From: an uncultured bacterium
GTDB taxonomy: Bacteria > Cyanobacteriota > Vampirovibrionia > Gastranaerophilales > Gastranaerophilaceae
Assembly: GCA_902763805.1 (NCBI GenBank)
Contig: CACWTN010000001.1
Location: forward strand, 358,805 to 422,804
Length of the DNA stretch: 64,000 bases
Reading direction: 5' to 3'
Below the pieces are notes generated by a model. It was given only the letters and a program-made list of their open reading frames with translations, was not told the DNA's origin and did no database searches. The translations under genes and the position numbers were made by a program. Of the stretch, positions 1 to 64,000 are shown piece after piece; the stretch's first letter is position 1; each line of letters begins with the position of its first letter.

Positions 1-60
1 GCTGACTAAACGTCAGGTTACGAGGAGGAGGGTGCTGGTAGCGCCGCTAACAAGCTGCAT
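1..60 (+). other. GC-rich stem-loop segment, possible 3' end of a structured RNA
   Basis: This stretch is much more GC-rich than its surroundings. It holds two adjacent hairpins: CTGAC/GTCAG around a TAAAC loop (2-16) and GGTGCT/AGCGCC around a GGT loop (about 31-45). The second is enclosed by a possible GTTA/TAAC pairing. No open frame here resembles a known protein. It could be the 3' end of an RNA gene starting outside the window. I could not match it to tmRNA, RNase P, SRP or 6S RNA. Confidence 0.3.
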
Positions 61-88
61 TTCAAATGAAAATTAAATAACATAGTAT

Positions 89-162
89 CGGGATGTAGCG
101 CAGCTTGGTAGCGCACCGTGTTCGGGTCGCGGGGGTCGCAAGTTCGAATCTTGTCATCCCGA
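89..162 (+). tRNA. tRNA-Pro (anticodon CGG)
   Basis: The sequence folds as a full cloverleaf. The acceptor stem is CGGGATG (89-95) with CATCCCG (155-161) and A at 162 as discriminator. The D arm is GCGC/GCGC. The anticodon stem is CCGTG/CGCGG with loop TTCGGGT, which puts anticodon CGG at 123-125. The T arm contains GTTCGAATC. CCA is not encoded. The order of bases in the anticodon and T arms matches bacterial tRNA-Pro. A T-run directly follows and may act as terminator. Its 3' end is duplicated about 150 bp downstream. Confidence 0.93.
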
Positions 163-172
163 TTTTTTTTGG

Positions 173-214
173 CAAAAAATCGGTTTCCAAGTCGAACTTA
201 CGTTCGTTCTTACT
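173..214 (+). repeat. 40-bp direct repeat, copy 1 (islet boundary)
   Basis: The segment carrying ATCGGTTTCCAAG followed by GAACTTACGTTC reappears in the same orientation at 2146-2187 with only a few differences. The two copies frame the ORF6N, Cys-rich protein and membrane protein genes, a roughly 2-kb islet next to the tRNA gene. Confidence 0.65.
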
Positions 215-300
215 TGTTCGCGTGGAACGTGTCTACGGATTTTCTTTTTCTCAAAAATAAATTGAAAAAGAAAAGTCCTTCGCACTTCGCTCACTCGCGC
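205..300 (+). repeat. Dispersed structured repeat, copy 1
   Basis: This segment contains a hairpin with an 11-bp arm (TTTTCTTTTTC/GAAAAAGAAAA, about 239-273). It is framed by AACGTGTCTACGG on the left and CTTCGCACTTCGCTC on the right. A segment with the same order of conserved blocks and a different hairpin in the middle is found at about 50625-50712. Nothing in it looks coding. Confidence 0.4.
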
Positions 301-330
301 AATCTTGTCATCCCGATTTTTTTTGCAAAA

Positions 331-609
331 TACCTTTTTTCAGGACATTTGGTCGGAAGGGGTAAATAATTTTAGTTGGCAAGATAGCTAATTTTAGTAA
401 ATTATAGCAATTTTGTAAGGTCGGAATTTGATAGAGTCAAAAAGTCCGAAATGTCCGATTATGGTAACAAAAATGTCCGCAAATAGAATTATAAAATGGT
501 AAATATTCGGCTCAAATATAGACAAAATCTAAATTACACAAAAGGACAAAAATGGGTAATTTGAAATAATTTATTGATTATATGTTCAAATTTTGGTAAA
601 ATTTGCTAT
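331..609. other. Intergenic region without a recognisable gene
   Basis: The region is AT-rich with no plausible gene. Three short blocks containing GTCCG occur between about 440 and 485 (AAGTCCGAAATGTCCG, then ATGTCCGC). They faintly resemble the TGTCGGACA-type motifs seen in repeats near 50.4 kb. The promoter of the ORF6N gene lies at its right edge. Confidence 0.5.
574..602 (+). promoter_or_regulatory. Leaderless-type promoter of the ORF6N gene
   Basis: TTGATT (574-579), a 17-bp spacer and TAAAAT (597-602) form a good sigma-70-type promoter. The ATG at 610 starts 7 nt after the -10 box, so transcription should begin at or next to the start codon. There is no Shine-Dalgarno. Confidence 0.7.
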
Positions 610-1137
610 ATGAATGAATTAAGTGTCATTGATAATATCAAAAATATGATTTTTACAATTCGTGGTCAAAGAGTTATGATTGACAGAGATTTAGCGAATT
701 TGTATGAAGTGGATGTGAAATCATTAAATCGTGCAGTAAAGAGAAATATAGAGAGATTCCCCGAATTTTTCATGTTTCAACTGACAGATGAAGAAACGAA
801 AAATTTGCGGTGCCAAATTGGTACCGCAAAAATTAGCGCAAAAAGTCGTTATAATCCTTATGTATTTACAGAACAAGGAGTTGCAATGTTATCTTCTGTT
901 CTTAATAGCAAGAAAGCTATACAAGTAAACATACAAATTATGATGACATTCGTTCAAATCCGACAATTTGCTCTTGAAAGCCAAGAACTAACAAGAAGAT
1001 TAGATGAAATGGAACGCAGATTTATTGAATACGCAAGAGATATGAATATAAATATTGAAGATATATACCGGCAATTAGATTATTTAACGGACAGAACAAA
1101 ACCAAGAAAAATAGGATTTGAGGTAAATGAAAAATAG
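610..1137 (+). CDS. ORF6N-domain protein (phage antirepressor-like)
   Basis: This 175-residue protein starts with an ORF6N domain (about residues 5-105). The visible family pattern is IRGQRVMIDRDLANLYEV, then KSLNRAVKRNIERFP, then FTEQGVAMLSSVL. The rest is a helical tail with likely coiled-coil character (EMERRFIEYARDMN). ORF6N proteins are common on phages and mobile islands and are thought to bind DNA or act with KilA-N-like regulators. I chose the ATG at 610 rather than an upstream start because a promoter ends 7 nt before it. The gene overlaps the next one by 11 bp, so the two are probably co-transcribed. Its place beside a tRNA with a duplicated 3' end fits an acquired islet. Confidence 0.88.
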   Translation: MNELSVIDNIKNMIFTIRGQRVMIDRDLANLYEVDVKSLNRAVKRNIERFPEFFMFQLTDEETKNLRCQIGTAKISAKSRYNPYVFTEQGVAMLSSVLNSKKAIQVNIQIMMTFVQIRQFALESQELTRRLDEMERRFIEYARDMNINIEDIYRQLDYLTDRTKPRKIGFEVNEK

Positions 1138-1453
1138 AAGTTTAATTATACTTATGTTAACAATAGTTATAACAACTATCCCTACATTCGCAAAATATTA
1201 TTGCGAAAGTGATGAACTGATAGGAGAATACATTCCAAATTTATCTGAAGCTTGCGGACATTGGAAAGATATTGATATGGGAGGTATGTATAACACTTGT
1301 GTTTCAGCTAATAAAATGGGAGAAAGAGCTTTTAAAGCAGGGCAGTGCGAGTTGATAATTGAAAAAACATATACTAAAGGTAATGAATTATGCGTTGACC
1401 AAATTACACAAAAGACAAAAAGGGTAATCGGTACTGCATGTGTAGGCAAGTAA
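1127..1453 (+). CDS. Small secreted protein with six cysteines, unknown function
   Basis: This 108-residue protein begins with a typical signal peptide: MKNRS, a hydrophobic stretch of about 15 residues and a likely cleavage after TFA (residue 22). The mature part is about 86 residues with exactly six cysteines (26, 43, 58, 74, 89, 105), evenly spread and able to form three disulfides. I do not recognise the family. The start overlaps the end of the ORF6N gene by 11 bp and the next gene begins 2 nt after its stop, so the three look like one operon. A secreted, disulfide-bonded protein next to an unknown membrane protein could be an exported effector and its partner, but nothing in the sequence shows this. 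Confidence 0.7.
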   Translation: MKNRSLIILMLTIVITTIPTFAKYYCESDELIGEYIPNLSEACGHWKDIDMGGMYNTCVSANKMGERAFKAGQCELIIEKTYTKGNELCVDQITQKTKRVIGTACVGK

Positions 1454-1455
1454 AC

Positions 1456-2091
1456 ATGAATAATAAATATATTAATTCTAAAATAATATTTTATTTACCT
1501 GAAATAATAATTTTTTGTATATATTTTATTGTCTATCTTTTTGCTTCAATTAAAGAACAAGGTTTTTTACTTGGTGGTTTAATGTTTGGAGGAGTAAGTT
1601 TTATATTTTTTGTAATAGAACACCAAACGGATTTAGTATTAGATAAAATAAATAATATTATTTTCATTAGAAATAAGATGTTATTTCTTAACAAATATAT
1701 CATTAAAGAACAATTCGCACTTTCTGATATGTCAAATGCAGATATTATAACTATCACAAATTACGATTCAAAAGAAGAAGAATATAGTTATACATACAAA
1801 CTAAGACTTCTAAAAAAAGATGGAACAGTCATTCTTCCCTTTGGTGGTTGGTCTGATAACAATCATAAAAAATGGCAAGATATGGTTAATAAGATAAATG
1901 GTTTTAATCAATTGAAGGAACCTACATTAATAATAACGAGAAAACCATTCTTTTTTAGACTATGCTTTGGAGTTTTATTTGGATTTTTCTATTTTCTTGT
2001 TGGGCTAGGTATTATATTCCCCAAAGAGATGGAGCCTATAATTTATCATACTTTAAATGTATTATTTTCTGTGAACGGATATCATCAATAA
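1456..2091 (+). CDS. Membrane protein of unknown function
   Basis: This 211-residue protein has two N-terminal hydrophobic segments (about residues 11-32 and 40-58), a central soluble part of about 110 residues and one strong C-terminal membrane segment (about 175-200). I do not recognise the domain. The central part contains an Asn/Lys-rich stretch and short beta-like runs, reminiscent of PH-like membrane proteins, but this is only an impression. The ATG at 1456 lies 2 nt after the preceding stop. An in-frame ATG at 1438 would overlap that gene. It is the last gene of the three-gene islet and is very AT-rich compared with the genes after 4 kb. Confidence 0.65.
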   Translation: MNNKYINSKIIFYLPEIIIFCIYFIVYLFASIKEQGFLLGGLMFGGVSFIFFVIEHQTDLVLDKINNIIFIRNKMLFLNKYIIKEQFALSDMSNADIITITNYDSKEEEYSYTYKLRLLKKDGTVILPFGGWSDNNHKKWQDMVNKINGFNQLKEPTLIITRKPFFFRLCFGVLFGFFYFLVGLGIIFPKEMEPIIYHTLNVLFSVNGYHQ

Positions 2092-2145
2092 TTTATAATT
2101 CTCAATTTTGTTGTTCTTTCTTCTCAAACCGACTGTTATTTTAAA

Positions 2146-2187
2146 CAAAAATCGGTTTCCAAGTTGAACTTACGTTCATTCTTTACT
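2146..2187 (+). repeat. 40-bp direct repeat, copy 2 (islet boundary)
   Basis: This is the second copy of the repeat at 173-214, in the same orientation (ATCGGTTTCCAAG then GAACTTACGTTC). It lies just before the promoter of the GNAT-like gene and marks the right end of the tRNA-linked islet. Confidence 0.65.
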
Positions 2188-2193
2188 GGTGTC

Positions 2194-2223
2194 TTGCAAT
2201 ACATTCTCAAATTGTGTTTTAAT
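2194..2223 (+). promoter_or_regulatory. Leaderless-type promoter of the GNAT-like gene
   Basis: TTGCAA (2194-2199), an 18-bp spacer and TTTAAT (2218-2223) are followed after 6 nt by the ATG at 2230. This argues against the longer frame that begins upstream at 2164 inside the direct repeat. Confidence 0.55.
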
Positions 2224-2229
2224 ATCCTT

Positions 2230-2886
2230 ATGAAAGTTAATCCCGTCAACAGCGTAAATACAAAAGCTCTCCCAATTGCCGATATAAAAGTCAAAGGGGT
2301 TGATAGTTCGTACAAACTTTTTTCGGTCAATTTTCATGACAGAGATTTTCTTGAAAAAATGTATAAAGCAATTGACCTTAAAAAACTAATGCCGGGGCTA
2401 TATGATTATGATTACATGGTTTGGGATGAGATACTCCATAATGCAGTTAATTTCTCAAAATCCGCTTTTTCAAGGTCTATACTCGGAGTTTGTGACAACA
2501 AACCCTGCGGAATTCTGAATTATAAAGAATACGGAGTAAATTACCACTTAAACTATATTGCAACTTTTCCTGCAGAACCTGAAAAACGTGTTCCATGTGC
2601 AGGGCAAATTCTTTTTAACGAGTTTTTTAACAGATTTATACACAGCAACAAAAGAAAAATAGAACTTTGTGCGGTAAAAAATTCTCCTTTCTCTCCGATT
2701 GCGATATATAAGAAACTGGGTTTTTCTATGGACGGTGGAGACGGTTATAATGAAGACATGTCCATTACAAGAGACCGGGCGCTTAAAACACTGGAGAAAC
2801 AGAGTAAATTTCTGACTTATACCCAATCTGAAAACAGTAAAAAAGTTGATTTAGACGGTATGCTTAACCTTGATTTCATGACTTAA
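2230..2886 (+). CDS. GNAT-like acetyltransferase-fold protein
   Basis: This 218-residue protein looks like a member of the GNAT N-acetyltransferase superfamily. A strand with the pattern LGVCDNKPCGILNYKEY is followed by HLNYIATFPAEPEKRVPCAGQIL, which sits where GNAT proteins carry the acetyl-CoA loop, and by IYKKLGFSMDGG, the usual 'yyeklGF' C-terminal signature. The acetyl-CoA loop lacks the classic Q/RxxGxG/A form, so activity is uncertain. The substrate cannot be read from the sequence. The start at ATG 2230 rests on a promoter ending 6 nt upstream. Its 3' end overlaps the convergent gene by 11 bp. Confidence 0.6.
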   Translation: MKVNPVNSVNTKALPIADIKVKGVDSSYKLFSVNFHDRDFLEKMYKAIDLKKLMPGLYDYDYMVWDEILHNAVNFSKSAFSRSILGVCDNKPCGILNYKEYGVNYHLNYIATFPAEPEKRVPCAGQILFNEFFNRFIHSNKRKIELCAVKNSPFSPIAIYKKLGFSMDGGDGYNEDMSITRDRALKTLEKQSKFLTYTQSENSKKVDLDGMLNLDFMT

Positions 2887-3673
2887 TATTAAGGGTACGT
2901 ATTTTATCAAGTTCTTCTCTTATTAATTGATTGACGAGGTTTATTTTTTCAGGAAATGCCATAAATTTATTATGGTCTTCAAGACATTCGTTATCTACGT
3001 GTTTTCCCAGTTTTTTAAGGATTTTTGCATAAAAAACATCCTGTTTAAATGCGTGGTATTCCATCTCTAAGCTGTATTTTATGTAGTTAAGGAAAATAAT
3101 TTTTTCCGAATATGGTACTCTTCTTAAGGCTTCTCTTGTTTTTTCTTCTGCCAGTTTAAGCATTTTGTCCCTGCTGTTATTCTGCATATCTTCAGTGTTA
3201 TAAAAATATTTTTCATATATATCAAAATATTTTTTTTCATAAATATTTTTTTCACACATCAGCTTGTAATTGGCAATATATTTTGGATTGAGTAAATAAT
3301 CCAGAATATGGGTTGATTCATGCATAAAATTGGATAAATCCGAAATGCTTAATTTTTTCTTTTTATTGGCGGGTATTTCTATTGAATAACCTGATAACAC
3401 GTTATCGTGGTTTTCATCAACGACAACACTTCCTGAATAATCCGTGTATTCTTTCTTTGGAAGTGCAGTTATCTGAATCTTTTTACGTTCAGGCAGAAGG
3501 GAGTTGTAGTTATTTTTTATTGCATCTATTCCGTACGAATCTTTTTTTTCGTACAGCTGCAGCATTCTCTGAAAAACCTTTGTGTTAAGTTCTTCAGTAA
3601 GTTTTTTTCTTTGTTGTATTGATCCCCTTGCAATATTATGAGAAAATCTTGTATTTGGTGACAGTTTTATCAT
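2876..3673 (-). CDS. HExxH-containing putative zinc metallopeptidase, unknown family
   Basis: This 265-residue protein has no signal peptide or membrane segment. The one clear motif is FMHESTHILDYLLNP near residue 115: an HExxH (HESTH) zinc site followed by a hydrophobic helix, as in gluzincin-type proteases. Candidate third ligands are the acidic residues of the helical C-terminal half, for example YSLEMEYHAFKQD. The protein is rich in Lys and Tyr, and its N-terminal 60 residues look helical. The gene follows a small unknown gene with a 9-nt gap and is probably in one operon with it. I cannot assign a family, and substrate and location are unknown. Confidence 0.65.
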   Translation of the reverse strand: MIKLSPNTRFSHNIARGSIQQRKKLTEELNTKVFQRMLQLYEKKDSYGIDAIKNNYNSLLPERKKIQITALPKKEYTDYSGSVVVDENHDNVLSGYSIEIPANKKKKLSISDLSNFMHESTHILDYLLNPKYIANYKLMCEKNIYEKKYFDIYEKYFYNTEDMQNNSRDKMLKLAEEKTREALRRVPYSEKIIFLNYIKYSLEMEYHAFKQDVFYAKILKKLGKHVDNECLEDHNKFMAFPEKINLVNQLIREELDKIRTLNIKS

Positions 3674-3682
3674 TTTACCGTT

Positions 3683-3970
3683 TTATATGAATGTCTTTTC
3701 CGTTTTAATCAGTTTACCTGCTTTGTCGTATATTCTTTTTATGAGTTCAAAAAATATGTTATTCCCTGAAATTTTGTACTCATTTTTTCTTGTAATAATT
3801 ATACAGTCGTCCGTAATGGTTTTTACGGCTTTATGCGAAACCCTCTGAACCAGAGCAATACCGTGACTGTCAAAAACAGTGGTACACATGCCATTCTTTC
3901 CATTCAGGGCAAAAAACATTTTATCCTTATAAATTCGAGCCTTGTCAAACGATACTGTACTTATTCCCAT
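3683..3970 (-). CDS. Small protein of unknown function
   Basis: This 95-residue, mostly beta-strand-like protein has alternating hydrophobic residues and a charged C-terminus (YDKAGKLIKTEKTFI). No family is recognised. I prefer the ATG at 3970 because a TATTCT box ends 6 nt upstream of it. A TTG at 3988 would add six residues. It precedes the HExxH protein gene on the same strand with a 9-nt gap. The repeated pattern of strand, turn and 'YDKAGK' near the end is reminiscent of RHS/YD-type or WG-type repeats, too short to call. Confidence 0.5.
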   Translation of the reverse strand: MGISTVSFDKARIYKDKMFFALNGKNGMCTTVFDSHGIALVQRVSHKAVKTITDDCIIITRKNEYKISGNNIFFELIKRIYDKAGKLIKTEKTFI

Positions 3971-4002
3971 ACAATTAGAATAAAACAAAAAAAATAAAAA
4001 AT

Positions 4003-5694
4003 CTATGCCTCTACAGAAGACAATAACATATTTATTTCTGCAACCAAATCTTCGTTATCAGTCTTGACAGCGTTAACCAAAGCTTTTTTGAGCAAAGCCT
4101 GAGCCTTGTGAGGACTGTTGAAACTAATCATCAGCTCTGCTGCAGCCTTGTAATTCTGAGCTATTTCTTCTTTAGAACCTGTCTGTTCGTAATTTTTAAC
4201 AGCTTCCGCATAATATTTTAAAGCTTTGTCATTTTTTCTGAACTGAACGCATGCGTCGGCAGTATTAGACAAGACGTATCCTTTCATGCTGATATCTGCG
4301 GTCTGTTCAACAAGCTTGCGGGCTGTATCATAATAATCAAAAGCTGTTTCATCATATTTATCAGTCAGAATATTTGCCATTTTTGTCAAAGAATCAGACT
4401 GACCTATTAAGTCGTCAGACTTTCCTGCATAAGAGATAGATGTTAAATAATGCTTCATAGCAGGTTCTATTTGGTTTACGTCATCATAAATCTGTGCCAT
4501 TGAAAAATGTGCACGGGATTTTACATTAACGTCAGTTGTGTATTGTAATGACTTGTTGTAGCTGTTCAGTGCCTGAACGAAGTGGTCATTATCGTCATAA
4601 ATTTTGCCGATTTCAAGACAAATTCTTGATTGTGTTTCATTATCATTAAGCTCGGTTGCTCTTGAAAAGGCTTCTCTGAACATTGCCATTGCTTTTTGCG
4701 GGTTATTGTTGAATGCGTGTTTTTTTGCTTCAACAAATAAAGATTTTAATTTTGTATCCTGAGGAATAATTGTAATATTCGGTTTTTGCGAAATAGTTTG
4801 TTTTGCCTGTTTATATTCTTCCTCTAAAGTCAGTTCTTCGGGTTCAATTTTAACCCCGTCGTTAACAGACGGAAATTCAAGTTCTGTTTCAGCAGAAGGC
4901 TGTTCTGTTGTTTTTTGTTCCGTTTCAATAGCCTGTTCCTGTTCGGGTTGAGGAGCTTCCTGAGGTTTGGTATTGTTTTCGTCAGGGAATTTTACCAGAA
5001 AACTCGGGTTAACATCATTTTCGTTATAGAAATAATCAATTTTCTGCAAGAATAGAGCATCAAGCCAATTCTGAACAACTTTTGAGTCTTTGTTCAGTGT
5101 TTCTGAGATGTATTTATCCAAAAGAGATGCCGCAATTTTTAAATTGCTCTGGATTAAGTTAACCTGAGGACGTTCTGAACGAACCTGCTCATTAACCGTT
5201 TCAAGATATTTATTAACCTGATCTTCAATTTCTCTCGGCGTTGCTATCGCTTTTATTGTATTTCTGAAATCTTTTAAAATTTGCGCAATATTAATTCTGT
5301 TGCTTCTTACAGGTTGTGAAGGAGCTTGTTCCTGATGAACTGTCGGATTAACAGGCTGTTGAACAGTTTGCTGGTAATTTTGATACTGCATAGGTGTCGG
5401 TCCGCTGTGACGGATAATCGGCGGAGTATTAACAGCGTATGTTTGACGGTTATTGAAAGAAGCTTTCGGGTACGCATTTGCTGCAGGTGAATATACTGCC
5501 TGACGCTGATTTACAATCGGTTCTTTGTTCTGAACATCCTGAGCTCTGCCTCTTGCAACAACTTCCTGTCTGCGTTGCTGCTGGTCCTGGGCATTCTGAT
5601 TATGGCCGTCTTTATCGGTCGAACCCTGTTTGGTCTGATAGCCCTGCGTTTGCTGAGGATAATTCGGGCGTATTGTATTCATTGTGTTAAACAA
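4003..5694 (-). CDS. TPR-repeat protein with Gln/Pro-rich N-terminus
   Basis: This 563-residue protein has three parts. Residues 1-130 are low-complexity, rich in Gln, Asn, Pro and Tyr. Residues about 135-220 are helical, followed by an acidic Gln/Glu/Pro linker (about 235-300). From about residue 315 to the end there are around six tetratricopeptide repeats, with recurrent patterns such as AMAMFREAFSRA, ALNSYNKSLQYT, AMKHYLTSISYA and ALKYYAEAVKNY. TPR arrays are protein-interaction scaffolds. No signal peptide or membrane segment is present, so it is probably cytoplasmic. The TTG at 5694 is preferred as start because AAGGAAGG lies 10-11 nt upstream. The ATG four codons later is too far from it. 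Function unknown. Confidence 0.75.
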   Translation of the reverse strand: MFNTMNTIRPNYPQQTQGYQTKQGSTDKDGHNQNAQDQQQRRQEVVARGRAQDVQNKEPIVNQRQAVYSPAANAYPKASFNNRQTYAVNTPPIIRHSGPTPMQYQNYQQTVQQPVNPTVHQEQAPSQPVRSNRINIAQILKDFRNTIKAIATPREIEDQVNKYLETVNEQVRSERPQVNLIQSNLKIAASLLDKYISETLNKDSKVVQNWLDALFLQKIDYFYNENDVNPSFLVKFPDENNTKPQEAPQPEQEQAIETEQKTTEQPSAETELEFPSVNDGVKIEPEELTLEEEYKQAKQTISQKPNITIIPQDTKLKSLFVEAKKHAFNNNPQKAMAMFREAFSRATELNDNETQSRICLEIGKIYDDNDHFVQALNSYNKSLQYTTDVNVKSRAHFSMAQIYDDVNQIEPAMKHYLTSISYAGKSDDLIGQSDSLTKMANILTDKYDETAFDYYDTARKLVEQTADISMKGYVLSNTADACVQFRKNDKALKYYAEAVKNYEQTGSKEEIAQNYKAAAELMISFNSPHKAQALLKKALVNAVKTDNEDLVAEINMLLSSVEA

Positions 5695-5821
5695 TTTTGT
5701 ACCGTCCTTCCTTTAATAATATCGGTATATTATTAATATTCTTGACTTGCGGCTTTAAAATTCATCTGTTTGGATGATATTTATTTAAGGATAAAATCTG
5801 ATAAGTCATGTTTTTTTGATG

Positions 5822-5827
5822 TAAGAT
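5822..5827 (+). promoter_or_regulatory. -10 box of bioD, 6 nt before ATG
   Basis: TAAGAT (5822-5827) is followed by 6 nt and the bioD ATG at 5834. The -35 region at 17-bp spacing is TGATAA, a weak match. No Shine-Dalgarno is present, so this looks leaderless. Confidence 0.45.
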
Positions 5828-5833
5828 TTAGGT

Positions 5834-6505
5834 ATGAGCAAAAATATTTTTATAACAGCAACGGGTACGGACGTCGGAAAGACTTATGTTTCTGCACTCA
5901 TAGTCAAAAAAATGAGAGAAATGGGATTAAACTGCGGATATTTTAAGCCTGTTCTTTCGGGTGTTGTTGAAAAAGACGGAAAACTTGTTGAAAGCGATTG
6001 TAACTATGTTGTAAAAACCGCAAAAATTCCTGCAAGCGCGGATGTTTGCGTTGCGTACTGGTGGAAAGAAGCTGTTTCACCGCATCTTGCAGCAGAAAGA
6101 ATGAATGAAAATATTGATATTGAAAAGATTAAGTCTGCTTTTGATGAAAAGCAAAAACAATACGATTATCTTTTAATTGAGGGTGCTGGCGGAATTACTT
6201 GTCCTTTGAGGCTTAAAAACGGTGAAAAATATCTGCTCAAAGATTTAATTAAAGAATTGGGTACAAATATAATTATCGTTGCAGACGGAGGTTTGGGAAC
6301 AATTAACTCAACTCTGCTTACTGTGGAATATGCCCGTCAGCACAACATAAAAGTTGAAGGCATTATTCTCAACAATTTTAATCCCGACAGTTTTATGCAT
6401 CAGGATAACTTAAAACAGGTCGAATACTTAACGGGAATTAAAGTTATTTCGACTGTTCAAAAAAATCAAACCGACATAAATCTTTTGAAAGAATTTTTCA
6501 GCTAA
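5834..6505 (+). CDS. bioD: Dethiobiotin synthetase
   Basis: BioD catalyses the ATP-dependent closure of the ureido ring of 7,8-diaminopelargonic acid to dethiobiotin, the penultimate step of biotin synthesis. The 223-residue length is typical. The P-loop TGTDVGKTYVSALI is at residues 9-22. FKPVLSG matches the substrate-binding KPVxSG, and LLIEGAGGITCPL near residue 115 is the conserved EGAGG element. The ADP-binding end contains EGIILNNFNPD. No other bio genes are nearby, so the pathway genes are elsewhere or biotin precursors are salvaged. The gene is monocistronic and converges on the next gene with a 13-nt gap. Confidence 0.95.
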   Translation: MSKNIFITATGTDVGKTYVSALIVKKMREMGLNCGYFKPVLSGVVEKDGKLVESDCNYVVKTAKIPASADVCVAYWWKEAVSPHLAAERMNENIDIEKIKSAFDEKQKQYDYLLIEGAGGITCPLRLKNGEKYLLKDLIKELGTNIIIVADGGLGTINSTLLTVEYARQHNIKVEGIILNNFNPDSFMHQDNLKQVEYLTGIKVISTVQKNQTDINLLKEFFS

Positions 6506-6518
6506 AGTTTATTTACCC

Positions 6519-6866
6519 CTATATAAACTTATAGAATTCCGGAATTTTGATATTTCCGTCGCCTGCCATGGCGCAAAGGTTAATTATTACAATAATAATG
6601 TTCCATATACATAATATCGGCGCAACAATAAATCCTACTATCCAGCCAATAACAGGAACCATGAAGAATAAAGAAATCAAAAATAACAGCAGTTCAAAAT
6701 TGAACAAAGTTTTTGCGATTTCATACGTGCTTTCACTGATATAATTTTTTGGTATAAAAACAACAATTAGTGAGGGTACAAAAATAAAAAACATTGTTGT
6801 TATAAGCATTGCAAGAGTAATAACTCTGTCTTTGTCATCTTTAAATACTGCATTAATTTCTTTCAT
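6519..6866 (-). CDS. Small membrane protein, DUF4870/Tic20-like
   Basis: This 115-residue protein has three hydrophobic segments: about residues 16-37, 50-72 and 75-97. The pattern DRVITLAMLITTMFFIFVPSLIV followed by FNFELLLFLISLFFMVPVIGWI resembles DUF4870/Tic20-like small membrane proteins, whose function is not established. AAAAGGAG lies 7 nt before the ATG, a strong Shine-Dalgarno. Confidence 0.65.
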   Translation of the reverse strand: MKEINAVFKDDKDRVITLAMLITTMFFIFVPSLIVVFIPKNYISESTYEIAKTLFNFELLLFLISLFFMVPVIGWIVGFIVAPILCIWNIIIVIINLCAMAGDGNIKIPEFYKFI

Positions 6867-6986
6867 ATTTTATCTCCTTTTATATATAGGATATTGTTTT
6901 TTTCGGCAAATGTCAATTTTAACCGGCTTTATTCTTCGGATTTTGGAAAATAAATTTGTTTAATAAAAATTCATCTGTTTAGAGGT

Positions 6987-7014
6987 TTGACTTTTCCAAA
7001 ACTATTATTAATAT
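6987..7014 (+). promoter_or_regulatory. Promoter of the EF-hand gene at 7052
   Basis: TTGACT (6987-6992), a 16-bp spacer and TAATAT (7009-7014) precede a leader of about 30 nt that carries the Shine-Dalgarno TTAGGAGA before ATG 7052. Confidence 0.6.
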
Positions 7015-7051
7015 GAAGGTGTAGAACTTTAAATTAAAATTAGGAGACAGT

Positions 7052-7606
7052 ATGGGCAAACGATTAGACGGTTCATCTCTGTTTACCGGGATAAGCTCCG
7101 GGCTGACTAACACATTCGCCGCACTTTCCGGTCAGTATCAGGACGGGATTACGGTTGAAAACCTAAACAAAGCATTAACTAACACAAACATTACAAACAC
7201 TGCATACGGTTCAACTTTTGCTTCTTATCTTGCAGGTAATTTTAACTCCGTTGATAAAAACGGTGACGGAAAGATTTCAGCAGAAGAAATTCAGGAATAT
7301 ATGAATAATATGGCAAGACAAGGTTTAACAAGAGAACAGATAATGAACCTTGGCTCAGTAAGCGGAATGACAAGCAGTTTGCAGGAAACGGTTCTTTCTC
7401 ACTTTGATGATATTGACGCAAACCATGACGGAAAAGTTACAAGTCAGGAAATCAGTGCATACGGGGTTAATTCCCAGATTGAAAAACAAAAAATTGCTGA
7501 CAGAAACAGGGTTGTAAACAATATGTCACTTTTCTACGGAAGTGATGAAGATAAATACGAAGGAAGTTTATTGGATTATCGTTATCTTGATAACGATGAA
7601 AGCTAA
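7052..7606 (+). CDS. EF-hand calcium-binding protein
   Basis: This 184-residue protein has two canonical EF-hand loops: DKNGDGKISAEE (about residues 68-79) and DANHDGKVTSQE (about 118-129). Both keep Asp/Asn/Asp/Gly/Ile-Val/Glu at the calcium ligand positions. There is no signal peptide or membrane segment. The N-terminus is Gly/Ser/Thr-rich and unrecognised. Bacterial EF-hand proteins of this size may buffer or sense calcium, but the role here is unknown. The gene has its own promoter and a strong terminator and stands alone. A second EF-hand protein is at 49.7 kb. Confidence 0.85.
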   Translation: MGKRLDGSSLFTGISSGLTNTFAALSGQYQDGITVENLNKALTNTNITNTAYGSTFASYLAGNFNSVDKNGDGKISAEEIQEYMNNMARQGLTREQIMNLGSVSGMTSSLQETVLSHFDDIDANHDGKVTSQEISAYGVNSQIEKQKIADRNRVVNNMSLFYGSDEDKYEGSLLDYRYLDNDES

Positions 7607-7646
7607 AATACCTAAAATTATGTGTGTGTGGAAATAATAAGGGAAA

Positions 7647-7681
7647 AAGAAGCCGGGTGAATTGCATCCGGCTTCTTCTTT
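7647..7681 (+). terminator. Rho-independent terminator after the EF-hand gene
   Basis: A 10-bp GC-rich stem, AAGAAGCCGG (7647-7656) with CCGGCTTCTT (7668-7677), is followed by CTTTGG. The T-run is short but the stem is strong and sits 40 nt after the stop codon. Confidence 0.75.
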
Positions 7682-7726
7682 GGTATAATGCTAAAGTAAT
7701 CATGCAGAAATTAACAAGGGGTAATA

Positions 7727-8422
7727 ATGTTTTATTTTGATGATTTAAACGGAAAAAGAATACTGAGAAGCGATTTTTTGAACGGAAAAAAAGAAATAAA
7801 TGCATTTTTTACTACAAGAGGTGAAAGCCCTGTTACACAGGATTTTGCAAAACGCATAATAAGCCCGGTGCAAACTCACAGCGACCATATTGAAGCAGTT
7901 GATGAAAGAGAGGAATACCCTGACACCGACGGAATGATTTTAACCGAACCCGATACTGCGGTTTTTTTGAGATTTGCCGATTGTACTCCGTTAATTTTTT
8001 ATGATACAAAGCATAATATTGCTGGAGTATCTCACGCAGGCTGGCGCGGAACGGCTGCAAGAATAGGGGTTAAAACAGCTGCCAAGATGGTTTTAAACTA
8101 TAGTACAAAGCCTGAAGATTTAATTGTTTTGATTGGTCCTGCAATTTCAATGTGTTGTTATGAAGTTAGCGAAGAAGTCAGAGATACTTTGCTTTCAACC
8201 GTGAAAAATACAAAAGATTTGTATAAAGACAGAAATGTTGATCTCAAAAAAATTAATGCCCGTCAGCTTGAAGAAATAGGTGTTAAAAAAATTGATATCT
8301 GCCCGTTTTGCACATCGTGCAACAACGACATGTTCTATTCATACCGTAAAGAAAACGGCACTACGGACAGACATTACGCTGTTGTGAAACTGAATGTTAT
8401 TGAAACTAAACAAGCTCGGTAA
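7727..8422 (+). CDS. pgeF: Multicopper-oxidase-like laccase-domain protein (PgeF/YfiH family)
   Basis: The YfiH/PgeF family was first called polyphenol oxidase. Members are now known as purine nucleoside phosphorylase/deaminase-type enzymes or as editing factors in peptidoglycan synthesis. The 231-residue length is typical. Conserved elements are PVQTHSDHI, LRFADCTPLIFYD (Cys ligand), VSHAGWRGTAARIG (His ligand), and the C-terminal CTSCNNDMFYSYR. Start at ATG 7727 follows AAGGGG. A TATAAT at 7684-7689 gives a leader of about 30 nt. The last 17 bp overlap the convergent proB gene. Confidence 0.9.
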   Translation: MFYFDDLNGKRILRSDFLNGKKEINAFFTTRGESPVTQDFAKRIISPVQTHSDHIEAVDEREEYPDTDGMILTEPDTAVFLRFADCTPLIFYDTKHNIAGVSHAGWRGTAARIGVKTAAKMVLNYSTKPEDLIVLIGPAISMCCYEVSEEVRDTLLSTVKNTKDLYKDRNVDLKKINARQLEEIGVKKIDICPFCTSCNNDMFYSYRKENGTTDRHYAVVKLNVIETKQAR

Positions 8423-9551
8423 TATTATCTCTTGTTACGACTGCGTCGTAGTTTTTGTATCCGAGAATATTTTCAATGTCGTTCGAATGCGAGCCGACAA
8501 TTTTTCTGCACTCTGCAGAACTGTAGTTTGCCATTCCCCGTGCAAATTCAACATTGTTTTCGTCCATTATTGAGATAACTTCACCCTGCTTAAACTCATT
8601 GATAACGTTAACAATACCTATTGGCAGCAAACTTGAAAACTGTTCAAGAATAGCTTTTTTGGCACCTTCGTTAACGACAAGACCTCCAAAAATATTCGTT
8701 GCATAGCCAATCCAGCGCTTTTTATCGGCAAGACTGCCTTCTGCCGGCAGAAACATTGTTCCCAAATCTTCACCGTTGAATATTTTGTTAATAACACACG
8801 GAAGTTTTCCGTTTGCAATAAGAACTTTTCCTCCAAATCTTGTAACCAGCTTTGCGGCTTCAAGTTTTGTTCTCATTCCGCCTCTGCCGCCTTCCGAAGC
8901 ATCGGTTCCGAGTTTCAAAATATCCTCAGTTACTGTTTCAACCTCTTTTATCAGCTCTGCATTAGGATTTTCCTTAGGATTTGAGGTATAAAGTCCGTCA
9001 ATATCGGTAAGAAGAATCAATAAGTCAGCATCAAGTTCGCTTGCTACAAGCGCAGAAAGCTTATCATTATCTGAGAAATTAACCTTTACGCCTGCATTAA
9101 AAGAACCTGACTGAATAGGCGTAACCGTATCGTTTTGGTTAATTATAGGAACAACTCCGAATTCAAGAAGCTTGTTCATTGTTGTTCTCAGGCTCAGATA
9201 TTTGTGACGCAGAGAGAAATCGTCTTCCGTCAGAAGAATTTGCGCAATAGGAATGTCATATACGCCAAATCCGCTTTCATAGAAAGACATCAGACGGCTC
9301 TGACCGATAGCGGCACAAGCCTGTTTAACCCCTTCATCTGCGGTTGAATCAAGATTAAGCTTTTTCTTGCCTAAACCTACAGCACCAGATGTTACTACGA
9401 TAACTTCTTTGCCTTTTTTAACAAGTTTAGATATATCTTCAATAAACGAATAAATACGTGAAAGAGCAACTTCGCCGTTTTCGTTTCTGATAATATTGGT
9501 ACCAAGTTTTATAACAATTCTTTTTGCGTTTATAAAATCTTCTCTTTGCAT
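8406..9551 (-). CDS. proB: Glutamate 5-kinase
   Basis: ProB phosphorylates glutamate, the first step of proline synthesis. The 381-residue protein has the amino acid kinase domain (about residues 1-265) and a C-terminal PUA domain (about 285-375), the complete two-domain form. Visible elements are IVIKLGTNII at the N-terminus, VVTSGAVGLG, PIINQNDTV, FSDNDKLSALVASELDADLLILLTD, and GGRGGMRTKLEAAK. It lies 10 nt downstream of thrC, an unusual pairing, so threonine and proline synthesis genes are probably transcribed together. proA and proC are not in the window. Confidence 0.96.
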   Translation of the reverse strand: MQREDFINAKRIVIKLGTNIIRNENGEVALSRIYSFIEDISKLVKKGKEVIVVTSGAVGLGKKKLNLDSTADEGVKQACAAIGQSRLMSFYESGFGVYDIPIAQILLTEDDFSLRHKYLSLRTTMNKLLEFGVVPIINQNDTVTPIQSGSFNAGVKVNFSDNDKLSALVASELDADLLILLTDIDGLYTSNPKENPNAELIKEVETVTEDILKLGTDASEGGRGGMRTKLEAAKLVTRFGGKVLIANGKLPCVINKIFNGEDLGTMFLPAEGSLADKKRWIGYATNIFGGLVVNEGAKKAILEQFSSLLPIGIVNVINEFKQGEVISIMDENNVEFARGMANYSSAECRKIVGSHSNDIENILGYKNYDAVVTRDNITELV

Positions 9552-9561
9552 ATTAATAATC

Positions 9562-10620
<1,059 letters not shown>

Positions 10621-10697
10621 AACTTCCATCCTCTCTTTTTATTTAATAATAACATAAAGAGGAAAAACATACTCTGTAATTTGCGGTTTAACAAATT

Positions 10698-11312
10698 CTA
10701 CAAATCTTCGTCAGGATCTTTTTCTGCATTAATATATCCGCCCATTGTTTCAAGCAGCTGAGTCTGCCATTCATTGTTCTTTTCAAGGAAGAAATCTGCA
10801 CCTCTGAGTCTGCATTGCTGTTCAATTTCTTTTCTGGGAGATGCGGTTATTACACCAATAATAGTCGGAACATTGTATGTTTGTGCAAGCTTTTTGAGCT
10901 CAGTAAGAAGAATAAAACCTTCTCTTTCTGTCGGTATAAACAAGTCCATTACTACATATTGATATTTGCGCTTTTTATATTTATTGACCGCATCATATAT
11001 TTCCTGAGAACAATCCACATCCAGTTCAAATTTAGATAACAGAACTTTCAGCTGATACGTAATTACACCCAAATCGTCTACAACGAGAATTGCCGGTCCT
11101 AAATCTTCACCCTCGCCTTCTTCAGGATTGTTATTTCCCAAAGCATCACTTTTAATAGGTTTTTTGGAGTTCTCGTTAAGGTTTCTTATAATATCGACAA
11201 TGTCAATTAGCTGTGCTTTCATGTCACGTAAATTGATACTATCAGGAACACTCTTGTTTGTTACACTAAAAAATAATTTCAGAAATTCATCATCTAAATC
11301 AATATTAGCCAT
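10698..11312 (-). CDS. Receiver-domain (CheY-like) protein with N-terminal helical extension
   Basis: This 204-residue protein has an N-terminal segment of about 65 residues without a recognised domain, then a response-regulator receiver domain (about residues 73-190). AILVVDDLGV holds the acidic pair, VVMDLFIP holds the phospho-acceptor Asp, VITAS holds the conserved Thr/Ser position, and ADFFLEKN holds the conserved Lys. No DNA-binding output domain follows, so it probably works through protein contact. No histidine kinase is adjacent. TATAAT (11333-11338 on the minus strand) and the Shine-Dalgarno AGGAGAG precede the ATG. Confidence 0.85.
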   Translation of the reverse strand: MANIDLDDEFLKLFFSVTNKSVPDSINLRDMKAQLIDIVDIIRNLNENSKKPIKSDALGNNNPEEGEGEDLGPAILVVDDLGVITYQLKVLLSKFELDVDCSQEIYDAVNKYKKRKYQYVVMDLFIPTEREGFILLTELKKLAQTYNVPTIIGVITASPRKEIEQQCRLRGADFFLEKNNEWQTQLLETMGGYINAEKDPDEDL

Positions 11313-11401
11313 GCACTCTCCTATTCTTCCTAATTATATCATATTTAGCTGAGAAAAGTAAGTCGTTTGTTTGTATTATTCAAGTTTTCATCTTTTTTAT
11401 G

Positions 11402-11407
11402 TATAAT
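11402..11407 (+). promoter_or_regulatory. -10 box TATAAT, 7 nt before ATG 11415
   Basis: A perfect TATAAT (11402-11407) lies 7 nt before the ATG of the secreted NTF2-like protein gene. TTCAAG at 11379-11384 gives a 17-bp spacing. The start codon is therefore at or next to the expected +1. Confidence 0.65.
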
Positions 11408-11414
11408 GAGTTTT

Positions 11415-12287
11415 ATGAAGAGAATAATACTGTCATTTCTGTTATTTATGTTATTTGCGCCTGCAAGTTATGCGGATGTCAAATTTGTTAAGCCGGATTT
11501 TTTTAACCGTAACATTCGGGGTGTAAAGGCAACTCTGAATTCACAGATTAAGTACGCAAATAAAAATAATTTCGAAAAGTTTATATCTACATACGACACA
11601 AACTATCAAAACGGTGACGGATACGATTTGGATATTTATTCCAAGCTTGTAAAAGAGTTATGGGAAAATTACGATAATATAAAATACGGTATGAAAATAA
11701 AGGATATTTCTTTTAATCCTGACGGAACAGCTGTTGTTAAACTAACAGAAACATCTTTGGCAGATATCCCCGTAACAAAAAAATTAAGCGGAGTTTTGAA
11801 AAGTGAAGCCAACAGTGTTTATTATATGAAAAAGATTGACGGAAAGTGGAAAGTTACTTCAGATAAGATTAATGACGAAGTAACCTCAATGCTTTACGGT
11901 GATGCAATAAATCTTGATATAAAGCTTTCCGCCCCGCAGGAGGTAACTCCCGGATATGAGTATACCGCATCACTTGAATTTAATCCTCCGAAAGATACTT
12001 TTGCGATTGCTTCTATTGCAAAGGATAAAGTTGAATACCCTCAAAAACAGGCAAAAGAAGTTTTCAGAAAGCTTCCTGATGACCATATTCTGGAAAGACT
12101 TTTTGTGGCAAATTCAGAACATGCCAATGAGTATGTTATTGCTTCTATCGGGCTTACAAAAGCTGATATCAAGGACATGAGCATAAAATTAAGCCTTACG
12201 GGATTTGGGTATCAGATAATCAGGGTTAATGTTGTTGATGAACTTAGTAAAGCAGATGCGGAAGAAGATAGCAATGTCAAGAAATAG
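11415..12287 (+). CDS. Secreted protein with possible NTF2-like domain, unknown function
   Basis: This 290-residue protein has a clear signal peptide (MKRIILSFLLFMLFAPASYA, cleavage near residue 20). Residues about 30-150 have the length and pattern of an NTF2/SnoaL-like fold: a helix region with NNFEKFISTYDTNYQNG, then strands ending in MKKIDGKWKVTSD, a phrase common in such domains. The C-terminal half (about 165-280) is beta-rich. I do not recognise the family. The next gene, lspA, overlaps its end by 14 bp. The start at 11415 is supported by the TATAAT box 7 nt upstream. Confidence 0.7.
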   Translation: MKRIILSFLLFMLFAPASYADVKFVKPDFFNRNIRGVKATLNSQIKYANKNNFEKFISTYDTNYQNGDGYDLDIYSKLVKELWENYDNIKYGMKIKDISFNPDGTAVVKLTETSLADIPVTKKLSGVLKSEANSVYYMKKIDGKWKVTSDKINDEVTSMLYGDAINLDIKLSAPQEVTPGYEYTASLEFNPPKDTFAIASIAKDKVEYPQKQAKEVFRKLPDDHILERLFVANSEHANEYVIASIGLTKADIKDMSIKLSLTGFGYQIIRVNVVDELSKADAEEDSNVKK

Positions 12288-12735
12288 TAAAACAATTTAT
12301 CTTATTTTAACGTCTGTATTTTTTGTGTTGTTTAATTTTTATTTATCGGATGTCATTTTAAACAGCGGTGATTTACTGGCAGAAAATCCTGTTTTTGACA
12401 TAATGTATATACAAAACCAGGGCGCTGCTTTCAATATTTTTGACGGATATAAAATATTTCTTATAGTATTTTCTGCTGCAGCACTGGTGTTTTTGATTTT
12501 TTATGTGATGAAACATATAACAAAAATATCTGTTATGGGTTTGTTTTTTACATCGCTTTTGTTGTCAGGTATTTTCAATAATATGTGCGAACGCCTGATT
12601 TTCGGTTTTGTAAGAGATTATATTAAACTTAATTTTATTAATTTCCCCGTGTTTAACATATCGGATATATTCATAAATATTGGCGTTTTTGGGTTAATTT
12701 TTATTATTCTGAAAAACAATTACCTGAAAAAATAG
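12274..12735 (+). CDS. lspA: Lipoprotein signal peptidase (signal peptidase II)
   Basis: LspA removes the signal peptide from diacylglyceryl-modified prolipoproteins in the inner membrane. This 153-residue protein has four hydrophobic segments. The N-terminal motif is IQNQGAAFNIF (family: N-GaaFg). The two catalytic aspartates are in FVRDYI and VFNISDIFI, matching the conserved third and fourth boxes. NMCERLIFG stands in place of the usual GNlxDRlxxG, so one normally conserved Asp is Glu. The start at ATG 12274 has GGAAG upstream and overlaps the preceding gene by 14 bp. Confidence 0.9.
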   Translation: MSRNSKTIYLILTSVFFVLFNFYLSDVILNSGDLLAENPVFDIMYIQNQGAAFNIFDGYKIFLIVFSAAALVFLIFYVMKHITKISVMGLFFTSLLLSGIFNNMCERLIFGFVRDYIKLNFINFPVFNISDIFINIGVFGLIFIILKNNYLKK

Positions 12736-12782
12736 CCGTGTAGTCAATATAAAAATTCGGTCGTTCCGTACATGATTTTGTT

Positions 12783-13172
12783 ATGTACAGTTCCCTGTGG
12801 TATGACAATTTGACAAAACCGTTCCTTCAGCCGCCGGCATGGGTATTTCCACCGGTATGGATAATCCTGTACGGAACAATTTTGACTTCGGTTATTTTGT
12901 ACACAATCACAATATCTTCCAAAGACAAAAAGAGCGGATACATTTGCTTTATTGTGCATATGATTTTTAATCTCCTGTGGAGCCCCGTGTTTTTTTATCT
13001 TCACAGAACTGATATTGCTCTCGGTATAGTATTGATAATGGACTTTACGGCACTTCTTGTAATATACAGGTTTTTCCGTATATCAAAAATTTCAGGATTA
13101 ATACTTATTCCGTATTTTTTGTGGCTTGTGTTTGCAACATACTTAAACGCTCAGATTTGTTTATTAAACTAG
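12783..13172 (+). CDS. tspO: TspO/MBR family membrane protein
   Basis: TspO proteins are five-helix membrane proteins that bind porphyrins and similar ligands and modulate stress responses. This 129-residue protein is shorter than the usual 155 or so. It starts directly at WYDNLTKPFLQPPAWVFPPVWIILY, the conserved first loop and second helix, so most of helix 1 is missing or begins outside a recognisable start. NLLWSPVFFYLH and the C-terminal PYFLWLVFATYLNAQI are typical. It follows lspA by 48 nt. No upstream start in frame restores the missing helix. Confidence 0.85.
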   Translation: MYSSLWYDNLTKPFLQPPAWVFPPVWIILYGTILTSVILYTITISSKDKKSGYICFIVHMIFNLLWSPVFFYLHRTDIALGIVLIMDFTALLVIYRFFRISKISGLILIPYFLWLVFATYLNAQICLLN

Positions 13173-13176
13173 AAAT

Positions 13177-13205
13177 TTAACAAACCGTCTTAAATATTGT
13201 ATAAT
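13177..13205 (+). promoter_or_regulatory. Leaderless-type promoter of the comM-like gene
   Basis: TTAACA (13177-13182), a 17-bp spacer and a perfect TATAAT (13200-13205) are followed by 6 nt and ATG 13212. This is one of the clearest leaderless promoters in the window. It excludes the TTG-type start at 13197, which would lie within the -10 box. Confidence 0.8.
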
Positions 13206-13211
13206 CAAGCT

Positions 13212-14732
13212 ATGGTAACAAAAGCAATAACTGCAGCAAATATTGGTATTCATTCCTGCAAGATTGAAGTTGAGGCAGATGTAACAAATTCTCTGCCCTC
13301 CGTTTGTATTGTGGGACTTCCCGACAGCGCGGTTTCCGAAGCAAGAGAAAGAGTTCATTCGGCAATAAAAAATTCGGGATATACTTTCCCGACAGGAAAA
13401 GTAATCATAAATCTTGCGCCAGCTGATATCAGAAAAGAGGGAACGAATTTTGATTTGGCTATGGCTGTTTGTATATTAAAAGAACAGGGGATAGAAATTC
13501 CCGACAATGAAAAGGCAGGATATATAGGAGAGTTGTCATTAGACGGTTCTCTGAGAAAGGTTAACGGTGTTCTTCCGCTTGTAAGCGGACTTAAAGAATG
13601 CGGAATAACAACAGTTTTTGTTCCCGAAGAAAATGCAAAAGAAGCTGCCTTGGTTCAAGGGGTAAATGTATATGGCGCAAAACACCTTTGTGATATAGTA
13701 AATCACTTTGCGGAAAATCCGATTAAGCCGACTGTGGTTGATATAAATAAATATCTGGAAGACAATGCAAACACTGATTACACCTTTGATTTTAAGGATG
13801 TAAAAGGTCAGCAGAAAGCAAAAAAGGCGCTTGAAATAGCAGCGGCAGGCGGTCATAATGTTTTGATGTCAGGTTCGCCCGGTTCCGGGAAAACCCTTAT
13901 GGCAAAATGTTTTGCTTCAATTCTTCCTCCGCTTGAACTTCAGGAAGCTTTGGAGCTGACTAAAATATACAGTGTAAGCGGACTTTTACATAATGATAAT
14001 CCGCTGATGACAAAGCGTCCGTACAGAGCTGTTCATCATACCGCATCACAAAACGGGATTATAGGCGGAGGCTCAAATCCGAAGCCCGGAGAAATTACTC
14101 TGGCTCATCGCGGAGTGTTATTTCTTGATGAAATGGTTGAATTTCCCAGACAGGTGCTTGAAGTATTACGTCAGCCTCTTGAAGATGGTGAGGTTGTAAT
14201 TTCAAGAGCAAAAACTTCTATAAAATATCCCGCAAAATTTATGCTGATAGGCGCAATGAATCCTTGTCCCTGCGGATTTCTGGGGGACAGAGAAAAAGAA
14301 TGCACCTGTTCCGATTTTCAGATACAAAGATATCGTTCAAAACTTTCAGGCCCGCTTTTGGACAGAATAGATTTGATTATTAATGTTCCCAGACTTACAA
14401 CGGATGAACTTATTAATACAAAAACGGATGCGGAACCTTCGGAAAAGATAAGGGAAAGAGTGGTAAAAGCCAGAAAAATTCAGGCAAAAAGATATGCTCA
14501 GGAAGGAATTTTGACAAACTCTGAGCTTAGTACAAAACAAATAAAAAAATATTGCAAAACCGATGAAAAAACAACGGAGTTTTTAAAACTGGCTTCACAA
14601 AAATATCAGTTGTCGGGAAGGAAGTTTGACAGAATTCTGAAATTGGCACGAACAATTGCGGATTTGAATGAAAGTGAAAATATAGAAATGGAGCATGTCT
14701 CTCTGGCACTGCAATACAAGGCCGAAATATAA
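13212..14732 (+). CDS. comM: YifB/ComM family Mg-chelatase-like AAA+ ATPase
   Basis: ComM is a hexameric helicase that promotes branch migration during natural transformation; YifB is the homologue in non-competent species. The 506-residue length is typical. Residues 1-190 form the Lon-like N-terminal domain (IVGLPDSAVSEARERV, NLAPADIRKEG, FDLAMAV). The Walker A is GSPGSGKT near residue 220, Walker B is GVLFLDEM, and FMLIGAMNPCPCG with CTCSD is the zinc-binding insertion typical of the family. RYRSKLSGPLLDRIDL carries the arginine finger. The C-terminal Mg-chelatase domain ends the protein. No competence genes are adjacent. Confidence 0.93.
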   Translation: MVTKAITAANIGIHSCKIEVEADVTNSLPSVCIVGLPDSAVSEARERVHSAIKNSGYTFPTGKVIINLAPADIRKEGTNFDLAMAVCILKEQGIEIPDNEKAGYIGELSLDGSLRKVNGVLPLVSGLKECGITTVFVPEENAKEAALVQGVNVYGAKHLCDIVNHFAENPIKPTVVDINKYLEDNANTDYTFDFKDVKGQQKAKKALEIAAAGGHNVLMSGSPGSGKTLMAKCFASILPPLELQEALELTKIYSVSGLLHNDNPLMTKRPYRAVHHTASQNGIIGGGSNPKPGEITLAHRGVLFLDEMVEFPRQVLEVLRQPLEDGEVVISRAKTSIKYPAKFMLIGAMNPCPCGFLGDREKECTCSDFQIQRYRSKLSGPLLDRIDLIINVPRLTTDELINTKTDAEPSEKIRERVVKARKIQAKRYAQEGILTNSELSTKQIKKYCKTDEKTTEFLKLASQKYQLSGRKFDRILKLARTIADLNESENIEMEHVSLALQYKAEI

Positions 14733-14766
14733 TTGTAAATTTTATTAACATTTATCCTGCAAAGTG

Positions 14767-14795
14767 TTCACAAAAAATAGTTAAACATGTATCAT
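14767..14795 (+). promoter_or_regulatory. Leaderless-type promoter of the acyltransferase gene
   Basis: TTCACA (14767-14772), a 17-bp spacer and TATCAT (14790-14795) are followed by 6 nt and ATG 14802. The longer frame from 14787 would begin inside the promoter. Confidence 0.7.
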
Positions 14796-14801
14796 ATATA
14801 T

Positions 14802-15626
14802 ATGGTTAACCTCGAGGAGTTATATTTGGAAGTTCCGCCTACAAAGCTGCGGAACATAGATGAGAAATTTTGTCCTGCACAAACCTCGCCATTTTGGTTG
14901 TGGGTTGCTGACCGTTATTTTTACGGCATGCTGGAAAAACGTTTTCATGGACTTTATTACAAGGGCAAAGAAAAGTTTTATACCCAGAAAGACCCTGACA
15001 CTCCGATAATTATGTTTGCTCCGCACCACAACTGGTGGGATGGAATGGTCGGTTATAATATCTGTAACCGTATATTTAAGAAAGAAATCCGTATAATGAT
15101 AGAGGAGCTTAATCGTTTTCCGCTTATCAGACGAGGCGGAGCTTTCAGCGTTAATAAAAAATCACCGCAGGCTTCTATGCCGGCGCTAAAATTTGCCATT
15201 GATACAATTGGCGATACGAATAATATTCTGTATATTTTCCCGGAAGGTATAATAAAACCGCCAAATCACAGACCGCTAAATCTTCAGACGGGTACAGCAT
15301 ATATTGCGGAAAAGGCTGCGAAAAAGTACGGCAAAGTCGCTCTTATGCCGGTTGCGGTAAATTACTATTTTCTCCGTGATAACAGACCTGAGGTTCTTGT
15401 TGAGTTTGGTGATATTATTCATTTAAACGCAGAAGACAAAATAGACCGCAAAGAATATACCCACTATATGGGCAGGGTTCTGGAAGATTTGTGTGACAAA
15501 CAAGTTGAAGATGTTCACCACGGCAACTTTAAAGGGTATCAGGTTTTGTATCAGAAGAAACTCAGATGGTACCGCAGAATAGAACAAAGACTTAAAAAAA
15601 TTGAACCAAGAAATTCGGGCGTATAG
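14802..15626 (+). CDS. 1-acyl-glycerol-3-phosphate acyltransferase-like protein (PlsC family)
   Basis: This 274-residue protein belongs to the lysophospholipid acyltransferase (PlsC/LPLAT) superfamily. The catalytic HxxxxD box is in FAPHHNWWDGMVGY near residue 80. RFPLIRRGGAFSVNK is the second block, IFPEGIIKPPNHRPLNLQTG contains the FPEG motif of the third block, and LMPVAVNYYF the fourth. There is no strong membrane segment, so it is probably a peripheral membrane enzyme. Such proteins transfer acyl chains to glycerol-phosphate or other lipids; the acceptor here is not predictable. Its stop codon directly abuts the stop of the convergent ATP-grasp gene. Confidence 0.85.
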   Translation: MVNLEELYLEVPPTKLRNIDEKFCPAQTSPFWLWVADRYFYGMLEKRFHGLYYKGKEKFYTQKDPDTPIIMFAPHHNWWDGMVGYNICNRIFKKEIRIMIEELNRFPLIRRGGAFSVNKKSPQASMPALKFAIDTIGDTNNILYIFPEGIIKPPNHRPLNLQTGTAYIAEKAAKKYGKVALMPVAVNYYFLRDNRPEVLVEFGDIIHLNAEDKIDRKEYTHYMGRVLEDLCDKQVEDVHHGNFKGYQVLYQKKLRWYRRIEQRLKKIEPRNSGV

Positions 15627-16787
15627 TTAGATTGCAAACATTCCCGGTTCTTTGCTGAGAATGTTATTCAATTCTTCTTCATCGTTTGTTGACCCGAAAA
15701 TAACTCCGAAGAACGGGTTTGCTTTAAAATTAATTCGTCTTACTTCAAATACATTGGAAAAATCTGCTAAATATGCGCTGAAATTGAAATCGCGAACCGT
15801 GCTTTTCGGGAAGCCGGCAGGAATATCGACAAAAGAGAAATAATAAATTTCACTTCCTGAATTTTGAAGTATTTCACTCCAGTCGGGGTGTTTTTGTTCT
15901 TCAAAATATTCATAGACATTAAATCCCCAGGCATATTTTGCAATATCTGAAGTACACCATCCGGCAAAGCGCATAGGGTTAACTTCTATCGGGGTTATTA
16001 CTCCCGCTTCATTGATTTTTATTTCCAGATGCAGAGGGAAGTTTTTGATATTAAACATTTGTCCCAGGTCGGTTAAAAATTCCGTAACTTTAGTCAAATT
16101 GCTGCTCATAATCGGTGCAGAGGTTATATAAAGTCTGTCGCTTATATCTTTTTCATCTTTATATAAATGTTTGAATATATTCAGTACTACAGGAGTGCCA
16201 TTTCTGTCGTAATACGCATCAACAGCCAGCTCCTCACCCTTCATAACCTGTTCTGCCAAAATCATTTTTGAGTTAACAACATTCTCATTATATTTGTTTT
16301 TACTTGTTGCAATCTCTTTGTTTAGCTGCTTAACTTCATTTTCCCAGTCATCAAGCTCATTTATTAAATGAACGCCAAAACTGAGATAACCTACAGAAGG
16401 CTTTAATATAAGCGGAAACTGAAATTCTTCTCTTTCAACATAGTTAATGTCCAGGTATTCAAAAGATTTGTAATAAAAATCAGGATACTTTTCTTTAAGA
16501 ATTTCTCTGAACTGTATTTTATCTTTGAATATTTTGATATATTTTGTTAAATTTGATTCGGGTAAATTTTCAACAATCCACGCTAAAGCATTTTCGGAGT
16601 TTGAATATATAAGAGGAAATTCCTGTTTTAAATAATATTCTGTAGCTTCTTCTGTTGACCACAAATCCAGAACTCCATCTTCCAAACCGCTGTCTTCAAT
16701 GGTTTCATTATCCAAAACCGGCCAGTCATGGTTGATAATAGAGTCAATCATATATTCGGATACGTATGGTTTTTCTATGATGAACAT
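15627..16787 (-). CDS. ATP-grasp domain protein, unknown substrate
   Basis: This 386-residue protein has an N-terminal domain of about 110 residues, then an ATP-grasp fold. FPLILKPSVGYLSFGVHLI is the glycine-rich ATP loop with its Lys, ILAEQVMKGEELAVDAYYD is the hinge strand, and HLEIKINEAGVITPIEVNPMRFAGW carries the Mg-binding E...N pair. ATP-grasp enzymes join a carboxylate to an amine or thiol via an acyl-phosphate. This overall shape resembles the carboxylate-amine ligases of dipeptide or specialised-metabolite pathways. No partner genes are nearby. GAGGAAAA precedes the ATG, and the gene shares a short divergent promoter region with the UDG gene. Confidence 0.82.
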   Translation of the reverse strand: MFIIEKPYVSEYMIDSIINHDWPVLDNETIEDSGLEDGVLDLWSTEEATEYYLKQEFPLIYSNSENALAWIVENLPESNLTKYIKIFKDKIQFREILKEKYPDFYYKSFEYLDINYVEREEFQFPLILKPSVGYLSFGVHLINELDDWENEVKQLNKEIATSKNKYNENVVNSKMILAEQVMKGEELAVDAYYDRNGTPVVLNIFKHLYKDEKDISDRLYITSAPIMSSNLTKVTEFLTDLGQMFNIKNFPLHLEIKINEAGVITPIEVNPMRFAGWCTSDIAKYAWGFNVYEYFEEQKHPDWSEILQNSGSEIYYFSFVDIPAGFPKSTVRDFNFSAYLADFSNVFEVRRINFKANPFFGVIFGSTNDEEELNNILSKEPGMFAI

Positions 16788-16841
16788 ATTTTCCTCTTCG
16801 TTAAATATTATTATAATACAAAATCAAACAAAAATTTGTTA

Positions 16842-16847
16842 TATAAT
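16842..16847 (+). promoter_or_regulatory. -10 box TATAAT, 6 nt before ATG 16854
   Basis: A perfect TATAAT (16842-16847) lies 6 nt before the UDG start codon. The -35 region is weak. The arrangement again implies a leaderless mRNA and excludes the upstream in-frame start at 16728, which lies inside the divergent gene. Confidence 0.6.
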
Positions 16848-16853
16848 TTCTGT

Positions 16854-17438
16854 ATGTACGAAGAACTGGAAAAAGTATATCAGGAGTGTTTAAGCTGTCA
16901 AAGGTGCAGATTAGGGAAGACAAGGCATAATATTGTTTTCTCGGATGGCGTTCCGAATCCGAAGCTCATGCTTATAGGCGAAGCTCCCGGATTTTATGAA
17001 GATAAGGAAGGAAAACCTTTTGTCGGCAAGGCAGGACAGCTTTTGGATAAAATTTTTGAGTCAGTCGGACTTACAAGAAAAAGAGATGTGTATATTTGTA
17101 ATACGGTTAAATGCAGACCGCCTGAAAACCGCAATCCTGAGCCGGATGAAAAAGAGGCATGCCGTAATTTTCTGAAAGCTCAAATTGATATTATTCAACC
17201 CAAAATAATACTTCTGTGCGGAAATGTTGCGGTGCAATCAATTCTCGGAAATATTGGCGGAATAACCAAAATCAGGGGTAAATGGTTTGAGGGTGATGAG
17301 TTTGTACACGGAGCAAAACTCATGCCTATATTTCATCCTTCTTATCTTCTGAGAAATGATTCCCGTGAAAAAGGAAGCCCTAAGTGGCTTATGTGGCAGG
17401 ATATTCAGGAAATCAGACGGGAATTTGATAAATTGTAA
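16854..17438 (+). CDS. Uracil-DNA glycosylase, family 4 (iron-sulfur type)
   Basis: Family 4 UDGs remove uracil from DNA and carry a [4Fe-4S] cluster. This 194-residue protein has the N-terminal cluster ligands in CLSCQRCRLGKTR and the remaining two in CNTVKCRPPENR and EACRNFL regions. LIGEAPGFYEDKEGKPFVGKAG is the catalytic motif A of the family, and MPIFHPSYLLRN is the leucine-loop motif B. It is complete and monocistronic, and its stop lies 2 nt from that of the convergent gene. Confidence 0.93.
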   Translation: MYEELEKVYQECLSCQRCRLGKTRHNIVFSDGVPNPKLMLIGEAPGFYEDKEGKPFVGKAGQLLDKIFESVGLTRKRDVYICNTVKCRPPENRNPEPDEKEACRNFLKAQIDIIQPKIILLCGNVAVQSILGNIGGITKIRGKWFEGDEFVHGAKLMPIFHPSYLLRNDSREKGSPKWLMWQDIQEIRREFDKL

Positions 17439-17440
17439 GA

Positions 17441-18283
17441 TTATTTTCCGAAATTTTCTTTTTCTTCTTTTGTATATCCTAAAACATCAAGCATAGCATC
17501 GTTATCATATCTGTGACCGCCGGTAAGCGCAACATTTTCTTTTTTAGATTTTTTGGGTAATTGTGTTAATGCATCCACTTTGTCTTTTTTTATTTGTTCT
17601 GTATCTTTTTTAGCCAACTCTGAATAATATCTGATTTGACTTTCTATCTGCTCGTATAAATTTTCTATTACAAACTTACCATCGTCTTTTACAGATGAAG
17701 AAACCTTTTTTAACTCATCACCGTACTTTGCCTGAAAACATTTCAGCTTTGACGATTTCATCTGATTAGAATATTCGGCATTATCCAAACAACTGTAATA
17801 TTCCTTTTTTATTCGTTCGCACATATTTTTGTTGTCCGAAATATACTGAAATTTCCTCTCAGGTATTCTAAGCTCCTCCGCTAAGCTTTCCGATGGCTTT
17901 GGCAATTCTGTCTGAGCATCTGTTTCCTGCGGTTCATAATTTTTTTGTGAATCATTAACAACGGTATATTTTTCATTCTGAAATACTTCGGCAACTTTAT
18001 TATACAACCCGACAAATGACTCAACTAAATCGGGCAGCATCTGTGCAGCTTTCTCAAGATATTTTGTTGCAATAAGCTGCAAACCGCTTAATTCTTTGTA
18101 TTCTTTTGCTGATATCTTTTTGTCGGCAACAGCACTTTTAATTGCCTGAGCAACTTCATTTTCAAGTCCGGCAAGAGCTTTTGCCAGCTTGTTTTTATCA
18201 TCTGTCTTTTCAAATATTTCCTGCTGCCTTTTTACACGAGGTGACTCTGCAGGTGTATTTCCGTTTACGCCGTCAGGTTTCAT
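17441..18283 (-). CDS. Hydrophilic helical protein of unknown function
   Basis: This 280-residue protein is rich in Lys, Glu, Asp and Ser, with no signal peptide or membrane segment. Residues about 25-110 form amphipathic helices (KLAKALAGLENEVAQAIKSAVADKK). A Gln/Glu/Pro/Thr-rich linker follows, then a second helical region of about 120 residues containing three cysteines (CERIKKEYYSCLDN, KLKCFQ). The composition resembles the N-terminal part of the TPR protein at 4.0-5.7 kb. I do not recognise it. CGGAGA lies about 10 nt before the ATG. It has its own short promoter region after ribD. Confidence 0.6.
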   Translation of the reverse strand: MKPDGVNGNTPAESPRVKRQQEIFEKTDDKNKLAKALAGLENEVAQAIKSAVADKKISAKEYKELSGLQLIATKYLEKAAQMLPDLVESFVGLYNKVAEVFQNEKYTVVNDSQKNYEPQETDAQTELPKPSESLAEELRIPERKFQYISDNKNMCERIKKEYYSCLDNAEYSNQMKSSKLKCFQAKYGDELKKVSSSVKDDGKFVIENLYEQIESQIRYYSELAKKDTEQIKKDKVDALTQLPKKSKKENVALTGGHRYDNDAMLDVLGYTKEEKENFGK

Positions 18284-18358
18284 TTTTAAATTCTCCGATT
18301 ATTTCTTATATCTACATGTAATATTCCAAATTTCGGGGTTTTTATAACATGGTTTGCG

Positions 18359-19369
18359 TTACAGAACTTTACATTTTAGCAGTACATCCCTGCCAATTTT
18401 GTCGACAGAATAAATATTCAAATTTTTTGATTTTGATATTTTTGAAATTGTATCTCCGTCAAAACAACTTTTTCCACTGTTGTCATTAAGAATTTTAGGA
18501 GCAATAAACTGATACACTTCATCAATCAAGCTATCTTTAAGCATAGAGCCTGCAAGCGTTCCGCCGCATTCTACGAAAACTGTATAAATCCCCTTTTTGT
18601 ACAGCTCACGCAAGACCGACTTAACATCAAGTCTGCCGTTTTTTAAAGGAGTGTTGTCTTTTGTTGCGATGTAAACTTCTCCCTGTTTAAGTATTTTAGA
18701 TGTTTTGGAAATACGCCCGTTTGTATCCAGAATACATTTAAATCGGTGTTCCATAGTTGGATTATCGGCAATAACGGTATTTGAGCTTGTTAAAATACAG
18801 TCAAACTCTTTTCGCATATTATAAACTTCAGCTCTTGCTTCATCAGAAGTTATCCATTTAGAATCTCCTGATGATGTGGCAATTTTTCCGTCCATTGTCG
18901 CTGCCGTTTTTAAAACAACATAAGGAAGTTTTTTGGTCATATTTTTTATAAATACACGGTTTAAAAATTCGGCTTCATCTTCCAAAATCCCTGTTACAAC
19001 TTCTATCCCTGCCTGTTTAAGTTTTTCAATCCCGTTTACTTTCGGGTTAATGTCTTTCATTCCGATTACAACTTTTTTGATTTTTCTTTCAATAATCAAA
19101 TCGGTACACGGAGGGGTTTTTCCGTAATGTGAACAGGGTTCAAGGTTAACATACAGCGTTCCGCCTTCAGCTTCATTATTTTTTAATTTTAAGAGGGCAT
19201 CACGCTCTGCATGATTTTTCCCGTACTTGTGGTGATAACCTTTTGAGATAACATTACCGTTTTTGTCAAGTACAACACAGCCGACAAGAGGATTTGGGGC
19301 GGTTTTCCCTTTTCCTTTCAGCGCAAGTTTAAAACATTCTTTCATGTATTTTTCATCTTGATTAAACAT
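18359..19369 (-). CDS. ribD: Riboflavin biosynthesis protein RibD (deaminase/reductase)
   Basis: RibD carries out the second and third steps of riboflavin synthesis: deamination of the pyrimidine and reduction of its ribosyl side chain. The 336-residue protein has both domains. The zinc deaminase (about residues 1-145) has HAERDAL and LEPCSHYGKTPPCTDLI. The reductase (about 150-336) has LKTAATMDGKIATSSGDSKWIT and VFVECGGTLAGSML. It is the last gene of a leftward operon, 3 nt after the Nfo-like gene. Other rib genes are not in the window and no FMN riboswitch is visible upstream. Confidence 0.95.
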   Translation of the reverse strand: MFNQDEKYMKECFKLALKGKGKTAPNPLVGCVVLDKNGNVISKGYHHKYGKNHAERDALLKLKNNEAEGGTLYVNLEPCSHYGKTPPCTDLIIERKIKKVVIGMKDINPKVNGIEKLKQAGIEVVTGILEDEAEFLNRVFIKNMTKKLPYVVLKTAATMDGKIATSSGDSKWITSDEARAEVYNMRKEFDCILTSSNTVIADNPTMEHRFKCILDTNGRISKTSKILKQGEVYIATKDNTPLKNGRLDVKSVLRELYKKGIYTVFVECGGTLAGSMLKDSLIDEVYQFIAPKILNDNSGKSCFDGDTISKISKSKNLNIYSVDKIGRDVLLKCKVL

Positions 19370-19372
19370 CGC

Positions 19373-20191
19373 TTAAAGTCCCAGATAAAAATCTTTCATC
19401 AGCTTTGCGTCATCTTCAATATTTGGGCTTTCGCAGACAATTGCGCCTTTTACGTTAAAATCTTTAAACGCTCTGAGCAAATCTTTATAATTCATATCTG
19501 ATTCTTCAAGGTTAAGGTGCTTCTTTTCGCCTTTTTCGCCGTACTCAATTCCTGCAATATGTGCGTGGAAATTGTCCAGTGCGGTTTGTCCAAGCTCATT
19601 ACCTATGGTTTCAAAGATTTGACAAAAATCCTTATATTCATTTACCGCGCCGTTGTAACGGGCATGAAGATGTGAAAAGTCAACACAGGGAAGGACTGTT
19701 TCAAACTCTTTAGAAAGTCTTATGATTTCTTCCAAATCTCCCCACTGAGTGGCTTTTCCAGTTGTTTCGGGTCTTATCCAGATTTTATTATTTACTTTAT
19801 TGAGCTCTGTTGTAATGATTTCAATTTTATCCCTTATTTGTTTATATACAAATTCTTTATCCATACCGAGATAAAACCCTGCGTGGAAGGTTATGCTAAA
19901 ACCGCCGAGTTCATTTGCAGTCTGAGCCGTTTCAATAATACGCTGAATGCTTGCTTCGACTTTGTCTTCTTCTCTTGCGTTAAGGTTTACGTAAAATGGA
20001 GCGTGTGCTGTAATTACCTTGTTTGCAGACGAAACAGCTTTTCTGCTTACGTCACTTATACGAACACCCCTTACAAACTCAAGCTCAAGACCGTCTAATC
20101 CCATATCATCAAGGACTTTAAATCCTGCTTCATATCCCTTATTTCCTGCTTTGAGCGGAACACCCGCCGTTATAAAATTAAGTTTTTCCAC
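19373..20191 (-). CDS. Endonuclease IV-like TIM-barrel protein (AP endonuclease family 2)
   Basis: This 272-residue protein belongs to the xylose-isomerase-like/AP endonuclease 2 fold. Metal-site elements in order are ITAHAPFYVNL, ITFHAGFYLG, IWIRPETTGK, PCVDFSHLHAR, FHAHIAGIEYGEKGEKKHLNL and AIVCESPNI, matching the metal ligands of endonuclease IV although the surrounding residues differ. The RPETTGK version is more like archaeal-type members than E. coli Nfo. It may act at abasic sites in DNA or be a sugar-phosphate isomerase; the motif set favours a nuclease. It sits between the Fmt-like gene and ribD in one operon (9-nt and 3-nt gaps). Confidence 0.78.
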   Translation of the reverse strand: MEKLNFITAGVPLKAGNKGYEAGFKVLDDMGLDGLELEFVRGVRISDVSRKAVSSANKVITAHAPFYVNLNAREEDKVEASIQRIIETAQTANELGGFSITFHAGFYLGMDKEFVYKQIRDKIEIITTELNKVNNKIWIRPETTGKATQWGDLEEIIRLSKEFETVLPCVDFSHLHARYNGAVNEYKDFCQIFETIGNELGQTALDNFHAHIAGIEYGEKGEKKHLNLEESDMNYKDLLRAFKDFNVKGAIVCESPNIEDDAKLMKDFYLGL

Positions 20192-20200
20192 AAAATACCC

Positions 20201-21142
20201 CTATTTGAATTCTTCTCCGATTTTTGGATTAACTATTCTGATAAAATCTTTGCTGTCACCCATAAAGAAACTTCCAAATTGCATAACTGTCGGAACAAGA
20301 AGTCCTTTAGATGTTGAGATAAAAAATTTGTCATCTTCAATTTTTGCAATAGTTCCTGCAGGGTGCGGAAGGCTGAACGCATCAGATGCCACTTCTGCTT
20401 TCATAATTTTCATCATATTGCCTCTGAAGGTTGTGCTTGCCAATATAAACGGATTCAGCGCACGGATAAATCTTTCAATTTCCTCTGCAGGTTTATCATA
20501 ATTTATATAAATTTCGCTGTTTTTTAAGCCGTTACCTGACACAAATTCGCCTTTTGGCTGCGGAATTCTCGGAAGCGGCTGGGTTTCGTACAATTGCAAA
20601 ACCTGAAGCAAAAGCTCAATACCTATGTAGTTCAGCTCATTAAAAATTGTTCCCATTGTTGCTTTTGAAGGTATGTGATACGGTTTTTGCGCAATAATAT
20701 CTCCTGTGTCGAACTCTGCATCCATAAAATGTAATGTGACACCTGTTTCTGTTTCGCCGTTCATGATAACTCTTGAATACGGGTTTCCGCCTCTGTATCT
20801 CGGAAGTAAAGACGGATGAACGTTAATAAAACCATCACGGGTAGCATCTATAAGAACTTTAGGTATTTTATAATTGTAAGAGCAAACAACAGCAGCATCA
20901 ATATCAAGATCTCTGATTTTTTGTATTAACTGCGGTTCATCAAGCTCGTCAAAGTCTATATAGTTCAGTCCTCTTGCCTGTATAAACCTTTTAAAATCAT
21001 TGTACATATTATGGCTTTTTTTTGGACCTAAAACACCAACAATGTTAATCCCTGACATTAAAAGACCGTCAATACCTATATATGCCATATCAGGAATACC
21101 AACAAACAATATTCTTTTTTTAAAAGAGGTTCTGTTGAACAT
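20201..21142 (-). CDS. Methionyl-tRNA formyltransferase family protein
   Basis: This 313-residue protein has the formyltransferase fold: ILFVGIPDMAYIG at the N-terminus, INVHPSLLPRYRGGNPYSRV with the catalytic Asn-x-His and SLLP loop, and FDTGDIIAQ with the catalytic Asp. A C-terminal domain of about 100 residues (KNSEIYINYDKPAEEIERFIRALNP) matches the Fmt C-terminal fold. Length fits Fmt, which formylates initiator Met-tRNA. The N-terminal phrase differs from typical Fmt, so a related sugar- or other N-formyltransferase is possible. No def or rsmB gene is adjacent. Its ATG overlaps the stop of the gene before it by one base. Confidence 0.8.
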   Translation of the reverse strand: MFNRTSFKKRILFVGIPDMAYIGIDGLLMSGINIVGVLGPKKSHNMYNDFKRFIQARGLNYIDFDELDEPQLIQKIRDLDIDAAVVCSYNYKIPKVLIDATRDGFINVHPSLLPRYRGGNPYSRVIMNGETETGVTLHFMDAEFDTGDIIAQKPYHIPSKATMGTIFNELNYIGIELLLQVLQLYETQPLPRIPQPKGEFVSGNGLKNSEIYINYDKPAEEIERFIRALNPFILASTTFRGNMMKIMKAEVASDAFSLPHPAGTIAKIEDDKFFISTSKGLLVPTVMQFGSFFMGDSKDFIRIVNPKIGEEFK

Positions 21143-21540
21143 TAAACTTTAACCCCGACAATTTCTTCCATAATTTTGGAACATTCGTCAACCATATTTG
21201 CACAATGAGCTTTTCTCTCAGGAGATGCCATGTCCATACCTGCGGTCAAAACTCTGCAGCAGGTTGCCTTGTGGTTTTTCTTAAATTCTTCTATGAACTC
21301 TCTTGCTTTAACTCTTGCAAGATAATCATTCCCCTGAGCATTATTTTTGCCGAAAAGATATCCTATTATACACTGAGATGCGCCAATAGCTCCGCAAAGA
21401 CAGCCCGAACCCATTCCGCCCGAGAATGACGATGCAACGGGTAAAAGTTCTTTCGGCACAATACCTTTATCTATTGCCGCCTGCATTACGCTCTCCGCAC
21501 AGGAATAACCCTGTTCCGTAAAATATTCAACTGCCTTCAT
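21142..21540 (-). CDS. C_GCAxxG_C_C family redox protein
   Basis: This 132-residue protein matches the C_GCAxxG_C_C family (named for its cysteine pattern), thought to be redox-active or metal-binding with unknown substrate. Cysteines occur in YSCAESV, GCLCGAIGASQC, TCCRVL, HCANM and DECSK. The glycine-rich SGGMGSGCLCGA segment is the family core. It leads the four-gene leftward operon with the Fmt-like, Nfo-like and ribD genes. AGAGG lies upstream of the ATG. Confidence 0.85.
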   Translation of the reverse strand: MKAVEYFTEQGYSCAESVMQAAIDKGIVPKELLPVASSFSGGMGSGCLCGAIGASQCIIGYLFGKNNAQGNDYLARVKAREFIEEFKKNHKATCCRVLTAGMDMASPERKAHCANMVDECSKIMEEIVGVKV

Positions 21541-21732
21541 CTCATTGTACCTCTTTTATATTTATACCTATTTTATCATTAAAAGCAATTTTATGGAAGT
21601 AAGCAGCAAGCAGGTAAGGAGTAAATATGCATTAACTTTAACATTAATATTAAAAAATCCTCCATTCAGATGATACGAATTTCCGTAATCTGTATGATAA
21701 TGAAAGAAAATAATCGGGGAGATTGGGGCATT

Positions 21733-22068
21733 ATGTTCAACAACATTAACGACAACAATTTACTACAATTTGATACGGCAAGCAATGTTATAAATATTGC
21801 TAACGTCCGCTCCTCACTGCAAAAAAGTGGTTACAGCAAAAATCCTTATGTAGATAAAACCGAAATATCAGCCAATGCAATGCAGTTATTCCAAAGAGAT
21901 TTGGATATAAGAAAATTTGCAAAAATAGCTTCGGAAAATCCTGAAGACATATCATATCTTGAACAAATGAGGGATTTATTCTCTGAAGGTGTTGTTGACC
22001 CGTTTGAAGACGACGTTTTATCTGAACTTGTAACAAATTCTAAATTGTGGGATGACCTAAATTCGTAA
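21733..22068 (+). CDS. Small helical protein of unknown function
   Basis: This 111-residue hydrophilic protein is Asn-rich at the N-terminus (MFNNINDNNLLQFDTASN) and helical and acidic towards the end. No domain is recognised. I start it at ATG 21733, where GGGGAG precedes at about 10 nt and a TATGAT box lies further upstream. Longer versions from 21670 or 21703 would include the promoter. The TPR gene begins 18 nt after its stop but has its own -10 box. Confidence 0.5.
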   Translation: MFNNINDNNLLQFDTASNVINIANVRSSLQKSGYSKNPYVDKTEISANAMQLFQRDLDIRKFAKIASENPEDISYLEQMRDLFSEGVVDPFEDDVLSELVTNSKLWDDLNS

Positions 22069-22074
22069 ATATGA

Positions 22075-22080
22075 TAGAAT
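22075..22080 (+). promoter_or_regulatory. -10 box TAGAAT, 6 nt before ATG 22087
   Basis: TAGAAT (22075-22080) is followed by GCTGTT and ATG 22087, with no Shine-Dalgarno. It lies in the 18-nt gap after the preceding stop codon, so the TPR gene can be transcribed separately as a leaderless mRNA. Confidence 0.55.
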
Positions 22081-22086
22081 GCTGTT

Positions 22087-23268
22087 ATGGAATCGTCGGA
22101 TTACTACATAGCAGACAACTCTGATATGGAGAATAAAAAGCTGGAAGCCGCACGTAATCACTATATGAGCGGCGATTATTCGTCTGCTTTGAAATTATAT
22201 TTGAGTTTGGTAAATACGAACATTTCATACAAACTTTATCACCGTATCGCAAAATGTTATTACAAAATGGGCGATATGAAAAATGCTGAAGATAATTTTC
22301 TGAAATCAATAAACCTTGAAAAAGGGGAAAATCCGTCATACATTTATCTCGGTAATATTGCGTATAAAAATGAAGATATTAAAAATGCTATATATTATTG
22401 GGCTTGCGCTTTTGCATACAAACCCGACGACGAAACGGTATGCTTAAATCTGGCAACATCATATTTTTCCTGCGGAATGAAGTTTCAGTCGATTTTCTAT
22501 TATGAGAAATTCCTTAAATATGCACAAAAAAAAGGTATTGCATATAATACCGTGAAACAGAGTTTGGATGAATATTCAAAAATAGGGAATGATTTTTTGC
22601 AGAAAGCAAAACAAGCGATTTCGAGAAAAGATTACAGAGGTGCAATCGAGTTTTTAACGTTTGCTTATAAAAATCTTCCTACGAATTATGATATCAATTT
22701 GCTTCTGGGTACTGCGTATCTTGCTGAAAACGATAATATGCATGCAATGATTTATCTCAAACAGGCATACTGCATAAACCAAAAATCTGTAGAAGTCCTG
22801 CAGATGTTAACCTCAGTGTTTATAAATCTTGGTGATTATACAGCAGCGTACTGTTCTCTGAGAAGAATATTACCGCTTGTGATAAGCAATCAGGAAGAAT
22901 ACCTTAATACAATGCAGGTAATTAAGGAGTTAAACTCAACGTTTGATGAACAGAGTTATCTTGGGCATAAAGAATGGGGAGATAATTATTACAGGGAAAA
23001 TAATTTTCATTTTGCGCTGTTTGAATATGAAAACTGCACACTCCTGAATGAAGAAATTGCAAAAGAGCTGGCGGATAAAATTGAACAGTTAAAAAGATTT
23101 ATTTACCCTGAATCACAAATCGTAAAAACATATATGGGCAGAGCTAACAATTTTTACAGAGAAGGCGACACGGCAAATGCAAACAAATACTTTACTAAAG
23201 TAATGCTCTTCTCCGAGCCGGAATCTCAGGAATACAGATTAGCAAAATCAAGAGTGGCAAATGTTTAG
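22087..23268 (+). CDS. TPR-repeat protein
   Basis: This 393-residue protein is built from tetratricopeptide repeats over most of its length: AARNHYMSGDYSSALKLYLSL, RIAKCYYKMGDMKNAEDNFLKSI, YLGNIAYKNEDIKNAIYYWACA, AKQAISRKDYRGAIEFLTFA, and a last repeat ARANNFYREGDTANANKYFTKV. There is no signal peptide or membrane helix, so it is probably cytoplasmic. TPR proteins scaffold complexes; no specific partner is evident. Its end overlaps the start of the YkgJ-type gene by 8 bp, indicating co-translation. Confidence 0.88.
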   Translation: MESSDYYIADNSDMENKKLEAARNHYMSGDYSSALKLYLSLVNTNISYKLYHRIAKCYYKMGDMKNAEDNFLKSINLEKGENPSYIYLGNIAYKNEDIKNAIYYWACAFAYKPDDETVCLNLATSYFSCGMKFQSIFYYEKFLKYAQKKGIAYNTVKQSLDEYSKIGNDFLQKAKQAISRKDYRGAIEFLTFAYKNLPTNYDINLLLGTAYLAENDNMHAMIYLKQAYCINQKSVEVLQMLTSVFINLGDYTAAYCSLRRILPLVISNQEEYLNTMQVIKELNSTFDEQSYLGHKEWGDNYYRENNFHFALFEYENCTLLNEEIAKELADKIEQLKRFIYPESQIVKTYMGRANNFYREGDTANANKYFTKVMLFSEPESQEYRLAKSRVANV

Positions 23269-23695
23269 TAAAATATATAAAACACTGAGAAAATGGTTTT
23301 ATTTGTATATTCTTCATAAAAAGTACTATCGCACAGGTTCCTGTAATGCCTGCGGGCGCTGCTGCCAGAAGATTTATGTAAAACATACTTCTGTAATTCA
23401 GACTGAGGCAGAATTTGAACGACTAAAAAAGATGCATCAGTTTTATACATACCTGAAAGTTATCGGAAAAGATGAAACTGGGCTTGTTTTTGAATGCACA
23501 AACCTTGATAAAGAAACACATAAGTGCAAAATACACAAAAAACGTCCCGGAATATGCAGGAGATATCCTCAGGAAGAATTATTCGGCATGGGTGGAAATC
23601 TTGCTGAACATTGCGGTTATAAATTACTTCCCGTGGAAAGTTTTGAAGATGTTTTTACAAAGGTGCAGAAACGTATGGGTGAAAAATTATTATGA
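23261..23695 (+). CDS. YkgJ-type cysteine-cluster protein (zinc/iron-chelating domain)
   Basis: This 144-residue protein carries the YkgJ/CxxCxxCC domain: SCNACGRCCQKIYV near residue 28, FECTNLDKETHKCKIHKKRPGICRRYPQEE, and HCGYKLL. Together these supply about seven cysteines for a metal or Fe-S site. The family role is unknown; some members are thought to handle metal ions. It overlaps the upstream TPR gene by 8 bp and the convergent gene by 6 bp. Confidence 0.88.
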   Translation: MFSKIYKTLRKWFYLYILHKKYYRTGSCNACGRCCQKIYVKHTSVIQTEAEFERLKKMHQFYTYLKVIGKDETGLVFECTNLDKETHKCKIHKKRPGICRRYPQEELFGMGGNLAEHCGYKLLPVESFEDVFTKVQKRMGEKLL

Positions 23696-24043
23696 ACCGC
23701 TGCCTTCTTCGGCATCTGATTTAGAGTCTTCACGTTCAAGTTGTGCAGTTGTCCAGAGTTCTCTCAGCTTTTCTTTTATACCGATTCTTCCGAACCACTT
23801 GTAAACAAATCTTTCTTCGTACCCCAGTCCGCCTGTAAGTTTCATACAGTCGTTAACAGTAAAAGCAGCTTCTGATATTGATATACGAATGAAGAAGTGC
23901 GGCTGCTGATACTTTGACATATCAATCCACATTTTAAGATTGTTATATTTCTGGATGTTTGCAGTTCTGATGTTGTGGGCGTCTGACTGTTCAGAAATCA
24001 TAAAACTTTTTAAATTGTCTTCCAGGTCTTTAAATGTAGTCAT
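23690..24043 (-). CDS. Small conserved-looking protein of unknown function
   Basis: This 117-residue cytoplasmic protein has a helical N-terminus, a strand-rich centre (QPHFFIRISISEAAFTVND) and a basic/aromatic stretch (YEERFVYKWFGRIGIKEKLRELW), ending in an acidic Ser-rich tail. No family is recognised. It begins 9 nt after the PFL/UPF0210 gene, with AAGGA upstream of its ATG, so it is the second gene of that operon. Confidence 0.6.
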   Translation of the reverse strand: MTTFKDLEDNLKSFMISEQSDAHNIRTANIQKYNNLKMWIDMSKYQQPHFFIRISISEAAFTVNDCMKLTGGLGYEERFVYKWFGRIGIKEKLRELWTTAQLEREDSKSDAEEGSGS

Positions 24044-24052
24044 CTTTTATCC

Positions 24053-25420
24053 TTAATTGTTTAAACTGTGTACCGGTGCAGGAATTCTCCCGCCTCTCAT
24101 TACGAAGTCGTATGAAGAAAGTTCATTTACGGGCATGATTGGAGCTTCGCCAAGCAGCCCTCCATATATTATTTTATCACCAATTTTCTTTTTTGGCGCA
24201 GGAATTATTCTGACCGCAGTAGTTTTTTTATTAATCATACCGATAGCCATCTCATCCGCTATCATACCGGCTATAGTAGTAACCGGTGTATCGCCGGGAA
24301 TAGCTATCATATCAAGTCCTACCGAACAGACACAGGTCATCGCCTCCAGTTTGTCAAAAGTCAGATATCCTTTAGAAGCTGCTTCTATCATGCCGGCATC
24401 CTCAGAAACTGGAATGAATGCTCCTGACAAGCCTCCAACGTATGAACTTGCCATTATACCGCCTTTTTTAACCGCATCATTAAGCATTGCAAGAGCCGCA
24501 GTAGTACCGTGCGCTCCGGCATGCTCCAAACCCATTGCCTGAAATATTTGAGCAACACTGTCGCCTACTGCGGGTGTAGGAGCCAGTGATAAATCTACAA
24601 TACCGAACGGAATATTCAGCATTTTTGCAAGTTTTCTGCCTATAAGCTCGCCTGTTCCAGTAATTTTGTATGCGGTTTGTTTAATCTTATTTGCCAGAAC
24701 GCCGAAATCAGCTTTTCTGTCCAAATCGGAAATGGCGGCTCTTACTACACCCGGGCCTGAAACTCCGACATTTAAAGCGCACTCAGGTTCTCCATAACCT
24801 GAAAAAGCTCCTGCCATAAACGGATTGTCACCAACCGAGTTGCTGAAAACAACGAGTTTTGCCGCACCTATACCGTCTTTTTCTGCGGTAAGCTCTGCTG
24901 ACTTTTTAATTGTTTCTGCCATCCTTAAAACGGCATCCATATTTATGCCGGCTTTGGAGGATGCAACATTAACAGAGGAGCACAGCCTGTCTGTTACGGA
25001 AAGTGCTTCTGGAATTGCTTCTATAAGGGCTTCGTCACCCTGAGTAAATCCTTTTTCTACAAGCGCAGAAAATCCGCCTATAAAATCTACACCGAGATTT
25101 TTTGCGCAGTTATCAAGAGTTTTTGCTATTTTTACGTAATCTTTTTCACGGCAGGCTTCACCGACCAGAGAAATCGGAGTTACCGCAATACGCTTGTTAA
25201 CAATAGGGATTGAATAATCATTCTCTATTTCGTTTGCATATTTAACCAAATTTGACGCATATTTTTCAAGCTTAGTTTGGATTTTATCGCAAACAACATT
25301 AACGTCTTCCGATAAGCAATCTCTGAGACTGACAGAAAGGGTTACCGTTCTGACGTCAAAGTTATATAGCTTAATCATATTAATGGTTTCAAGTATTAAA
25401 TTTTCGTCAAAAAAAGTCAT
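24053..25420 (-). CDS. PFL/UPF0210 family protein (DUF711)
   Basis: This 455-residue protein matches the UPF0210 (DUF711) family, glycyl-radical-enzyme-like proteins widespread in anaerobes and usually next to an ACT-domain regulator. Recognisable stretches are ILETINMI at the start, [45 protein letters not shown], and [22 protein letters not shown]. Here the partner is a small unknown protein, not an ACT protein. No glycyl radical loop is visible. ATG 25420 is chosen over an upstream in-frame start because a TATACT box ends 7 nt before it. Confidence 0.88.
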
Positions 25421-25427
25421 CAGTTTT

Positions 25428-25433
25428 AGTATA
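25428..25433 (-). promoter_or_regulatory. -10 box TATACT, 7 nt before the UPF0210 start
   Basis: On the minus strand TATACT (25433-25428) is followed by AAAACTG and ATG at 25420. TTTATA at 17-bp spacing may serve as -35. There is no Shine-Dalgarno. Confidence 0.5.
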
Positions 25434-25462
25434 ACATATTTGAATAATATTATAAAGAATAA

Positions 25463-25480
25463 CCCCTGCAACAGCAGGGG
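25463..25480 (-). terminator. Hairpin terminator after the secreted HExxH gene
   Basis: CCCCTGC and GCAGGGG form a 7-bp GC stem around an AACA loop. On the minus strand it is followed by TTATTCTTTAT. It lies 50 nt beyond the stop of the gene at 25531. Confidence 0.6.
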
Positions 25481-25530
25481 CTGAATTAAGTTGATTGGGG
25501 TAATAATGTGCTTATTTAATGCTGCCTGAG

Positions 25531-26094
25531 TTAGTTCAAGCCTAACTGTGCTCTGTAGAAACCGCTGGAAGCAATTTTGTTTTGGATAATATTGTTGTCA
25601 GGGCTTGAAGCAACATACATTCCGCTTAATTTATCAAGTCTTCTTGTTAATTTTGTGTCAGGATAAACTTTTGAAGCTACCTTTAATCTTGTCCAGGTTG
25701 CAGCTTCTTTCTGTGTGGCAATTGTTTCTTCCGCAAGGTCTGCAACTCTTTTAACGTGCATGCTTTCGTGTGCTACAAGACATGCAATTTGTTCAACGGG
25801 AGCATTTCTGTAAATTGAGTTAATCATTATAACCCTTGTTCCGTATTGATTATAAGTGCTGATAGCATAAGCTTTGCTTGCGTTGTAGGTGTAAGATGAT
25901 AAATCATCAAAAGAAACTCTGATAGCGTATTTTTTGAGGTTTCTTAAAACATCTGTGTCACCTGACTGTTCTAATAAATTGATGGCTGATATTATTTTTG
26001 AATCGCTGGAGAAGTCGGAGGCTCTATAAGCAAATGCCGCCTGGTTCAACGCTAAAAACACAAAAGCCGTGAATAAAACTACGATTTTTTTCAT
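25531..26094 (-). CDS. Secreted HExxH protein (putative metallopeptidase)
   Basis: This 187-residue protein has a signal peptide ([22 protein letters not shown], cleavage near residue 22). The mature part has [32 protein letters not shown] (about residues 105-135): an HExxH zinc motif (HESMH) with a downstream EExxA segment that could give the third ligand, as in M48-like peptidases. It lacks the extra domains of large M48 enzymes. Likely periplasmic or exported. ATG 26094 has AGGAG 8 nt upstream. Two copies of a GTAACAAATGTT motif lie in its upstream region. Confidence 0.78.
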
Positions 26095-26130
26095 ACATAA
26101 ACTCCTAATCAACTTTTTGCTAATCAACAC

Positions 26131-26335
26131 TGACAGTTACCTCTTCGGCAAAATTCGTGTTTTCTTTAAAGACGGGAGTTCTTTTCGTAACAAATGTTTA
26201 CAATGTTGGTTTTATACAGGGTAAAAGTATTGAAAATAAAGAGTTTTGGCTTTTGATATTTTTTGTAACAAATGTTAAGCAAATGAGTTTTCCATGCACG
26301 CATTTTACAAAACTTAACATTTAAAAATACAAGGC
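26131..26335. promoter_or_regulatory. Intergenic region with two GTAACAAATGTT motifs
   Basis: The motif occurs at 26187-26199 and 26265-26277, 78 bp apart, upstream of the secreted HExxH gene. A related GTTACAAAAGTTAA is at 28599-28612, upstream of the TPS protein gene. They may be binding sites of a shared regulator. No other gene is seen in this gap. Confidence 0.3.
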
Positions 26336-26337
26336 AA

Positions 26338-26369
26338 AAAAAAGGATAACCTTTTGGGTTATCCTTTTT
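26338..26369 (-). terminator. Terminator after the TPS-domain protein gene
   Basis: A 12-bp stem AAAAGGATAACC (26340-26351) with GGTTATCCTTTT (26357-26368) is flanked by T-rich sequence on both strands. It lies 30 nt beyond the TPS gene's stop on the minus strand, where it is followed by eight T residues. Confidence 0.85.
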
Positions 26370-26395
26370 GTTTTATATTTCATCTGTTTATATCT

Positions 26396-28492
26396 TTAGT
26401 CGCCCATCATCGGGTAAGCTCTTACTACTGTTACCGATCCGTCAACGTTCTTTCTGCATGGCATTTCATCGTCTTCATCCAAATCTGCTGCGTATGCAAC
26501 CGGAGTGTTTGCCATCGGTCTTGTCGGGTCATCCGGAATAACAACCATTGTTCTTACGTTGTCATCTGTCGGAGGCTTAGGGTTATCCGGAGTCGGTTGC
26601 GGTTGCGGTGCTCCAGGACCTACCAGATATGTAGTATTTGTTCCGTCAGTCTGATGGAAATCAGGTGCGTTATAACCACTTGGAGCATTTGTTAAATTGT
26701 AAGTAATTTCTTCATTCGGAGCAATTGTTTTAACTACTCCGTCTCTGATATTTGTATAGTTAGTTGTGAAATCTCTGTTCGGGAAGTCTAACTGTAAAGT
26801 ACCTGTTCTTCCGCCGACGTTAATTTCTTTTGCGTGAACATCACCAGTAACAGTGATTTTCTTATCAGGAGCGGTTAAGTTTACAACACCTGCGTTTGCT
26901 CCGTTTACAAGTAAATCATTGTTGGATTTGATGTATGTATGAACATCATTACCGTCTGCTGATTTCTTAGGAGTTTCAAGTTTTGAGATTGTACCGCCGT
27001 TAATAAGCAAATATTCGTGGCTTGTTGTATCATCGGGAATAAACTGATATTCTTCCATAACGTGAACAACTTTGTCGTCAACTGTGTATCCGCCGGAAGT
27101 TTTCAGACCGCCGATATAACCGTCTGATTTGAATTTGTATGTATCAGCAGTAATTTTAGCTTTACCGTCAGATAAAATGTTACCGCCGTAAGTTCTTGTT
27201 CCGTCATTGTATGATTTAGCGGTATAGTCAACATTTTTAGCAGTTGTATCAATAGTTGTTGTAATGTGACCGCCCTGAGTTACTTCTGCTTTTATATCAC
27301 CGCCTACGTTAAGTTTTCCAGGGAGTAAATTACCGCCCCATTCGTTAACGGTTGCGCTTGCATACGGATCTTTTGTAACTTCGTAGTTACCGATGTGGAT
27401 GTTTTGAGCAGATTCAATGTTCAAATCACCTGCGATATCCGTATTACCTACAACGTGAACGAAGTGGTCGTATTTTTGGTGATTAATAGGCTGCCAGCCT
27501 GTTGTTTTGAGGTTAACATTTTTTTCTGCAGTCAGGTTGTTGATTTCAACGAAACCGCCGTCGTTCTGCATTTTAACGTCACCGTCAACTTTTGCATTTC
27601 TAAGAATTAACTGCTGACCGTGACCTGTTATATCCGCATCACCTGTTATGTTAATTTTATTGTTTTCATCAGCGCCGTATAAGTGAGCATAACCGCCGAC
27701 TTCAGCTTTTAAGTCGCCGTTAATTTTTGTTCCGTTTGAAACGGAAAGAGCGCCAATATTATTTACAACTTCAACGTTGCCGTTGATATCCATTGCTTTT
27801 AAGAATGTTACACCTTTATTTTGAGTAAGTGATTTACCTTGTGCAACGTAATCAGCACCGTTTGCGGTAATTAATTTAAGACCGTTGCCGGCAGTAATTT
27901 TTGAACTATCGCCGACAAATTTCGGAGCTATGATTGTGAATTCTCCGCCTACACCAAAATCTGAGTTGTTCAAAATCTGAACATTAACCAAATTATTAGT
28001 AGCAGGGTCTACGAGAGTTCCCCATGTGCCATCTGTAATATTGTTAACATCAACACCCGTCATGTTCTTTGTTGTAATCATTGTATCGCCGGCTGTTGTG
28101 AATTTTGCACCGTCGAACATAACACCGTTCGGGTTTGATATGATTAATTTTCCTATATTGTTATTTGTGTTTATCTGACCGTAAATGTTTGACATGCCCT
28201 GATTAACAGTGTTTAAGATAACTAAACCGTTTGTACCGTCGTTACCGTTAAAGTTTAACGTTTCGTTGCCGTTTACGTTCAGAGTGTTCCAGTTAACGTG
28301 AGAGTTGCCTTTAAAATTCAATGTAGCACTGTTTACACCGGTAGTCATACCTGCGAAATTGCCGTCTGTAGTATTAATAACCGCACCACCGTTGCCGACA
28401 CCTAAACCAGTGTCAATCGCTGCATAAGAAACCTGCATTGCCGCAAAAACGGAACACAAAGTTATTGCTGTTAGTTGCTTGAGATTTTTCAT
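26396..28492 (-). CDS. Filamentous haemagglutinin-like protein with TPS secretion domain
   Basis: This 698-residue exported protein starts with a signal peptide (cleavage near residue 24, after VSYA). The two-partner-secretion domain follows (about residues 28-270): GLGVGNGGAVINTTDG, VNWNTLNVNGNETLNFNG, and IISNPNGVMFDGAKF, the NPNG(I/V)xF signature of TpsA proteins. The rest is a series of short Asn/Gly/Asp-rich strands expected to form a right-handed beta-helix. A Pro-rich linker and a short C-terminal segment with one cysteine (EMPCRKN) end it. TpsA proteins are exported by an outer-membrane TpsB (FhaC/BamA-like) pore; none is in the window. Probably an adhesin or surface fibre. GAAGGAA precedes ATG 28492. 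Confidence 0.88.
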   Translation of the reverse strand: MKNLKQLTAITLCSVFAAMQVSYAAIDTGLGVGNGGAVINTTDGNFAGMTTGVNSATLNFKGNSHVNWNTLNVNGNETLNFNGNDGTNGLVILNTVNQGMSNIYGQINTNNNIGKLIISNPNGVMFDGAKFTTAGDTMITTKNMTGVDVNNITDGTWGTLVDPATNNLVNVQILNNSDFGVGGEFTIIAPKFVGDSSKITAGNGLKLITANGADYVAQGKSLTQNKGVTFLKAMDINGNVEVVNNIGALSVSNGTKINGDLKAEVGGYAHLYGADENNKINITGDADITGHGQQLILRNAKVDGDVKMQNDGGFVEINNLTAEKNVNLKTTGWQPINHQKYDHFVHVVGNTDIAGDLNIESAQNIHIGNYEVTKDPYASATVNEWGGNLLPGKLNVGGDIKAEVTQGGHITTTIDTTAKNVDYTAKSYNDGTRTYGGNILSDGKAKITADTYKFKSDGYIGGLKTSGGYTVDDKVVHVMEEYQFIPDDTTSHEYLLINGGTISKLETPKKSADGNDVHTYIKSNNDLLVNGANAGVVNLTAPDKKITVTGDVHAKEINVGGRTGTLQLDFPNRDFTTNYTNIRDGVVKTIAPNEEITYNLTNAPSGYNAPDFHQTDGTNTTYLVGPGAPQPQPTPDNPKPPTDDNVRTMVVIPDDPTRPMANTPVAYAADLDEDDEMPCRKNVDGSVTVVRAYPMMGD

Positions 28493-28703
28493 ACACAATT
28501 CCTTCTATTTTCGACTATTTGTCAACATGATTATTCTACTATTAACAAAAAACAAAAATAAAATATTTGCCCCTGAAATGGCAAATATTCTTAAAATTGT
28601 TACAAAAGTTAATGAATAATTTTTTGTGGGATTTTTCACGGCAAAAATGAGCAATGCCTTAGATTTTATGGCTTATTTCCATAAGGATAGGCCGTTCTTG
28701 TAT

Positions 28704-29930
28704 TTATCCCCCAACGATACTCTTATATATGAGATTTGAAGCTTTTACTATAAATTCTTTTCCCTGCGGAGCGTTATAAGGACGGTTTGCAAGGATAACT
28801 ATAATATATTTTTTCCCGTTAGGTGCGTAAACAATTCCGGCATCTCCGAGCATGCTTCCTATGTCGCCTGTTTTGTGTGCAAACAATGCACCTTCTCCAA
28901 GACCTGCGGCGATAAGTTTGTTATTTTTAACATGGCTCATGTAGTCAATGATGTTTTCTCTGGAATGAATATTTAAAAATCCGGGATTATCCAGGTTATA
29001 TAAAATTTTTGCCAAATCGTTAGCGGTTGTTTTATTCGTTCCGCTCATGTCGGGAAGCCAAGTTCTGACGTATGTTTTTGAAATGCCCCAGTCACGGAGT
29101 CCGATGTTAACATCGTCCATTCCGCCCATTTTTGACATTATCATGTTTGTGGCAGAGTTATCGGAATCCTGTATCATTGTTTTTGCCAGAGCATCAAGCG
29201 AATATTTTCCGCCCGTGCGCATGTATTGAAGATTTCCGGAACCAGGTGCCTTGTAGTAATCGGTCAGGGTCATTTCATCGTATATTGTCATCTGACCTGC
29301 TTCTATTGATTTAAACATCTGGACAAGAACAGGAAGTTTGATTATACTTGCGGCAGAGAATTGTTCGTCTGCATTAATATCAAGATACTTTCCGTTTTCG
29401 TATTCCCAGACATAAACAGCAGGATGAATTGTCGGATAAGATTTCATAAGGTTTAAAATCTGTCCCTTCAATCCTATCATTTCCGATGTGTGATACATTG
29501 TTGTAACTTCGCTGTGAGTTTTTTGTACAGTCGGAGTAATAAGTTTGCGGTTAAGGAATAAATCGTTGCTCAGATAGTTTGAAGCCGGATTTGTCATCGC
29601 ATAAATGTCTGCACCGCCCATCGTTTTTACCGCATCTTTGTATGCAAGTCCGTGCGGCATTTTTGTACTTATTTTAACATTATATGGAAATACGACATTC
29701 TTTATAAGATTTCTGAAAGCAATCGGAAATATCGTGTAAGAATATACTGCACAAAATGACAAAATTAGGGTTAACCTTATGAAGTGTAAAAGTGGGTTCG
29801 TTTTTTTCTTCTGAACCTTTTTAACCTGTTTTTGCGGAAGCGGACGAGAATATTCTGCGCGTCGTTTTTGCGGAACTACGTATAAATTCGCAGAATTTCT
29901 TCTTTGCGGTTGTTGATTATATGCGTACAA
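28704..29930 (-). CDS. Membrane-anchored class A beta-lactamase-like serine hydrolase
   Basis: This 408-residue protein has a Lys/Arg/Gln-rich cytoplasmic start, one membrane segment (about residues 50-72) and an extracytoplasmic serine hydrolase domain. The three signature boxes are present: SAASIIKLP (SxxK, about residue 192), QDSDNSATN (SDN) and AHKTGD (KTG). It may be a beta-lactamase or a DD-peptidase-like enzyme. The long linker before the domain and the membrane anchor are not typical of secreted beta-lactamases. The start codon is TTG at 29930, with GGAGG 7 nt upstream; no ATG fits. The promoter is TTGTCA, 16 bp, TATTAT on the minus strand (30019-29992). Confidence 0.85.
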   Translation of the reverse strand: MYAYNQQPQRRNSANLYVVPQKRRAEYSRPLPQKQVKKVQKKKTNPLLHFIRLTLILSFCAVYSYTIFPIAFRNLIKNVVFPYNVKISTKMPHGLAYKDAVKTMGGADIYAMTNPASNYLSNDLFLNRKLITPTVQKTHSEVTTMYHTSEMIGLKGQILNLMKSYPTIHPAVYVWEYENGKYLDINADEQFSAASIIKLPVLVQMFKSIEAGQMTIYDEMTLTDYYKAPGSGNLQYMRTGGKYSLDALAKTMIQDSDNSATNMIMSKMGGMDDVNIGLRDWGISKTYVRTWLPDMSGTNKTTANDLAKILYNLDNPGFLNIHSRENIIDYMSHVKNNKLIAAGLGEGALFAHKTGDIGSMLGDAGIVYAPNGKKYIIVILANRPYNAPQGKEFIVKASNLIYKSIVGG

Positions 29931-29991
29931 GTCTTTTCCTCCGCCATTTTCCCTGTTTTAACAAAAAACAGAGAAATTCTCTCCCAAAAAC

Positions 29992-30019
29992 ATAATAGCA
30001 CTTCTTTCATGTATGACAA
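29992..30019 (-). promoter_or_regulatory. Promoter of the beta-lactamase-like gene
   Basis: On the minus strand TTGTCA (30019-30014), a 16-bp spacer and TATTAT (29997-29992) precede a leader of about 55 nt. The leader contains the short hairpin CTGTTTT/AAAACAG and the Shine-Dalgarno GGAGG before the TTG start. Confidence 0.55.
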
Positions 30020-30093
30020 ATCCTCCGTATGAAGTATTCACATCCCCCTCATCCCTTCTCGTTACGGAGAATATATGGTATAATTTCTATCGT

Positions 30094-31173
30094 ATGAAAC
30101 GTTTCTTTAAAAACTTGTTTTCGCTTTTAATTCTTGCAGCCTTACTCTATGGAGTATGGTACTTTTTTCATGATTGGACGATTCGCCAGGTGAGAAAGGT
30201 TCAGGGTACATATTATATTTATAAAGGCGATCAGGCGTATTCTCAGGATGATATGGCAAAAACCCTTAATTATTATAAAAAAGGGCTTTCGCTTTATCCG
30301 GGACACTATGAAGCGTGGTATAACCTCGGAAATATTTATGCTGTTTATGAAGATTATTTTTCAGCGGTTGATGCATACAAACACGCAATAGAACATAATC
30401 CGAAATTTGTTATGGCAAAGATGAATCTGGGAATTGTATACTCAGAAGACCTCGGATTTTTTGATGAAGCAATTGAACAGTTTAACGAAATTCCGAAAAT
30501 AGGACTGTTAAAGCTCTGGATACCTTTTGTTTATTCAAATGTTAAAAGCATCAGAGGAAATAAGGGTATCGCATATTTTAACAAAGGTGTCGCTTACAAA
30601 CAAAAAGCAATGTTTCTTCCGCTTGACCGTAAATATTTAATGCGTGAATATTTGGGGAATGCGATAGAAGCATATACACAGGCTCTCAAATATCTTAAAA
30701 AGAATTACGATGTATATTATAACCGCGCGGTTGCGTATCATCTTAACGGCGATTATAAACTCGCAGGCAAGGACTATTGTAAAGCAATTGAGCTTCAGCC
30801 GACAAAATTCGAGGCACATTATAATCTTGCCGTGCTGCTCAGGGGTATGAGCAGATACAGAGAATCAATGAGCGAACTGGAAAAAGCCGCAATTCTGATT
30901 ACGGAAACTCCGAGCAGCTCCGAAATTGAAACGGCGTATATTTTTAATCTTCTGAATGAAGTTTCAAGAAAATTTATTAACAGTGACGAGTACGGTGTTT
31001 CCAAACTTACCGACAAACCTACGGGAAGCGTAAGCTATACTTACGTAAACGGACGAATTGTTGCCGACGATGATTTCGATAAAGCTATGCTTAAAAATTT
31101 CAAAACCTGCGTCGGGTATGATATATTTAACAAAAAAGAAGAACTTAATTATACTGAGGATGGCTGGTTTTGA
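30094..31173 (+). CDS. Membrane-anchored TPR-repeat protein
   Basis: This 359-residue protein has a single N-terminal membrane segment (FKNLFSLLILAALLYGVWYFF, about residues 4-24), then TPR repeats: YIYKGDQAYSQDDMAKTLNYYKKGLSLYPGHYEAWYNLGNIYA, AVDAYKHAIEHNPKFVMAKMNLGIVYS, and later YYNRAVAYHLNGDYKLAGKDYCKAIELQPTKFEAHYNLAVLL. The TPR part may face either side of the membrane. A TATAAT (30079-30084) lies 9 nt before the chosen ATG 30094. An upstream in-frame start at 30013 would run through the promoter. The GGDEF gene follows with a one-base overlap (TGATG), so the two are translated together. Confidence 0.85.
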   Translation: MKRFFKNLFSLLILAALLYGVWYFFHDWTIRQVRKVQGTYYIYKGDQAYSQDDMAKTLNYYKKGLSLYPGHYEAWYNLGNIYAVYEDYFSAVDAYKHAIEHNPKFVMAKMNLGIVYSEDLGFFDEAIEQFNEIPKIGLLKLWIPFVYSNVKSIRGNKGIAYFNKGVAYKQKAMFLPLDRKYLMREYLGNAIEAYTQALKYLKKNYDVYYNRAVAYHLNGDYKLAGKDYCKAIELQPTKFEAHYNLAVLLRGMSRYRESMSELEKAAILITETPSSSEIETAYIFNLLNEVSRKFINSDEYGVSKLTDKPTGSVSYTYVNGRIVADDDFDKAMLKNFKTCVGYDIFNKKEELNYTEDGWF

Positions 31174-32573
31174 TGATTCAGGATAAATTACATTTTCTGT
31201 CTGAAGTTTCGGATATTTTAACGAAGGATATTGATACTACGGTTTTGGCTGATGAGCTTAAATCTTTACTTTCAGGATTTAAAGGTTTTAAAGGTCTTAA
31301 TTTGTACGTTTTCGATAATATTACAAATACTATGCGTGATTGCATTAACTCATGGAGTATTATTGAAGACGGCTCGGAGGTTTATAAATCTTTTGAAAGT
31401 ATTAAAGGTCAGGATTTTGTTATCAACTCCAAAGGGTATAAACTGCCGGCAGTTGTCAGTGATATTACGCTTAAAATAACAACGCTCTGTATGCCGATAG
31501 TTAAAGATGCAAAAGATTTTGGAATAATGGAGCTGTCGTTTGAAGAAAACACACCCGTTAATATGGAATTTTTGTTCCTTATGAAAATTTTTGCTTCGCA
31601 GGTTTCGCTTAAACTGCAAAATATAGTTCTTAATGAGCAGTCTAAAATTAACGTTGAGTTCCACGATTCAATGAAAAATATTGCAAAAATAATTGAAACT
31701 CAATATGAGCTTAATTATATCGTTCCGATTATCGGAGAAATGCTGGACAGATTTATTACAGACCACCTGATTTACGTATTCTTAAAACAGGAAGACGGCT
31801 TCAGGCTCGTATGGCCGAAAGCTTGCAACGATGAAAGAATTTTTGATATCTTAAACAAACTTACTCCCGAAACGGAGTACATTCTAAGCAGTAATGATAA
31901 AATCGGTGCGTTTCCGCTTTTGTCCGAAGAAGGTGAAATTACAGGCTGTATTGTTGCAAGAAGCACGCTTGATGCACTGTCAAAACGTGATATAAGTTAT
32001 CTTGAACAACTTACAAGACAATCAGGTATTACAATAAGCCGTGCAAATTCTTACTCTAAAATTTTGCAGTATGCAACGATAGATGCACTTACAAACCTGA
32101 ATAACCGCAGACAGTTTGAACACCGTCTGGGTCAGGAAATTGCCACAACCAAACGTCAAAACAATCCGCTTTGTGCAATGATGATTGATATTGATTTCTT
32201 CAAAAAGGTTAATGATACATACGGTCATGCAAGCGGTGATGCCGTTTTAAGAGGAGTTGCAGCAATTATTAAATCGGCTCTCCGTGAATCAGACATTCCG
32301 TCAAGATACGGCGGAGAAGAATTTGCTGTTCTTCTTCCTTATACACATATTGACGAAGCCAAAATTGTAGGCGAACGTTTGAGAAAAGCCGTGGAAGCAT
32401 CACCTATACCGATTAATGATGAGGACTCAAAAGTAAAATCTATAAAAGTTACAATAAGTATGGGACTTGCAGAGTTCAATAATAATGAAACCGGAGAGGA
32501 GCTTTTTGAACGTGCGGACAAAGCACTTTACGAAGCAAAAGAAAGCGGTAGAAACAGAGTTTGCATTAACTAA
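31173..32573 (+). CDS. GGDEF protein with GAF-like sensor (putative diguanylate cyclase)
   Basis: This 466-residue cytoplasmic protein has two N-terminal sensor regions (about residues 5-150 and 165-290) with a GAF-like pattern, then a GGDEF domain (about 300-465). LDALTNLNNRRQFEHRL style start, MIDIDFFKKVNDTYGHASGD and SRYGGEEFAVLLP (active-site GGEEF near residue 380) are intact, so it should make cyclic di-GMP. The I-site RxxD upstream of GGEEF is not obvious (RESDIPSRYGGEEF has R-E-S-D, which fits the spacing). It overlaps the membrane-bound TPR gene by one base, suggesting the TPR protein may localise or tune it. Confidence 0.88.
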   Translation: MIQDKLHFLSEVSDILTKDIDTTVLADELKSLLSGFKGFKGLNLYVFDNITNTMRDCINSWSIIEDGSEVYKSFESIKGQDFVINSKGYKLPAVVSDITLKITTLCMPIVKDAKDFGIMELSFEENTPVNMEFLFLMKIFASQVSLKLQNIVLNEQSKINVEFHDSMKNIAKIIETQYELNYIVPIIGEMLDRFITDHLIYVFLKQEDGFRLVWPKACNDERIFDILNKLTPETEYILSSNDKIGAFPLLSEEGEITGCIVARSTLDALSKRDISYLEQLTRQSGITISRANSYSKILQYATIDALTNLNNRRQFEHRLGQEIATTKRQNNPLCAMMIDIDFFKKVNDTYGHASGDAVLRGVAAIIKSALRESDIPSRYGGEEFAVLLPYTHIDEAKIVGERLRKAVEASPIPINDEDSKVKSIKVTISMGLAEFNNNETGEELFERADKALYEAKESGRNRVCIN

Positions 32574-32588
32574 ATAAGAGGAGATTAT

Positions 32589-34031
32589 ATGATTACGTTT
32601 CTTTGCGGGATTTTAATCCTGATTTTAGGATACATTTTTTATTCAAAATTCGTGGAAAAAACTTTTGCACCTGATGACAGAAAAACTCCGGCGCATAAAC
32701 TCAGTGATAAGATAGACTATGTCCCGATGAAAAAAGGCAGAAATTCTCTGATTCACCTTTTGAATATAGCAGGCATGGGACCTATAATCGGTGCCGTTCA
32801 GGGAATACTTTTCGGTCCGATAGCGTTTATTCTTATTCCTCTCGGGTGTATTTTTGCAGGCGGTGTTCATGACTATTTTGCAGGTATGCTCTCTGTGAGA
32901 AATAAGGGTGCTCAAATCCCGATGCTTATACACAAATATCTCGGACACAAAGCATTTCATATTTTTATGGTCATAGTTTCCATAATGCTTCTTCTGCTTG
33001 CAACAGTTTTTGTTTATACGGCAGGAGATTTGTTTGTGGAAAGATTTTTCGGAGTTAAAGATTTTGTTATTTCAAACCCGTATGTTTTGGGAGCATATAT
33101 AGTTATTCTTTTATATTTTATATCAGCAACAATGTTTCCTATCGATAAAATTATCGGAAAATTTTATCCTGTTTTGGGTTTAATGCTTATTCTCGGAACG
33201 GGTTTGGTTCTGGCAGGTTTTGTTATTAACGGGGTTAATCTTCAGAACTTCAGCCTTTCAAATTACAATATTCATCCAAACCACCTGCCCCTTATTCCGA
33301 TGTTTTTTATGACGGTAAGCTGTGGTCTTTTGTCAGGGTTTCATTCAACTCAGGCAACGATTATTTCAAGAACAATTGACCACGAAAAAGACGGTAAGGT
33401 TGTATTTTACGGAATGATGTGCCTTGAATCCTTAATTGCGATTATCTGGGCAGCTGCAGCAATGGACGTTTACAGTCTTAATATGGTTCCGCAAAATCTG
33501 ATAGGAACGGTCAACGTTGTAAATATAATTGCAAACAAATTTGTTCCGCTTAATCTAGCCTTTCTTGTAACTCTTGCAATTATTATTCTGCCGATAACTT
33601 CGGGAGATACTGCACTCAGGGGTTTGAGAATTACGATAGCAGACGCTCTTAACCTTGAACAAAAGAAAATTATTAACAGACTGATTATCGTTATTCCGAT
33701 TATTCTTTGCGTTTTATCAATACTTATTTGGGCGAAAACCAACGCAGGAAGCTTTTCTCTTATCTGGAGATACTTTACGTTCTTTAATCAGCTGATTGCT
33801 ATTCCAGTTCTTCTTTGCGGTACAGTCTTTTTGGCAGAAGAGGGTAAAAACCGGCTGATAACGTTAATCCCTGCATTATTTTATGTGTTCATAACAATGT
33901 CGTTCATTTTTTCCGAAAAAATCGGATTTAATCTTCCGCTCAAATACGCAGAAATTATCGGCATTATTTTAACAGTTGCAGTATTTGTATATATTCACAG
34001 AATAATCAAACGGACAATATCATCAGACTAA
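32589..34031 (+). CDS. cstA: CstA-type carbon starvation/pyruvate-peptide transporter
   Basis: CstA proteins are multi-pass membrane transporters linked to peptide and pyruvate uptake. This 480-residue protein is the short form (E. coli CstA is about 700). Around a dozen hydrophobic segments are present. Family signatures are NIAGMGPIIGAVQGILFGPIAFILIPLG, GGVHDYFAGMLSVRNKGAQIP, LSGFHSTQATIISR and ITSGDTALRGLRI. GAGGAGA precedes ATG 32589, 15 nt after the GGDEF stop. A strong terminator follows, so it is not co-transcribed with adhE. Confidence 0.92.
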   Translation: MITFLCGILILILGYIFYSKFVEKTFAPDDRKTPAHKLSDKIDYVPMKKGRNSLIHLLNIAGMGPIIGAVQGILFGPIAFILIPLGCIFAGGVHDYFAGMLSVRNKGAQIPMLIHKYLGHKAFHIFMVIVSIMLLLLATVFVYTAGDLFVERFFGVKDFVISNPYVLGAYIVILLYFISATMFPIDKIIGKFYPVLGLMLILGTGLVLAGFVINGVNLQNFSLSNYNIHPNHLPLIPMFFMTVSCGLLSGFHSTQATIISRTIDHEKDGKVVFYGMMCLESLIAIIWAAAAMDVYSLNMVPQNLIGTVNVVNIIANKFVPLNLAFLVTLAIIILPITSGDTALRGLRITIADALNLEQKKIINRLIIVIPIILCVLSILIWAKTNAGSFSLIWRYFTFFNQLIAIPVLLCGTVFLAEEGKNRLITLIPALFYVFITMSFIFSEKIGFNLPLKYAEIIGIILTVAVFVYIHRIIKRTISSD

Positions 34032-34057
34032 TATATATAATATTATATTATATGCAG

Positions 34058-34097
34058 ACGGGAAATCGTGACATTATACCACGATATCCCGTTTTTT
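34058..34097 (+). terminator. Rho-independent terminator after cstA
   Basis: The stem pairs ACGGGA (34058-34063) with TCCCGT (34087-34092) and ATCGTG (34065-34070) with CACGAT (34080-34085), with one mismatch between. It is followed by six T residues. Confidence 0.9.
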
Positions 34098-34114
34098 AGT
34101 GAACTATTTCACGA
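34097..34114 (+). promoter_or_regulatory. Rex-like operator upstream of adhE
   Basis: GTGAA-CTAT-TTCAC at 34099-34112 is a perfect inverted repeat. It matches the core of the Rex consensus TTGTGAA-N4-TTCACAA. The outer positions (TA and GA) are weaker. Rex is encoded 2.7 kb downstream and AdhE is a standard Rex target in anaerobes. The site is about 45 bp upstream of the -35 box, further than usual for repression. A second, less regular TGTTGA/TCACAA pair overlaps the -35 itself (34158-34171). Confidence 0.6.
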
Positions 34115-34159
34115 TAAATCAAATATAAAATTCTTTACCTTTCCTTAATATTAGATGTG

Positions 34160-34188
34160 TTGACATCACAACATGTCCGTAATACAAT
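34160..34188 (+). promoter_or_regulatory. adhE promoter
   Basis: TTGACA (34160-34165, perfect), a 17-bp spacer and TACAAT (34183-34188) form a strong promoter with a leader of about 35 nt ending in AAAGGAGA, 8 nt before the ATG. Confidence 0.85.
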
Positions 34189-34230
34189 TCTAATTAAGGA
34201 ATAAATTCACAATTAAAAAGGAGATAGCAT

Positions 34231-36873
34231 ATGACAAAACTAGCAGAAAAAGAAGCAAAAAAATCAGCAAAATCAACAGGTTTGGTTGATAATGTTGATG
34301 CATTAAATGACTTACTTGAAAGAGTAAAAAAAGCACAATTAGAGTATTCTAACTTCTCACAGGAAGATGTTGACAGAATTTTCAAAGCAGCAGCAACCGC
34401 AGCTAACAAAATGAGAATACCTCTTGCGAGAATGGCTGTTGAAGATACTGGTATGGGCGTTTTAGAGGATAAAATTATTAAAAACCACTTCGCTTCAGAA
34501 TACATTTACAATAAACATAAAAACGCAAAAACTTGCGGTATTATTCGTGAAGACAAAGAAAACGGTATTAAAATTGTTGCAGAACCTCTCGGAATCTTAG
34601 CAGGTATTATTCCTACAACAAACCCGACATCTACTGCAATTTTCAAATCATTAATTGCATTAAAAACAAGAAATGCTATCGTATTTTCACCCCACCCGAG
34701 AGCTACAAAATCAACTATCGAAGCTGCAAAAGTTGTTCTTAATGCAGCAGTTGAAGCAGGTGCTCCGAAAGACATTATAGGTTGGATTGATGTTCCTTCT
34801 ATGGAATTATCCGACGCCCTTTTGCACCACCCAAATATCGCTTGCATATTAGCAACAGGCGGTCCTGGAATGGTTAAAGCAGCTTATTCATCAGGTAAAC
34901 CGGCATTAGGCGTAGGCCCGGGTAATACGGCTGCTGTAATTGATGAAACAGCTGATATCAAAATGGCAGTTTCTTCAATTCTTATGTCAAAGACTTTTGA
35001 TAACGGTATGATTTGTGCATCTGAACAATCTGTTATCGTTGTTGAAGACATTTATGAAGAAGTTAAGAAAGAATTCTTATACAGAGGCGCTTACCTCGTT
35101 AACAAAGAAGACGAAAAGAAAATGATAGACCTTCCGTTTATCGACCCTGCAAGAGGAACGGCTCATCCTGCAATCGTTGGCCAGCCTGCTCACAAAATTG
35201 CAGAACTCGCAGGATTCTCTATTCCTGAAGATTCAAAAGTTCTTCTTTGTGAAAGAGCAAAACTTGACTGGAACGACCCGTTCAGCCGTGAAAAATTGTC
35301 TCCGATTTTGACAATGTACAAGGCAAAATCTTTTGAACAGGCTGCAGATATGGCTCACGAGCTTGTATTAAAAGGCGGCGCAGGTCATACTTCAGTTCTT
35401 TACACAGACGAAAGAAAATCAGACAGAATTAACGCATACGCTGAAAAAATGCCTTCTTGTCGTATATTAATCAACTCTCCGTCATCACAGGGCGGTATCG
35501 GTGATTTATACAACTTCAGATTAGAACCGTCATTATCTCTTGGCTGCGGTTCTTGGGGCGGCAACGCAGTTTCAGGTAACATTGGGGTAGAACACTTACT
35601 TAACTATAAAACAGTAGCTGAAAGGAGAGAAAATATGTTATGGTTTAAAGTTCCGCCGAAAGTATATTTCAAAAGAGGTTCAGTAGACCTTGCTCTCAGA
35701 GTTTTGAAAGGCAAAAAACGTGCATTTATCGTAACAGACCGTTTCTTATTTAACTCAGGCGCTGTTGAAAATATTACAGAAGTATTGGATGAAATTGGTA
35801 TTGACCATCAGGTATTCTTTGATGTTAAGCCGGATCCTACAATTGCTACTATTAAACAGGCAATGGAAATCGTAAGACCTTATGAACCTGATATCATCAT
35901 CGCATTAGGCGGAGGTTCTCCGATGGATGCCGCTAAGATTATGTGGTTATTATATGAACAGCCTGATACAAACTTTGCTGATATTTCTATGAGGTTTATG
36001 GATATCAGAAAACGTATCTGTCAAATCGATGATTTGGGCAAGAAAGCAACAATGGTTTGTATCCCGACTACATCAGGTACAGGTTCTGAAGTTACTCCGT
36101 TCGCAATTATTACGGATGAAAAAACACACTATAAGTATGCAATTGCAGATTATGCATTAACACCTAATATGGCAATTGTTGACCCGAACTTTGTTGACGG
36201 TATGCCGAAAGGTTTAACTGCAGCATCAGGTATTGACGCTCTTGTTCACGCACTTGAAGCTTATGTTTCCTGCATGGCTACAAACTTTACAAACTCAAAT
36301 GCATTGGAAGCTACAAAACTTGTATTCAAGTACCTTGCTCGTTCTTACAAAGAAGGTGCTAACGATCCGCTGGCAAGAGAAAAAATGCACTATGCAGCAA
36401 CAATTGCAGGTATGTCATTTGCAAACGCATTCTTAGGTTTGTGCCACTCTATGGCTCACAAACTCGGTGCTATGTACAACATTCCTCACGGTGTTGCAAA
36501 CGCACTTCTTATCAGACAAATCATCAAGTTCAATGCTGTTGACAAACCGACAAAACAGGCTATCTTCCCGCAATACAGATATCCGAATGCTAAGACCAAA
36601 TACGGTCAGGTTGCTGACGAACTCGGTTTGGGCGGTAAGAATGATGATGAAAAAGTTGAATTACTTATCAAAGCGGTTGACGAGCTTATGACAGAAATCA
36701 ACCTTCCGAAATCTATCAGAGAATTCGGTGTTAAGGAAGAAGAATTCAAGGCTAATCTTGATGTATTGGTTGAAAGAGCATTTGACGACCAGTGCACAGG
36801 CGCTAACCCGAGATATCCTCTTATGAGTGAAATCAAACAATTGTTCTTAGACGCATACGAAGGTATCGTTTAG
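34231..36873 (+). CDS. adhE: Bifunctional acetaldehyde-CoA/alcohol dehydrogenase
   Basis: AdhE reduces acetyl-CoA to acetaldehyde and then ethanol, regenerating NAD+ during fermentation, and forms spirosome filaments. The 880-residue length is complete. The N-terminal aldehyde dehydrogenase (about residues 1-450) has the catalytic Cys262 in FDNGMICASEQS. The C-terminal iron alcohol dehydrogenase (about 465-870) has IIIALGGGSPMDAAKIMW, IPTTSGTGSEVTPF, DALVHALEAYVS and the iron ligands in LCHSMAHKLGAMYNIPHGVANA. It has its own strong promoter, a Rex-like operator upstream, a strong Shine-Dalgarno and a terminator. Codon use is noticeably biased (frequent GCA, GAA, GTT, AAC), fitting high expression. 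Confidence 0.97.
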   Translation: MTKLAEKEAKKSAKSTGLVDNVDALNDLLERVKKAQLEYSNFSQEDVDRIFKAAATAANKMRIPLARMAVEDTGMGVLEDKIIKNHFASEYIYNKHKNAKTCGIIREDKENGIKIVAEPLGILAGIIPTTNPTSTAIFKSLIALKTRNAIVFSPHPRATKSTIEAAKVVLNAAVEAGAPKDIIGWIDVPSMELSDALLHHPNIACILATGGPGMVKAAYSSGKPALGVGPGNTAAVIDETADIKMAVSSILMSKTFDNGMICASEQSVIVVEDIYEEVKKEFLYRGAYLVNKEDEKKMIDLPFIDPARGTAHPAIVGQPAHKIAELAGFSIPEDSKVLLCERAKLDWNDPFSREKLSPILTMYKAKSFEQAADMAHELVLKGGAGHTSVLYTDERKSDRINAYAEKMPSCRILINSPSSQGGIGDLYNFRLEPSLSLGCGSWGGNAVSGNIGVEHLLNYKTVAERRENMLWFKVPPKVYFKRGSVDLALRVLKGKKRAFIVTDRFLFNSGAVENITEVLDEIGIDHQVFFDVKPDPTIATIKQAMEIVRPYEPDIIIALGGGSPMDAAKIMWLLYEQPDTNFADISMRFMDIRKRICQIDDLGKKATMVCIPTTSGTGSEVTPFAIITDEKTHYKYAIADYALTPNMAIVDPNFVDGMPKGLTAASGIDALVHALEAYVSCMATNFTNSNALEATKLVFKYLARSYKEGANDPLAREKMHYAATIAGMSFANAFLGLCHSMAHKLGAMYNIPHGVANALLIRQIIKFNAVDKPTKQAIFPQYRYPNAKTKYGQVADELGLGGKNDDEKVELLIKAVDELMTEINLPKSIREFGVKEEEFKANLDVLVERAFDDQCTGANPRYPLMSEIKQLFLDAYEGIV

Positions 36874-36883
36874 TTCAGATAAA

Positions 36884-36924
36884 AAAACGGAAAATGGAAT
36901 GATTAATCTTCCATTTTCCGTTTT
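36884..36924 (+). terminator. Rho-independent terminator after adhE
   Basis: A 16-bp perfect stem pairs 36884-36899 with 36909-36924 (core ACGGAAAATGGAA), with a 9-nt loop and a short T-run. It separates adhE from the rex-hydrogenase operon. Confidence 0.85.
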
Positions 36925-36946
36925 ATATATATGAAAAGGAAAAAAG

Positions 36947-37561
36947 ATGAGTATTCCTGATAAGGTAGTAAAGCGTTTGACCCTGTATCATTTTATTCTT
37001 GATGATTTACGGGAAGACGAAAAATATATATCAAGTACAAAAATAGCAAATTTGCTGAATATAGATAACTCACAGGTCAGAAAAGATTTGAAATATCTTG
37101 ACAATTCGGGCAAGTGTCGTGTCGGATATGAGGCAAAAAGTTTAAAACGTAAGATTGAAGAACGTTTGGGATTTAAGCAGACAAAAGATGCTTTTATTGT
37201 CGGAGCCGGAAATCTTGGTTCTGCCCTTGCAAAGTATGACAGTTTCAAGGATTATGGGCTGAATATACTTGCAATGTTTGACAAAGATGCCAGAAAAATC
37301 GGAACAGTGATTAACGGAAAAGAAGTTTTTGATATATCAAAAGTCGGGAATCTGGCATCAAGATTGGGCGTTGATATTGCAATTCTTACCGTGCAGAGAG
37401 AATATGCACAGGGCGTTGCAAATTATCTTGCAGGAGCAGGAATTAAGTATATCTGGAATTTTACGCCTTGTGTACTTGATTTGCCTAAGGATGTTAAAAT
37501 CTGGAACGAAAACTTAATCGGAAGTTTTCTTCAGTTTACAAACAGAGATGAGGAAGATTAA
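36947..37561 (+). CDS. rex: Redox-sensing transcriptional repressor Rex
   Basis: Rex senses the NADH/NAD+ ratio and represses fermentation and hydrogenase genes when NADH is low. The 204-residue length is typical. The N-terminal winged helix (about residues 5-75) has VVKRLTLYHFILDDL and ISSTKIANLLNIDNSQVRKDL. The Rossmann domain has AFIVGAGNLGSALAKYDSF and IAILTVQREYAQGVAN. It heads the hydrogenase gene cluster, 6 nt before the first 2Fe-2S gene, linking redox state to hydrogen metabolism. AAAAGGA lies upstream of the ATG. Confidence 0.95.
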   Translation: MSIPDKVVKRLTLYHFILDDLREDEKYISSTKIANLLNIDNSQVRKDLKYLDNSGKCRVGYEAKSLKRKIEERLGFKQTKDAFIVGAGNLGSALAKYDSFKDYGLNILAMFDKDARKIGTVINGKEVFDISKVGNLASRLGVDIAILTVQREYAQGVANYLAGAGIKYIWNFTPCVLDLPKDVKIWNENLIGSFLQFTNRDEED

Positions 37562-37567
37562 AAGACT

Positions 37568-37825
37568 ATGACAGTAGAAATTAAAATATGTATGGGAAGT
37601 GCCTGTTTTGCAAAAGGCAACATGGAAAATCTTGAATACATTAAAGAATATATAGCTGAAAATAATATGGAAGCAGAGGTTTCAATAGTCGGCGCACTTT
37701 GCGAAAACAAATGCGAAGCAGGGCCGAGAATTCTTATTAACGAAAAAGAATACACAAACGTAACCAAAGAAACAATTAAAGACGCTTTGGATTCATACAA
37801 GAAAATTATTAATTTTAATCAATAA
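37568..37825 (+). CDS. Thioredoxin-fold [2Fe-2S] protein (NuoE-like)
   Basis: This 85-residue protein matches the thioredoxin-like [2Fe-2S] ferredoxin domain of NuoE/HydC. The four ligands are C10 and C15 in ICMGSACFAKG, and the pair in GALCENKCEAGP (about residues 52-56). It should pass electrons to or from the neighbouring hydrogenase. It sits 6 nt after rex and 18 nt before the PAS-containing hydrogenase. A second protein of the same type lies four genes later. Confidence 0.9.
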   Translation: MTVEIKICMGSACFAKGNMENLEYIKEYIAENNMEAEVSIVGALCENKCEAGPRILINEKEYTNVTKETIKDALDSYKKIINFNQ

Positions 37826-37843
37826 AAAGAGGTATGGAGTGTT

Positions 37844-39586
37844 ATGGAAAAGCAATATCCTGTTTATACTTTAAAAAACGAATGTAACGACTGTTATAAA
37901 TGCATCAGAGAATGCCATATAAAGTCAATACGTATTCAGGGCGGAAGTGCTTCCGTTATTAATGAAAAGTGTATAGCATGCGGACATTGTGTAACAATTT
38001 GTCCTGCCGGAGCAAAAAAAGTCAGAAACGATATAGATATGGTTAAAGCGTTGTTTCTTACGGGCAAAAAAGTTTATGTTTCGTTAGCTCCGAGTTGGGC
38101 AGGTGTTTATAACATTTCAAAAGAAAAGATGATTGCAGTCCTGAAAAAACTTGGTTTTGCAGGCGTTTCCGAAACCGCACTAGGCGCACAGGAAGTTTCA
38201 ATTCAGACTGCCAAAATGCTCAATGATGCCCAAAGAGGCTTGTTTATATCATCAGCGTGTCCCGTAATAGATGATTATATCAGATTATATAAACCTGAGT
38301 TTGCAAAATGTATTACTCCGGTTGCATCACCTGCGCTTACCCATTGCGGTTTAATGAAGGATATGCTGGGTGAAGATATCAGAGTTGTATTTATAGGACC
38401 TTGTATTGCAAAGAAAAATGAGGCTGATTCTCATTCGGATTTAATGTCTGCGGCTTTAACGTTTGATGAACTTAATTACTGGATTAAGGAAGAATTTATT
38501 GATATTGAAAAGATTGAAACGGATGAAAGCTGCAAATTTGTTCCCGAATCCGCTTATGAAGGAGCTCTTTATCCTTTGGAAGGCGGAATGAATGAAACAA
38601 TTAAACAGGTCGGAATAGACAAAGATGATGTTACTTTTATTGCGGTAAGCTCATTAGAAGATTTTGACAAATCTCTGAGAAATATCAACCCTGATAAAGT
38701 AGAAAACAAAATTTTTGTTGAGGCGCTTGCCTGCTCAGGCGGTTGTATTAACGGACCTTGCTTATCAAGTGAAAAGTCAAGAATACTGATTACTTCAGAT
38801 ATTTATGCAAATACCCGTTACCGTGACAATATACCTAAAGAACCCAGAAAAGTTGTTCCTGTGGAATACACTCCGAACCCGGTTGAAAAGGTTGAATATT
38901 CAATAGAACAGATTACAAAGGCATTGAAGAAAATTAGCAAGCATACAGAGGAAGACGAACTTAACTGCTCAGGATGCGGTTATGCAAGCTGCAGAGAGTT
39001 TGTAAACGCACTTATTGCAGGCGATGCAGAGCCTTCTCAATGCGTTTCTTATATGAGAAAGATTGCCGTAAGAAAAGCGGCAGCAATGCTCAGATGTATG
39101 CCTTCTGCAGTTGTCATTGTTGATTCTAATATGGAGATTGTAGAAGCGAACGATTCTTTTGAACACATGTTCCTGTCGGAAGAAATGTACGAGATTTTTG
39201 CTTCACGCCAAAACGGATTAACAGGTGCCTGCATAGACAGAATAGTAACATTCCCTGAGTTATTTAAGTCTGCTCTTGATACGGGAAAAGATATCCATCA
39301 GGAACACTACGCAATTGATGACAAAGTCTATGACATAAGCATATTTACCATTGAAGACAACGAACTGGTCGGTGCGGTCATCTCTGATGTTACAAAATCC
39401 GAAATGGACAGAAGCAAAATTGCGCAAAAAGCAAGAGAAGTTATTACAAAAAATATTGCAACCGTTCAGGAAATTGCAAGTCTTTTAGGCGAACACATGG
39501 TTGAAACAGAACTTCTGCTTAACTCTATTGCGGAAGGATATGAGACCGCAGCGGGTAAAAACGAGAGAACAGGAGATAATAAATAA
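37844..39586 (+). CDS. PAS-containing [FeFe] hydrogenase, group C-like (putative H2/redox sensor)
   Basis: This 580-residue protein has, in order, two 4Fe-4S motifs (CNDCYKCIRECHIKSI and CIACGHCVTICPAGA), the H-cluster domain (about residues 70-340), a further Fe-S domain (LNCSGCGYASCREF, about 370-410) and a PAS domain (about 415-530: MPSAVVIVDSNMEIVEANDSFEHMF). H-cluster signatures are L1 SSACPVIDDY, L2 IGPCIAKKNEA and L3 EALACSGGCINGPC. The SACP form of L1 and the PAS domain are the marks of group C hydrogenases, held to be sensory. The next gene is a PP2C-type phosphatase, the usual partner. The protein lacks a kinase or DNA-binding output, so signalling must pass through partners. Confidence 0.9.
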   Translation: MEKQYPVYTLKNECNDCYKCIRECHIKSIRIQGGSASVINEKCIACGHCVTICPAGAKKVRNDIDMVKALFLTGKKVYVSLAPSWAGVYNISKEKMIAVLKKLGFAGVSETALGAQEVSIQTAKMLNDAQRGLFISSACPVIDDYIRLYKPEFAKCITPVASPALTHCGLMKDMLGEDIRVVFIGPCIAKKNEADSHSDLMSAALTFDELNYWIKEEFIDIEKIETDESCKFVPESAYEGALYPLEGGMNETIKQVGIDKDDVTFIAVSSLEDFDKSLRNINPDKVENKIFVEALACSGGCINGPCLSSEKSRILITSDIYANTRYRDNIPKEPRKVVPVEYTPNPVEKVEYSIEQITKALKKISKHTEEDELNCSGCGYASCREFVNALIAGDAEPSQCVSYMRKIAVRKAAAMLRCMPSAVVIVDSNMEIVEANDSFEHMFLSEEMYEIFASRQNGLTGACIDRIVTFPELFKSALDTGKDIHQEHYAIDDKVYDISIFTIEDNELVGAVISDVTKSEMDRSKIAQKAREVITKNIATVQEIASLLGEHMVETELLLNSIAEGYETAAGKNERTGDNK

Positions 39587-39588
39587 AG

Positions 39589-40746
39589 ATGTTTATTGAT
39601 GTAGCCTGCTCTCAAAAAAAGAAGTATAACCAAAATGCATACGGTGATTATTTTGCATCAAACAGATTTCCGAATATGAACCGTGTTGTTGCCGTACTTT
39701 CCGACGGACTCGGGAGCGGAATAAAAGCTAACATATTAGCCTGCATGACCTCAACTATGCTCCTTAAATTTATGGAAAACCATTTCGATATTGAAAAATC
39801 GTGCGAAATAATTATGAACTCGCTTCCTGTATGCAAAGTCAGAGGAATAAGTTATTCAACATTTTCTGCAATAGACTGTTTTGATGACGGAAAAGCAAAA
39901 ATCGTTGAAGAAGGAAATCCTGATTTTATCTGGATTAGAAACGGAGAAGTTTTAAAACCCGAGTATCAGACCATCCAATCCAAAGATTTTAAAAACAGAA
40001 GAATGAAAGTTTATAATATTCAGCTTGAAAAATACGATAGGATAATTTTCTGTTCAGACGGTGCAACACAGGTTGCTATGGGTACAAAAAAGTATCCGCT
40101 CGGACTTGAAAGAAACGGTTTGATAAAAATTATACTGAACAAACTTGAACAGGATTCTGAAATATCATCAAAAAATTTAAGCGAGTATCTTGTAAAACAA
40201 ATTGAACTAATTGCTCCGAACAGAGAACTTAAAGATGATACATCAATTTTGTCAATATATTGCCGTGATCCGAGAGAATCTTTGATTTTCACAGGACCTC
40301 CATTCCACGGAGAAAAAGATAATTATTACGCTAAAACGTTTATGGAATTCAAGGGTAAAAAAGCTATATCAGGCGGAACAACGGCAAATATTATATCAAG
40401 AGAACTGAACATTCCTGTTATAGCAAAACTTTCGACAAATTCAGGAAAACTTCCGGGACTTTCGGAAATGAGGGGTGTTGATTTGGTTACGGAGGGAATT
40501 TTAACTCTGACAAAAACTCTTGAGTATCTTGAAAACGGCAAACCCGAAGAAAATGCCGCAAAAATACTTATGGATTTCTTATTGGACAGTGATGTGATAA
40601 ACTTTTTAGTAGGAGCACAGATGAACAAGGCCCATTATGACCCTAATCTTCCGATAGAAATAGAATTAAGAAAAAATATTATAAAGCAAATGGCAAAAGT
40701 GTTAGAAGAAAAATATCTGAAAAAGGTTAATGTACAATTTGTATAA
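39589..40746 (+). CDS. SpoIIE-like PP2C-type serine phosphatase
   Basis: This 385-residue cytoplasmic protein has a SpoIIE/PP2C-like phosphatase domain (about residues 1-225): VVAVLSDGLGSGIKANILA with the metal-binding Asp, RIIFCSDGATQVAMG and LKDDTSILSIYCRD. The C-terminal part (about 230-385) is helical/Rossmann-like (KGKKAISGGTTANIISREL) and unassigned; it is often found in phosphatases of hydrogenase clusters. It follows the PAS hydrogenase by 2 nt, so it is probably the output partner that dephosphorylates an unknown protein in response to hydrogen or redox state. Confidence 0.88.
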   Translation: MFIDVACSQKKKYNQNAYGDYFASNRFPNMNRVVAVLSDGLGSGIKANILACMTSTMLLKFMENHFDIEKSCEIIMNSLPVCKVRGISYSTFSAIDCFDDGKAKIVEEGNPDFIWIRNGEVLKPEYQTIQSKDFKNRRMKVYNIQLEKYDRIIFCSDGATQVAMGTKKYPLGLERNGLIKIILNKLEQDSEISSKNLSEYLVKQIELIAPNRELKDDTSILSIYCRDPRESLIFTGPPFHGEKDNYYAKTFMEFKGKKAISGGTTANIISRELNIPVIAKLSTNSGKLPGLSEMRGVDLVTEGILTLTKTLEYLENGKPEENAAKILMDFLLDSDVINFLVGAQMNKAHYDPNLPIEIELRKNIIKQMAKVLEEKYLKKVNVQFV

Positions 40747-40757
40747 AGGAGTTTATT

Positions 40758-41012
40758 ATGGCAAAAGTAACGGTTAAAGTATGTTTAGGCACAACTTGTT
40801 TTGTAATGGGCGGAAACAATTTACAGGAACTCAATGACATTATTCCGGAAAAATACGGTGATAAAGTTGAAGTAATGGGAAGTAACTGTCTGGGATTATG
40901 TTCTATTAATTGGGAATATTCTAAAGCACCTTACGTAAAAGTTGATGAAGAAGTTGTTACCGAAGCAACTGTTGAAAAAGTTTTGGAAGTTATAGATAAA
41001 AAATTAGCATAA
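40758..41012 (+). CDS. Thioredoxin-fold [2Fe-2S] protein, second copy
   Basis: This 84-residue NuoE-like ferredoxin has ligands in VCLGTTCFVMGG (residues 9 and 14) and GSNCLGLCSI (about 49 and 53). It is a diverged paralogue of the protein at 37568. AAAGGAG precedes the ATG. It sits between the phosphatase and the group B-like hydrogenase and probably serves the latter. Confidence 0.9.
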   Translation: MAKVTVKVCLGTTCFVMGGNNLQELNDIIPEKYGDKVEVMGSNCLGLCSINWEYSKAPYVKVDEEVVTEATVEKVLEVIDKKLA

Positions 41013-41056
41013 AATAATATAAGAAAGATTTACACAAACGATAAAAGGAAATAAAA

Positions 41057-42505
41057 ATGGCAGGACAGGCAATACACTTAAAAAAAGAAATACTGGTTAG
41101 AATTATAAAAGCGTTTTTATCAGACGATTTTGAGGAACAGACAAGACTGATTCCTTATTCAATGCGTCCGAAAGGAATGGAAGTTCCGTACAGATGCTGT
41201 ATTTATAAGGAAAGAGCAATTATCAAAGACCGAACAATTGCAGGACTTGGATTTCCTATTGAAGAAGATGATGAAACTGTTTCTTTGGCAACTTACGCTA
41301 AAAAAGCGATGGAAAGAAAAGAGATTAGCGATAAGAATTTAACTGTATTACAGGCGGCATGCAAAGGCTGTGCAACCAACAGAATATATGTAACGGATTT
41401 GTGTCAGGGATGTGTTGCAAGACCCTGTACAACAGCCTGCAAATTTGGCGCAATTTCTATTGTGAACGGAAGGTCAGTTATTGATGATTCCAAGTGTAAA
41501 AAATGCAAAATGTGCGTTAATGCCTGCCCGTATAACGCTATTGTTAAAATATCAGTACCCTGCGAAGATTCCTGTCCTGTAGGTGCTATTAAGAAAGACG
41601 AAACAGGGTTTGCAAGTATTGATTACGACAAATGCATAAACTGCGGAAGATGTACGGTTGCCTGCCCGTTTGGAGCTGTTCATGAAAGAAGCCAGATTGT
41701 TGATATCTTAAAAGCAATAAAATCCAAAAAGAAAGTTATAGCAATGATAGCTCCTTCTATTGCGGGACAATTCCCCGGAACTATCTATCAGCTAAAGACC
41801 GCAATTCTTCAGGCAGGTTTTGATGATGTATATGAAGTTGCACAGGGTGCTGATATTACAGCAAATACTGAGGCAAAAGAGTTTGTTGAACGTATGGAAA
41901 AAGGTAAAAACTTTATGACGACTTCATGCTGCGCCGGATATAATCAGCTTATTAAAAAACATCTGACGGAGATTAAGCCATACGTTTCTGATACAAAAAC
42001 TCCGCTTTATTATACGGCAGAACTTGTTAAAAAAGAGCTTCCGAATGCGGTAACGGTTTTTGTAAGCCCTTGTGTTGCAAAAAGAGCTGAAAGCTTCGAA
42101 AACAAAAATGTTGACTTTGTAATGAACTACGAAGAACTCGGTGCATTATTTGTAGCAAAGAAAATCCAAATAACCGAACTTGAAGAAACAAAATACACGG
42201 TTGAATCTTCAAAACAGGCAAGAAATTTCGGTGTAACAGGCGGTGTTGTTGAATCCGTCAAAGCGTCTTTGAGAGATGAAGAAGCCATAAGACCGTTTGT
42301 TATTAACGGTTTGAATAAAGACAGCATAAGACAACTGAAAAAATTTGCAACAAGCGGATGCTGCGATGACGGTTGCAATATGGTAGAAGTTATGTGCTGT
42401 GAAGGCGGATGCATAGGCGGAAATGCCACTATTAATAATCAGAAAACGGCAAAGAAACAACTGGAAACTTTGCTGAATGACAGCAAAGATATCGACAAGA
42501 TATAG
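41057..42505 (+). CDS. [FeFe] hydrogenase, group B-like (catalytic)
   Basis: This 482-residue enzyme should interconvert protons and H2, most likely evolving H2 from reduced ferredoxin. The N-terminal half has a cysteine-rich section (CKGCATNRIYVTDLCQGCVARPC) and clusters in CKKCKMCVNACPYNA and CINCGRCTVACPFGA. The H-cluster signatures are L1 TTSCCAGYNQL, L2 VSPCVAKRAES and L3 VMCCEGGCIGGN. The TSCCAGY form of L1 is typical of group B hydrogenases. It lies 44 nt after the 2Fe-2S gene, with AAAAGGAA upstream. The maturases HydE, HydF and HydG are not in the window and must be elsewhere. Confidence 0.92.
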   Translation: MAGQAIHLKKEILVRIIKAFLSDDFEEQTRLIPYSMRPKGMEVPYRCCIYKERAIIKDRTIAGLGFPIEEDDETVSLATYAKKAMERKEISDKNLTVLQAACKGCATNRIYVTDLCQGCVARPCTTACKFGAISIVNGRSVIDDSKCKKCKMCVNACPYNAIVKISVPCEDSCPVGAIKKDETGFASIDYDKCINCGRCTVACPFGAVHERSQIVDILKAIKSKKKVIAMIAPSIAGQFPGTIYQLKTAILQAGFDDVYEVAQGADITANTEAKEFVERMEKGKNFMTTSCCAGYNQLIKKHLTEIKPYVSDTKTPLYYTAELVKKELPNAVTVFVSPCVAKRAESFENKNVDFVMNYEELGALFVAKKIQITELEETKYTVESSKQARNFGVTGGVVESVKASLRDEEAIRPFVINGLNKDSIRQLKKFATSGCCDDGCNMVEVMCCEGGCIGGNATINNQKTAKKQLETLLNDSKDIDKI

Positions 42506-42518
42506 GCTTTAAAATCTG

Positions 42519-43031
42519 TTATTTGTCGGATTCCGCTTTTGGCGCTTCAGCCTTTTTAAGAAGTTTGTACAGATATTTAATATCTTTTACTTTTAAACCT
42601 TTGTCGCAGGAAAAGCTGTAATAACCTGATTCTGCGGCAAAGTTTGCTACGTAAAATTTATTTTTTTCTCCTCTTACGTTAAACAGAACATTGTCCTTAA
42701 CGTTTATAGACTTGTTAACGGGATAATCATTGTAGTCGCCGGAGACATCCTGTATGCCGTTTTCGGTTGCAATAGAACCGTAAAACAGCGTTTTTCTTGC
42801 TGTAACACTTCTCTTTTTATCAAGCGGAAAGGTTACTTCCATAAGTCCGTCCATAGCTCTGACCGAAGGATTTTTTACTATTATCGGAAAGTCAAAACCT
42901 GCTTTTTTAGCCCCGCAGCTAAAGTCGCCGCCGCAGTCAATCCAGGGATTAGGTATAGCAGATGCTTTGCCTGTATTAAGACATAGTAATGTAATTACTG
43001 CAAAAATTGCTGAATATAATATTTTTTTCAT
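42519..43031 (-). CDS. Secreted protein of unknown function
   Basis: This 170-residue protein has a signal peptide (MKKILYSAIFAVITLLCLNTGKASA, cleavage near residue 25). The mature N-terminus IPNPWIDCGGDFSCGAKKAGFDFPI holds two cysteines; a third (SFSCDKG) is near residue 143. The body is beta-rich with a central KSVTARKTLFYG segment. I do not recognise the family. It converges on the hydrogenase gene with 13 nt between stops. GAGAGG precedes the ATG. Confidence 0.7.
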   Translation of the reverse strand: MKKILYSAIFAVITLLCLNTGKASAIPNPWIDCGGDFSCGAKKAGFDFPIIVKNPSVRAMDGLMEVTFPLDKKRSVTARKTLFYGSIATENGIQDVSGDYNDYPVNKSINVKDNVLFNVRGEKNKFYVANFAAESGYYSFSCDKGLKVKDIKYLYKLLKKAEAPKAESDK

Positions 43032-43092
43032 AGATACCTCTCTTAATAGAATGATAACATAATAATCCGTATTCTACAGATTTTTGTCGTAT

Positions 43093-44319
43093 TTAAAAGC
43101 TGATTATTTCATTGAATACATCTATTGCGAAAGTGTCGCTCATTCCTGATATGAAATCGAGAACGCAGTTTTTATATTCAAGTTCATCATCAAGGTGATA
43201 AATCAGTTTGTTTTTACACCTTCTGTTTTCTTTTTCTGCCAAATCGTAGTCTGAATATTTAACCAGCCAGCCTTCAAAGGTGGTAACCAGTTTTGGGTAA
43301 AGAATTCTGTCTTTTGCAATTTTTTCACGGATTTTCGGGCTGTATTCCATTAACTGTTCAAAAAGTGTTCCAATGATTAGTGTTGCATATTTTTTAAATT
43401 TCTCTATTCTTGGGTGATTGCATATATTTTTGTAATTGAATTGTTTTACAAGCTTGAGGACCTGAAAACAATCTTCCGAAAAACAGAGCCCGCTTTCGAC
43501 TGATGAGTTGTTACACAGGTTCAGCACAAGTGAATGCGTGAAAGAGGAGGTGTTTAATTCGTTAATTTTTAAATCGGGATAAATTGTATGAACAACTTCA
43601 AGTAATTCTTTCTTTTGTTCTTGCCCCAGAATTCCGTAAGACACACCATCTTCTATATCACGGCCGATATATCCGATTTTATCGGAGATTTTAACAACAC
43701 AGCCTTCATAGGTCAGAGAACCGCATTTGCCTCCTTTTTGAATGGAATACAGGTCACACGCTTCTTCTCTTGGTTTAACAAAACGTTCGTCAACTTCACC
43801 GCAGTGGCATACAATTCCGTCACGAACGGCATAAGTAAGATTCAGGTTTTGCTGAAATCCGTTGTAGTCAGTTAGTGTTTCAATGTTATCAATAAATCTC
43901 AGACTGTTATTTTCATGCCAAAAATCATGCAGATTATTTGCTTCGGCAATATTCTGTAAAACGGTTTCTCCGTGGTGTCCGAAAGGTGCGTGTCCAATGT
44001 CGTGACCCAGAGCAATTGCACGTGCAAGTTCTTTATTGAGGTTAAGATATTTGGCAATAGTTTCCGCAACGGAGGCGACAAGCTGAACGTGTTCCATTCT
44101 TGTACAAACGTGGTCATTTTGAGGGGCAAAAAATACCTGAGTTTTGTGCTTTAGCCTGCGGTATCCTTTTGAATGCATAATTCTCATTTCATCACGTTCA
44201 AACGGAGTGCGAAGGTCGCCGTCTTTTTTGTACAGTTCTGCTTCCCTGCTTATTGCAAGCTCCCATTTGGGATTGTTTTCGTCCATTCTGACGCTTGAAA
44301 AATCTGCAAATTTATTCAT
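43093..44319 (-). CDS. dgt: Deoxyguanosinetriphosphate triphosphohydrolase-like protein (dGTPase)
   Basis: This HD-domain enzyme hydrolyses dGTP or other dNTPs to nucleosides and triphosphate and controls dNTP pools. The 408-residue protein has the RRLKHKTQVF start, TRMEHVQLVASVAETIA with the first His, and IALGHDIGHAPFGHHGE, the HD pair plus the second metal-site histidines. DKIGYIGRDIEDGV supplies the last Asp. GAGG lies upstream of the ATG. It is a single-gene unit diverging from sdaAB. Confidence 0.93.
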   Translation of the reverse strand: MNKFADFSSVRMDENNPKWELAISREAELYKKDGDLRTPFERDEMRIMHSKGYRRLKHKTQVFFAPQNDHVCTRMEHVQLVASVAETIAKYLNLNKELARAIALGHDIGHAPFGHHGETVLQNIAEANNLHDFWHENNSLRFIDNIETLTDYNGFQQNLNLTYAVRDGIVCHCGEVDERFVKPREEACDLYSIQKGGKCGSLTYEGCVVKISDKIGYIGRDIEDGVSYGILGQEQKKELLEVVHTIYPDLKINELNTSSFTHSLVLNLCNNSSVESGLCFSEDCFQVLKLVKQFNYKNICNHPRIEKFKKYATLIIGTLFEQLMEYSPKIREKIAKDRILYPKLVTTFEGWLVKYSDYDLAEKENRRCKNKLIYHLDDELEYKNCVLDFISGMSDTFAIDVFNEIISF

Positions 44320-44470
44320 ACTTAACCTCTTTTACTGCAATTTATATTCTTATTATAAAGATATCTTGCATAATTGTAAATTGAGGGGGCAAGCCTTACG
44401 ACAGATAAAGTCGGTTTTCGGTAAATTGTAAATAACAGATTAATTAAAGAACATTTATGCGCTTTTAGGC

Positions 44471-44476
44471 TATAAT
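44471..44476 (+). promoter_or_regulatory. -10 box TATAAT, 6 nt before sdaAB
   Basis: A perfect TATAAT (44471-44476) is followed by TATTTT and ATG 44483, with no Shine-Dalgarno. The -35 region (GAACAT at 17 bp) is weak. Confidence 0.6.
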
Positions 44477-44482
44477 TATTTT

Positions 44483-45151
44483 ATGAGTAATTCTACAGTA
44501 ATAGATATAATTTCACCGATTATGGCAGGTCCGTCAAGCTCCCATACCGCAGGAGCAGTCAGACTCGGACTTTTGGCTAAAAACGTATACAATACAAATT
44601 TTGATAAAGTAGTTTTTAAGCTGTACAACTCTTATGCCCAAACAGGGAAAGGCCACGGCACGGATAAAGGGCTTTTGGCAGGACTTTTGGGTTTTGGGGT
44701 TGCCGATAAAAGAATAAAAAATATCTTTGATACGCCGGAAGCTAAGAACATAAAATATGAGTTTGAGTTTTTGGAGGATTTTAACCGTCACCCAAATGCC
44801 GTTGATTTTATTTTTGACGGCGAATTGCACATGGAAATCTCGGGAAATTCTGTTGGTGCAGGTGAAATTGAGATAGTCAAAATTAATGATTTTCAGACAA
44901 AACTGGATGGAAAGTATAACACTCTATTGCTTATTTATGAAGATGAACCCGGTGTTATTTCTAATGTTACGGGAATTATTCAGGAAAATCAGGTTAATAT
45001 TGCGTCTTTGTACTGCAACAGAAACTCAAACGGCAAAGATGCAACGATGACAATTTGTATGGACGGAGAATTGTCTAAAGATCAGCTAAAAAGAATTAGT
45101 AATCTGAATGATATGTACATTGTCAGATACATTAAGAAACTGGAAAATTAA
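44483..45151 (+). CDS. sdaAB: L-serine dehydratase, iron-sulfur-dependent, beta subunit
   Basis: Together with the alpha subunit it deaminates serine to pyruvate using an oxygen-labile [4Fe-4S] cluster. The 222-residue protein has the beta domain at the N-terminus (IISPIMAGPSSSHTAGAVRLG, GTDKGLLAGLLG) and an ACT-like domain at the C-terminus (LLLIYEDEPGVISNVTGIIQENQVNIASL), which probably gives feedback control. The alpha gene follows after 2 nt. Serine cleavage feeds pyruvate into the fermentative steps that AdhE and hydrogenase complete. Confidence 0.95.
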   Translation: MSNSTVIDIISPIMAGPSSSHTAGAVRLGLLAKNVYNTNFDKVVFKLYNSYAQTGKGHGTDKGLLAGLLGFGVADKRIKNIFDTPEAKNIKYEFEFLEDFNRHPNAVDFIFDGELHMEISGNSVGAGEIEIVKINDFQTKLDGKYNTLLLIYEDEPGVISNVTGIIQENQVNIASLYCNRNSNGKDATMTICMDGELSKDQLKRISNLNDMYIVRYIKKLEN

Positions 45152-45153
45152 AA

Positions 45154-46026
45154 ATGAGAGTAACAACGTTTCAAGAATTACAGGACGTTTGCCTGAAAAA
45201 TAATAAGAAAATATATGAAGTTATGATGTCTTCAGAGGCGGAATCAGGTGAAAACACCGAGTACCATACAAGACTTCAGGCAACACAGAGTTTGCTAGCT
45301 ATGCAGCGCGCGATAAAATCAGGACTAAAATCGAAAGAGCCGTCGATAAGCGGAATGAGCGGCGGAGATTGTGCCAAATTACAGAAACATTACCGTAAAA
45401 ACCAGTCACTTTTCACCCCTACTCTAAGAAAAATAATGACTTATGCTCTTGCAACAAGCGAGGAAAATGTACGCATGGGCACAATTGTTGCGTGTCCTAC
45501 GGCAGGTTCATGCGGAATTGTTCCTTCGGTAATTATTTCTTATGCACAGGATAATAAAATTTCTCAGGACGAACTGATTAACGCACTGATTACGGCAGGT
45601 GTTATCGGAAAAATTGTTGCGCAGAAGCTTTCGCTGGCGGGTGCGGTTGGCGGATGTCAGGCAGAATGCGGAGTTGCAAGTGCAATGGCAAGCGGGGCGC
45701 TGACCCAAATGAGAGGCGGAAATGTTATTCAGGTAATAAACTCTGTAGGTCTGGCGCTTAAAAATATTCTGGGACTTACTTGTGACCCGGTATGTGGTCT
45801 GGTTGAGATACCATGTATTAAAAGAAATGCTTTTTTGGCAATTCATGCGGTAACGGCATCGGAACTTGCTATGGCGGATATTGTTTCTGTTATTCCGACG
45901 GATGAAGTAGTTGATGCAATGGCGCAGACTGCGCAATTAATGTCACCTTTGCTTAAAGAAAGTGCAAAAGGCGGACTTGCAAAAACTAAAACTGCAATAG
46001 AGCTGGAAAAAGGAGTGAATGGTTAG
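45154..46026 (+). CDS. sdaAA: L-serine dehydratase, iron-sulfur-dependent, alpha subunit
   Basis: This 290-residue catalytic subunit carries the Fe-S ligands in VACPTAGSCGIVPS, GGCQAECGVASAMASGAL and LTCDPVCGLVEIPCIKRN. ISGMSGGDCAKL near residue 65 is the family's substrate-loop region. It is complete and ends with SAKGGLAKTKTAIEL. It starts 2 nt after sdaAB and is clearly translated from the same mRNA. Confidence 0.96.
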   Translation: MRVTTFQELQDVCLKNNKKIYEVMMSSEAESGENTEYHTRLQATQSLLAMQRAIKSGLKSKEPSISGMSGGDCAKLQKHYRKNQSLFTPTLRKIMTYALATSEENVRMGTIVACPTAGSCGIVPSVIISYAQDNKISQDELINALITAGVIGKIVAQKLSLAGAVGGCQAECGVASAMASGALTQMRGGNVIQVINSVGLALKNILGLTCDPVCGLVEIPCIKRNAFLAIHAVTASELAMADIVSVIPTDEVVDAMAQTAQLMSPLLKESAKGGLAKTKTAIELEKGVNG

Positions 46027-46170
46027 CCTGATTTCAAAATCCTTGAAAATATAAATTAGCGCTTTTTGACATCATATTTTTAATGTGATGTAATTTTATC
46101 AGCTTTTGACAAAATTTGCGGAGAAAAATTTCGTATGTCCACACTTGTGTCCGGATATTACGGTAAGAAA

Positions 46171-46197
46171 GTAGATCAGGCTTTAAGCCTGACCTAC
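46171..46197. repeat. Near-perfect 27-bp palindrome
   Basis: GTAG-A-TCAGGC-TTTAA-GCCTGA-C-CTAC folds into an 11-bp stem with a single mismatch and a 5-nt loop. It lies between sdaAA and the convergent HxlR gene, without a strong T-run on either side. It could act as a weak bidirectional terminator or be a dispersed palindromic repeat. Confidence 0.5.
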
Positions 46198-46208
46198 AAA
46201 TATAACAA

Positions 46209-46544
46209 TTATTTTTTATGTTTCTTTCCCCAAATGCACATTTCGTTTAGTATAGGGATTAAAGATTCACCTTTTTTAGATAATGAATACTCAACCTTTG
46301 GCGGGATTTGAGGATATTCTTTTCTTATAATTAAATCGTCATGCTCAAGCTCTTTTAGGGTTGTACTTAATGTTTTATGAGATACAACACCAACTAACCG
46401 CTTCATTTCGTTGTATCGAATGACTTTAAATAAAGAAAGAGCATACAAAACAGTCAATTTATATTTCCCGTTTATTAAAGATAATGTGTATTCAAATCCC
46501 GTTTCATAAAATTGTTTTAATAGTTCTTCTTTAGTTTCTGCCAT
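46209..46544 (-). CDS. HxlR-family winged-helix transcriptional regulator
   Basis: HxlR proteins are small winged-helix regulators that often respond to aldehydes, quinones or disulfide stress. The 111-residue protein has LINGKYKLTVLYALSLF, RYNEMKRLVGVVSHKTLSTTLKELEHDDLIIRKEY and PPKVEYSLSKKGESL, the usual three blocks, but the N-terminal sensing cysteine of YodB/HypR types is absent. The only Cys is near the C-terminus (NEMCIWG). It is divergent from the DsbA-like gene across a 150-bp region and probably controls it. AAGGAAAG precedes the ATG. Confidence 0.9.
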   Translation of the reverse strand: MAETKEELLKQFYETGFEYTLSLINGKYKLTVLYALSLFKVIRYNEMKRLVGVVSHKTLSTTLKELEHDDLIIRKEYPQIPPKVEYSLSKKGESLIPILNEMCIWGKKHKK

Positions 46545-46695
46545 ATTACTTTCCTTTTAGATAGTATCTAACTATAATGTGCGTACTTGTTTTTTATATC
46601 ATATAGTTTATCATGATTATATACAAAAAGAAAGAGGTTTTTATAATATCTTTTAAAACAATAGTAATAATTACAAAATAAAAGTGAGGTGTTAA

Positions 46696-47391
46696 ATGAA
46701 AATCACATACTGGTCTGATTATGCTTGCCCATATTGTTATATTGGCGAAAAGAGATTAGAAACGGCTATTGAAGAACTTGGGCTAGGGGTAAATGATATA
46801 GAAGTTGAGATGAAGGCATTTGAACTTGACCCGAATGCAAGTTATGAAGTAGTTTCAAAAACAGATGAAAGGTTTGCGGTTAAATATGGTTTGACTTTAA
46901 ATGCAGCAAGAGAACGTATTGAGGGAATATCCTTATTAGGCAGACGTGAGGGGATAGATTTTCGTTATGCTGATACGCAATACACAAATATGCTTGATGC
47001 ACACAGATTAACAAAACTTGTGGCAAGTAAGGGTAATAAAGAAAATACGCAAAAAGTTATTCATCTTTTGTTTGACGCATATTTTACAAAAAATCTAAAA
47101 TTAGCAGATAGAAGTGTCTTATCAGATATTGCACGTCAGGTCGGAATAGAAGAAGATGAACTTAACAAAACCCTTGATTCAGATGATTTTATTGATGATG
47201 TCAGATTTGATGAAAACGAAGCGTATAAGCTCGGAGTTCATGGCGTTCCTTATTTTGTTATTGATGATAAATATGTAATTGGCGGATGTCAAACAAAATC
47301 GGGTATTAAACAAACTATCTTAAAAGCATTAGATGAAAATAATGAAAGTTCAGAACAAGGAATGACTTGCGGTCCTGACGGATGCAAATAA
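46696..47391 (+). CDS. DsbA-family oxidoreductase (FrnE-like)
   Basis: This 231-residue cytoplasmic protein has a thioredoxin fold with an inserted helical domain. The active site CPYC is at residues 11-14 (SDYACPYCYIGEKRL), and GVHGVPYFVIDDKYVIGGCQ holds the cis-Pro loop. The FrnE/HCCA-isomerase-like subgroup is cytoplasmic and linked to polyketide or oxidative-stress functions. The C-terminal tail MTCGPDGCK has a further CxxxxC. It has no signal peptide. GTGAGGTG precedes the ATG. The MBL-flavin reductase gene begins 12 nt later. Confidence 0.9.
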   Translation: MKITYWSDYACPYCYIGEKRLETAIEELGLGVNDIEVEMKAFELDPNASYEVVSKTDERFAVKYGLTLNAARERIEGISLLGRREGIDFRYADTQYTNMLDAHRLTKLVASKGNKENTQKVIHLLFDAYFTKNLKLADRSVLSDIARQVGIEEDELNKTLDSDDFIDDVRFDENEAYKLGVHGVPYFVIDDKYVIGGCQTKSGIKQTILKALDENNESSEQGMTCGPDGCK

Positions 47392-47403
47392 GGGAGAAAA
47401 CAA

Positions 47404-48480
47404 ATGTTTGTAGATATGGTTCCGGTAACGGATGTTTTTACGACAAATTCATATTTTTATATAGATGAAACTACTCGGCACGGGTTTTTGATTGACCCCG
47501 GTGCCGAGCCACAAAGATTAAAACAAATTATTAAAGATAAAAATTATGTAATAGAAAAAATATTGCTGACTCATGGGCATTTTGACCATACAGGAGGGGT
47601 AGAAGTTTTGGCAAAAGAATTATCTGTTTCATATTATATCCACGAAAACGGTGAAAAGTTTTTGGAGGATGTTCATTATAATCTTTCAATACATTGTAAC
47701 CGCAAAGTTGTTTTAAATAATGCAAAATACCTAAAAGATGGCGATACAATCACACTCGAGGCAAATTCTAATGCTAAATTACAAGTAATACATACGCCCG
47801 GACACACACCCGATTCCGTAGTATTTTATGACAAAAAAGAAAACATAGCGTTCGTTGGGGATACAATTTTTAAGGGGAGTATAGGGAATTCGGAGTATCC
47901 GGGCGGAAACGGTCAGGAACTCGGAGCAAGTATTATAAACAAAATATTTACGCTTCCTCCTGAAACTGTGTTATACTCAGGTCATAGTGATAAAACAACT
48001 GTCGGTACAGAAAAAGCGAGAGGGGTTGATAAAACAAATTCAATGACTATTGCTTGGGGACAGGTCGGTATTGAATGGCGAAAACTGTTTTTTACAACAT
48101 ACATTCGTCATGGTAGATTTACCCATGAGCAAATTGAAAATACAAAAGAATTTACTGTTTCTGTTCCGCTTGAAAGAACACCTGAAATATCAAAGAAAAT
48201 TGCATATATTGGTTCACGTTCAGGCAGAGATATAAATAAACTTGCTGATTGTAATTTGACTTTAGTTGACGGGATTGAAGTTAACTCCCCTGCGATAAAA
48301 GAAATACCTTTAACTTTGGAATGCAAAGTAATATACAGCCAAGAACAAGAAATTGATAAAATTCCTACTGAATTAAAAGAACAATTTTATCCACAGGATG
48401 TTGATTCAACTGCTCCAATGGCAAACAAGGATTATCACACGGTTTATTATGGTGAAATAGTACAGGCTTATATTTTATAA
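47404..48480 (+). CDS. Fusion of metallo-beta-lactamase-fold hydrolase and flavin reductase
   Basis: This 358-residue protein joins two enzymes. Residues 1-200 are a glyoxalase II-like MBL domain with LTHGHFDHTGG (HxHxDH), HTPGHTPDS, FVGDTIFKGSIG and YSGHSDKTTVGTEK. Residues about 210-358 are a flavoredoxin-type flavin reductase: TNSMTIAWGQVGIEWRKLFFTTYIRHGRFTHEQIENTKEFTVSVP and KIAYIGSRSGRDINKLADC. The join is very short, with no linker. The pairing recalls flavodiiron proteins (MBL plus flavodoxin), but the partner here is an FMN-binding split-barrel. With the HxlR regulator and the DsbA-like protein it probably forms a redox or electrophile-stress locus. Confidence 0.87.
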   Translation: MFVDMVPVTDVFTTNSYFYIDETTRHGFLIDPGAEPQRLKQIIKDKNYVIEKILLTHGHFDHTGGVEVLAKELSVSYYIHENGEKFLEDVHYNLSIHCNRKVVLNNAKYLKDGDTITLEANSNAKLQVIHTPGHTPDSVVFYDKKENIAFVGDTIFKGSIGNSEYPGGNGQELGASIINKIFTLPPETVLYSGHSDKTTVGTEKARGVDKTNSMTIAWGQVGIEWRKLFFTTYIRHGRFTHEQIENTKEFTVSVPLERTPEISKKIAYIGSRSGRDINKLADCNLTLVDGIEVNSPAIKEIPLTLECKVIYSQEQEIDKIPTELKEQFYPQDVDSTAPMANKDYHTVYYGEIVQAYIL

Positions 48481-48485
48481 ATAAT

Positions 48486-48581
48486 TATCAGAGAGAATTG
48501 AACAAATTATCTGCTTAATTTGAAATGTCTGACAGACAAAATTAAACAATTTCCGACTTAATTTTCACAAAATTGAACTTG
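48486..48581 (+). repeat. 96-bp direct repeat, copy 1
   Basis: This copy pairs with 50367-50462: same orientation, same length, and most positions identical by eye (start TATCAGAGAG, end AAATTGAACTTG). The pair brackets the two genes at 48665-50278. Both copies contain TTCCGACTTAA, which also occurs at the left end of the Mu-like transposon at 61151 and its relic at 54521. Confidence 0.75.
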
Positions 48582-48664
48582 CTACTGCCCCCTTTTATTA
48601 TGATGTATTTTTAGGGGTAAATTTTTTCAACTTTTGACAAATTTAAACTGCATTTAAAATTTTA

Positions 48665-49648
48665 TTACACTTCATAAGTTGTGCCAAAATTGAAAAAGCC
48701 GTTTTCTTTTGAATAACCTATTTTTATATCCAAATCCGGCATCCCGTTCCAACCTTTTTCGGCTACTTTATCCAGCAAATCTTTCACATAATTAAAAGCT
48801 GCGCTTTTGAAATCAAGTCCTACCGATGTTGCATTCTCGATACCATCTCTTAGTAATTCATTTACCCCTTGTCCGTCAGCAGTATAATACTCTCCGTCTT
48901 TGAGTATTAATTCTGATAAATCAAGTCCTGTATATTCTTTTAAAGCTGAATAAGCACGATATTTAGTTCTTGCATCACTATCTACACCTTGACTTTGCAT
49001 ACCATAATGTAGAAGATTTGTTGAATTGTTGTTTTTTTCTAATGCTTGCAGGAGAATAGACTTCATGTTTAAATCATCCATTCCCTCAATCATTACACCT
49101 TTAGAATAAGGGTTAATAGAAAATAACAAAGAATTATTACCAATATCAATTCCGTTATTTTCAAGTAAATGTGCCATATTGTTGCTTATTGAATCGTGCT
49201 TTGCTTTTTCTTCTGCTTTATCGTATTCATCTGCGGAAGTATATTGAGGATTATTAATTCGAGGATCTTTTAAGTCAAATTGATAAGCTCTGACTGTTCC
49301 ATATAAAACCATGTTCAAATCGTTTTTATACATAGCATATTTTTCGGGCTCGTGGTCTTTCATTGTATAACCAATTCTCTCTTGTCCGAAATATTTTTTG
49401 CATAAGTATTTATCAACATCATCAGCATTTGAAAATTTTGTTCTCATACCCTCAGCCCAAGAAGCAAGTTTCTCATCAAGTGCGTGTGTACTTTTGTTTA
49501 AATCAGAATAAGGGTTAAGCATTTCGTCTTTTGTTCTAAGGTCATCTGACTCATATTGATTAACCATTTTCTGATACCAATCATCAGGTTTATCAACATT
49601 TCTACGACCTTGGAGATTGTAATAATTATAATATCCGATTTCAGTCAT
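48665..49648 (-). CDS. Uncharacterised protein, cassette partner of an EF-hand protein
   Basis: This 327-residue hydrophilic protein has no signal peptide or membrane segment. It is rich in Asn, Asp, Tyr and Lys. Blocks that look conserved are YESDDLRTKDEMLNPYSDLN, YKNDLNMVLYGTVRAYQFDLKDPRIN and SALKEYTGLDLSELILKDGEYYTADGQGVNELLRDG. It resembles the style of DUF4885-type proteins, but I cannot confirm that. It follows the EF-hand gene by 9 nt in the same operon, and both lie between two 96-bp direct repeats, suggesting a mobile or amplified cassette. Confidence 0.6.
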   Translation of the reverse strand: MTEIGYYNYYNLQGRRNVDKPDDWYQKMVNQYESDDLRTKDEMLNPYSDLNKSTHALDEKLASWAEGMRTKFSNADDVDKYLCKKYFGQERIGYTMKDHEPEKYAMYKNDLNMVLYGTVRAYQFDLKDPRINNPQYTSADEYDKAEEKAKHDSISNNMAHLLENNGIDIGNNSLLFSINPYSKGVMIEGMDDLNMKSILLQALEKNNNSTNLLHYGMQSQGVDSDARTKYRAYSALKEYTGLDLSELILKDGEYYTADGQGVNELLRDGIENATSVGLDFKSAAFNYVKDLLDKVAEKGWNGMPDLDIKIGYSKENGFFNFGTTYEV

Positions 49649-49657
49649 AATTTATAT

Positions 49658-50278
49658 TTACCCCTCCTCATCAACAAAGTTTTCTGCTGATTCTGTTTCA
49701 CTTTGTGTATAAGAGTTAATTGCTTTTCCTGTGCTTGTTGTTTTAAACTCGCCATCTTCAGATTCACTTACCTTTGTATCAGATTTTTGTTCTTGCGGTT
49801 GTGAATGTTCTTTGCAATATTCTATATATTCTTTATAACTTACTTTATCATCATTGTTTGTGTCCATAGCTTCGTCATATTTGCCATCGCCACGTTTTGC
49901 ATAAACTGCTTCCGATTCAACTTCTTTTATTGTATTTTTTTCATCAGATGAATTTTCTTTTATTTCTTTTTCGGCTTTCTTTTGTGCTTGCATAGTCCTA
50001 TATAAATTTGCCATCTCTACCATTCTAACCATTTCTTTTGAAGATATTCCGTTGGCTTGGCAATAATCTTTAAATTCATCAAAAGAAACAATTCCATCTT
50101 CATCAGCATCCATTTCTTTCATATACATTGGCTCGCCTTTTTTGGCATAATAAGCGGTATTGTTATTATTAGTTTTCATACCAAAATTTAAGCCTGCCGG
50201 CTTTTTGTTAAGAAAATTTGTCTGTAAACCGAAACTATTACTACTATTTGTTGAAATGCTGTTTTGAGATAAATCCAT
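49658..50278 (-). CDS. EF-hand calcium-binding protein (second)
   Basis: This 206-residue protein has two EF-hand loops: DADEDGIVSFDE (about residues 58-69) and DTNNDDKVSYKE (about 140-151). The second has Asp in place of the usual Gly at loop position 6, which may weaken binding. The N-terminus is Ser/Asn-rich (QNSISTNSSNSFGLQTNF). The phrases YAKKGEPMYMKEMDADED and YAKRGDGKYDEAMDTNND are internal repeats. There is no signal peptide. It leads a two-gene operon with the protein at 48665. It differs from the EF-hand protein at 7.1 kb in sequence and spacing. Confidence 0.8.
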   Translation of the reverse strand: MDLSQNSISTNSSNSFGLQTNFLNKKPAGLNFGMKTNNNNTAYYAKKGEPMYMKEMDADEDGIVSFDEFKDYCQANGISSKEMVRMVEMANLYRTMQAQKKAEKEIKENSSDEKNTIKEVESEAVYAKRGDGKYDEAMDTNNDDKVSYKEYIEYCKEHSQPQEQKSDTKVSESEDGEFKTTSTGKAINSYTQSETESAENFVDEEG

Positions 50279-50366
50279 TCATACTATCCTTTTATATCCG
50301 TATATATTTATTATATCACTTTTTAAAATTTTCTCAATCATTTAAAAAATTTAAATTGTAAAAAAA

Positions 50367-50462
50367 TATCAGAGAGTTTTAAACATTTTATCTGTTTAAT
50401 TTGAACTGTCGGACAATTAAAATTAAACATTTTCCGACTTAATTTTTGCAAAATTGAACTTG
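50367..50462 (+). repeat. 96-bp direct repeat, copy 2
   Basis: This is the partner of 48486-48581. Just after it, TTTTGTCGGACAGTTTAA (about 50473-50490) repeats part of the internal sequence (CTGTCGGACAATTAA), as expected for arrays of transposase-binding sites. Confidence 0.75.
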
Positions 50463-50877
50463 TTGAATTTGTTTTGTCGGACAGTTTAATTTTATCTGTC
50501 TATTTATAGTCTATTTATACCCATTAAAACCCAAATCTATAGTCCCATTAAACCCCAACACATATACCCACCAAGAAGTATCATGAGTATCTATATACGC
50601 AAACTCTTAAAACTGCCTGGGTTGTCTTGCTGCGCTCGCATTAAACGTGCCTACGGGTTTTGCTTCAAAGAACTTTGTTCTTATTGCAAAAGCACTTCGC
50701 ACTCTGCTCGCTTGCGCTGGACACGAACCTGTTAAGTCTTAAAACGCTTGCTATGTCACTATTCATAGTAACTCTCTTTTTTAATAAGTCAAGTCTATCG
50801 AGCAATAATATCGCACATTACAGACACATTTTTTAACATGAGCTAAAAACGAACCGATGACAAAATTTTAATTCAAA
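50463..50877. other. Gene-poor region with dispersed structured repeat, copy 2
   Basis: No convincing gene is seen. At about 50497-50520 GTCTATTTATA occurs twice in tandem, and CCCATTAAA followed by CCC occurs twice up to 50560. At about 50625-50712 lies the second copy of the element seen at 205-300: AACGTGCCTACGGGTTTTGC, a hairpin, then CTTCGCACTCTGCTCGCTTGCGC. TCTTAAAAC occurs on both sides of it (about 50599 and 50738), like a short target duplication. Confidence 0.4.
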
Positions 50878-50923
50878 ATTCGTTTAATATGGAGTGCAAC
50901 TCCATATTAAACGAATATATTTT
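50878..50923 (+). terminator. Perfect 18-bp-stem hairpin with T-run
   Basis: Positions 50878-50895 pair perfectly with 50899-50916 around a GCA loop (core TTTAATATGGAGT/ACTCCATATTAAA). ATATTTTTTG follows on the plus strand. It would be a strong terminator, yet no plus-strand gene lies upstream within 700 bp, so it may end an unannotated RNA or be an element end. Confidence 0.55.
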
Positions 50924-50958
50924 TTGTTGTTGTATAAAACTACTAATTTATTATATAT

Positions 50959-50976
50959 TATTCCCGTACGGTAATA
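50959..50976 (+). promoter_or_regulatory. HipB-type operator 1
   Basis: TATTCCC-GTAC-GGTAATA, an inverted repeat with one mismatch, is the first of three similar sites whose centres are 50 and 51 bp apart. Confidence 0.65.
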
Positions 50977-51008
50977 ATCGCCGCAAAACTTAAATTTATT
51001 TATATTTT

Positions 51009-51026
51009 TATTCCCTTACGGGAATA
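51009..51026 (+). promoter_or_regulatory. HipB-type operator 2 (perfect)
   Basis: TATTCCC-TTAC-GGGAATA is a perfect 7-4-7 palindrome immediately upstream of the hipBA -35 box (TTGACA at 51033-51038). Confidence 0.75.
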
Positions 51027-51032
51027 TTTCTA

Positions 51033-51062
51033 TTGACAAACACAAAAAAAATGATGTAATAT
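51033..51062 (+). promoter_or_regulatory. hipBA promoter
   Basis: TTGACA (51033-51038), an 18-bp spacer and TAATAT (51057-51062). Operator 2 ends 7 bp before the -35 box and operator 3 begins inside the -10 box, so bound HipB would enclose the promoter. Confidence 0.75.
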
Positions 51063-51077
51063 TACAGTACGGGAATA
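51060..51077 (+). promoter_or_regulatory. HipB-type operator 3
   Basis: TATTACA-GTAC-GGGAATA has two mismatches in its left arm. It overlaps the end of the -10 box and the expected transcription start, 5 nt before the hipB ATG. Confidence 0.65.
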
Positions 51078-51082
51078 ATTTC

Positions 51083-51289
51083 ATGCAAATATCATCAATT
51101 AAAGACATTGGCAAATTAGTTAAAGAAACTCGTAAGAAACAAAAGCTTACGCAGGTTCAGCTTGCACAACTATCAAATGTTGGTACCCGCTTTTTATCTG
51201 ATTTAGAAAATGGAAAGCCAACTTGTGAAGTTGAAAAAACACTTAAGGTTTTATCAAATCTTGGTATAAGGCTTATGGTACAGGAGTAA
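51083..51289 (+). CDS. hipB: HipB-type antitoxin, HTH regulator
   Basis: This 68-residue helix-turn-helix (XRE/Cro) protein binds the operators upstream and neutralises HipA. The HTH is TQVQLAQLSNVGTRFLSDLENGKPTCEVEKTLKVLSNLGIRL, typical of HipB. It lacks the C-terminal tail extension of E. coli HipB. Its ATG lies 5 nt after the third operator, leaving no room for a Shine-Dalgarno, so hipBA mRNA also starts very near the start codon. hipA follows after 3 nt. Confidence 0.92.
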   Translation: MQISSIKDIGKLVKETRKKQKLTQVQLAQLSNVGTRFLSDLENGKPTCEVEKTLKVLSNLGIRLMVQE

Positions 51290-51292
51290 TAT

Positions 51293-52549
51293 ATGGCAAG
51301 CGAACTTTCAGTAAGATTAAACGGAATTGAAGTTGGAACATTGTCTCTTATAAACGGTAAAATGGAATTTTTGTATAATGATGATGCCGAATTCCCAATT
51401 TCCTTATCTTTACCGTTATCAAAAGAACCGTACAAAGAAAAAATTTGTAGGGCATATTTTGGCGGATTACTTCCTGAGAATCCTAATATGAGAGAATTGC
51501 TTGCAAAAAAATATAAAATTAACATAAATAATGATTTCAAGCTACTAGAAGCAATTGGTCGTGATTGTGCCGGTGCTATTTCTTTTTATCAAAAGAGCGA
51601 ACCTGAACTTGAAGAAAATTTTATAAAAATAAAGGGTAGAATTTTATCTGATAATGAATTAAAAAAACTTATTGAAGAATTACCTTACAAACCTTACATG
51701 GGAAATAGAATTTCTCTTGCCGGTGCTCAGGAAAAAACTGCGGTATGTGTTATTGATGGCAAAATTGCTATGCCTGAAGATAATATTCCGACAACTCATA
51801 TAATAAAAACAGCGCTACCTAAATATGCTCAATCTATACAAAACGAGTATATTTGCATGAAATTAGCAAGTAAAATGGGGATAGATGTTCCTAATGTAGA
51901 GATAAGGAATGTAGACGGTTTAGAATTTCTTTTGGTTGAAAGATTTGACAGGATAATAAATCAATATTGTGATGGCAATGTTAGTGATATTGACGATTAT
52001 ACAAGTGATTGTGACTCATGCACAAATCATATGCAGACAAGATGCGTGCGGATGAAAAGAATTTTACAGGAAGACTTTGCTCAAAGTCTTGGTGTGCAAT
52101 CAAGAGATAAATACGATGTTACATTTAAAGACTGTTTGTGGGTTTTAAATCAAACAACAACACCTGCAAGGATTAAACTAGAATTTGTGAAACGAGTTGT
52201 ATTTAATTATCTTATAGGAAATACGGATGCACACTCAAAAAACTTTTCTCTGTCATTCTATGCTCCAAGTGATATAGATTTAACTCCGGCATACGATTTG
52301 TTATGTACATCGGTATATGACTGCGACCAACGAATTGCCATGAAGACAGGGAAAGCTAAATTCTATAAAGATGTGACAGAAAAAGATTGGGAACTTTTTG
52401 CGCAGGATATAGATATTTCGCCAAAAATTGTTAAATCTGAATTGGAACGTCAAAGAAAATTAATAATTCCTGCTTTAGAAGATATCCTAAAAGATTATAG
52501 CTGTGAAATCGGCAATAAGATTTCAGAATATATACAAAGTAATCTATAA
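51293..52549 (+). CDS. hipA: HipA-type toxin, serine/threonine kinase, with Cys-rich insertion
   Basis: HipA phosphorylates glutamyl-tRNA synthetase (or related targets) and induces dormancy. The 418-residue protein has the N-subdomain 1 (about residues 1-100), RISLAGAQEKTAV with the regulatory Ser loop near residue 140, FLLVERFDR, YLIGNTDAHSKNFSL with the catalytic Asp, and LTPAYDLL with the metal-binding Asp. Between FDR and QEDFAQ there are about 38 residues where E. coli HipA has about 13. This insertion holds four cysteines in the pattern C-x13-C-x2-C-x7-C and a His, like a small zinc-binding site. AGGAG precedes the ATG. Confidence 0.93.
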   Translation: MASELSVRLNGIEVGTLSLINGKMEFLYNDDAEFPISLSLPLSKEPYKEKICRAYFGGLLPENPNMRELLAKKYKININNDFKLLEAIGRDCAGAISFYQKSEPELEENFIKIKGRILSDNELKKLIEELPYKPYMGNRISLAGAQEKTAVCVIDGKIAMPEDNIPTTHIIKTALPKYAQSIQNEYICMKLASKMGIDVPNVEIRNVDGLEFLLVERFDRIINQYCDGNVSDIDDYTSDCDSCTNHMQTRCVRMKRILQEDFAQSLGVQSRDKYDVTFKDCLWVLNQTTTPARIKLEFVKRVVFNYLIGNTDAHSKNFSLSFYAPSDIDLTPAYDLLCTSVYDCDQRIAMKTGKAKFYKDVTEKDWELFAQDIDISPKIVKSELERQRKLIIPALEDILKDYSCEIGNKISEYIQSNL

Positions 52550-52561
52550 AGTATAAAATAT

Positions 52562-53518
52562 TTATACGTTTATGGCTTCTTTGACATATATACTCCATTC
52601 CTCTATAAGTTTATCTAAGCTATATCTGGCATTAGCAGGGCTTGTTGAGGGCATTTTGTGGTAATTATATTTCTCCAATAAATCAGGAAAATATTTTTTA
52701 AACGCAGAATACGATTTATTGCCGTTTAAGCAAATTGTCTTAATATTAGGGTGTTTTTTCAACAAACCTTTTATGTCATTCGGAGTTTCATTTTGGATAT
52801 CAGAATCCAAGCTCCCCTCACGCGTACAAGATTTAATTGTATCCCAAAGTGCAATATTATTATTCAAAAGAGTTTTTAATTTTAAGTCATAGTCAAATTC
52901 ATGCAGTCTTGGCTCATTACAAATAACACTCATAATTTTCCAAAACCTGTTTTGCTGATGAGCGTAATATTGTTGTTCCTCTAATGATTTAACACCCGGC
53001 ATTGAACCTAAAATAAGAACTTTGGAATTATTATCTATTGACGGGGTGAAACTTTTACATTCATCTTTTGTTATATTTTCAAGATTTAAAAGTTTTTCTT
53101 TTATATTAATCCCATATTCAAAACCGCCAAGATTTCCGTTTTTTGATATTACTCTATGACATGGAATAACAATTAAAATGTGATTTTTGTTGCAAGCAGA
53201 GCCAATGGCTCTTTGAGCATTTTTATTGCCTATTGCTGCCGCAATTTCCAAATAACTTTTTGTTTTACCATATTGAATTTTTTGAAGTTCCTTCCAGACG
53301 AGTTTTTGAAACTTGGTACCTTGTGGATTAATTTTTATATCAAATATTTTTCTTTTACCGGAGAAATATTCAAATAATTGTCTTCTAATTTCTTTTATTA
53401 ATATTGTTTCGTTACTTGATTTATGAGCATTTTTAACAAGTTTTAATGAAATTAAAGCATCATTTTCGCAAATAATTTCTAAAATTCCAATTGGTGATTT
53501 GTAATATGATTTTTTCAT
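52562..53518 (-). CDS. Fusion of O6-alkylguanine-DNA alkyltransferase (Ogt) and deoxyinosine/uracil-type DNA glycosylase
   Basis: This 318-residue protein combines two DNA-repair activities. Residues 1-155 are an Ogt-like methyltransferase: FQKLVWKELQKIQYGKTKSYLEIA, NAQRAIGSACNKN and the acceptor IPCHRVISKNGNLGGFEYG. Residues about 160-318 match the DNA-deoxyinosine (hypoxanthine) glycosylase branch of the UDG superfamily: SFTPSIDNNSKVLILGSMPGVKSLEEQQYYAHQQNRFWKI, LWDTIKSCTREGSLDSDI and KMPSTSPANARYSLDKL. Both halves look intact. ATG 53518 is chosen since TAAAAT ends 6 nt upstream. A palindrome (53530-53545) lies in its promoter. Confidence 0.9.
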   Translation of the reverse strand: MKKSYYKSPIGILEIICENDALISLKLVKNAHKSSNETILIKEIRRQLFEYFSGKRKIFDIKINPQGTKFQKLVWKELQKIQYGKTKSYLEIAAAIGNKNAQRAIGSACNKNHILIVIPCHRVISKNGNLGGFEYGINIKEKLLNLENITKDECKSFTPSIDNNSKVLILGSMPGVKSLEEQQYYAHQQNRFWKIMSVICNEPRLHEFDYDLKLKTLLNNNIALWDTIKSCTREGSLDSDIQNETPNDIKGLLKKHPNIKTICLNGNKSYSAFKKYFPDLLEKYNYHKMPSTSPANARYSLDKLIEEWSIYVKEAINV

Positions 53519-53524
53519 ATTCAA

Positions 53525-53545
53525 ATTTTACAACAAACTTGTTGT
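53525..53545 (-). promoter_or_regulatory. Promoter and palindrome of the ogt-glycosylase gene
   Basis: On the minus strand TAAAAT (53530-53525) lies 6 nt before ATG 53518. The palindrome ACAACAA-AC-TTGTTGT (53530-53545) touches the -10 box and fills the spacer towards the -35, a good position for a repressor. Confidence 0.55.
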
Positions 53546-54503
53546 GTCTAGATATATCAAAATTAAAGTACTTTACGACTAAATTTTTGATACCTCAAAA
53601 TCAATATATAACTTATCAATAAAGTATCAGTAACTTTGAGAATGGATTATCAGGAAATTTAAGAGTTTTTATCAGTAAGTTTTGGAATTTTTCCCTGAAA
53701 ACTTAAAAAGTTTGAGAGAATTCTCAAACTTCCGGGGGTACTTTTCTCAATCTCTCTGATAATCTACAGTAGTTTCAGTCAACTATAACTTGACAGGACA
53801 AATGCAAAACTAGGTAATTGAAGAAAAACGATTTATCACCCGCATGAATACTAAATCAGAGGCACTTCCCAAAATTTGTTTGCGACAAGGTAATTGAAGC
53901 CATTTTTTCCACTTTCGATTACTTTTATGTCCTCTATTTGTCCTCCGATTTTCAGGTCAAAGCCGCAATACATTTGAATCACAGGCACGGATGCAGAGCG
54001 GACTCTTCAATTACCTCATTCAATTACTTCCCCCTTAAAGTCGGAAGTGTTTTTTGTTAAGTGTTTGTGCATATTTCCCCCTCAAATTCCCTCTTTGCAT
54101 TTCATTGTCGGTCAGGTAATCGAAAACAGGTAATTGAGTTTTACAAAAATGATAAAAAATGATTATCCCGGAATGCTCAAATTATTACAGTATCAGGTTT
54201 TATATGTTTTGACCTTATCCTTCGCTAGTATCAAAAAGCATTTTGGCGTTTAAGAACAAAATAATGCAAAAAATGAGAAATTTTAAAAAATTGTTGTATT
54301 CCTTTTTGATATTTAATTTGTGACAATTTCAATATTAAGTGTATCTGATATCTGCGACAAGAAAAATTGTGAAGATGGAAGCACTTATGAAAAATTGTAA
54401 AAAATAAGTCCTGATTTTTATTAAAAATTTTTCTCAGGTAATTGAAAATCAAAAAATGAGGTAATTGAAGATAAAAAATTTTGTTTATATTTTTTAAAAT
54501 TCA
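53546..54503. other. Gene-poor region with a cluster of GTAAT(T/C)GA motifs
   Basis: No full gene is seen. The octamer GTAAT(T/C)GA, mostly as AGGTAATTGAA(A/G), occurs nine times between 53812 and 54470 in both orientations: plus strand at 53812, 53888, 54114, 54128, 54436, 54459; minus strand near 53917, 54005 and 54018. Two close pairs have 13-14 bp spacing. At 53708-53731 a 10-bp hairpin (AAGTTTGAGA/TCTCAAACTT) occurs. TTAAAGTCGGAA (54035-54046) is the reverse of the transposon-end motif TTCCGACTTAA with one extra T. The region runs into the transposon relic at 54504. Confidence 0.65.
53851..53973 (-). CDS. Possible short ORF or gene fragment, unknown
   Basis: A 40-codon frame starting MYCGFDLKIGG and ending KFWEVPLI is open on the minus strand and can be extended upstream to about 54003 without a stop. 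Its composition looks more like coding sequence than the surrounding DNA. There is no Shine-Dalgarno or promoter at the ATG. It may be the remnant of a gene carried by the decayed element. Confidence 0.25.
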   Translation of the reverse strand: MYCGFDLKIGGQIEDIKVIESGKNGFNYLVANKFWEVPLI

Positions 54504-54705
54504 GACACAAAACAATACATTTCCGACTTAAAATAAACCATTTTGAGAAAGAAGAGTTAACAATGAGTAGCAGCATAGGAGAATTCAATGATGAATAGCC
54601 AAAATATTGATATGACTGACATTACGACGGAAGAAATATGAGCTGATGCAGAAACTGTTGCCAAGCTTAAAAGGATATAAAACGAGCCGTCAAAATATCA
54701 TTAAT
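54504..54705 (+). mobile_element. Relic of the left end of a Mu-like transposon
   Basis: This segment aligns without gaps over about 200 bp with the left end of the intact transposon at 61134-61336: the GACACAAAAC start, TTCCGACTTAA, the short leader ORF and the first 40 codons of the transposase. Similarity stops abruptly after 54705, so the rest was deleted. Confidence 0.85.
54589..54705 (+). pseudogene. Transposase remnant (5' end only)
   Basis: The frame starting with ATG at 54589/54592 reads as the beginning of the transposase at 61218 (NSQNIDMTDITTEEI against NSKDIDMTNIKTEEI). The Trp codon that follows in the intact gene is a TGA stop here (54638-54640), and further frame damage follows (TAA after KRI). 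Only about 40 of 698 codons remain. Confidence 0.8.
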
Positions 54706-54787
54706 ATATTTTTTATCTAGATATAAAATATAATTAGCACCTTGTTTGTAATATGATTAAATTATGGAGTTAAACTAGTGAGGTTAT

Positions 54788-57166
54788 ATGAGAGTAATTA
54801 TTGTTGGTGGTGGTGCTGCAGGTGCAAGTTGTGCCGCAAGATTAAGAAGATTAAATGAAGATGCTGAAATCATAATTATTGAAAGAACAAATGAGGTATC
54901 TATTGCAAACTGCGGTTTGCCATACTATGTTTCAGGTGTAATAAACGAAAGAGAAAAAATACTTGTTTCAACTCCTGAAAAATTCAAATCTTGGTTTAAT
55001 ATTGATGTTCTTTTAAATACTGAAGCCTTAAGTATTAACAGAAACTCAAAAACAGTAAGTTTAAGCAATGGCGAAGAATTAAACTACGATAAACTTGTTC
55101 TTGCTCAGGGGGCAAGTCCTATTGTACCTCCTTTTGAGGGAATGAATAAAGATAAAACTTTTATAGTCAGAAACCTTAATGATGCAGATAAAATTAAAAA
55201 CTATGTTCAACAAAACAATTCTAAAAAAGTAGTTGTTGTAGGAGGCGGCTTTATAGGAATTGAAATGGCAGAAAATCTTATTGAGATGGGATTAGAGACA
55301 ACCCTTGTTGAATTAGGTAATCAAATACTTGCACCTGTTGATGAAGAAATTGCATCTGTTGCCCAAAACGAAATGAGAGATAACGGAGTAAATCTTATTC
55401 TTTCTGATGGTGTAAAGAGTTTTGATGGTGATAAAATAATTCTCAATTCAGGAGTAAATATACCTTTTGATTTTGTGGTTTTAGCAATAGGAGTAAAACC
55501 TGAAACCGCATTAGCAAAAGTGGCTGGTTTGGAAGTGAATAGAGGAATACTTGTTAATGAATATATGCAAACAACTGATTCTGATATATATGCAGCAGGT
55601 GATAGTGTTGAAATAAAAGATTTTGTAACAGGTGATAATACTCTCATTCCTTTAGCTGGTCCTGCAAACAGACAGGGAAGAATTATTGCCGATAATATAT
55701 CAGGGCTTAATTCAACCTATAAAAATTCACAGGGAACATCTGTCTTAAAAGTTTTTGGATTAACTGTTGCAAGTGTCGGAAACAATGAAAAACAATTAAA
55801 ACAAAAGCAAATTTCTTATTGGAAAACTTTTGTATATGGGCATTCTCACGCAGGATATTATCCGGATTCAACTCAAACACTTTATAAACTTTTATTTACT
55901 CCCGAAGGTAAAATACTTGGTGCTCAGGCAGTTGGGCAAGAAGGCGTTGAAAAAAGAATTGATGTAATAAGTTCTGTTATGAGAAATGGCGGAACAGTAC
56001 AAGAACTTATTGATAGTGAACTTTGCTATGCACCTCCATACAATTCTGCAAAAGATTCTGGAGTAAACGTACTGGGAATGAATGCTGATAACATTTTAAA
56101 AGGATTTGTTAAACCGGCATATTTTGAAGATATAGAAAATTCTTATTTAATTGATGTAAGAGCAAATATTGCATACAAAACAAAAACAATAGAAGGTGCT
56201 GTAAATATTCCAATAAATGAAATTCGTTCTCGCTTAAATGAGATTCCAACCGACAGAAAAGTAATTTTATTCTGCAACACAGGATATACAAGTTATAATG
56301 CTTCAAGAATCCTGATTCAAAAAGGATTTAATAATGTTTATTCTCTAATGGGTGGAATAACTTTGTATAAGGAATTAGTAAAAAACAGAGAAGGCAAAGT
56401 TGCTGCGAAAATACTGGCAACTGTTGGAGCTTCCGTAAATAATTCTGAAATTATTAAAATTGATGCTTGCGGACTACAATGCCCTGGACCCATTATGAAA
56501 GTATCAAATGCTCTGAATAAAGCAAATGAGGGTGATATTTTTGAAATAACTTCAACTGACAGAGGGTTTAAATCTGATATTGCTTCTTGGTGTGAAAGTA
56601 CAGGAAACACTTTGGTTGATTTAAAACAGGACAAAGCAAAAATTGTTGCAACAATTGCAAAAGGAGGACAAGAGGTGGGAAATAAAGTTATAAATAATGG
56701 TAACGGACAAACTATTGTCGTTTTCTCAAATGATTTAGACAAGGCTCTTGCATCTTTTATTATTGCAAACGGAGCAAAAGCAAGCGGTAAAGATGTTACA
56801 ATGTTCTTTACTTTCTGGGGTTTAAACATTTTAAGAAAATCAAATGCTAATGTTAAAAAAGGCTTTATTGATAAAATGTTTGGATTAATGATGCCTAAAG
56901 GTGCAGAAAAACTAACCCTCTCTAAAATGAATATGGGTGGAATGGGCTCTGCTATGATGAAATGGGTTATGAAGAATAAAAACATTTCAACTTTATCAGA
57001 ACTTATTCAACAGGCAAAAGATAGCGGTATAAAATTCATTGCCTGCAATATGTCAATGGACGTTATGGGAATTAAAGAAGAGGAACTAATTGATGGAGTT
57101 GAAATCGGTGGAGTTGCAAAGTATATTTCTGAAAGCAACAATGCTAATTCAAATCTATTTATATAA
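54788..57166 (+). CDS. CoA-disulfide reductase-like flavoprotein fused to rhodanese, TusA and DsrE domains
   Basis: This 792-residue protein has four parts. Residues 1-440 are a flavoprotein disulfide reductase of the CoADR/NADH-polysulfide reductase type: FAD site VIIVGGGAAGASCAARL, the single active cysteine C42 in ANCGLPYY, the NAD site VVVVGGGFIGIEMAENL, and TDSDIYAAGDS. Residues about 450-545 are a rhodanese domain with Cys496 in FCNTGYTS. Residues about 555-625 are TusA-like (CGLQCPGP, Cys561 and Cys565). The rest is DsrE-like (about 640-792). Together they can reduce and relay persulfide sulfur. Probably a polysulfide/persulfide reductase that also helps in redox stress. GAGG precedes the ATG. 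Confidence 0.93.
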   Translation: MRVIIVGGGAAGASCAARLRRLNEDAEIIIIERTNEVSIANCGLPYYVSGVINEREKILVSTPEKFKSWFNIDVLLNTEALSINRNSKTVSLSNGEELNYDKLVLAQGASPIVPPFEGMNKDKTFIVRNLNDADKIKNYVQQNNSKKVVVVGGGFIGIEMAENLIEMGLETTLVELGNQILAPVDEEIASVAQNEMRDNGVNLILSDGVKSFDGDKIILNSGVNIPFDFVVLAIGVKPETALAKVAGLEVNRGILVNEYMQTTDSDIYAAGDSVEIKDFVTGDNTLIPLAGPANRQGRIIADNISGLNSTYKNSQGTSVLKVFGLTVASVGNNEKQLKQKQISYWKTFVYGHSHAGYYPDSTQTLYKLLFTPEGKILGAQAVGQEGVEKRIDVISSVMRNGGTVQELIDSELCYAPPYNSAKDSGVNVLGMNADNILKGFVKPAYFEDIENSYLIDVRANIAYKTKTIEGAVNIPINEIRSRLNEIPTDRKVILFCNTGYTSYNASRILIQKGFNNVYSLMGGITLYKELVKNREGKVAAKILATVGASVNNSEIIKIDACGLQCPGPIMKVSNALNKANEGDIFEITSTDRGFKSDIASWCESTGNTLVDLKQDKAKIVATIAKGGQEVGNKVINNGNGQTIVVFSNDLDKALASFIIANGAKASGKDVTMFFTFWGLNILRKSNANVKKGFIDKMFGLMMPKGAEKLTLSKMNMGGMGSAMMKWVMKNKNISTLSELIQQAKDSGIKFIACNMSMDVMGIKEEELIDGVEIGGVAKYISESNNANSNLFI

Positions 57167-57191
57167 GAAACCTCAAAATAATATAAGACTC

Positions 57192-57231
57192 TTGATTATG
57201 TGTTGACATAATCAAACAAGGGTGTTAGTCT
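57192..57231 (+). promoter_or_regulatory. Promoter and palindromic operator of the RHH-NifX gene
   Basis: TTGACA (57203-57208), a 17-bp spacer and TAGTCT (57226-57231) are followed by 6 nt and ATG 57238. The palindrome TTGATTATGT-N4-ACATAATCAA (57192-57215) covers the -35 box exactly, so a protein bound there would block polymerase. Confidence 0.75.
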
Positions 57232-57237
57232 TTTGTT

Positions 57238-57843
57238 ATGAGATGTTGTGAAAAATCAGGATGGGGCGGTAAACGTGAACAGGCAGGAAGAAAGAAAACC
57301 TGCCTTAAAAAAGTGCCGTTCAATAGACGTATAAATGAAAACATTTTAAATATTTTAAGAGATTACGCCAAAAGACATAATCTTACAGATACGCAAGCTC
57401 TTGAAAGTGCTATTTTATTACAAAGTAACATAGAAAAATTAAAAGGAGATATGGTTATGAAAATTTGTATTCCAACAAGCGAAGGGAAATTATGCGGACA
57501 TTTTGGACATTGTGATTCGTTTACTTTTGCTGAAATTAACCCTGAAACAAAGAAAATTATAAGTGTAGAAAATAAAGTACCTGAAGAAGGTATTTCTTGT
57601 CAAAGTGCAAGTTGGATTTCGGAACAGGGTGTAAGCAAAGTTTTAGCAGGTGGTATGGGTGGCAGACCTATGATGATGTTTGCACAAAACGGTGTTGAGG
57701 TTGTTGCAGGATGTCCTGAATTGCCAATTAGAGAAGTTTTAGAAAAATATATGGCAAATTCTCTTGAGACAGGTGAAAACGCTTGCGGCGGAGAAGGACA
57801 CGACCACGCACATTGTCATCATCATGGTGTATGTCAGCATTAA
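57238..57843 (+). CDS. Fusion of a DNA-binding (RHH-like) N-terminus and a NifX/NifB-type iron-molybdenum cofactor-binding domain
   Basis: This 201-residue protein begins with WGGKREQAGRKKTC, the basic GGxRxGAGR-type leader common in small ribbon-helix-helix regulators, followed by a likely RHH unit (VPFNRRINENILNILRDYAKRHNLTDTQALESAILL, about residues 26-62). From residue 74 it is a dinitrogenase cofactor biosynthesis domain: MKICIPTSEGKLCGHFGHCDSFTF and KVLAGGMGGRPMMMFAQNGVEVV. The tail is His-rich (GHDHAHCHHHGVCQH). A strong Shine-Dalgarno, AAAGGAG (57442-57448), lies 8 nt before the internal ATG 57457, so the second domain may also be made alone. It follows the sulfur flavoprotein by 71 nt. 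Confidence 0.85.
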   Translation: MRCCEKSGWGGKREQAGRKKTCLKKVPFNRRINENILNILRDYAKRHNLTDTQALESAILLQSNIEKLKGDMVMKICIPTSEGKLCGHFGHCDSFTFAEINPETKKIISVENKVPEEGISCQSASWISEQGVSKVLAGGMGGRPMMMFAQNGVEVVAGCPELPIREVLEKYMANSLETGENACGGEGHDHAHCHHHGVCQH

Positions 57844-57891
57844 TTAAAATAGTGCACAAATTTATAATTTCAACTGTCAAGCGATATAAAA

Positions 57892-59013
57892 TTAGAAGAC
57901 TGCATAGAAATTATTGTAACCTTTTTTGTATGCATCTCTTACTGTTTTAGCAAATCTTTTTGCATGTTTCCAATACCCAAAGTGGGCTGTTGCAAACATA
58001 CCGCCACTTCTTACTTTTGAATAATTATATACAAAGCCTTTACCCGTAGGATTCAGTGTAGTATTGAATTCCATCTCAATATCTGCTTTTGAAATATTTC
58101 TTCCGACAGGGAATCCGACAGGGTCATCAGAGAAATTAACAGTTAAGAAGAAAATATCGTTTTCCTGTAAATATTTCAAAAAATAAAATTGATATGCTGC
58201 TGAATTATCTCTTGAACGTGATACCTGACTAGAATAGAACAAAGATAATGGACTTCCGAAATTTATCACACCCATAACTGTATTGTCAGGAGCACAAACA
58301 GCTTCTGTGTATTTATCAAGGTTCTTATACCCATCTTGGAATTGTTTTTCATTGGGGTTTTTCTGAAATCTATCAGTTGCAAGTTGAAATCCCATTCCGG
58401 ACTGAACAAGAGCATCAAGGCAAGTATATTTATTATCATGATTTCCTGTAACCCGGTCAGCATTAAAAGCTTTTAATTTGTGAACCAAATATTCGTAAGT
58501 TACAAAACTTCCTGCGCTGTGACCCAAAAGAACAACTTTTTCACCTCTGTTATGAGCAGCCAATACGTCTCTTTGCAACTGATTTATAATTTTTTGCATA
58601 TTATATTCACGCTGAATCCATATAGCATCATGCATACAGTGAGCAAGTATATTTCTGACAGTCTGAGCAAACAAAGGGCTTGATTTCTTTGCTTCTGCCA
58701 AATTGTTTTTAATAACATCCAGTTCCTGTTTAGAATTAAATCCCCAGAATAAAATTTCTTCTTTGTCGTTTATTGAATATTTTCCGTTATTAAGTAGGTT
58801 TTGATATATAAACTCATCATTTTCAAACACATTTTTCATTTGCTTATGAAGGTCGTTAAACCCTTTGACATATGCTTCTTTTGCTCTTTCATCATTAGAA
58901 TTTGAACCATTGATATAGATAAACTGAATATTTTGTGTTGTAGATTGTGCATTTGCACAGTTTATGCCTAAAATCAGCAATAGCACAATAATTAGATTAA
59001 AAAACTTTTTCAT
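57892..59013 (-). CDS. Secreted alpha/beta hydrolase (lipase-like)
   Basis: This 373-residue protein has a signal peptide (cleavage near residue 23, after ANA). The nucleophile elbow GHSAGSF (VVLLGHSAGSFVTYEYLVHKL, about residue 167) is the G-x-S-x-G motif of alpha/beta hydrolases. The early YINGSNSN segment may form the oxyanion region and ATAHFGYWKH near the end supplies a candidate catalytic His. The substrate is unknown; the long insert between strands suggests a specialised lid. The start may be ATG 59013 or the GTG just before it; AGGAAT lies upstream. It converges on the RHH-NifX gene. Confidence 0.8.
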   Translation of the reverse strand: MKKFFNLIIVLLLILGINCANAQSTTQNIQFIYINGSNSNDERAKEAYVKGFNDLHKQMKNVFENDEFIYQNLLNNGKYSINDKEEILFWGFNSKQELDVIKNNLAEAKKSSPLFAQTVRNILAHCMHDAIWIQREYNMQKIINQLQRDVLAAHNRGEKVVLLGHSAGSFVTYEYLVHKLKAFNADRVTGNHDNKYTCLDALVQSGMGFQLATDRFQKNPNEKQFQDGYKNLDKYTEAVCAPDNTVMGVINFGSPLSLFYSSQVSRSRDNSAAYQFYFLKYLQENDIFFLTVNFSDDPVGFPVGRNISKADIEMEFNTTLNPTGKGFVYNYSKVRSGGMFATAHFGYWKHAKRFAKTVRDAYKKGYNNFYAVF

Positions 59014-59146
59014 CACTTTTAATTCCTATTTAATATCATAAATATTTTTAACATAAATAATTCTAACATATAAAGATATTAAATTAATATAATTGGCACA
59101 ATTTATGTTACAATATATTTGCAATTGATAACTAGGAGAAATAAAT

Positions 59147-59794
59147 ATGAAGTTTGTATGTAAAGTTTGTGGTTATACTTATGATGGGGATAGTGCGATT
59201 GAACAATGTCCTAAATGTAAGCAAATGAACGTATTTGAAAAAGTTGAAAAGCAAAAAACGAATCCTTATGCAGGAACTCAAACAGAGAAAAATTTAATGG
59301 CTGCTTTTGCAGGTGAATCAGAAGCAAGAAACAAATATACATATTTTGCATCGAAAGCAAAAAAAGACGGATATGAACAAATTGCAGCGCTATTTCTGAA
59401 AACTGCTGAAAATGAAAAAGAACATGCTAAATTGTGGTTTAAAGAATTAAACGGAATTGGTGATACAGCAGAAAACCTTGGTGATGCAGCTGATGGCGAA
59501 AATTATGAATGGACAGATATGTATGAAGGTTTTGCAAAAACTGCGGAAGAAGAAGGATTCCCTGAACTCGCAAAAAAATTCAGAGGAGTTGCGGCTATAG
59601 AAAAACACCACGAAGAAAGATACAGAGCCATATTAAAAAATGTCAACACAAAACAAGTGTTTGAAAAAAGTGAAGTTAAAGTTTGGGAATGCAGGAATTG
59701 CGGTCATATAGTTGTCGGTACAAAAGCACCTGAAATTTGCCCTGTATGTGCTCACCCACAAAGTTTCTTTGAAGTTAGCGAACAAAATTACTAA
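59147..59794 (+). CDS. Rubrerythrin with rubredoxin-like domains at both ends
   Basis: Rubrerythrin reduces hydrogen peroxide to water in anaerobes. The 215-residue protein has an N-terminal rubredoxin-like ribbon ([20 protein letters not shown], residues 4-23), the diiron four-helix domain (about 40-165: [49 protein letters not shown]), and a C-terminal rubredoxin domain ([10 protein letters not shown]...CPVC). Most rubrerythrins have only one ribbon. The N-terminal ribbon has shorter loops than a true FeCys4 rubredoxin and may be structural. AGGAG precedes the ATG, and a terminator follows. Confidence 0.94.
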
Positions 59795-59818
59795 AATGTT
59801 AGAATCTAAAAACAATTA

Positions 59819-59845
59819 AAAAGAGGGATTAATTCCCTCTTTTTT
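59819..59845 (+). terminator. Rho-independent terminator after rubrerythrin
   Basis: AAGAGGGA (59821-59828) pairs with TCCCTCTT (59834-59841) around a TTAAT loop and is followed by a T-run. It is also A-rich on the left side, so it could serve the convergent Fic gene. Confidence 0.85.
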
Positions 59846-59905
59846 GCATGAAAAACTTCCCCAAAAGTTCTACAAACGAACTAAAATTAACATTAATGCA
59901 GAAAA

Positions 59906-61015
59906 CTATATGCTTAATACAAAATGAGTTGCTCTTGCTTCACCCTGTTTAATAAGAACTTTTTTGCTTATTAAATCAGCAATATCTCTGTTAGCCGTGT
60001 CGTGAGAACAATTACAGATTGCTGCCCATTTTTTGGTAGTTAAATTACCTTCAAAATTTCCCCCATTATCTAATATTTTTTTCAGTACCTTAATCTGCCT
60101 GTCATTAAATACTTGTGCTTTATTCTTTTCCCAAAACTCAGCACGTTTTAAAACATCATTTAGCAACTCTTCCGAATTATCAATTGCTGTTACTAAGTTT
60201 TCCAAAAACCATTTCAGCCACAATGTTATATCAACAGAATCTTTTTGTGTTATCTGCAAAATATCATAATATGATTTTCTGACCTTCTTTATCTGTGAAG
60301 ACATTGAATAAAACCTGTCAGAAGAATTTTCGCTTCTTGCAAGCAGCATATCAGTTAAGGCACGGGCAATTCTTCCATTCCCATCTTCAAACGGGTGGAT
60401 AATAACAAACCACAAATGAACAATCCCGGCTTTAATTACTAAATCGGTATCAGATTCATTGTTAATGTATTCAATTAATCTGTTCATTTCCCGTGGTACT
60501 ATATCTGCTCCCGGAGCTTCATAATGTATTTTTTCATGACCTATCGCACCGGATACAACCTGCATTTTCCCTTTTTCATCATCTCTGTATTCGCCGACTT
60601 TAATTTTATACAAACCACTTCTGCCGCTTGGAAACATTGCTGATTGCCACCCGAATAATCTGTCTTCTGTAACGGGTTTATCAAAATTAATGGTTGCATC
60701 AAGCATCATATCTACAATGCCCTGAACATCACGTTCCACATATATATCTCCACCGATATCCAAACCCAATCTTCTGGCAATAGAGGAACGTACCTGCTCA
60801 ACATTTAATTTAAGCCCTTCTATTTCACTTGATTTTATTACATCTTCTGTTAAAACATTCAATTTTGCGTGTTGGCTGTTTTCAAAACCAATTGACTGCA
60901 TTCTGCCTAACAACATGCCTTGCTTTAATCTTACGGATGATAATAAAGGCATAATGATGTCTTTATCGTAAGTAAAATCAGGATATTCAGAGTTTTGCCA
61001 AATGTATTTTTTCAT
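59906..61015 (-). CDS. Fic-domain protein with DUF4172 N-terminus and C-terminal winged helix
   Basis: Fic proteins transfer AMP or other nucleotides to target hydroxyls. The 369-residue protein begins with a DUF4172 domain (IWQNSEYPDFTYD). VIKSSEIEGLKLN near residue 70 matches the S-x-x-x-E-G inhibitory motif of self-inhibited class II Fic proteins. The catalytic loop is IHPFEDGNGRIARAL (HPFxDGNGR, near residue 200). A C-terminal winged helix (about 295-369: LTTKKWAAICNCSHDTANRDIADLI) gives it DNA-binding ability, so it probably regulates itself. The palindrome array directly upstream supports this. ATG 61015 is chosen because the promoter overlaps the earlier start. Confidence 0.92.
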   Translation of the reverse strand: MKKYIWQNSEYPDFTYDKDIIMPLLSSVRLKQGMLLGRMQSIGFENSQHAKLNVLTEDVIKSSEIEGLKLNVEQVRSSIARRLGLDIGGDIYVERDVQGIVDMMLDATINFDKPVTEDRLFGWQSAMFPSGRSGLYKIKVGEYRDDEKGKMQVVSGAIGHEKIHYEAPGADIVPREMNRLIEYINNESDTDLVIKAGIVHLWFVIIHPFEDGNGRIARALTDMLLARSENSSDRFYSMSSQIKKVRKSYYDILQITQKDSVDITLWLKWFLENLVTAIDNSEELLNDVLKRAEFWEKNKAQVFNDRQIKVLKKILDNGGNFEGNLTTKKWAAICNCSHDTANRDIADLISKKVLIKQGEARATHFVLSI

Positions 61016-61021
61016 ATTATC

Positions 61022-61120
61022 TACGCACGTTATGCGTACATTATACAATATTATCTACGCAAAATCAATATGTTTATACGCAATATTTGCGTAGATTTAA
61101 TAAATTATCTACGCAAAATT
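61022..61120 (-). promoter_or_regulatory. Fic gene promoter with repeated TACGCA-N5-TGCGTA operators
   Basis: On the minus strand TTGATT (61068-61063), a 17-bp spacer and TATAAT (61045-61040) form the promoter. Two palindromes of identical layout, TACGCA-N5-TGCGTA, are at 61022-61038 (just after the -10 box) and 61077-61093 (upstream of the -35). Two further half-sites with TCTACGCAAAAT are at about 61054-61065 (in the spacer) and 61108-61119. The protein's own winged helix is the likely binder. Confidence 0.8.
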
Positions 61121-61192
61121 GAATTATAATTCTGACACAAAACGACACACTTCCGACTTAAAATCGACCATTTTGAGAAAGAAGAGTTAACA

Positions 61193-61228
61193 TTGAGTAG
61201 CAGCATAGGAGAACTCGATGATGAATAG
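61193..61228 (+). CDS. Short leader ORF before the transposase
   Basis: An 11-codon frame (SSSIGELDDE after a TTG start at 61193) ends with TAG at 61226-61228, overlapping the transposase ATGs at 61218 and 61221. AAGAAGAG lies 6-7 nt before the TTG. The relic at 54563 has the same ORF with an ATG start and SSSIGEFNDE. Conservation of frame, length and overlap suggests translational coupling or a leader peptide. Confidence 0.45.
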   Translation: MSSSIGELDDE

Positions 61229-63314
61229 CAAAGATATTGATATGACTAACATTAAGACGGAAGAAATATGGATAGATGTCGAAATTGTTGCCAGGCTCAA
61301 AGGTATTACAAAAAGAGCCGTCAGGTTGTCATTAAATAATGATAAGTATGAGTGGAAAACAGAAAACTGCAGAGGCGGGCATCTGTATAAAATAAGATTG
61401 AGTACTCTTGAAGTTGAGTACCAAAAGAAATATATAGAAGAATATCTGGAAGAGATTAAATCAGCTGATTCGGAAGTAATCGAAATACAAAACCTAAAAA
61501 TCAAGCAGGAAAAACTGATTTCGGAAAACCAAAGAAAAATGGCTCTTGCAAAATACGATTTGGTTAATCTCTGGCTGGATTACAGAAAAGAGTTTAAGGC
61601 AAATAAATATGAAACATCAGACCAGACAATAAACCAGAAATTTGTTGAGATGTACAATTCCGGAATGTTGTATGAAAACGTTTTCAAAGTTCTCGGAACC
61701 ATATCGGAAGGAACGCTTTACAGGTGGAAACGAATACTCGGTTACAACCAAGATTGGACGGCGTTAGTCGGGCAATATAAATACTCAACAAGAAAAGAAT
61801 ATAATACATCGCTTAATGAAGAACAAATAAAGATATTTTTAAATATACTTTTATCCCCTAATAATTTTTCAATCGGAAAAGCTATAAGCCTCACAAAACA
61901 CATACTGCAGGAACGCGGATATGATATTCTCCCAAAAGACGTTACTTTCAGAAGGTACGCATATTGGTTCAGGGATAGCAATTTTGATAAATGGACTCTT
62001 GCACGTGAAGGGCAAAAAGCTTTGAAAGACAAAGTTGAGCCGTTTATTGTAAGAAACGCATCACTTTTAGAATCAGGACAAGTGCTTGTCGCAGACGGAC
62101 ATACACTCAATTTTCAGGTAATAAATCCGTTTACCGGCAAACCCTGCCGAGCCACTCTGCTTGGTTTTTTGGACTGGAAATCGGGCGGACTTGTCGGGTA
62201 CGATATTATGCTTGAAGAATGTACTCAAAATATTGCGTCAGCTTTGAGAAATGCTATTCTGAAGCTCGACCACATTCCCGACTATATTTATCAGGATAAC
62301 GGCAGAGCTTTTAAAAGTAAGTTCTTTAACGGAGATAAAAAGTTTGAGGAACTTGGATTTACAGGTATTTATCAGAAACTCGGAATCAGACCGGTTTACG
62401 CTACTCCATACAACGCCCGAGCCAAAGTCATCGAGCGTTTCTTTTTAGAGTTTCAGGAAAGTTTTGAAAAACTTATCCCGAGCTATATCGGAACAAGCAT
62501 AGAAAACAAACCTGCCTGGATGAAACGGAACGAAAAACTCCACGCACAGATTCACGAGAAGTACGGCTTTACTCCGACTATTGAACAGGCAATAGCATTA
62601 ATTGATAAGTGGCTTGAATACAGACACGCACAACCTTGTCCGAATGTTGAAGGGAAAACGATTCAGGAAGTAATTGATGAAACTACAAAACAAAATATTG
62701 ATGAAAATGAACTTGATGATTTAATGATGGCACAGGAAATTAAGAGTATCGGAAGGAACGGAATCAGGTTTTTGAAAGCTGATTATTTTGACGAGGCGCT
62801 TTACGGCATCAAAGAAAAAACGATAATAAAATACAGCCTGTTTGATTTGTCATATGTAAAGGTTTATTCGATGAAAGGCGAGTTTATCTGCAGAGCAAAC
62901 CGCGTTACAGAAACTCATCCGCTTGCGATGCAAATGGGCGACATTAAAGATATAGAAGACTATAAGCAAAAAATTGAAAAACAGCAGAAGCTCCGCAGGA
63001 AAACCATTAAAGCGGTTAAGGAACATTTCAATTTAGAGGATATGGATTATTTCGAAAAAGAACTAATGCACAATATCCGGACTCCCGAACCGGAACCTTT
63101 AAAGGAAATAACAATTATTCCTAAACCCAAACAAAAACAAAAATTTGAGCCAAAAGTCAAAACTTCAATCGTTGCAAGGCCTATATTTAAAAACGCATAT
63201 GAACGCTATGAGTGGCACATGCAAAACGGATGCATTTGCCAAGAGGATAGAACCTGGCTTGCAAATTACATAAAATCAGACGAATACAAAGAAATATACG
63301 GAAAGGAACAATGA
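61218..63314 (+). CDS. Mu-like DDE transposase
   Basis: This 698-residue protein has an N-terminal DNA-binding region (about residues 1-75: EIWIDVEIVARLKGITKRAVRLSLNN, a helix-turn-helix as in MuA), helical DNA-binding subdomains, and a DDE integrase core. Likely catalytic residues are the Asp in QVLVADGHTLNFQ, the Asp in IYQDNGRAFKS and the Glu in NARAKVIERFFLEFQ. A Mu-transposase C-terminal beta-barrel (about 510-570) and a basic tail follow. Two ATGs (61218, 61221) follow AGGAG. The ATPase gene overlaps its stop (ATGA). This transposase/ATPase pair is the MuA-MuB type. Confidence 0.92.
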   Translation: MMNSKDIDMTNIKTEEIWIDVEIVARLKGITKRAVRLSLNNDKYEWKTENCRGGHLYKIRLSTLEVEYQKKYIEEYLEEIKSADSEVIEIQNLKIKQEKLISENQRKMALAKYDLVNLWLDYRKEFKANKYETSDQTINQKFVEMYNSGMLYENVFKVLGTISEGTLYRWKRILGYNQDWTALVGQYKYSTRKEYNTSLNEEQIKIFLNILLSPNNFSIGKAISLTKHILQERGYDILPKDVTFRRYAYWFRDSNFDKWTLAREGQKALKDKVEPFIVRNASLLESGQVLVADGHTLNFQVINPFTGKPCRATLLGFLDWKSGGLVGYDIMLEECTQNIASALRNAILKLDHIPDYIYQDNGRAFKSKFFNGDKKFEELGFTGIYQKLGIRPVYATPYNARAKVIERFFLEFQESFEKLIPSYIGTSIENKPAWMKRNEKLHAQIHEKYGFTPTIEQAIALIDKWLEYRHAQPCPNVEGKTIQEVIDETTKQNIDENELDDLMMAQEIKSIGRNGIRFLKADYFDEALYGIKEKTIIKYSLFDLSYVKVYSMKGEFICRANRVTETHPLAMQMGDIKDIEDYKQKIEKQQKLRRKTIKAVKEHFNLEDMDYFEKELMHNIRTPEPEPLKEITIIPKPKQKQKFEPKVKTSIVARPIFKNAYERYEWHMQNGCICQEDRTWLANYIKSDEYKEIYGKEQ

Positions 63315-64000
63315 TGAAAAAGGTCTTCGTAAAAACGAAAAACGTGAAAAAGCTTATTACAATGATGAATAACCTTAAAAACCGAGACGAAGGAATTCCG
63401 GGGATGGGGTTGGTTTATGGTGAGCCGGGACTGGGTAAAACTTATGCGATAACCTGGTGGGCACTTCAAAATGACGCAATTTTGATTAGGAGTGCCAACC
63501 TTATGTCTGCCAGATGGCTTCTTGAAGAAATCGTTGAAGAGCTTGGTGAGATACCTTATAACAAGTTTTCGGATATTTTTAATCAGGTAGTTGCTCAGCT
63601 TATCAAAACGCCAAGGATAATTATAGTTGATGAAACAGACTATTTGACGATCGATTCTCGGGCGGTCGAAACTCTGAGAGATATTCACGATAAAACTGAT
63701 GTGCCGATAGTTTTGGTAGGTATGGGTACGGCAAATAAAAGGCTTCAACGTAACAAGCATCTATATGACAGGTTATCGGAGATTGTTAAATTTGAACCGT
63801 TTGAAAAATCGGATATCGATTCAATAATAAGCCAGTTAGCAGAAGTTGAGTTTACGGATTGTGCTAAAAAGCTGATTTATACCCGTACAAACAGGTTCCG
63901 CCAGCTTGTAAAAGTTATCAACAGGGCAGAGCTTCTGGCAAAAGCAAACGGAATAAATTCAATCGACGAAATAACTTTGAAGGAGGTGCTAAAAAATGAC
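63311..64000 (+). CDS. AAA+ ATPase, MuB/TniB-like transposition target protein (3' end outside window)
   Basis: The frame starts ATGATGAAAAAG at 63311, overlapping the transposase stop by 4 bp, and stays open to the window end (230 codons). Walker A is GLVYGEPGLGKTYA near residue 35. Walker B is IIIVDETDYL near residue 100, and LVGMGTANKRL is the sensor-1 region. FRQLVKVINRAELLAKANG belongs to the C-terminal lid. MuB-type ATPases bind target DNA and deliver it to the transposase. The N-terminal HTH of MuB itself is missing, so it is closer to the short IstB/TniB-like forms. Confidence 0.9.
   Translation, partial: MMKKVFVKTKNVKKLITMMNNLKNRDEGIPGMGLVYGEPGLGKTYAITWWALQNDAILIRSANLMSARWLLEEIVEELGEIPYNKFSDIFNQVVAQLIKTPRIIIVDETDYLTIDSRAVETLRDIHDKTDVPIVLVGMGTANKRLQRNKHLYDRLSEIVKFEPFEKSDIDSIISQLAEVEFTDCAKKLIYTRTNRFRQLVKVINRAELLAKANGINSIDEITLKEVLKND

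Follow-up and report, generated by a model that had tools for sequence, protein, structure and literature searches.

How might a bacterium place the control of a metal or metal-sulfur-cluster response, and the protein that answers it, in a single small gene? The question is raised by an open reading frame in a stretch of 64,000 nucleotides (hereafter the window) from an uncultured bacterium of Candidatus Gastranaerophilales. The frame (57238-57843, plus strand) encodes 201 residues, in which a putative RHH domain is followed by an ORP/NifX-type DIMO domain (PF02579) and a His/Cys tail (Table 1). A first-pass annotation of the window had described the joining of a small DNA-binding N-terminus to a NifX-like domain, a perfect 10-4-10 palindrome over the -35 TTGACA, and a Shine-Dalgarno with an internal ATG at the start of the NifX-like domain. 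All of these are present, and the product of the internal start has 128 residues, one fewer than the 129 then given. The source genome (1.96 Mb, 99.7% complete) holds two RHH-DIMO paralogues that are 80% identical. The records of the named relatives are mostly metagenome genomes of Candidatus Gastranaerophilales / Melainabacteria, many of them gut-derived.

Table 1. Features of the RHH-DIMO locus, in window coordinates
Feature	Position	Strand
Operator palindrome TTGATTATGT-GTTG-ACATAATCAA; family consensus YTTGAWWWTGTATTGACAWAWTCAAR	57192..57215	+
-35 hexamer TTGACA, within the operator	57203..57208	+
Predicted -10 hexamer TAGTCT, 17-nt spacer; weak in the window, TATAAT-like in the family consensus	57226..57231	+
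RHH-DIMO fusion gene, 201 aa, predicted leaderless start (TTGACA to ATG 35 nt)	57238..57843	+
Basic arm WGGKREQAGRKKTCL, its Cys near-invariant (82/83 in type A, 28/28 in type B)	57262..57306	+
Putative RHH domain, with KKVPFNRRI as the predicted ribbon and two predicted helices (residues 34-46 and 51-69)	57307..57447	+
Internal Shine-Dalgarno AAAGGAG, codons 69-71, with signs of nucleotide-level selection	57442..57448	+
Internal start ATG74 and predicted 128-aa DIMO-only product	57457..57843	+
DIMO domain, ORP/TM1816/NifX-like	57457..57762	+
His/Cys-rich C-terminal tail	57784..57840	+

The two halves of the protein

On its own sequence, the assignment of the N-terminus to the RHH fold is weak: the first 73 residues of the window protein, searched by themselves against Pfam, gave no confident family match. 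Relatives and models nevertheless point to an RHH. Among 15 members of the module, RHH_3 (PF12651) matches four (best E 1e-5) and the phrog_876 repressor matches 14, the PHROG matches being Arc-like or transcriptional repressors, and a profile of the module compared with the PDB finds the viral RHH regulator SvtR (2kel) at E 0.004. The AlphaFold model has the two helices listed in Table 1, with pLDDT near 90, and the strand is absent in this monomer model. VapB, CopG, Arc and an antitoxin take the top Foldseek ranks for the RHH model, every E lying above 1 because folds so short do not reach a significant value.

The C-terminal half matches PF02579 at residues 82-172 (E 2.5e-19; 69.8 bits against a curated cut-off of 26.3), and also the structures of PH0822, TM1816, NifX and ORP (2yx6, 1o13, ORP 2wfb). 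The nearest DIMO relatives are ORP and MrpORP, and not the nitrogenase proteins NifX and NifB. MrpORP is the best NCBIfam profile for the window protein, at 91 bits against a cut-off of 450, with a match that covers only the C-terminal part of the model; the P-loop ATPase domain (Mrp/NBP35) is lacking in the window protein. Within the order, the closest sequence relatives of the DIMO domain are ORP-like domains that adjoin, or are fused to, Mrp-type ATPases and belong to other families. A search of the source genome for an Mrp partner returned one moderate match to a ParA-type ATPase and none of Mrp strength. The absence of a nitrogenase, first remarked for the window, extends to the whole source genome, where PF00148 has no match, and a partnership with nitrogenase is thereby ruled out.

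As regards the cofactor, DIMO proteins are described to bind Fe-S or mixed clusters (PMC6345978; PMC5524996): the Di-Nase domains of MrpORP bind Fe-S clusters (PMC6345978), and IssA, made of a DIMO domain and an unstructured C-terminal tail, binds iron and sulfide and stores thioferrate (PMC5524996). Other families of the order have orp-like clusters at loci L040, L065, L069 and L070, where a gene for a MerR-like regulator is grouped with two for DIMO proteins and two for ATPases of the MinD/NifH type.

A putative operator over the gene's own promoter

A scan of the window that allowed up to three mismatches to the palindrome arms returned a single match, the one at 57192-57215, where 0.01 would be expected by chance. 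From the -35, the 17-nt spacer and the weak -10 taken together, +1 is predicted to coincide with the A of ATG 57238, and initiation at this codon from a weak -10 promoter would be leaderless. The operator pattern occurs twice in the source genome, once before each RHH-DIMO paralogue. When relaxed to two mismatches, it gives 34 sites in that genome against 17 for the reversed control. Apart from the sites of the two paralogues none of these is convincing, and a wider regulon is therefore not claimed. Relaxed matches within the window alone are at chance level, and the promoters of the adjacent genes for CoA-disulfide reductase and rubrerythrin, also inspected, showed no operator copy. The palindrome was also considered as a terminator, a role ruled out by its overlap with the -35 and by its conservation where the flanks and upstream genes differ.

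Across the order, the operator pattern is found in 117 of 383 genomes and the reversed control pattern in none, counts that are not independent since all members come from one bacterial order. These 383 genomes hold 119 distinct operator sites, 118 of which are directly followed by a gene that encodes the same RHH module; the 26 occurrences among 65 congeners all precede an RHH-DIMO gene. The reverse test started from 80 loci of named genomes picked by protein alone, 79 of which have enough upstream sequence. The operator is present in all 79, with a score of at least 22 of 24 positions, and in their alignment TTGA, GT and TCAA never vary, against flanks that stay close to background. Seven module-positive genomes missed by the strict pattern each carry an operator with one mismatch, and the second copy in one genome (G152, locus L241) has half of its operator deleted. 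In the comparison proposed by the first-pass annotation, homologues with unrelated flanks thus retain the palindrome along with the N-terminal extension, an outcome in its favour. Furthermore, 28 operator sites precede genes of a second type, with the same RHH and no DIMO; as the linkage persists without DIMO, the operator goes with the RHH. At the level of sequence, the association of the operator with the RHH module is nearly one to one.

The sole orphan among the 119 sites (L206 / L242, G249:C32) is an intact operator without an RHH gene behind it, possibly a remnant after gene loss. At another locus (L017, genome G029), the operator 5' of an RHH-DIMO gene forms part of a larger perfect inverted repeat, whose arms measure 22 bp (TAAGGTACCAACTTGATTATGT...); no other operator copy examined is placed in this way.

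Two architectures on one RHH

The fusion found in the window, RHH-DIMO with a His/Cys tail, is here called type A and comprises 83 genes. In type B (28 genes), a stretch of 43-99 Cys/His-rich residues (e.g., MHECNHEHHCNHEGHNCGHGEGHCHGHGEGHNCHGGGCHGKGQ) is followed by the RHH and then by the stop codon. Ahead of the RHH, the 28 type-B genes encode 4-9 Cys and 6-17 His, a composition that fits metallothionein, so that the type-B N-terminus looks like a metallothionein and is a putative metal sink. Immediately behind the GRK arm, 110 of the 111 genes of both types encode a Cys. At most type-B loci the next gene lies on the opposite strand. In the long type-B proteins L034, L113 and L137, the Cys/His part is separated from the RHH by an additional conserved stretch (RRRLFEEKYTKYLL...F..WL).

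A tree built on 54 columns, and hence only suggestive, groups type A as one clade, with the long type-B genes L113 and L137 branching at its base and the remaining type-B genes on the far side from type A. This topology is suggestive of an older Cys/His-RHH autorepressor that may later have gained a DIMO domain.

A predicted leaderless start and a conserved internal start

In type A, TTGACA lies 33-38 nt before the ATG in 69 of 83 genes, and at exactly 35 nt in 42. A Shine-Dalgarno precedes the full-length start in none of the 74 type-A genes in which the distance from TTGACA to ATG is at most 38 nt (4/83 overall), and in 25 of 27 type-B genes. The internal signal follows a different pattern. 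The AGGAG of the window (57444-57448) ends 8 nt before ATG 57457, and both ATG74 and a Shine-Dalgarno before Met74 are found in all 83 type-A fusions. Among 300 other internal Met codons, only 3 are preceded by such a site.

Codon usage at this site was compared among 38 type-A representatives of less than 80% identity, with the remaining conserved Gly positions, placed on the same tree, as a matched control. Gly70, which lies within the internal Shine-Dalgarno, is encoded by GGA in 35 of 37 divergent genes, as opposed to 32% at the other Gly positions (p 2e-15), and codon 71 varies between D, G, E and N, mostly with the Shine-Dalgarno kept. In these alignments, the internal Shine-Dalgarno and ATG74 bear the clear mark of selection at the nucleotide (RNA) level.

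A proposed feedback circuit in one gene and its alternatives

We propose, with a probability of about 0.7, that the locus is a self-contained feedback gene, in which an RHH autorepressor carries an effector of its own that binds metal or cluster, and which is read out as a leaderless and a Shine-Dalgarno-driven product. The groundwork of this scheme, which the comparison of sequences shows, consists of the one-to-one link between operator and RHH, the overlap with the promoter, the leaderless spacing and the selection on the internal start. Transcription would begin at the ATG, under a promoter whose -35 lies inside the 24-bp operator; the leaderless full-length protein would bind this operator and block its own promoter. 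Such autorepression, deduced from linkage and position, is the best-supported step of the scheme, with strong comparative support. From the same mRNA, the strong site before the domain junction would give an effector made of DIMO and the His/Cys tail, devoid of the DNA-binding part. This predicted 128-residue protein would probably be more abundant than the full-length repressor, and is taken as the main product because one start has no leader and the other has a strong site. The DIMO domain and tail, together with the Cys beside the DNA-binding arm, would bind a metal or a metal-sulfur cluster; the ligand would most likely release the repressor, and more buffer or chaperone would be made until the ligand is mopped up. 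A signal of this kind is proposed because a His/Cys-rich part and the arm Cys are, apart from the RHH, all that the two types have in common, although richness in His and Cys is only suggestive; the sink-like look of type B makes us favour derepression by an excess of ligand.

Other regulatory logics could be built on the same parts. RHH autorepressors are common in plasmid and toxin-antitoxin systems, and the regulon here is one gene, both of which would suit a plain homeostatic autoregulation where the RHH holds its own level constant and binds DNA irrespective of ligand. Nevertheless, the RHH is in every member coupled to DIMO or to a part rich in His and Cys, the arm Cys is almost always kept, and we consider this reading unlikely. 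The sign of the response might instead be the opposite, with the ligand-bound form repressing and the DIMO scaffold made when metal or cluster is scarce. NikR, an RHH metal regulator, binds its operator in the Ni-bound form (PMC7055735), and the binding of Fe-S clusters by the Di-Nase domains of MrpORP would make control by shortage possible; this has to be set against the metallothionein-like N-terminus that type B carries on the same RHH and operator, as sinks are normally induced by excess metal, and the reversed sign appears rather doubtful. We are also rather inclined to doubt a scheme in which the arm Cys senses sulfide, persulfide or redox state and DIMO carries or stores Fe-S in the manner of IssA. 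The near-invariance of that Cys, the storage of thioferrate by IssA on the same domain (PMC5524996), and a CoA-disulfide reductase/TusA/DsrE2-type gene adjoining seven type-A copies, divergent across the operator in two, speak for such a sensor, but most copies lack these neighbours and type B looks suited to divalent or soft metals.

The remaining alternatives question the parts themselves. Since operator binding by the RHH is deduced from linkage, the palindrome might be the site of another, unlinked regulator to which the RHH is irrelevant; this is very improbable for a motif that occurs essentially only before the RHH module, over two unrelated partner domains, with a reversed control of zero. 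As for the internal Shine-Dalgarno and ATG, relatives have stand-alone DIMO genes with a Shine-Dalgarno, and a start of that kind could be the ancestor of the junction, left as an unused relic of gene fusion. A relic, however, would have drifted, whereas GGA at Gly70 is retained, the Shine-Dalgarno is mostly kept while codon 71 changes, and ATG74 is universal in type A, which makes the relic a poor candidate.

Relation to known regulators

The closest known design is that of NikR, described as the sole metal-regulated RHH (PMC7055735), with which RHH-DIMO shares the domain order, the RHH at the N-terminus and the ligand domain at the C-terminus, and a long inverted-repeat operator. They differ in the ligand domain, which in RHH-DIMO is the DIMO and not the NikR metal-binding domain, and in the operator, TTGANNNTGT-N4-ACANNNTCAA as opposed to GTATGA-N16-TCATAC; both of these NikR hallmarks are absent from the window gene. 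Moreover, NikR controls an importer, whereas RHH-DIMO would control itself, with the effector in the same polypeptide. ORP and MrpORP have the same DIMO/Di-Nase domain, but RHH-DIMO is without the P-loop ATPase of MrpORP and has the RHH in its place. IssA resembles RHH-DIMO in combining DIMO with a C-terminal tail, which in IssA is cationic, with Gly and aromatic residues, and in RHH-DIMO is His/Cys-rich; besides, IssA as described has no DNA-binding domain. Repressors of the Arc/CopG/VapB type, the top structural neighbours of the RHH model, are likewise small RHH repressors of their own promoters, but they have neither a fused metal-binding effector nor an internal start that parts effector from repressor. 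In the SmtA/SmtB system, a Cys-rich metal sink stands under an ArsR-type repressor, sensor and sink being two proteins. Type B similarly combines a Cys-rich putative sink with a repressor, but in one polypeptide and with an RHH instead of the ArsR type.

The RHH autorepressor is thus of a known kind; what appears to be new is its union with its own effector in a gene whose two starts are conserved. A search of the open-access literature, which is weak evidence of novelty, found no RHH or CopG joined to DIMO and no self-repressing metallothionein. Tentatively, and at slightly less than even odds, these genes may represent a new type of circuit in which a single gene provides for the homeostasis of a metal or cluster, each encoding an RHH autorepressor with its own buffer and a regulon of one gene. 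Type B would then be a self-repressing metallothionein and type A a leaderless repressor with a free effector made from the Shine-Dalgarno start. If this is true, sensor, actuator and effector of the response would reside in one small gene, alternative initiation (leaderless versus Shine-Dalgarno) would set the ratio of repressor to effector, and a second metal-responsive RHH family would be added to NikR; the promoter-repressor pair would also be short enough for rebuilding in Escherichia coli. The locus would further offer a precise operator and clean mutants for a bacterial group with almost no experimental data on regulation.

Genomic neighbourhood

In about a dozen type-A copies an MBL-fold hydrolase gene lies downstream, usually at operon distance. 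Besides the seven copies adjoined by the gene for CoA-disulfide reductase, rhodanese, TusA and DsrE2, three adjoin rubrerythrin and three have cation-efflux genes nearby; sulfur flavoprotein and rubrerythrin neighbours recur in a minority of homologues only. As judged from these genes, the neighbourhood leans to metal and sulfur chemistry, and is too varied to name the ligand or to fix the function. In the window, CoA-disulfide reductase, rhodanese, TusA and DsrE2 are fused into one predicted protein of 792 residues (54788-57166), a persulfide-handling line in a single polypeptide. Just upstream of this gene lies a decayed copy, with an in-frame stop (54588-54680), of the N-terminus of the transposase-like open reading frame at 61218-64000 (MMNS.DIDMT...TEEIW). 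From this relic and the intact frame, the block of genes between 54.8 and 61 kb appears to be bracketed by a Mu/Tn7-like element and its own remnant.
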